Shown: positions 1 to 18,110 of the stretch, piece by piece
How positions within the stretch are numbered: position 1 is the first letter of the stretch
Layout of the letters: every line of letters starts with the position of its first letter
From: Comamonadaceae bacterium
GTDB lineage: Bacteria; Pseudomonadota; Gammaproteobacteria; Burkholderiales; Burkholderiaceae
Assembly: GCA_947374535.1 (NCBI GenBank)
Contig: CANCCJ010000047.1
Coordinates: 1-18,110, forward strand
Direction of reading: 5' to 3'
Length of the DNA stretch: 18,110 bases
Made by a program: the position numbers and the translations under genes
Notes under the pieces: model-generated
What the model was told of the DNA's origin: nothing
Seen by the model: the letters and a program-made list of their open reading frames with translations, nothing else
Databases searched by the model: none

Positions 1-764
1 TGCGTCACCCCTTGATCGTCAAAGCTTCCATTGCTGTGTGGCGTTGGTTCACCGATTTGGATTTGAGTGAATCCAAACAGCAAAAATTTGCAAACCTGCA
101 TGAATGCTTCACACGCGAATTGCGACCAGGGCTGCGTCCCATTGATTCCAACCCCTCGGTGCTCAGCTCGCCTTGTGATGCGATCGTCGGAGCGTGCGGC
201 GAGATTCGGGATGGCATGGTGTTTCAAGCCAAAGGCTTTCCGTACAACCTCCACAGCCTGCTGAGCGCGCCTGAATTGATTCAGCGTTGGCCGAACTTGT
301 TAGAGGGCGGTCGCTTCATGACCCTGCGTTTGACCAGCAGCATGTATCACCGCTTTCATGCGCCTTGCGATGCCCACTTGAGTCGTGTGACTTACATCTC
401 AGGCGATACCTGGAACGTAAACCCGATTGCGTTGACACGCGTGAAAGAGTTGTTTTGCAAGAACGAAAGAGCTGTTTTAGAAATGCAAACAGGCGATGGC
501 ATTCCATTTTTGATCGTCCCTGTGGCTGCGGTGCTGGTGGCCAGCATGCGATTTCACGCGGTAGATGTGCTGCTAAACCTTCGTTACAAAGGCGCGAATA
601 AAATTCCTTGCGACGCCGACTATGTCAAAGGCCAGGAGATGGGCTGGTTTGAACACGGCTCCACCATCTTGATGTTTGTCCCGCCAGGCTTTGCATGGGC
701 GGATGGCATCGAGACTGGCATGAGAATTCGTATGGGTGAGGCGCTGTTAACCACCCAGGCCTAG
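1..764 (+). CDS. psd: Phosphatidylserine decarboxylase proenzyme (5'-truncated by window edge)
   Basis: This is a phosphatidylserine decarboxylase, the pyruvoyl enzyme that makes phosphatidylethanolamine from phosphatidylserine at the inner membrane. The reading frame is open to the left edge; the first possible start in the window is a TTG at 12, but relatives of this class (roughly 280-320 residues) have about 30 or more extra N-terminal residues, so the true start probably lies outside. Counting from the TTG, the expected Asp-His-Ser triad is visible: Asp56 in SPCDAIVG, His116 in YHRFHAPCD, and Ser217 in the self-cleavage motif. That motif reads HGST instead of the E. coli LGST; cleavage between Gly216 and Ser217 would give the short pyruvoyl alpha subunit. 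Its last 18 bases overlap the convergent membrane-protein gene on the other strand. Family assignment is firm; only the 5' end is uncertain. Confidence 0.92.
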   Translation, partial: RHPLIVKASIAVWRWFTDLDLSESKQQKFANLHECFTRELRPGLRPIDSNPSVLSSPCDAIVGACGEIRDGMVFQAKGFPYNLHSLLSAPELIQRWPNLLEGGRFMTLRLTSSMYHRFHAPCDAHLSRVTYISGDTWNVNPIALTRVKELFCKNERAVLEMQTGDGIPFLIVPVAAVLVASMRFHAVDVLLNLRYKGANKIPCDADYVKGQEMGWFEHGSTILMFVPPGFAWADGIETGMRIRMGEALLTTQA

Positions 765-1985
765 CATGCACAGAATGGCAGCGCCGAGAAGGCTTGCTAA
801 GCCGATGGCGATGCGATGGCCGTAACGTAAACCGCCGATGAAATAGGCCAAAAATATTTTCGACATCGCGCTAGAAGCTAAGATGGCAATCACCCCCCCC
901 CAGCGTGCAAAAGCAGATTGCGCCAGGTCTGAATGACTGAGCTGAGAAATGCCAACGGCTGCTGCGTGAATTTCTACCAAGCCGACGATCACTGAAGTGG
1001 CGAATGCACCTGAATCACCAAAGTAGCTTTTGAGCCAAGCAGCACAAAGAATCACGGCGCTGATCGTGGTTGCGATCATCAGCGCATGCGTAGTTTTGAA
1101 GGCGTGCTTGGCGGAAGTCAGTTGAAAACTGTCCGGTATTTCCGTATGTTGAATGAAGTATGCCGCGACTAATGAAAGAGCTATGCCTGCGGCTACCAGT
1201 GGCCATGCGACCGATCGGAGCAACTCAGGCGCACTGGCCGCCAAAACCAAGGTGAACAACATCAGCGACGACAAAACGGAGAGCAAAGCGGCAGCACTCG
1301 CCATGGATTCGAATGCAGGTTTGTCATGCGCCTTATGTCCATATTCGGCAACAGCAGCCGTGGAAGAAATGAAGCCCGAGAAAAAACCAGCCAAGGGCAA
1401 GCCCCATCTCACGTCTGCGACACGCATGCAAACATGCCCCAACATGCCAACGCCCATGATCAGCACCACAATTTTCCACATGGCATAGGGGTTGAGTGCA
1501 TGCCAAGGATCAATTGGTGCTGTCGGCAACAGCGGTAAGACCACCAGCGCCGAGGCGAACAACATCAGTGCATCTTCCAGTTCGTGCTCGGTCAATATCT
1601 CTTGACTGAATTTATGCAATGGTTTCTTGACAAGTAGCAAGCCTGCAACCATCACGCCAATGGCGGTTGCGCGTGAAGCCTGCGTGGTGGCCAGACCCGC
1701 TAGAACCATGGTTAAAAAGAGTGTGAACTCGCCCGTCATCCCAGGATCTTTTGGGGCAGATTGATGGTAGCCAATAGTCATCATGAAGCCGGTGACCAAC
1801 AGCGCAGTGATAAAAAATGGCGTTCCCATGCCGAACGTGATAGCGCCCGTCAACGCCACGATGACATGCGTTCGAACGCCGGCCTTCATCGCGCCAGGTC
1901 GGTGCAAACGCTCTCTCACGGTGCCAATGAGAAAACCTATGCTCAATGCTGTGAGCAGTCCGAGAGAGGATTCATCCCAATTCAT
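747..1985 (-). CDS. MgtC/SapB-DUF4010 family integral membrane protein
   Basis: A 412-residue, very hydrophobic protein with about 11-12 predicted membrane segments. The N-terminal part (residues about 1-130) carries the MgtC/SapB-like signature near residues 17-26 (GFLIGTVRER) followed by an ARTHxxV-like stretch. The C-terminal part (about 180-400) resembles DUF4010, including a Gly/Ser-rich GFISSTA segment. Proteins with this architecture are widespread in proteobacteria but their substrate is unknown; MgtC relatives modulate ion or ATP/phosphate homeostasis, so a role linked to the divergent ppk1 is possible but is only inference. The ATG at 1985 has no strong Shine-Dalgarno sequence. The gene is divergent from ppk1 (about 110 bp between starts) and its 3' end overlaps psd by 18 bp. 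A run of nine G on the coding strand (893-901) encodes part of a Trp-Gly-Gly-Val stretch. Confidence 0.85.
   Translation of the reverse strand: MNWDESSLGLLTALSIGFLIGTVRERLHRPGAMKAGVRTHVIVALTGAITFGMGTPFFITALLVTGFMMTIGYHQSAPKDPGMTGEFTLFLTMVLAGLATTQASRATAIGVMVAGLLLVKKPLHKFSQEILTEHELEDALMLFASALVVLPLLPTAPIDPWHALNPYAMWKIVVLIMGVGMLGHVCMRVADVRWGLPLAGFFSGFISSTAAVAEYGHKAHDKPAFESMASAAALLSVLSSLMLFTLVLAASAPELLRSVAWPLVAAGIALSLVAAYFIQHTEIPDSFQLTSAKHAFKTTHALMIATTISAVILCAAWLKSYFGDSGAFATSVIVGLVEIHAAAVGISQLSHSDLAQSAFARWGGVIAILASSAMSKIFLAYFIGGLRYGHRIAIGLASLLGAAILCMLGLGG
893..901. repeat. Homopolymer tract of nine C (nine G on the coding strand)
   Basis: Nine consecutive C on the plus strand lie inside the MgtC/SapB-DUF4010 coding region. 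The frame is intact at this length. Such a tract is slippage-prone, so a length change of one would truncate the protein. It could mean phase variation, or just a difficult spot for sequencing. Confidence 0.9.
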
Positions 1986-2026
1986 AAGTGAATCTTAGTG
2001 ACTGTTTCAATGTGTGACCTATAGGG

Positions 2027-2066
2027 CTGTCATAAATGTCACACGTTCGTCACATTTCATCGTCAC
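2027..2066 (+). promoter_or_regulatory. Pho-box-like repeats upstream of ppk1
   Basis: GTCA-type repeats occur at 2027-2033 (CTGTCAT), 2036-2042 (ATGTCAC), 2047-2053 (TCGTCAC) and 2060-2066 (TCGTCAC). The second and third are exactly 11 bp apart with a 4-bp spacer, matching the PhoB box plan of two 7-mers (CTGTCAT-N4-CTGTCAT). The outer repeats are spaced 9 and 13 bp. All read toward ppk1. A clear -10 element is not evident. ppk genes are PhoB-regulated in several proteobacteria, so phosphate-starvation control of ppk1 is the natural reading. The repeats also rule against the upstream in-frame ATG at 2036 as translation start. Confidence 0.72.
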
Positions 2067-2095
2067 ACTTGAAGAATAGACAGGCAGGTAAGCAA

Positions 2096-4234
2096 ATGAC
2101 GATTGGCAATCTCAGCAAAGAGACACACATACACAAGAGCAACAGAGTTGAATGGTTAGACCGCGACCTGAGTCTTTTGGCGTTCAACGTCCGTGTGCTC
2201 GATTGGGCTAAGCGTCCCGAAGTGCCTTTGCTAGAGCGTTTACGCTACCTGTGCATCGTGTCCTCAAACCTCGATGAGTTTTTTGAAGTACGTGCCGCAC
2301 TGCACAACAGTGTGGAGCACCCCAAGGCCCCTTTGGATGCAGCAGGCACACACGCTCAGCACTCGCTCAGCAAAGTAGCTCACGCGTTGGTTGACGAGCA
2401 ATACGCGCTTTACAACGATGTGCTCATGCCCGCCTTTGCGAAAGAAGGGGTTCGCATCCTGTCGCATGGTGATCGCACCTTGGTGCAGCACCAATGGGTG
2501 AAATCATTTTTTGAACGCGAAGTGCGCCCCTTGTTGTTACCTGTGGGGCTAGACCCCGCACATCCGTTTCCACAAGTTGCGAACAAATCGCTCAACTTCA
2601 TCGTGCGTCTGTCGGGTAAAGATGCCTTTGGCCGTGACAACGAAATTGCGATTGTCAAAGTGCCACGCAGTTTGCCGCGTTTGATTCCGTTGCCAGACAA
2701 GCTCTCGGGCAAACGCCAACTGTTTGTGTCGATCTCCAGCGTGATTCGTGCACACCTCAAAGATTTGTTTCCAGGCCGCGATGTAGGGCAGTTTTCGCAG
2801 TTTCGTGTGACCCGTCATTCTGATTTGTCGGTGGATGAAGAGGATGTGAAAAACCTGCGCACAGCTTTGCGCCAAGGTTTGGTGCACCGCAATTACGGCC
2901 AAGCCGTGCGGCTGGAGGTGTCTTCGGGTTGCTCAGAGCATCTGTCTGAATTTTTGTTGCAACAGTTTGAATTGCCGCACTCGGCGTTGTACCGTGTGCA
3001 TGGTCCAGTGAACTTGGTGCGCCTTAACCAGTTGATTGACTTGGTAGACAACCCCAAGTGGTTGTTTCCACTTTACAACGCCAGCTATCCGCAGCAATTG
3101 GTGACCAATGGGTCTATCTTTGATCGCTTGCAAAGTGGCGATGTCATGATTCACCAGCCTTATGAAAGCTTTGATGGCGTTTTGGCTTTCTTGCGTGAGG
3201 CGGTGCGTGACCCCCATGTGCTTGCCATCAAGCAAACCATCTATCGCACGGGGGCTGATTCTGTGTTGATGGAGTTGTTGCGCGAAGCTGTTCAGCGAGG
3301 CAAAGAAGTGACCGTGGTGGTGGAGTTGAAGGCGCGTTTTGACGAAGAGGCCAATATCAATTGGGCTGAAAAGCTCGAATACATTGGTGCCCAGGTGGTG
3401 TATGGCGTGGTGGGTCTGAAGACGCATGCCAAGATGCTGCTGGTCACGCGCCGCGAAGGTCGCAACATTCGCCGCTATGCGCATTTGTCTACGGGTAACT
3501 ACAACCCTCGCACTGCCAAGCTCTATACCGATTTGAGTCATATCACCTGCGACCCCAAACTCACACAAGACGTGGAAAGCGTATTTAACTTATTGGCGAA
3601 TCAAAGCAAGATTCCACGCTTGAACAAGTTGATGATTGCGCCATTTCAGTTGCAACGCAGCTTGATTGATAAGGTCGAAAAAACAGCGCAAGCTGCGGCA
3701 CAGGGCATCGACAGTCGCATCATCTTGAAGATGAACACACTCACCGATGAAAAACTGATGGAAGCTTTGGTGAAAGCGGGGCAGGCGGGGGTGCAGATTG
3801 ATTTGATCATTCGAGGCGCATGCATGTTGCCCGCACAACGTCCAGGTGTGGCGGACAACATCCGCGTTCGCTCCATCATTGGTCGTTTCTTAGAGCATTC
3901 GCGGGTGTTTTATTTCCGCACCGCCAATGACGAATCTTTGTATTTGTCGAGTGCCGATTGGATGAACCGCAACATGCTTCGCCGTGTTGAGTTGGCATGG
4001 CCTGTGGAAGATGCAGTTTTGCGCCAACGGATCATTGACGAGTGTTTGGTGGCGTACTTGCATGACAACGTTGATGCTTGGAGCTTGAATGCCGATGGCC
4101 TTTACACACGGGTGCAGGTGACTAAGCCCAAACGTGCATCGATTAAAACAAGTCAAACACCACAGACTGTAACGCCCGTACTCGCGCATGGCGCACAAGC
4201 CGCGTTAATGGCTTTGTACGCTGCCAAGTTGTGA
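2096..4234 (+). CDS. ppk1: Polyphosphate kinase 1
   Basis: Cytoplasmic or membrane-associated polyphosphate kinase, which transfers the ATP gamma-phosphate onto a growing polyP chain. The 712-residue product begins with the PPK N-domain motif (WLDRDLSLLAFNVRVL, then SSNLDEFFEVR), followed by the head domain and the two phospholipase-D-like catalytic domains. The autophosphorylated His is His444 in GLKTHAKML, and the second catalytic His is His601 in LEHSRVFYF; the LSSADWMNRN motif follows. The last 40 or so residues are a Lys/Thr/Ala-rich variable tail. I place the start at ATG 2096, preceded by AGGTAAG, because an in-frame ATG at 2036 lies within the Pho-box repeats and would add a 20-residue non-conserved leader. 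sixA follows after a 21-bp gap and is probably cotranscribed. Confidence 0.96.
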   Translation: MTIGNLSKETHIHKSNRVEWLDRDLSLLAFNVRVLDWAKRPEVPLLERLRYLCIVSSNLDEFFEVRAALHNSVEHPKAPLDAAGTHAQHSLSKVAHALVDEQYALYNDVLMPAFAKEGVRILSHGDRTLVQHQWVKSFFEREVRPLLLPVGLDPAHPFPQVANKSLNFIVRLSGKDAFGRDNEIAIVKVPRSLPRLIPLPDKLSGKRQLFVSISSVIRAHLKDLFPGRDVGQFSQFRVTRHSDLSVDEEDVKNLRTALRQGLVHRNYGQAVRLEVSSGCSEHLSEFLLQQFELPHSALYRVHGPVNLVRLNQLIDLVDNPKWLFPLYNASYPQQLVTNGSIFDRLQSGDVMIHQPYESFDGVLAFLREAVRDPHVLAIKQTIYRTGADSVLMELLREAVQRGKEVTVVVELKARFDEEANINWAEKLEYIGAQVVYGVVGLKTHAKMLLVTRREGRNIRRYAHLSTGNYNPRTAKLYTDLSHITCDPKLTQDVESVFNLLANQSKIPRLNKLMIAPFQLQRSLIDKVEKTAQAAAQGIDSRIILKMNTLTDEKLMEALVKAGQAGVQIDLIIRGACMLPAQRPGVADNIRVRSIIGRFLEHSRVFYFRTANDESLYLSSADWMNRNMLRRVELAWPVEDAVLRQRIIDECLVAYLHDNVDAWSLNADGLYTRVQVTKPKRASIKTSQTPQTVTPVLAHGAQAALMALYAAKL

Positions 4235-4255
4235 TGTAGATGTGAGGTGCCAGAC

Positions 4256-4756
4256 ATGGACTTGATTTTGTGGCGTCATGCCGAAGCTGAAGTCGCACCG
4301 GAAGGTGGTGATGATTTGTCTCGCTCACTCACAAAAAAGGGCGAGCGTCAGGCCATGCGTATGGCCTCTTGGTTAGATCGTCATTTACCGGAAGGTACGC
4401 GCGTGCTGGTCAGCCCATCGCGTCGCACGCAACAAACGGCCATGTCATTGGGGCGCAAATTTAAGTTGCGTGACGAACTGGTGCCCGAAACATCGGTCGA
4501 CGATGTAATGAATTTGCTCAAATGGCATCCAGAGACAGGCCCGCAGCTCAAAGGCCCCGTGTTGCTGGTGGGGCATCAGCCTTATTTAGGACAACTGGTG
4601 GCGCGGCTATTGGGCATGCGAGACGAGATGTGCCCTGTGCGCAAGGGCGGTGTTTGGTGGCTACGAACCCGCATACGCGACGGTCAACCGCAGACGGTGC
4701 TGTTGACTGTCGCATGTCCAGAACTTACTTCGAGTTCTTGGGACGACCGGTCTTGA
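4256..4756 (+). CDS. sixA: Phosphohistidine phosphatase SixA
   Basis: A 166-residue histidine-phosphatase-superfamily protein close in size to E. coli SixA (161). The catalytic His8 sits in the opening RHA motif (LILWRHAEAE) and the second His107 lies in VGHQPYLG; conserved Arg residues appear in SPSRRTQQTA. SixA dephosphorylates phosphohistidine, for example on HPt domains or the nitrogen phosphotransferase system. I choose ATG 4256 because GAGG (4244-4247) sits 8 nt upstream; a GTG at 4247 in the same frame would overlap that ribosome site. It follows ppk1 by 21 bp. Linkage of ppk1 and sixA is common in proteobacteria, although a direct role of SixA in polyP metabolism is not established. 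Its 3' end overlaps the convergent Lys-rich gene by 32 bp. Confidence 0.92.
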   Translation: MDLILWRHAEAEVAPEGGDDLSRSLTKKGERQAMRMASWLDRHLPEGTRVLVSPSRRTQQTAMSLGRKFKLRDELVPETSVDDVMNLLKWHPETGPQLKGPVLLVGHQPYLGQLVARLLGMRDEMCPVRKGGVWWLRTRIRDGQPQTVLLTVACPELTSSSWDDRS

Positions 4757-5177
4757 TGGTCGGTACGTTGCTCAAAGCTGCTTTAAATTGAATGTCGCTC
4801 ATAGCGGCAAGGGCTTTGATGCCAGCCCGCAGTAATTCGCTTTTCTTCACAGACTGACCCAGCTTGCCAGCCCGCAGCTTGAGGCTGTCGATGACCACGT
4901 ACTCATCCTTTGGGATGGTGAAGCTGTCGCGCACCAGTTTTGGCTTTTTCACTTTGGCTGGTTTCGCCACTTTGACGGCTTTGACTGGCTTAGGCGCAGC
5001 TGCTTTAACCGGTGCTTTTTTGACGGCAGTCTTGGTCACAGGCTTGGTTGCTACTTTTTTGACCGCAATTTTTTTGAGGGTGGGCTTCTTAGCAGCAGGA
5101 GATTTGACCAAGGGCGCTTTGACGGCGCGTGACTTGACAGCAGCTTGAACGATGGTTTTTTGAGCGGTTGTACTCAC
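4725..5177 (-). CDS. Lys/Ala/Pro-rich histone-H1-like protein with ribbon-helix-helix-like C-terminus
   Basis: A 150-residue strongly basic protein. Residues about 10-80 are a low-complexity tail of Lys, Ala, Pro and Val with KKxxVK/KPVK-type units, like histone H1 or AlgP-type C-terminal tails. Residues about 82-128 look like a ribbon-helix-helix unit: a short strand (VRDSFTIP), helix A (KDEYVVIDSLKLRAGKLG), then KKSELLRAGIKAL as helix B. A short tail with KTGRPK ends it. The start is GTG 5177, with AGGA seven nt upstream. I recognise this as a conserved hypothetical family of Burkholderiales, without a known function. It lies between sixA (convergent, 32-bp overlap) and ppx (same strand, upstream, 73-bp gap), with a Pho-box-like site just upstream. 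A polycation made next to polyP enzymes suggests binding to polyP and DNA, for instance on polyP granules; this is inference. Confidence 0.85.
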   Translation of the reverse strand: MSTTAQKTIVQAAVKSRAVKAPLVKSPAAKKPTLKKIAVKKVATKPVTKTAVKKAPVKAAAPKPVKAVKVAKPAKVKKPKLVRDSFTIPKDEYVVIDSLKLRAGKLGQSVKKSELLRAGIKALAAMSDIQFKAALSNVPTIKTGRPKNSK

Positions 5178-5238
5178 TGTTGATTCCTGAAAAATTTAAA
5201 AGAATAAACAGTTTATATCGTTTAATTCAAACCGCCTA

Positions 5239-5265
5239 GTGTCATATATGTCATGGTTTCGTCAC
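5239..5265 (+). promoter_or_regulatory. Pho-box-like repeats across the ppx stop codon, upstream of the Lys-rich gene
   Basis: Repeats GTGTCAT (5239-5245), ATGTCAT (5248-5254) and TCGTCAC (5259-5265) reproduce the ppk1 site almost exactly, including the 9-bp then 11-bp spacing. The ppx stop codon lies in the middle repeat. The repeats read on the plus strand, whereas both adjacent genes are on the minus strand, so orientation is opposite to the usual Pho promoter. It may still be a PhoB site acting on the gene starting at 5177, may drive an antisense transcript into ppx, or may be a remnant. Confidence 0.55.
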
Positions 5266-6759
5266 AAATTCAAAGGCCCACGGGGCCTTGACCCACGAGG
5301 CACTTTCTTGTTTGAGTAAATGTGCCGACTGCGGAAATTCTTGCACCCATGTCTCTGAGGCATTCAGTGTGATGCGGTGTTTGTGTTCGTCAGATTGCAG
5401 CTGTAACGATTCAGCATCAGGATCTTTGCGGGCGTGGCACAAAATTAGGCTCACACGCAGTGCCATCAACATCATGGCAAATTCGTCGTCCTCTAATTCA
5501 CTTTCTAATTTTTTCAGCTTGCCGCGTTGACCCAGCACCAAGAGGCCCAGGCGGTGCAGCTCGGGCATGCCAAACCCCAGCAAATCTGCGTTTTCCAAGA
5601 TGTAGGCGCCGTGCTTGTGATAGTCGCTGTGCGAAATCGCAACGCCCACTTCGTGCAGCTGTGCGGCCCAACTCAGTTTGCGGCACAACCGATCGAGGTG
5701 TGTGGCGTTCTCCGTATCAAGCTTGGGGTTCATGCGTTGTAGCAAGTCAATGGCTACACGGCCCACGCGTTGGCCTTGTGTGGTGTCCACCGCAAACTTG
5801 ACGGCCAAACGTTGGATGGATAAATCGCGTGTGTCAGTGTCGTGGTCCTCTCGCTCCACCATGTCAAACAGCACACCGTGGCGTAAAGCGCCTTGTGCCA
5901 CATGCAAAGTGCCGATTTGTAGCAGTGTCATCAACGCACGCAGCACACTCACGCCGCCACCAATCACGGCACGGCGATCGTCCTTGAGTCCTTCGAGTTG
6001 CACCTTGTTCGCTTGACCTGCACGCACCAAGCATTTCACTAACCAGCCCAAACCTTCTAGGGTGATTTCACCTTCAGGAAACCCCGATAAAGCCAAGATA
6101 TCGGCCACGGCACCGACGGTGCCTGATGCGCCATAGGCCTTGTGCCATTGGTGACGAGGGTAGGTGGACAGGGCTTCTTCCAACACGGCTTGTGCGGCAA
6201 TCTCGGCACGGTAAAAAGCTTGCTCAGTGAACTCGCCGGTGGGGAAGTATTTCATGGACCACGCCACACTGCCCACGCGAAACGATGCGGTTTCTGTAGC
6301 ATCTAAGCCTTGCCCCAGCACCAATTCAGTGGAACGCCCACCAATATCAATCACCAAACGACGCTCGTTGTCGCTAGGCAGCATGTGAGCCACACCTTGG
6401 TAAATCAAGCGTGCCTCTTCGGTGCCAGCGATGACTTCGATGGGGAAGCCCAAAATCTCACAACCTTTTTGTAAAAAGGCCTCACGATTTTTGGCTTCGC
6501 GCAATGTTTGGGTGGCGACAGCACGGACCTGTGATTTTTTAAAACCAGACAATCGTTCAGCAAAGCGGGCCAAACAGTCCCAGCCACGTTGCATCGCTTC
6601 GTCGGTGAGGTTGCGGTTTTCGTCTAAACCGTTGCCCTGACGAACGGTTTCTTTCAGGTAGGCCACACGTTGAATTTGGCCGTGGTCGTAGCGACCGATT
6701 TCTAGTCGAAAGCTGTTGGAGCCTAAATCAATGGCTGCGAGAAGTGTGCCGTGTTTCAT
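5251..6759 (-). CDS. ppx: Exopolyphosphatase, Ppx/GppA family
   Basis: A 502-residue Ppx/GppA phosphatase that removes terminal phosphate from polyP (GppA members also hydrolyse pppGpp). The actin-like ATPase fold signature is clear: phosphate-1 motif AAIDLGSNSFRLEIG at residues 8-22, the catalytic Glu in AGTEEARLIYQG (Glu114 or Glu115), and phosphate-2 motif DIGGRSTEL from residue 138. The C-terminal third holds the HD-like helical domain (AAQLHEVGVAISHSDYHKHG) found in full-length Ppx such as the 513-residue E. coli enzyme. The ATG start at 6759 lies just downstream of a possible -10 (TAATAT, 6767-6772). The gene is divergent from phoX with a shared Pho-like control region and lies upstream of the Lys-rich gene, so synthesis, storage and breakdown of polyP are clustered. 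Choice of Ppx over GppA rests on length and neighbourhood. Confidence 0.94.
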   Translation of the reverse strand: MKHGTLLAAIDLGSNSFRLEIGRYDHGQIQRVAYLKETVRQGNGLDENRNLTDEAMQRGWDCLARFAERLSGFKKSQVRAVATQTLREAKNREAFLQKGCEILGFPIEVIAGTEEARLIYQGVAHMLPSDNERRLVIDIGGRSTELVLGQGLDATETASFRVGSVAWSMKYFPTGEFTEQAFYRAEIAAQAVLEEALSTYPRHQWHKAYGASGTVGAVADILALSGFPEGEITLEGLGWLVKCLVRAGQANKVQLEGLKDDRRAVIGGGVSVLRALMTLLQIGTLHVAQGALRHGVLFDMVEREDHDTDTRDLSIQRLAVKFAVDTTQGQRVGRVAIDLLQRMNPKLDTENATHLDRLCRKLSWAAQLHEVGVAISHSDYHKHGAYILENADLLGFGMPELHRLGLLVLGQRGKLKKLESELEDDEFAMMLMALRVSLILCHARKDPDAESLQLQSDEHKHRITLNASETWVQEFPQSAHLLKQESASWVKAPWAFEFVTKP

Positions 6760-6766
6760 GAAAACA

Positions 6767-6827
6767 ATATTACCGTTTATTCATGACAACTATATGTCAT
6801 AGATTCGTCATGTACGGCACATAAAGT
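6767..6827. promoter_or_regulatory. Overlapping divergent Pho boxes between ppx and phoX
   Basis: Toward phoX the plus strand reads ATGTCAT (6794-6800), AGAT, TCGTCAT (6805-6811), then ten bases, then TAAAGT (6822-6827) as a possible -10. Toward ppx the minus strand reads ATGACAT (6800-6794), ATAG, TTGTCAT (6789-6783), then exactly ten bases, then TAATAT (6772-6767). The ten-base distance from last repeat to -10 matches E. coli Pho promoters such as phoA. The central 7-mer is shared by both directions. The phoX-directed box is the stronger one. Confidence 0.75.
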
Positions 6828-6853
6828 TCTGCTTATTTCTATCTGAGGCCACA

Positions 6854-8764
6854 ATGAATATCTTTGACGAGAACGACCAGCATAACCACCCACGTCACGA
6901 AGAAAGTGATTTCACCAAAATGGTGAATGGCTTGTTGAGCCGTCGCCAACTGTTGGGTGCCGCAGGGGTGGGGATGGGCTTGTTTTTGGGTGGTCAAGGC
7001 TTGGCACATGCAGCCACCACAGCGAATAAAGGAACTGCTCAAGCAGGTCCACGCATTGGCTTTACACCTATTGCTGCCAATTCTTTAGATACCGTCACCG
7101 TGCCTGCAGGTTATCAGTGGCGTGTGTTGGTATCGTGGGGCGATGCCATCTTGCCTGGCGGTACAGCCTTTGATTCCAACACACGCGGTACGGCCATCAG
7201 TCAACATTTATCCATCGGCGATAACAACGACGGCATGAGTTTCTTCAGTCTAGGCACAGATCACGGTGTCATTGCGGTGAACAACGAATACGCCAACTAC
7301 GAGTATTTGTTTGTCAACGGCCGTTGCAGCAGCATCGAAGACACACGCAAAGCGCAAGCCGCACACGGCGTGAGTGTGTTTGAGGTACGTCGCATCGCTG
7401 GCGTTTGGAAGTTGCAACCCCAGGCGCGCATGAACCGCCGCATTACCGCCAACACCGAAATGCGTTTGAGCGGCCCCGCTGCAGGCAGCGCTTTGTTGAA
7501 AACACAAGCCGATCCCACGGGTACCGTGGTTTTGGGCACATTCAACAACTGCGCCAATGGCCGCACGCCTTGGGGCACGTATCTCACCTGCGAAGAAAAC
7601 TTCAACGGGTATTTTGGTACCGTCGAGAGCTTGCCCGACAACGCCGCGTTCAAACGCTATGGCATCAGCGCCAAAGGCGCGGGTTTGAACTGGTACCCCT
7701 TCGATGGTCGATTTGATTTGGCCAAGAACCCCAATGAACCTAACCGTTTTGGCTGGGTGGTTGAGATCGATCCGATGGACCCCACCAGCACGCCCATCAA
7801 GCGCACCGCCCTGGGTCGTATGAAGCACGAAAACGCCGAAGTGGTAGTGAACAGCGATGGCCATGTGGTGGTCTATATGGGCGATGACGAAAAAGGCGAG
7901 CACATTTATAAATTTGTGTCTGCCAAAAAGTTCGATCCCAAGAATGCATCAGCGAACTGCCATTTGCTGGACGAGGGTACTTTGTATGTGGCGCGTTTCG
8001 CGAGCGCGGAAGGCAAAGCCCCAGGTGAGGGTGAGTGGTTGGAACTGACACACGGCAAAAACGGCTTGACCGTGGAAGCCGGTTTCAAAGACCAAGCGGA
8101 TGTTTTAGTGCACGCACGTTTGGCGGCCACTGTGGCAGGTGCGACCACCATGGACCGTCCTGAGTGGATTGCAGCGCACCCCACACAAGCGCAGGTTTAT
8201 GTGACCCTGACCAACAACAGTGACCGTGGTGTGAAAGCTAACCAAGCTGTGAATGGTCCTAACCCACGCGCTAAAAACGTATATGGCCAAATTGTGCGCT
8301 GGACGCCTCAGGGCAATGACCACACTTCAGCCAAATTCACATGGGATATTTTTGCGCTGGCAGGTAATCCCGCCTTGCATAAAGATGCCTATGCGGGTTC
8401 GGTGAACATCACAACCGAAAACATGTTCAACAGCCCTGATGGTTTGGCATTTGACAGGGATGGCCGTTTATGGATTCAAACAGATGGCGACTACAGCAAC
8501 GTCAAAGAATTTGCAGGTATGGGCAACAACCAGATGTTGTGCGCCAACCCTGTAACGGGTGATATCAAACGCTTCTTGGTAGGGCCTGTGGCTTGCGAAA
8601 TCACGGGCATTACTTTTGCACCAGACCAAAAAACCATGTTTGTTGGAATTCAGCATCCGGGCGAAAAACTGGCCCCCTCGCATTTCCCACAAGGGACTGA
8701 CGCGGTGCCGCGTTCGTCCATCATCGCTATCGCACGCCGTGATGGTGGCGTGGTGGGCGCTTAA
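6854..8764 (+). CDS. phoX: PhoX family alkaline phosphatase (Tat-exported)
   Basis: A 636-residue PhoX-type (DUF839 family) phosphatase, an iron/calcium enzyme that releases phosphate from organic esters outside the inner membrane. A twin-arginine signal is visible: SRRQLLG with Arg30-Arg31, a hydrophobic stretch, and an AHA cleavage site near residue 53. Family landmarks follow in order: NNEYANYEYLF, the conserved Cys in TYLTCEENFNGYFG, GRMKHENAEV, YMGDDEKGEHIYKFV, and FNSPDGLAFDRDGRLWIQTDGD near the C-terminus. Length fits other PhoX proteins. The ATG at 6854 has GAGG five nt upstream. A good Pho box precedes it, so induction under phosphate limitation is expected. It ends only 5 bp from the convergent leucine-rich-repeat gene. 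Confidence 0.95.
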   Translation: MNIFDENDQHNHPRHEESDFTKMVNGLLSRRQLLGAAGVGMGLFLGGQGLAHAATTANKGTAQAGPRIGFTPIAANSLDTVTVPAGYQWRVLVSWGDAILPGGTAFDSNTRGTAISQHLSIGDNNDGMSFFSLGTDHGVIAVNNEYANYEYLFVNGRCSSIEDTRKAQAAHGVSVFEVRRIAGVWKLQPQARMNRRITANTEMRLSGPAAGSALLKTQADPTGTVVLGTFNNCANGRTPWGTYLTCEENFNGYFGTVESLPDNAAFKRYGISAKGAGLNWYPFDGRFDLAKNPNEPNRFGWVVEIDPMDPTSTPIKRTALGRMKHENAEVVVNSDGHVVVYMGDDEKGEHIYKFVSAKKFDPKNASANCHLLDEGTLYVARFASAEGKAPGEGEWLELTHGKNGLTVEAGFKDQADVLVHARLAATVAGATTMDRPEWIAAHPTQAQVYVTLTNNSDRGVKANQAVNGPNPRAKNVYGQIVRWTPQGNDHTSAKFTWDIFALAGNPALHKDAYAGSVNITTENMFNSPDGLAFDRDGRLWIQTDGDYSNVKEFAGMGNNQMLCANPVTGDIKRFLVGPVACEITGITFAPDQKTMFVGIQHPGEKLAPSHFPQGTDAVPRSSIIAIARRDGGVVGA

Positions 8765-8769
8765 AAGCA

Positions 8770-9336
8770 TTAAGCCATCAACGCTTCCAGCTCGGTGCAC
8801 GCCAGCCATGTGAGGCGTGGCAGTTGCAGCAATCCATCTGGCAGCTCAGTCAGTTGGTTGGCCGAAATGCGCAGCAGCTCTAAGTGTGTGCAGTTGGCCA
8901 GCTCGGGTGGCAAGGTGTGTAGTTGGTTGCCTGCCAGCATCAGCTTTTGCATGTGTGTGCATTGGCCAATCGCTGCAGGCAATGTGGCGAGCATGTTGTC
9001 AGTGAGGATGAGCCAACGTAACTGCGGTGGCAAAGCCTTGGGTGATACATGCGCAATGCGGTTGGCTTTGAATCCCACCATGCTGAGCTGTGTGCATTTG
9101 CCCAGCACTTCGGGCAGTTCAGTGAACGGGTTGTCCGAGCAAAAAATCACGCGCAGCTTGTGTAAGCGTGGCAGGTCATTGGGCAGGGCGACGAGCTGGT
9201 TGCCAGATAAATCTAATATTTCCAGTGAGTCAGCCAGCTCAAAAATTTCGCGTGGAAACTCGCTCAATCCGCAACGCAATTGCAAGCGTTGAATACCCGC
9301 CAGTTCACCACTTTGCAGTTGTTCCAGGGTGTGCAT
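8770..9336 (-). CDS. Leucine-rich-repeat protein
   Basis: A 188-residue protein built almost entirely of 22-23-residue leucine-rich repeats of the LxxLxLSxNxLxxLPxx type, about six of them between residues 15 and 175 (for example LEILDLSGNQLVALP, MQKLMLAGNQLHTLP, LELLRISANQLTELP). No signal peptide or membrane segment is seen, so a cytoplasmic protein-protein interaction role is likely. In Burkholderiales similar repeat blocks are, as I recall, followed by a protein-kinase domain; here the protein stops right after the last repeat and the stop lies 5 bp from phoX, so it may be a shortened form. The ATG at 9336 lies 3 bp after the chrA stop, implying translational coupling with chrA. Confidence 0.8.
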   Translation of the reverse strand: MHTLEQLQSGELAGIQRLQLRCGLSEFPREIFELADSLEILDLSGNQLVALPNDLPRLHKLRVIFCSDNPFTELPEVLGKCTQLSMVGFKANRIAHVSPKALPPQLRWLILTDNMLATLPAAIGQCTHMQKLMLAGNQLHTLPPELANCTHLELLRISANQLTELPDGLLQLPRLTWLACTELEALMA

Positions 9337-9339
9337 GTT

Positions 9340-10695
9340 TTAAAGAGGGATGAGTTTGATCGCTAAACCCACCAAGGCGCACAGCACGATGACTTCCATC
9401 ACGCCGCGTTTGTATTTGAACAATGCCACTGCCGCACCTATGGCGATGAGCGCCGAGCGCACATCGAACGCCCCTGCAAACCCTTCGGGCCACAAGAGGT
9501 GATAGCCAAAGAACAAGGCGAGGTTGAGCACGACACCTACCACGGCTGCGGTGATGGCCGTCAGGGGCGCGGTGAACTTGAGGTTGCGGTGTGTGCTCTC
9601 GACCAAGGGGCCACCTGCCAGGATGAAGATGAACGAGGGCAAGAAGGTGAACCATGTGACCAAGCAAGCTGCCAATGCCCCCGCTGCCAACAGACTCTCA
9701 GGCCCGAGCAGCGCTTTGACATAGCCACCGATGAACGCTACAAAAGCCACCACCATGATGAGCGGACCGGGGGTGGTTTCTCCCAAGGCCAACCCGTCCA
9801 TCATTTGCGTGGGCGTGACCCAACCAAACTGGCTGACCGCACCTTGGTACACGTAGGGCAGTACAGCATAGGCACCACCAAATGTGAGCAAGGCGGCTTT
9901 GGTAAAGAACCAACCCATTTGGGTGAAGCTGTGCTCCCAACCCCAAACAGCGCACAACATGCCCATGGGGACAGCCCAGAGCAAGGCGCCGGCTAGCATC
10001 ACTTGCACCAAGCCGCCCCAACTGAAATGTGCGTGTTTGGGCGGGGGGGTGTGGTCATCTATCAGCGCAGGGCCGTATGAGGCGTGGGATGCAGCATGCC
10101 CACCGCCCACTTGGAAGGTGTGAGGCGACAGACGCCCTCCCGCATAGCCCGCTGCTGCGGCCAAACCCACAATGAGTGGGAAAGGCATATGGAGGGCAAA
10201 AATTGCCATAAACGAGGCTGCGGCGATGGCCCACAACACAGGATTCTTCAGCGCACGGGAACCAATGCGATACGCCGCTTGCACCACGATGACAGTGACC
10301 GCAGGCTTGATTCCAAAAAACAAACCCGTCACCCAAGGCGTATCACCCAGTGCGATGTACACCCAAGACAGTACGACAAGCATGGCCAACGATGGCAGCA
10401 CAAACAATGAGCCGGCCAATACGCCGCCCCAGCGTCGGTGCATCAGCCATCCAATGTAGGTGACCAATTGCTGCGCTTCAGGTCCTGGCAACACCATGCA
10501 GTAGTTGAGCGCATGAAAAAAACGGCGCTCAGACAGCCACCGGCGTCGCTCTACCAACTCTTGATGCAGGATGGCGATTTGCCCTGCAGGACCACCGAAA
10601 CTGATGAACCCAAGCTTGAACCAGAATCGAAGAGCTTCAAGCAGGCTCACATTTTGAACTGTTTGAAGGTCTGTCTTTGTTGGACGGGGCTGCAC
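9340..10695 (-). CDS. chrA: Chromate transporter ChrA (long, two-domain CHR family)
   Basis: A 451-residue inner-membrane protein of the CHR superfamily. The duplicated domain is visible: the N-half has FISFGGPAGQIAILHQELVERRRWL and YCMVLPGPEAQQL (residues about 30-80), and the C-half has LLTFGGAYAVLPYVYQ and GETTPGPLIMVVAF. A hydrophilic His-rich loop (HAASHASYGP, HAHF) separates the halves. Family members export chromate and sometimes sulfate-like anions; many homologues have no proven chromate role. The start is GTG 10695, with AAAGG just upstream, only 12 bp after the sensor-kinase stop. It is therefore likely part of the cytochrome/two-component operon, although its composition is GC-rich like the flanking chromosome, not like the genes directly upstream. 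Confidence 0.92.
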   Translation of the reverse strand: MQPRPTKTDLQTVQNVSLLEALRFWFKLGFISFGGPAGQIAILHQELVERRRWLSERRFFHALNYCMVLPGPEAQQLVTYIGWLMHRRWGGVLAGSLFVLPSLAMLVVLSWVYIALGDTPWVTGLFFGIKPAVTVIVVQAAYRIGSRALKNPVLWAIAAASFMAIFALHMPFPLIVGLAAAAGYAGGRLSPHTFQVGGGHAASHASYGPALIDDHTPPPKHAHFSWGGLVQVMLAGALLWAVPMGMLCAVWGWEHSFTQMGWFFTKAALLTFGGAYAVLPYVYQGAVSQFGWVTPTQMMDGLALGETTPGPLIMVVAFVAFIGGYVKALLGPESLLAAGALAACLVTWFTFLPSFIFILAGGPLVESTHRNLKFTAPLTAITAAVVGVVLNLALFFGYHLLWPEGFAGAFDVRSALIAIGAAVALFKYKRGVMEVIVLCALVGLAIKLIPL

Positions 10696-10707
10696 TGTTT
10701 CACGCCT

Positions 10708-12150
10708 TTATTTTTGTTGCACAGGAAAGGTAATGCGGGCCACTAGTCCCCCATTCTTTTGATTTGAAAGTGTGATTGTCGCTGCGTGCAATTGGCAAAT
10801 TTGTTGCACGATGGCTAAACCCAAGCCACAACCATTGCCCGTTTCTCCTGGCAGTCTATAAAAACGATCAAACACTTGGATTTGATTCTCTTCAGGTATT
10901 CCTGGCCCGCTGTCGATCACCTCTAGACTGGGACGACCGTCATCGGTGAAACAACGAACTTCAATGCTTCCACCAGACGGCGTATATCGGATTGCGTTAT
11001 CGATCAAGTTGATGGTTGCTTCGAACAGCATCCATTCCACACACATCGCATGCGCAGGATGTAAATCGAATGACAAATCAATATTTTTTTCAATGGCTGA
11101 ATCCAAGACCGTAGAGGCTGCCTTTTCTAGTAAAGAGCAGAATGCAACTTTCTGCTTTTCATAAATTAAGCTTCGACTGTAGTCAGACCGCGCATATGCA
11201 AGTAGCTGTGAAACGAGGTGCCCCATCCGCTCTGTAGACTGAAGTGCCTTGTTGAGGGGTTCTAAATCCGGTGATTGTGAATTTTCTTTAATAAAAATCT
11301 CAATGTTTGTCTGTACTGAGGACAGCGGTGTTCTTAGCTGATGCGCGGCATCGGCTAAAAATTGCTGTTGGCTAATTTGTGACTTTTTGAGAACTTTCAA
11401 TAATTCGTTGAGGTTGTCTAACAAAGGTTTTGTTTCAGGTGGATAAGTTCCTGAAAATTGAATCTCAGATAAATCATTGACCTTGCGTTTAGCAATTTCA
11501 GACTCAAGATGGTGCAAAGGGGCAAGTCCATTTTTAACTGCGATCCATACGCAAAGCAAGGTCAATGCAATGAATATTAAATTGGGGCCAATCATCGCAC
11601 TCAGAAAAGTTCTCAAAGCTTCTGATCGACTGAGTGTTGTTTTTAAAACGGTAACTTGAATTTCGCGATTGGAAATTTTAGTTGTATGGCTCGCAATTCG
11701 GACCGCTAAATTTTGCCAAGTGCCGTCTTGGAAACGAATCGCACGCGATGGGTATGCAAATGATGGCACATTGGGATCGCCTGCGAGTACGTTTCCATTG
11801 GTATCTCTGACACAGAAAAATATCGTGTCGGGTAAGTCACTTTCTATCAAGTTTTCAACTTCAGGTGAAATGTCGAGTTTGTGAGGTTGATTCCCACTGA
11901 ATCTGACCAAACTTTCTAAGTCAGTCACGACATCAGCCAGTGTGCTGTCGTATGCAGAATCAATGGTTTGGTGAGCAAGTTTGTAATCAATGGCCGCACT
12001 GATGGTCAGTAGCAATATCAGTGGTGGCACGAGAAACAGTAAAAGTCTTTTCCTCAGACTAATTTTTCCAAGCAACTTGATGGGGCTGTCAGTTGTTGGG
12101 CTCGTCAATTCGGTAACCGATGCCTCGGATTGTTCTGATAAAGACTTCAT
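10708..12150 (-). CDS. TctE/QseC-type sensor histidine kinase
   Basis: A 480-residue membrane histidine kinase. It has a cytoplasmic leader, TM1 at about residues 35-52, a periplasmic domain of the 2CSK_N type (about 55-180, with ASxYDSxLADVV-like and NGNVLAGDPNVP motifs), TM2 at about 184-206, and a HAMP-like linker. The phosphoacceptor is His270 in DAAHQLRTPL. The ATP-binding lobe follows with INLIDNAIRY (N box), DSGPGIP (G1) and GNGCGLGLAI (G2). The closest named relatives are TctE and QseC/PmrB; in the TctDE system the signal is tricarboxylate, but here the neighbours are cytochromes and ChrA, so a redox, metal or oxyanion cue is more likely (inference). The ATG 12150 overlaps the response-regulator gene by 62 bp, which is long; TTG codons downstream are possible alternative starts. 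Confidence 0.93.
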   Translation of the reverse strand: MKSLSEQSEASVTELTSPTTDSPIKLLGKISLRKRLLLFLVPPLILLLTISAAIDYKLAHQTIDSAYDSTLADVVTDLESLVRFSGNQPHKLDISPEVENLIESDLPDTIFFCVRDTNGNVLAGDPNVPSFAYPSRAIRFQDGTWQNLAVRIASHTTKISNREIQVTVLKTTLSRSEALRTFLSAMIGPNLIFIALTLLCVWIAVKNGLAPLHHLESEIAKRKVNDLSEIQFSGTYPPETKPLLDNLNELLKVLKKSQISQQQFLADAAHQLRTPLSSVQTNIEIFIKENSQSPDLEPLNKALQSTERMGHLVSQLLAYARSDYSRSLIYEKQKVAFCSLLEKAASTVLDSAIEKNIDLSFDLHPAHAMCVEWMLFEATINLIDNAIRYTPSGGSIEVRCFTDDGRPSLEVIDSGPGIPEENQIQVFDRFYRLPGETGNGCGLGLAIVQQICQLHAATITLSNQKNGGLVARITFPVQQK

Positions 12151-12760
12151 TTGATCCCAGCTTTTGCCTTAAACGAGAAATGTGAACTTCAATGTTGTTG
12201 AGCGTCACATCTTTGTCCCATCCCATTAACTTTTGAATCAGGGCATCTTTGGAAACAACATCTGGTGAAGCCAATAAAAGTATTTCTAGTATCTCCCATT
12301 CGCGCTTTGTGAGATCAATCACAATGCCATTGAGGGTCGCGATACGTGTAGAACTATTTAAAACAAATTGGTTGTGTGTAACGATGCATGTACTTTTGGC
12401 GTGTCTTCTTCGATACAGAGCCTTGAGCCGAGCGACGACTTCAGGCAGACGGTAAGGTTTGACCAAGTAGTCATCCGCCCCAGTGTCAAAGCTACGTACC
12501 AAATCCGTCACATCATCGCGCGCCGTCAAGATAAGTACAGGTGTTGAATTATTTGATTGTCGTATTCTTTGTAAAAAATCTAATCCACTAATGCCAGGCA
12601 GTCCAATATCAATGAGATAAATGTCGTAAATCTCGCCATGAATTGCCGATTGCGCCTTTTCTGCTGAGTCGAACCAGTCGACCAAATAGCCAAACTGTTT
12701 GAGTCCTGTCTTCAAGCCTTCAGCGAGTGGGGCATCATCTTCAATTAACAAAATTCGCAT
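12089..12760 (-). CDS. OmpR/PhoB-family (TctD/QseB-type) response regulator
   Basis: A 223-residue transcription regulator. The receiver domain has the acidic pair in IEDDAP, phosphoacceptor Asp51 in YLIDIGLPG, Thr79 in LILTARDD, and Lys101 in YLVKPYRLPE. The C-terminal winged helix (about 125-220) includes LTKREWEILE and NNIEVHISRLRQKLG with the closing IRTIRGIGYR. It is the partner of the overlapping sensor kinase. It starts 2 bp after the upstream tetraheme-cytochrome stop, so the regulator is translated from the operon it probably controls. Its likely target is the dyad at 13381-13419, whose 11-bp hexamer spacing suits an OmpR-family dimer. Confidence 0.94.
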   Translation of the reverse strand: MRILLIEDDAPLAEGLKTGLKQFGYLVDWFDSAEKAQSAIHGEIYDIYLIDIGLPGISGLDFLQRIRQSNNSTPVLILTARDDVTDLVRSFDTGADDYLVKPYRLPEVVARLKALYRRRHAKSTCIVTHNQFVLNSSTRIATLNGIVIDLTKREWEILEILLLASPDVVSKDALIQKLMGWDKDVTLNNIEVHISRLRQKLGSNEVFIRTIRGIGYRIDEPNN

Positions 12761-12762
12761 GA

Positions 12763-13365
12763 TTAGCGATTTTTTTCCAGAACGACGATGTCCGATGGTT
12801 CAGTGCCGTCGTTCGGTTCGTGATGCGCGATTCCGTAATGACAGTCAATGCATGTTTTTCCTTCGCTTTGCATTTTCCTGTGTTGTTTTCGCGCTGTTGG
12901 GCCTTGTGCATCAGGATCCATGGCTTGGACGTTATGACAACTTCTGCACTCCTGAGAGTCAGTGGATTTCATATGCTGCCATACACGGCTTGCCAGTTCA
13001 GATCGGCGTTGTTCAAATTTTTCTGGGGTATCAATCGTGCCCAAAAGATGGTGCCATACATCATTGGCAGCCAAAACCTTACGCTTCAATAAGCCAATGG
13101 TGTCATGTGGTACGTGGCAATCTGAGCAACTGGCTTGAACACCCGTTCTGTTTTTTGCATGAATTGTTTGCGAATATTCTGCAAAGTTGTTTTCTTTCAT
13201 TTCATGACAGCTGATGCAGAAGTTTGTATCGTTGGTCAGGTGAACAACGGATGCCATCCCCCAAAAGAGCATCGCACCCAGTGTAAGAAGACCCACGACA
13301 CCTAATATGCCAACTGTCCATTTTAATTTTGATTTACTCAACAGGTTCCCCTTAGATTTTTTCAT
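12763..13365 (-). CDS. NapC/NirT-family tetraheme c-type cytochrome (CymA-like)
   Basis: A 200-residue inner-membrane-anchored multiheme cytochrome. A single N-terminal membrane helix spans about residues 16-38. Four CXXCH heme sites lie at 50-54 (CISCH), 80-84 (CSDCH), 140-144 (CRSCH) and 172-176 (CIDCH); Met56 right after the first site is the usual NapC/NrfH-type ligand. His residues in TIHA, WHHLLG and ARKQH may be distal ligands. Family members pass electrons between the quinone pool and periplasmic partners. No nitrate or nitrite reductase gene is nearby; instead it is divergent from an outer-membrane cytochrome-porin, so it resembles a CymA-like quinone gateway. It is the first gene of a five-gene minus-strand run. 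The Shine-Dalgarno is weak. Direction of electron flow cannot be told from sequence. Confidence 0.92.
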   Translation of the reverse strand: MKKSKGNLLSKSKLKWTVGILGVVGLLTLGAMLFWGMASVVHLTNDTNFCISCHEMKENNFAEYSQTIHAKNRTGVQASCSDCHVPHDTIGLLKRKVLAANDVWHHLLGTIDTPEKFEQRRSELASRVWQHMKSTDSQECRSCHNVQAMDPDAQGPTARKQHRKMQSEGKTCIDCHYGIAHHEPNDGTEPSDIVVLEKNR

Positions 13366-13380
13366 TTTTAGCTTGAATTC

Positions 13381-13419
13381 CTGAACAAAGCCTTAACGGA
13401 GATTTCAGGTTTCTTTCAG
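13381..13419. promoter_or_regulatory. Four-hexamer dyad operator in the divergent cytochrome intergenic region
   Basis: Hexamers CTGAAC (13381-13386), CTTAAC (13392-13397), TTTCAG (13403-13408) and TTTCAG (13414-13419) are each exactly 11 bp apart. The last two are CTGAAA on the minus strand, so the whole is a dyad centred at about 13400: two CTGAA-type direct-repeat pairs facing each other, 12 of 17 positions matching between arms. An OmpR-family dimer binds 11-bp-spaced hexamers, so each arm could hold one dimer, serving the two divergent genes. It sits 16 bp from the tetraheme-cytochrome start and 48 bp from the cytochrome-porin start. The DNA pattern is direct; the binding protein is inferred. 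Confidence 0.65.
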
Positions 13420-13467
13420 TATGACGTGATCAAAATATGGCCATCACATCAGATCAATGAGTTCTAA

Positions 13468-14853
13468 ATGAAAAATCTTTTGCAAATGACATGGACGCGA
13501 TGCGCGTTAATTGCCCTTGCTGTATTTTCTGGCGCAATCGTTCCCTCGACGAGTTTCGCCGTACCCAGTTACGCACGCCAAACGGGCAGCGATTGTGGTG
13601 GCTGTCACGTCGGTGGATTCGGCCCACAATTGACCCCCTATGGCATGCGATTCAAAATGGATGGCTACATTGACTCCAATGGCAGTGATTCAAGCAAAGT
13701 TCCGCTTTCAGGCATGTTGGTGGGCAATTTGACAAAGACTAGAAAGGCGGCTGCAGAGGGCGATTCAGCAGATGGATTTAAGTCTAATAACAATGCTATT
13801 TTTCAGGAAGCTTCGCTTTTCTTGGCTGGTCGTTTGTCGGAGCGCGTGGGTAGCTTTACTCAATTGACTTACTCCGGGGTAGACAAAAAATGGGCGGTTG
13901 ACCAACTCGACATTCGTCACACCAAATCGGTAACGGTTCAAGACCAAGAGGCGACCATCGGCATCTCCCTCAATAACAATCCAACCTTGACCGATCCTGT
14001 GAATACTTTGGGGCAGTGGCGGTTTCCTTATATTTCGTCAGACTTTGGATACTCTCCTGCAGATCAAACCGTGCCCTTGGTTGAACGATTGGGCGGTAGT
14101 GTTGTTGGTTTGAATTTATATTCATTCCTTCAAAATGGCATTTATGCTGAGTACGGCTTATACAACACCCCGAGCCAGCAGACATTGAGCCGAATGGGCA
14201 GCGGGGATGCCGGCAGCTTCAAAGGCTTCGCGGATTACATGCGAGTGGCCTATCTTGCTGATCAAAAACGAAGCAATTGGTCCGTTGGTTTGCTTTACTT
14301 CGGCGCAAAAGTCAGACCTGATCGCACTTATGCAGGCGGAGATACTGACAACTACAAAGACTTTGGTGTCGATGCCTCTTATCAGTTCCTTGGTAACCGT
14401 GAGCACATGTTCACATTGACCTCTAGCTATATTCGAGAAAAAAGAAATCTTGGATATACCTATGGTGTGTTGGCCGAGGGCGATCAAGCGCAAACCACTG
14501 CTAATCAGTTCCGTATTGCAGGTTCGTATCACTACAAACAGCATTGGGGTACGACTTTAGGTTTGTTCGACAACCGTGCGACTGCGGACAGCAGCTATAG
14601 CGGAACTTTGGGTTCTGCGGGGGGCTCTGCATCTTTACGCCCCAATACATCAGGCTACACGGTTCAGTTCGACTGGACACCATGGGGACAAGAGAAGTCA
14701 TGGTTAGCGCCTAACGCAAATGTCCGAATGGGGATTCAATATACCGGCTATCAGCGCTATATGGGTGGGGCTACCTATATTGATGGAAGCGGAGATCTGC
14801 GCAATGCAAAAGACAACAACACATTAATGTTGTTTGTCTGGACATCTATTTAA
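13468..14853 (+). CDS. Cyc2-like fused monoheme cytochrome c / outer-membrane beta-barrel
   Basis: A 461-residue exported protein. A signal peptide ends near residue 31 (SFA, then VPSYARQTG). A single heme site CGGCH lies at 43-47, followed by a short cytochrome-like segment (PQLTPYGMRFKMDGY, 53-67; Met60 or Met64 are possible ligands). The remaining about 380 residues have alternating polar/aromatic beta strands with glycine turns and aromatic belts, ending in LMLFVWTSI, as in an outer-membrane barrel. This layout and the PSYARQTG-CxxCH-LTPYGxRFKxxGY pattern resemble Cyc2, the fused cytochrome-porin that takes electrons from Fe(II) in iron oxidisers. Substrate here is unknown; related barrels exist in bacteria not known to oxidise iron. 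The start ATG 13468 has only a weak ribosome site. The class I cytochrome c follows after 12 bp. A plain porin is excluded by the heme motif. Confidence 0.78.
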   Translation: MKNLLQMTWTRCALIALAVFSGAIVPSTSFAVPSYARQTGSDCGGCHVGGFGPQLTPYGMRFKMDGYIDSNGSDSSKVPLSGMLVGNLTKTRKAAAEGDSADGFKSNNNAIFQEASLFLAGRLSERVGSFTQLTYSGVDKKWAVDQLDIRHTKSVTVQDQEATIGISLNNNPTLTDPVNTLGQWRFPYISSDFGYSPADQTVPLVERLGGSVVGLNLYSFLQNGIYAEYGLYNTPSQQTLSRMGSGDAGSFKGFADYMRVAYLADQKRSNWSVGLLYFGAKVRPDRTYAGGDTDNYKDFGVDASYQFLGNREHMFTLTSSYIREKRNLGYTYGVLAEGDQAQTTANQFRIAGSYHYKQHWGTTLGLFDNRATADSSYSGTLGSAGGSASLRPNTSGYTVQFDWTPWGQEKSWLAPNANVRMGIQYTGYQRYMGGATYIDGSGDLRNAKDNNTLMLFVWTSI

Positions 14854-14865
14854 TTTAAGGCTGCT

Positions 14866-15246
14866 ATGAAAAAAATAGCCGTATGGGTATCGCTGGCATC
14901 GCTTGCTGTGATCTCCACCGCCAGTCATGCAGAAGGAAACGCGAAGGCAGGTGCTTCTGTCTTCACGGAGGAGTGCAGCGACTGTCACAGCACTACACCG
15001 GGCCGTAACAAACGTGGTCCCTCACTTGTGGGGGTGATGGGCAGAAGAGCTGGCTCTGTCACCGATTTTTCTGGTTATTCAGAGGCGATGAAAAAAGTCG
15101 ACTGGACCTGGACTGCGGAGAAGCTAGAGGCTTACATCACAGCACCTAAAAAAGTTGTGCCGGGTGGTCGCATGAAATACGATGGGCTTCAAGATGCAAA
15201 AGACAGGGCTGACGTCATTGCTTATGTCACGAGCTTGACCAAATAG
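14866..15246 (+). CDS. Periplasmic class I cytochrome c
   Basis: A 126-residue soluble monoheme cytochrome of the c2/c-550 kind. A signal peptide ends at residue 22 (SHA before EGN). The heme site CSDCH lies at 37-41, GRRAG in the middle is typical of cytochrome c2-like folds, and the likely axial Met103 is in GGRMKYDGL. The C-terminal helix reads AKDRADVIAYV. The ribosome site AAGG is 5 nt before ATG 14866. It starts 12 bp after the cytochrome-porin stop, so the two form an operon; the natural role is to shuttle electrons between the outer-membrane heme and inner-membrane acceptors or donors such as the divergent tetraheme cytochrome or a terminal oxidase. No hairpin terminator is evident in the 31 bp before the convergent mnmC-type gene. 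Confidence 0.93.
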   Translation: MKKIAVWVSLASLAVISTASHAEGNAKAGASVFTEECSDCHSTTPGRNKRGPSLVGVMGRRAGSVTDFSGYSEAMKKVDWTWTAEKLEAYITAPKKVVPGGRMKYDGLQDAKDRADVIAYVTSLTK

Positions 15247-15277
15247 TTGGGGATCTTGCGTCGTGCATCTTCGCTGG

Positions 15278-16852
15278 CTAAATAGGCGCAAAGCGATTGG
15301 CATCTAAAAACTTTGCCAAACGTGCTTCGATGGGCAGCGGCTCGCCATGCCATTGCGCAGCCAGTAACTCACCGCAAAGCAAACCCAGTGTTAAACCGCG
15401 TGACCCCATTGCTGTGTTCATGTACAAACCTTCGGGGGCGTTGTGAACGCGCCCCGTCATTGGCAATCGGTCGTGTACAACGCAGCGCACGCCTGCCCAA
15501 CCGTGTACACGGGGTGCGTGTGTCCCCACGCTCGCAAACAAGGGCGCAATTGCAGCGGCTGTATCTGGTTCCAAAGCTTTCAGGCGTTCTAGGTTTTCGA
15601 CATGGTCGTGGTCTAACAAGCGCGCATCACTGTGGATTCTGTCATAGGTTGCACCCGTGTACCACGCGAGCCCGTTCGACGAAGGAATGTTGTACACAAA
15701 ACTGCCGTTGCCATTCACAGGGGTGGCGGGCATGTGTGAGCCTTCGGGCACATCAGCCATCAAACCCCAAGAGACTTGTCCGCGCAGTGGATTGATACGC
15801 GGAGCACGGCCATCCTCTGTTGCAGTGGCGATGAGTGCCGTAGAACCGGGGCCTGCGGCTAATACAACGCGTGATGATTCAGCCAAAACAGTACGACCCT
15901 GCATCAGCTGCCATTTGCAGTCGGTGTGTTTGAGTGTATCCACCTTCGCATGGCCTTGCCAATGGATATTCGGGTGGTCTAACAGCGCGCGTACCAAGTG
16001 GGCAGGTCTTAGCCACGCGCCGTGTGGATGCCAGTAGGCATCGTCAGGTGCGGGCGCAGGGGCTTGGCATGTCCAGTCGTTAGCAGTCAGCGCGTTTTCG
16101 TTCAGCCAACTGGGGGGCAGGCCCCCACGTCGTGTTTTGCCGGGCAAGCGGCGTTCGCGTACACCGCTGTTGCCCCAGTCCACGCCTGGTGTCATTAGCA
16201 GGCGCATGGTTTGTTCCATGTGGCGCAGGCCTGCGCGAGAGAGGCGCGACACGCCGCTGTCATCGAGAGAGGTGTGTGGTGCCACCACTCCCACAGGCAG
16301 GCCAGATGCGCCTGCTGCGGGTTGCCCGCCCGCGTCTAAAACCGTGACGAGCCATCCGCGTTCGGCCAATGCCCATGCACTACCCGCACCGGCAATGCCT
16401 GCGCCGACGATGGTCACACTGCGTTCTCTCAATGCCGCAGTTTCTGGCGGTATTGGGCAGGGGCCGGTGGGGTGTGTGCGTAGCACCTCTGTAAATTCGG
16501 GCCAGTTCGCATGCGCACCGACACAGAGTGTGAGCATCAAGCGCGCCTGTGTATCGGGGCCTGTGTTGAGCGCAAACCACAAGCGATGGATGCCGGGTAG
16601 CAAGCCCCAGCATTGCTCGGCCAGTTGCCACGCCAAAGGCTGTAGTGCGAGGTTATCAGCCGCAGCCGCGCGCAATGCATCTGCCCGCAAGGCCTGTTCC
16701 GTGTGCGCGACAACATGTAAGTGCTTGGGGCGCGCGGGATCCGCTGCCCAGTTGTGCCATAAACGCAGAAAAGCCAGCTCGTCAAAGCTGGCTTGGGTGT
16801 GGCACCAGCTGTCGCAGCCGTGCCATGCATGTAGTTCGTGTGAACGAACCAC
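15278..16852 (-). CDS. mnmC: MnmC-type tRNA-modifying FAD oxidoreductase with reduced methyltransferase half
   Basis: A 524-residue protein. The C-terminal part (from about 145) is the MnmC2-type FAD-dependent oxidoreductase that converts cmnm5s2U34 to nm5s2U34 in tRNA: dinucleotide motif VTIVGAGIAGAGSAWALAE at about 146-164, GASGLPVGVVAPH, NPLRGQVSW, and a C-terminal GWAGVRCVVHDRLPMTG and GSRGLTLGLL. The N-terminal part (1-140) keeps only traces of the MnmC1 methyltransferase, such as FDELAFLRLWHNWAADPARPKHLH, and lacks the glycine-rich SAM loop and the DGFxPxxNPxMW region of full MnmC (E. coli 668 residues). The SAM-dependent second step may thus be lost or supplied elsewhere. Start is GTG 16852, 5 bp after yggX, without a clear ribosome site, so the exact start is uncertain. 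Confidence 0.85.
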   Translation of the reverse strand: MVRSHELHAWHGCDSWCHTQASFDELAFLRLWHNWAADPARPKHLHVVAHTEQALRADALRAAAADNLALQPLAWQLAEQCWGLLPGIHRLWFALNTGPDTQARLMLTLCVGAHANWPEFTEVLRTHPTGPCPIPPETAALRERSVTIVGAGIAGAGSAWALAERGWLVTVLDAGGQPAAGASGLPVGVVAPHTSLDDSGVSRLSRAGLRHMEQTMRLLMTPGVDWGNSGVRERRLPGKTRRGGLPPSWLNENALTANDWTCQAPAPAPDDAYWHPHGAWLRPAHLVRALLDHPNIHWQGHAKVDTLKHTDCKWQLMQGRTVLAESSRVVLAAGPGSTALIATATEDGRAPRINPLRGQVSWGLMADVPEGSHMPATPVNGNGSFVYNIPSSNGLAWYTGATYDRIHSDARLLDHDHVENLERLKALEPDTAAAIAPLFASVGTHAPRVHGWAGVRCVVHDRLPMTGRVHNAPEGLYMNTAMGSRGLTLGLLCGELLAAQWHGEPLPIEARLAKFLDANRFAPI

Positions 16853-16857
16853 GCGGG

Positions 16858-17130
16858 TTACGCACTAGGGGGCACGTAGCCTTGTACGGCGTCAGCACCA
16901 TCGCCAAAGAAATGCTTTTCCATTTGGCGCTTCAAGTATTCACGGGCGCGCAGGTCGGCCAAGTTCAAACGGTTTTCGTTGACCAACATGGTTTGTTGCT
17001 TGATCCAATCGGCCCAAGCTTGTTTGCTAACGCTTTCCCAAATGCGCTTGCCCAACTCACCTGGGTAGGGTGGTAAATCGAGGCCCTCTGCTTCGGTGCC
17101 GAGTTTGATGCATTGAACGGTGCGTGACAT
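16858..17130 (-). CDS. yggX: Fe(2+)-trafficking / oxidative damage protection protein YggX
   Basis: A 90-residue YggX protein. The family start [27 protein letters not shown], with the conserved Cys7, is intact, as are the central [21 protein letters not shown] and the C-terminal [14 protein letters not shown] segments. YggX is a small cytoplasmic protein that protects iron-sulfur enzymes from oxidants and is thought to handle ferrous iron. It lies 5 bp upstream of the mnmC-type gene on the same strand, so the two are likely cotranscribed. The ATG at 17130 has a purine-rich AGAGAAG some ten nt upstream. Confidence 0.96.
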
Positions 17131-17211
17131 GTGATGTGCTTCTCTTATATGAGGGTTAAAAACTAAAACAAGACTGTAGCAATGTTTGAGAACGCTTAGA
17201 AAGGCTGGGGC

Positions 17212-18110
17212 TTAGATGACTTTGAAATGGTGAGTGCCATCGCGAGCGAGCTGCTCGACCAAACCAAACTCCCAATCGAGGTAGCCCTGCATGGCTTCTA
17301 CGGGGTTGTTAGTGCCTTCATAGGGGCGACGGTAGCGGTCGACACGTTCGACCGCCATTTGGTGCGCGCCTGTGTTGAGCTTGCCACCGGCGGCCACCCA
17401 AGCGGCGTTGCCGCCTTCGAGCCACACTACGTCCACGCCTGGTTTGACAGCCGCTTGGACATCGGCCAACGCAAAGCGCGACACGCTGCCGTTGCTGCAG
17501 GTCAACACATAGCGGTAGCCTTTGTGTGCCGCGGTGAGTGACTCTTTGAGCTGCGTGCGCAGCACCCACCAAGCGCTCTGGATGTGGCCTTGGATGTACT
17601 GGGCGCTGGTGCTGAAGTCGAGCACCACGGTGTGGCTGTTGCGGTTGGCCAGCCAGGTTTTAACTTGGTCAGCCTTCACGGCGGTCACTTGGCTTTGCGG
17701 TTCAGGCACGCGCGGTGGTGGCATGTCGGTGTGTGTGAAGTCTTCGTCGGTCAGGCCATGCAACACATACACCTCCCAGCCCATCTGGGCCAGCCACGAA
17801 GCTGACATGTGGGCGCGTACCCCATCGTTGTCGCACAGCACCAAGCGTGCGCCGCGCACAGCCGCTTGATGGTCGGTCTCTTGCACCAGTTGGCCGCCAG
17901 GGGCGCTGCGCGCACCGGCTACATGGCCTGCGGCGTATTCTTCGGGCGTGCGCACATCAAAGAAATAGGTGGTGCGTGTGGGGTCGGCCAGCCAGACGTT
18001 GACTTCATCCATGCGCACGCGCTTCACCCCGGCACGCATGGCCACGGCGAACGCGCTGGCTGCGGCTTTGGCACGGGTGGCATCGTCAACTTCGGGGAAA
18101 TGGTCACGCG
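17212..18110 (-). CDS. Multi-domain rhodanese-like protein (N-terminus outside window)
   Basis: The reading frame runs through the right edge, so only the C-terminal 299 or so residues are present; the GTG at 18045 is internal, since the upstream in-window residues (HFPEVDDATRAKAAASAFAV) read on as coding. Two rhodanese domains are visible: the first with YFFDVRTPEEYAAGHVAGA and an active-loop Cys in LVLCDNDGVR; the second with VVLDFSTSAQYIQGHI and Cys in YVLTCSNGSVSR. Both keep the catalytic Cys, so sulfur transfer is possible. The C-terminal RRPYEGTNNPVEAMQGYLDWEFGLVEQ is characteristic of a long Burkholderiales rhodanese family of about 500 residues with further domains upstream. An 81-bp gap without obvious signals separates it from yggX, and it lies downstream of that region on its own transcript. 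Confidence 0.88.
   Translation of the reverse strand, partial: RDHFPEVDDATRAKAAASAFAVAMRAGVKRVRMDEVNVWLADPTRTTYFFDVRTPEEYAAGHVAGARSAPGGQLVQETDHQAAVRGARLVLCDNDGVRAHMSASWLAQMGWEVYVLHGLTDEDFTHTDMPPPRVPEPQSQVTAVKADQVKTWLANRNSHTVVLDFSTSAQYIQGHIQSAWWVLRTQLKESLTAAHKGYRYVLTCSNGSVSRFALADVQAAVKPGVDVVWLEGGNAAWVAAGGKLNTGAHQMAVERVDRYRRPYEGTNNPVEAMQGYLDWEFGLVEQLARDGTHHFKVI

What the first reader, a model, noticed from the sequence alone, without database searches (positions are those of the whole stretch)
12763..15246. Candidate complete trans-envelope electron conduit: Cyc2-like cytochrome-porin, soluble cytochrome c and CymA-like tetraheme cytochrome
Within 2.5 kb there is an outer-membrane monoheme cytochrome/barrel fusion, a periplasmic class I cytochrome c in the same operon, and, divergent, a quinone-type NapC/NirT tetraheme cytochrome. 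That is one heme protein for each compartment needed to move electrons between the cell surface and the quinone pool. Cyc2 is known for Fe(II) oxidation; CymA for extracellular reduction; having both types side by side with a dedicated two-component system is unusual. No MtrA/MtrB-type decaheme complex and no nitrate/nitrite reductase is present to claim the tetraheme protein. Function (Fe(II) oxidation, metal reduction or another donor) is inference.
Basis: partly seen in the sequence, partly recalled or inferred. Interest (0 to 1): 0.88.

Follow-up and report, generated by a model that had tools for sequence, protein, structure and literature searches.

The report
Mobile quinone-linked cytochrome-porin electron cassette
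Five neighbouring genes, apparently acquired together from another bacterium, look like a kit for passing electrons between the outside of the cell and the quinone pool of the inner membrane; it resembles the known iron-oxidation protein Cyc2 but carries its own inner-membrane partner and its own regulator.

Summary
Observation confirmed: a 461-aa monoheme cytochrome/16-strand-barrel fusion (CP), a class I cytochrome c and a tetraheme NapC/NirT protein. The real unit is five genes, with regulator and kinase (10708-15246). Thirteen of 101 mapped loci, window included, share the divergent order HK-RR-napC / CP-cytc (one breaks off before cytc); four more carry NapC beside CP in three other orders. 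In many sister loci cytochrome b561 stands in NapC's place; in many outer ones a diheme cytochrome adjoins CP. The 13 divergent promoters share an inverted pair of sites (pattern fitted afterwards). In two same-genus genomes chrA lies directly beside mnmC, so the block looks inserted; GC is 45.6% against 53-60% in the flanks.

Best reading: a horizontally spread, regulated, quinone-linked electron conduit built on a Cyc2-like cytochrome-porin. Direction and outside partner are not shown. It misses the strict Cyc2 motif (Y for F; PXL shifted by one), and no verified Cyc2 sequence was compared. The tetraheme protein is NapC/NirT-type, not shown to be CymA. Cyc2-like genes are in print for two hosts of this family; the cassette with interchangeable quinone partners was not found in the papers searched. 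New variant of a known kind.

The parts
13468..14853 (+). cytochrome-porin fusion (CP), 461 aa, N-terminal helix like a signal peptide, one CXXCH (residues 43-47), 16-strand barrel
14866..15246 (+). class I monoheme cytochrome c, 126 aa, 12 bp after CP on the same strand; invariant Met103 as candidate axial ligand
   Evidence: PF00034 32.1 bits; alignment of 9 sequences; adjacent to CP in relatives
12763..13365 (-). tetraheme NapC/NirT-family cytochrome, 200 aa
   Evidence: PF03264 228 bits; 44% to E. coli NapC over 170 residues; only PF03264 match found in the assembly
12089..12760 (-). OmpR-type response regulator, QseB/PmrA-like, 2 bp after napC
   Evidence: PF00072 and PF00486; best NCBIfam QseB 207 bits, below its cut-off of 345
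10708..12150 (-). histidine kinase with 2CSK_N sensor domain, QseC-like; overlaps the regulator gene as called
   Evidence: PF08521, PF00512, PF02518; best NCBIfam QseC 183 bits, below its cut-off of 475
13381..13419 (.). candidate operator: two CTK-N8-CTKA direct-repeat sites in inverted orientation between the divergent genes
   Evidence: same architecture in 13 of 13 divergent loci; only such pair in the window; 2 of 5000 single-base shuffles of this stretch have one. Pattern fitted after the fact; a stricter 16-mer consensus does not find it in the window
10696..15277 (.). inserted five-gene block between chrA and mnmC
   Evidence: chrA and mnmC adjacent in two same-genus genomes; 45.6% GC (10708-15246) against 53.3% and 59.5% in the flanks

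Best explanation
A horizontally spread, self-contained electron conduit across the whole envelope, wired to the quinone pool. CP holds one heme in or near an outer-membrane barrel and exchanges electrons with a small soluble partner outside. The class I cytochrome c carries them through the periplasm. NapC/NirT exchanges them with quinone/quinol at the inner membrane. The kinase/regulator pair switches both divergent operons from a shared operator. Shown here: the genes, the recurrent block, b561 or NapC in the same slot, the shared operator architecture, the empty site in two relatives. Inferred: heme position, order of electron hops, quinone link, regulation by this pair. Direction is undecided: of the 0.7 given to this reading I put about 0.4 on inward flow (Fe(II) or another reduced soluble donor) and about 0.3 on outward flow from quinol (listed as the first rival, a sub-case).
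For: Block in 13 of 101 mapped loci in one arrangement (one cut before cytc), plus 4 with NapC beside CP in three other orders. Within 1.5 kb of CP: NapC 17, b561 25, class I cyt c 44, against none of each in 544 kb further away. In the quick tree a 41-row clade (SH-aLRT 98) holds b561 in 22, NapC in 14, cyt c only in 3, neither in 2; NapC sits inside a mostly b561 group at L104 (PF01292 for 4 of the b561 proteins). Two-component genes near CP in 12 of 15 NapC rows and 11 of 22 b561 rows. Barrel fold. Shared operator. Insertion as one block. Precedents: MtoAB-MtoD-ImoA and Cyc2 (PMC9600427, PMC8406198).
Against: No protein of this cassette has been tested. Neighbourhood shows a functional link, not electron transfer. 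The profiles used for the counts were built from the same neighbourhoods, and related loci are not independent. In the 41-row clade three loci (L014, L020, L027) have cyt c but no quinone module found in the DNA held, and two (L029, L033, each cut on one side) have neither. A high-potential carrier before quinone would make inward flow to quinone partly uphill (general knowledge). No RuBisCO found (76.9% complete), so lithoautotrophy is not supported here.
Confidence: 0.7

Rival explanations
1. Outward conduit (sub-case of the reading above): quinol is oxidised by NapC (or b561), and electrons pass through cyt c and CP to an extracellular acceptor such as soluble Fe(III) or another oxidant, as a respiratory or redox-balancing valve.
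For: [quoted passage not shown]). The recurrent partner here is a quinone-linked protein. No RuBisCO found.
Against: The three Cyc2 representatives with biochemical evidence oxidise Fe(II), and Cyc2 of PV-1 has a potential of 208 mV (PMC8406198, section 13 and passages), too high to reduce weak acceptors.
Confidence: 0.3
2. Two separate functions side by side: CP and cyt c feed a terminal oxidase from an outside donor, while NapC serves another periplasmic reductase.
For: The genome has aa3 and cbb3 oxidases; class I cytochromes commonly feed oxidases (general knowledge). Three loci (L014, L020, L027) show CP and cyt c without a quinone module in the DNA held.
Against: NapC linkage in four different orders and b561 in its place; no NapA or NarG among the four molybdopterin hits, though NrfA and NirK were not searched and a cytochrome d1 match is marginal; apparent joint insertion.
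Confidence: 0.15
3. Redox or metal stress device: the conduit removes Fe(II) or a reactive species at the surface, controlled by the QseBC/PmrAB-like pair, without energy gain.
For: Regulator and kinase resemble QseBC/PmrAB; hosts such as Accumulibacter are known as heterotrophs (general knowledge).
Against: No metal-binding motif stood out by eye in the sensor domain of 22 aligned kinases; nothing in the five genes looks like a detoxification enzyme.
Confidence: 0.1

Closest known systems
Cyc2 (fused cytochrome-porin Fe(II) oxidase; Mariprofundus, Acidithiobacillus, Leptospirillum Cyt572)
   Same: One CXXCH near the N terminus, A-x-P-x-[Y/F]-A-R-Q-T motif, 16-strand barrel. The related group with a diheme cytochrome beside it (12 aligned members; profile match to CP at probability 100 over 421 columns) mostly has P-[E/Q]-L-T-P-[Y/F]-G-R after CXXCH.
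   Different: Y for F in the published motif, PXL 5 instead of 4 residues after CXXCH, NapC and a two-component pair beside it. No verified Cyc2 sequence was compared here.
Cyc2-like genes of Dechloromonas aromatica RCB and Uliginosibacterium gangwonense (He et al. 2017, PMC5566968, section 12 and passages read)
   Same: By organism these match P0047 (54% identical) and L019 (45%); that the same genes are meant was not checked. The CP family is therefore probably in print as Cyc2-like.
   Different: Section 12 and the passages read name no NapC, class I cyt c or two-component partner for these genes.
MtoAB-MtoD-ImoA (CymA) pathway of Sideroxydans lithotrophicus ES-1 (PMC9600427; PMC10654088 passages)
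   Same: Outer-membrane conduit, monoheme periplasmic cytochrome c, NapC/NirT protein at the quinone pool.
   Different: Here a monoheme cytochrome-porin stands in place of the decaheme MtoA and the 26-strand MtoB.
NapC/NirT family (E. coli NapC)
   Same: PF03264, four CXXCH, 44% identity over 170 residues.
   Different: No nap or nir genes in the window; below NCBIfam's NapC/NirT cut-off (223.5 against 310.6 bits).

Membership tests
Cyc2 | CXXCH near the N terminus | tested here: met
   residues 43-47; definition from PMC8406198 passages
Cyc2 | AXPXFAR[Q/K][T/Y] upstream of CXXCH | tested here: not met
   AVPSYARQT, one substitution F to Y. Members of the same 41-row clade have F (L103-L106), so the difference is not a divide
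Cyc2 | PXL four residues after CXXCH | tested here: not met
   five residues between H47 and P53
Cyc2 | fused porin of about 16 strands, at least 365 aa | tested here: met
Cyc2 | sequence kinship with a biochemically verified Cyc2 | not tested
Cyc2 | Fe(II) oxidation | not testable with these tools
   needs purified protein
NapC/NirT | PF03264 domain with four CXXCH and an N-terminal hydrophobic stretch | tested here: met
NapC/NirT | NCBIfam cut-off of TIGR02161 | tested here: not met
   223.5 bits against 310.6
CymA | closer to CymA than to NapC/NirT | tested here: inconclusive
   44% to E. coli NapC; no CymA sequence was compared
Class I cytochrome c | CXXCH plus distal Met ligand | tested here: met
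   PF00034; Met103 invariant in 9 aligned sequences; ligand role inferred
QseBC/PmrAB-type two-component systems | curated NCBIfam cut-off for QseB/QseC or PmrA/PmrB | tested here: not met
   these models are among the best hits but below cut-off: same kind, not an orthologue
MtrAB/MtoAB/PioAB conduits | MtrB/PioB barrel | tested here: not met
   no PF11854 match in the assembly; 76.9% complete

The most novel reading that the evidence does not exclude
A mobile module for extracellular electron transfer in which a one-heme cytochrome-porin is plugged into the quinone pool through interchangeable inner-membrane adaptors (tetraheme NapC/NirT or cytochrome b561), often under its own two-component switch. 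It may work reversibly or as an outward valve, which would make it the first fused cytochrome-porin, as far as the papers seen here go, tied to quinol oxidation rather than to Fe(II)-fed oxidases.
Probability: 0.4. Interest if true: 0.82.

Novelty: new variant of a known kind. Interest (0 to 1): 0.63.

Why it matters
Direction of flow through NapC/NirT proteins in an iron-oxidising bacterium is an open question (PMC9600427), and the function of many Cyc2 homologues is called uncertain (PMC8406198, section 13). Here five genes, one promoter region and two alternative quinone partners give a compact system that could be moved as a unit into a laboratory host. A filter that demands PXFAR[QK][TY], as described for the published Cyc2 tree (PMC8406198, section 23 passage), would leave out CPs with Y. 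If the module works as read, surface electron exchange may occur in hosts not generally known for it, Accumulibacter included.

Tried and rejected
Chance occurrence of CXXCH: rejected. ChrA as part of the cassette: it follows HK by 12 bp, but no chrA was found in the 80 loci, and it belongs to the native flank in two congeners. NapC as servant of a nitrate reductase: the four molybdopterin hits score best as formate dehydrogenase (L123-L125, only L124 above cut-off) and NuoG (L126, above cut-off); L123 also scores with assimilatory nitrate-reductase models, below cut-off; none reaches the NapA or NarG cut-off. NirS: one marginal, partial cytochrome d1 match at exactly the cut-off, 25.5 bits over 104 of 368 positions, inconclusive. 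First AlphaFold run on 30 sequences was weak (pLDDT 67.3) and was replaced by one on 135. Heme placement could not be inspected: no coordinates were available. No solved structure clearly related by sequence (best E 1.5 and 0.23). A search with the diheme-type profile gave no hit named Cyc2 among the 120 listed of 3033. Plasmid search: 9 records with CP relatives, each below 60% identity; the two neighbourhoods opened showed CP followed by a c-type cytochrome. The sigma-70 and terminator scans were not above shuffles. Sensor domain: no ExxE-type iron motif evident by eye. A 16-mer operator consensus finds the 12 other divergent promoters but not the window (best 9 of 16), and also pairs elsewhere in 11 loci (about 12 pairs) against 10 pairs in shuffled sequence, so stray pairs are at chance level; the looser pattern finds all 13 and was fitted after looking at them.

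Paper searches for the cassette. One search listed 12 of 127 papers and none of the 12 held cyc2, so it says little. None of the listings or passages seen described CP with NapC or b561. The library lacks most subscription journals and holds no bioRxiv preprints.
Full report
WHAT IS THERE. The window lies on contig 1 of a 2.23 Mb, 212-contig assembly, 76.9% complete. The three cytochrome genes are real. The 461-aa protein (here CP) has no Pfam or NCBIfam match and no clear solved relative by sequence. It has 2034 homologues at E<=1e-3 among 7999 scored; 120 are listed, most without a name, and the named ones include Azonexus, Aromatoleum, Rubrivivax, Accumulibacter and Dechloromonas aromatica. 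napC, the response regulator and the kinase run leftwards (2 bp between napC and the regulator); CP and the cytochrome c run rightwards (12 bp apart); 102 bp separate the two sets.

NEIGHBOURHOOD SURVEY. A scan of genome contigs found 222 pattern matches, 214 of them relatives; the best 80 were kept. The scan was seeded with A[VL]PSYARQT and a second peptide, so it favours members with Y. A profile search of 250 genomes of the same family found 31 with a match, own included, in 26 of 141 genera; I fetched 20 stretches from 19 of these genomes. I mapped 101 sequences: 80 loci, 20 stretches and the window; one stretch, L102, repeats L061. The divergent order HK-RR-napC / CP-cytc occurs in 13: L002-L007, L009-L012, L034, L039 and the window; L039 ends before cytc. 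NapC is also beside CP in L013 and L017 (CP-cytc-NapC), L104 (CP-NapC-cytc) and L117 (NapC-CP). A b561 protein lies within 1.5 kb of CP 25 times and a diheme c4-type cytochrome 22 times. PF01292 was found in 4 of 4 upstream proteins of the b561 cluster that I scanned; the frame given for a further locus, L015, had no Pfam match, although the b561 profile matches beside CP there.

CONTROL. Within 1.5 kb of CP (287 kb): NapC 17, b561 25, class I cytochrome c 44, diheme c4 22. In 544 kb more than 4.5 kb away: none of each. RR: 20 near, 10 far. HK: 25 near, 3 far (L102 left out). The profiles were built from these neighbours, which favours near hits, and related loci are not independent.

TREE. 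94 CPs gave a quick ML tree with SH-aLRT support only. Seven of the 101 were dropped: L102 as a repeat, and L005, L008, L039, L056, L078 and L115 as short, broken or cut. A 41-row clade (SH-aLRT 98) holds b561 in 22, NapC in 14, cytochrome c only in 3 (L014, L020, L027) and neither in 2; of those two, the DNA held for L029 ends 236 bases after CP and that for L033 begins 733 bases before it. The window sits in a 12-row group in which all rows have NapC (SH-aLRT 100). NapC also appears at L017, inside a mostly b561 group at L104, and far outside at L117, whose place is unsure (long branch); at least 3 changes of this label are forced by starred branches. Two-component genes are near CP in 12 of 15 NapC rows and 11 of 22 b561 rows. 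So two unrelated membrane proteins, both of families that work with quinones (general knowledge), fill the same slot. That is the main reason to believe in a quinone link. The outer groups carry the diheme cytochrome (20 rows) or nothing recognised (34 rows with none in all, many of them Rhodanobacter or Lysobacter).

OPERATOR. All 13 divergent intergenic stretches hold two CTK-N8-CTKA sites in inverted orientation. In the window they lie at 13381-13419, the only such pair in the window; 2 of 5000 single-base shuffles of that stretch have a pair. The pattern was drawn up after looking at these sequences. A stricter 16-mer consensus is met by the other 12 but not by the window; elsewhere in the loci it gives about as many pairs as shuffled sequence. 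The 11-bp period resembles PmrA/QseB sites (recalled, not from a call).

HORIZONTAL GAIN. In two same-genus genomes, G080 and G184, the genes for rhodanese, MnmC, ChrA, the LRR protein, Ppx and Ppk are in the same order and mnmC lies directly beside chrA. Between the two aligned blocks there are about 100-140 bp in the relatives and about 4.65 kb in the window. The block has 45.6% GC against 53.3% (left) and 59.5% (right). Loss in both relatives is not excluded, and only these two genomes were examined at the site. Among 84 genomes of the genus, own included, only the window's has a CP above 359 bits (685 bits). Of the 84, 25 match at E<=1e-3: the window's, 19 with clear but more distant CPs, and 5 with weak fragments of 18-21 bits. 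Nine of the distant loci were examined: 8 have the diheme cytochrome next to CP, and none has NapC, b561 or the class I cytochrome in the DNA held, at most 1.5 kb on each side.

REST OF THE GENOME. One PF03264 match, the window's. Four molybdopterin hits: formate-dehydrogenase-like three times and NuoG. aa3 and cbb3 oxidases. No MtrB/PioB, no RuBisCO, a marginal partial cytochrome d1 match. NrfA and NirK were not searched. Absences are limited by completeness.

WHAT IT IS. CP shares the published Cyc2 architecture, but at the defining motif it has AVPSYARQT instead of AXPXFAR[QK][TY], and PXL five instead of four residues after CXXCH (definition: PMC8406198 passages). Members of the same clade with F exist (L103-L106). 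The more distant group, aligned from 12 members, matches the CP profile over 421 columns at probability 100 and mostly has P[EQ]LTP[YF]GR. I call CP Cyc2-like and do not file it as Cyc2. NapC is 44% identical to E. coli NapC over 170 residues and is not shown to be CymA. The cytochrome c is class I with an invariant Met103 in 9 aligned sequences.

DIRECTION. Cyc2 of PV-1 oxidises Fe(II), with a potential of 208 mV (PMC8406198, passages). ImoA, once thought to reduce quinone, oxidised quinol in Shewanella (PMC9600427, abstract and Observation section). Both directions stay open here.

LITERATURE. He et al. 2017 (PMC5566968; section 12 read, other passages seen) name Cyc2-like genes in D. aromatica RCB and in U. 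gangwonense; that these are P0047 and L019 is inferred from the organism names. The Mto route with MtoD and ImoA is the closest functional parallel (PMC9600427; passages of PMC12442390 and PMC13390463). PMC8406198: section 13 and passages. Passages of PMC7029218, PMC10654088 and PMC10734462 were also seen; the find in PMC12442345 returned nothing for the terms given. Searches for the cassette.

Noticed in passing
window 8770-9336 (-): LRR protein of 188 aa; in same-genus locus L133 the corresponding frame is 456 aa with a longer second half (it reads like a kinase), so the window copy looks shortened beside phoX.
   Followed up: no
L139-L146: Other species of the window's genus carry a more distant cytochrome-porin with a diheme c4-type cytochrome beside it (8 of 9 loci examined), so the genus holds two kinds of this conduit.
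   Followed up: partly
L019:8851-13565 and L079:5492-8751: Two cytochrome-porin genes close together in one locus; in L019 the first has b561 and a class I cytochrome c, the second a diheme cytochrome.
   Followed up: no
L040-L055: Rhodanobacter, Lysobacter and some unclassified relatives carry CP with none of the tested electron-transfer partners beside it; what exchanges electrons with it is unknown.
   Followed up: no
G000:C100:2744-3055 (L138): Marginal partial cytochrome d1 match (25.5 bits, exactly the cut-off) in a 351-aa frame; possible NirS relative or chance.
   Followed up: no
window 4725-5177 (-): Lys/Ala/Pro-rich 150-aa protein without Pfam or NCBIfam match; a similar frame stands in same-genus locus L133 at 16284-16766.
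   Followed up: no
window 13468-14853, CP residue 83: Met83, in the first strand of the model, is the only Met among the invariant columns of 135 aligned sequences: candidate distal heme ligand.
   Followed up: partly
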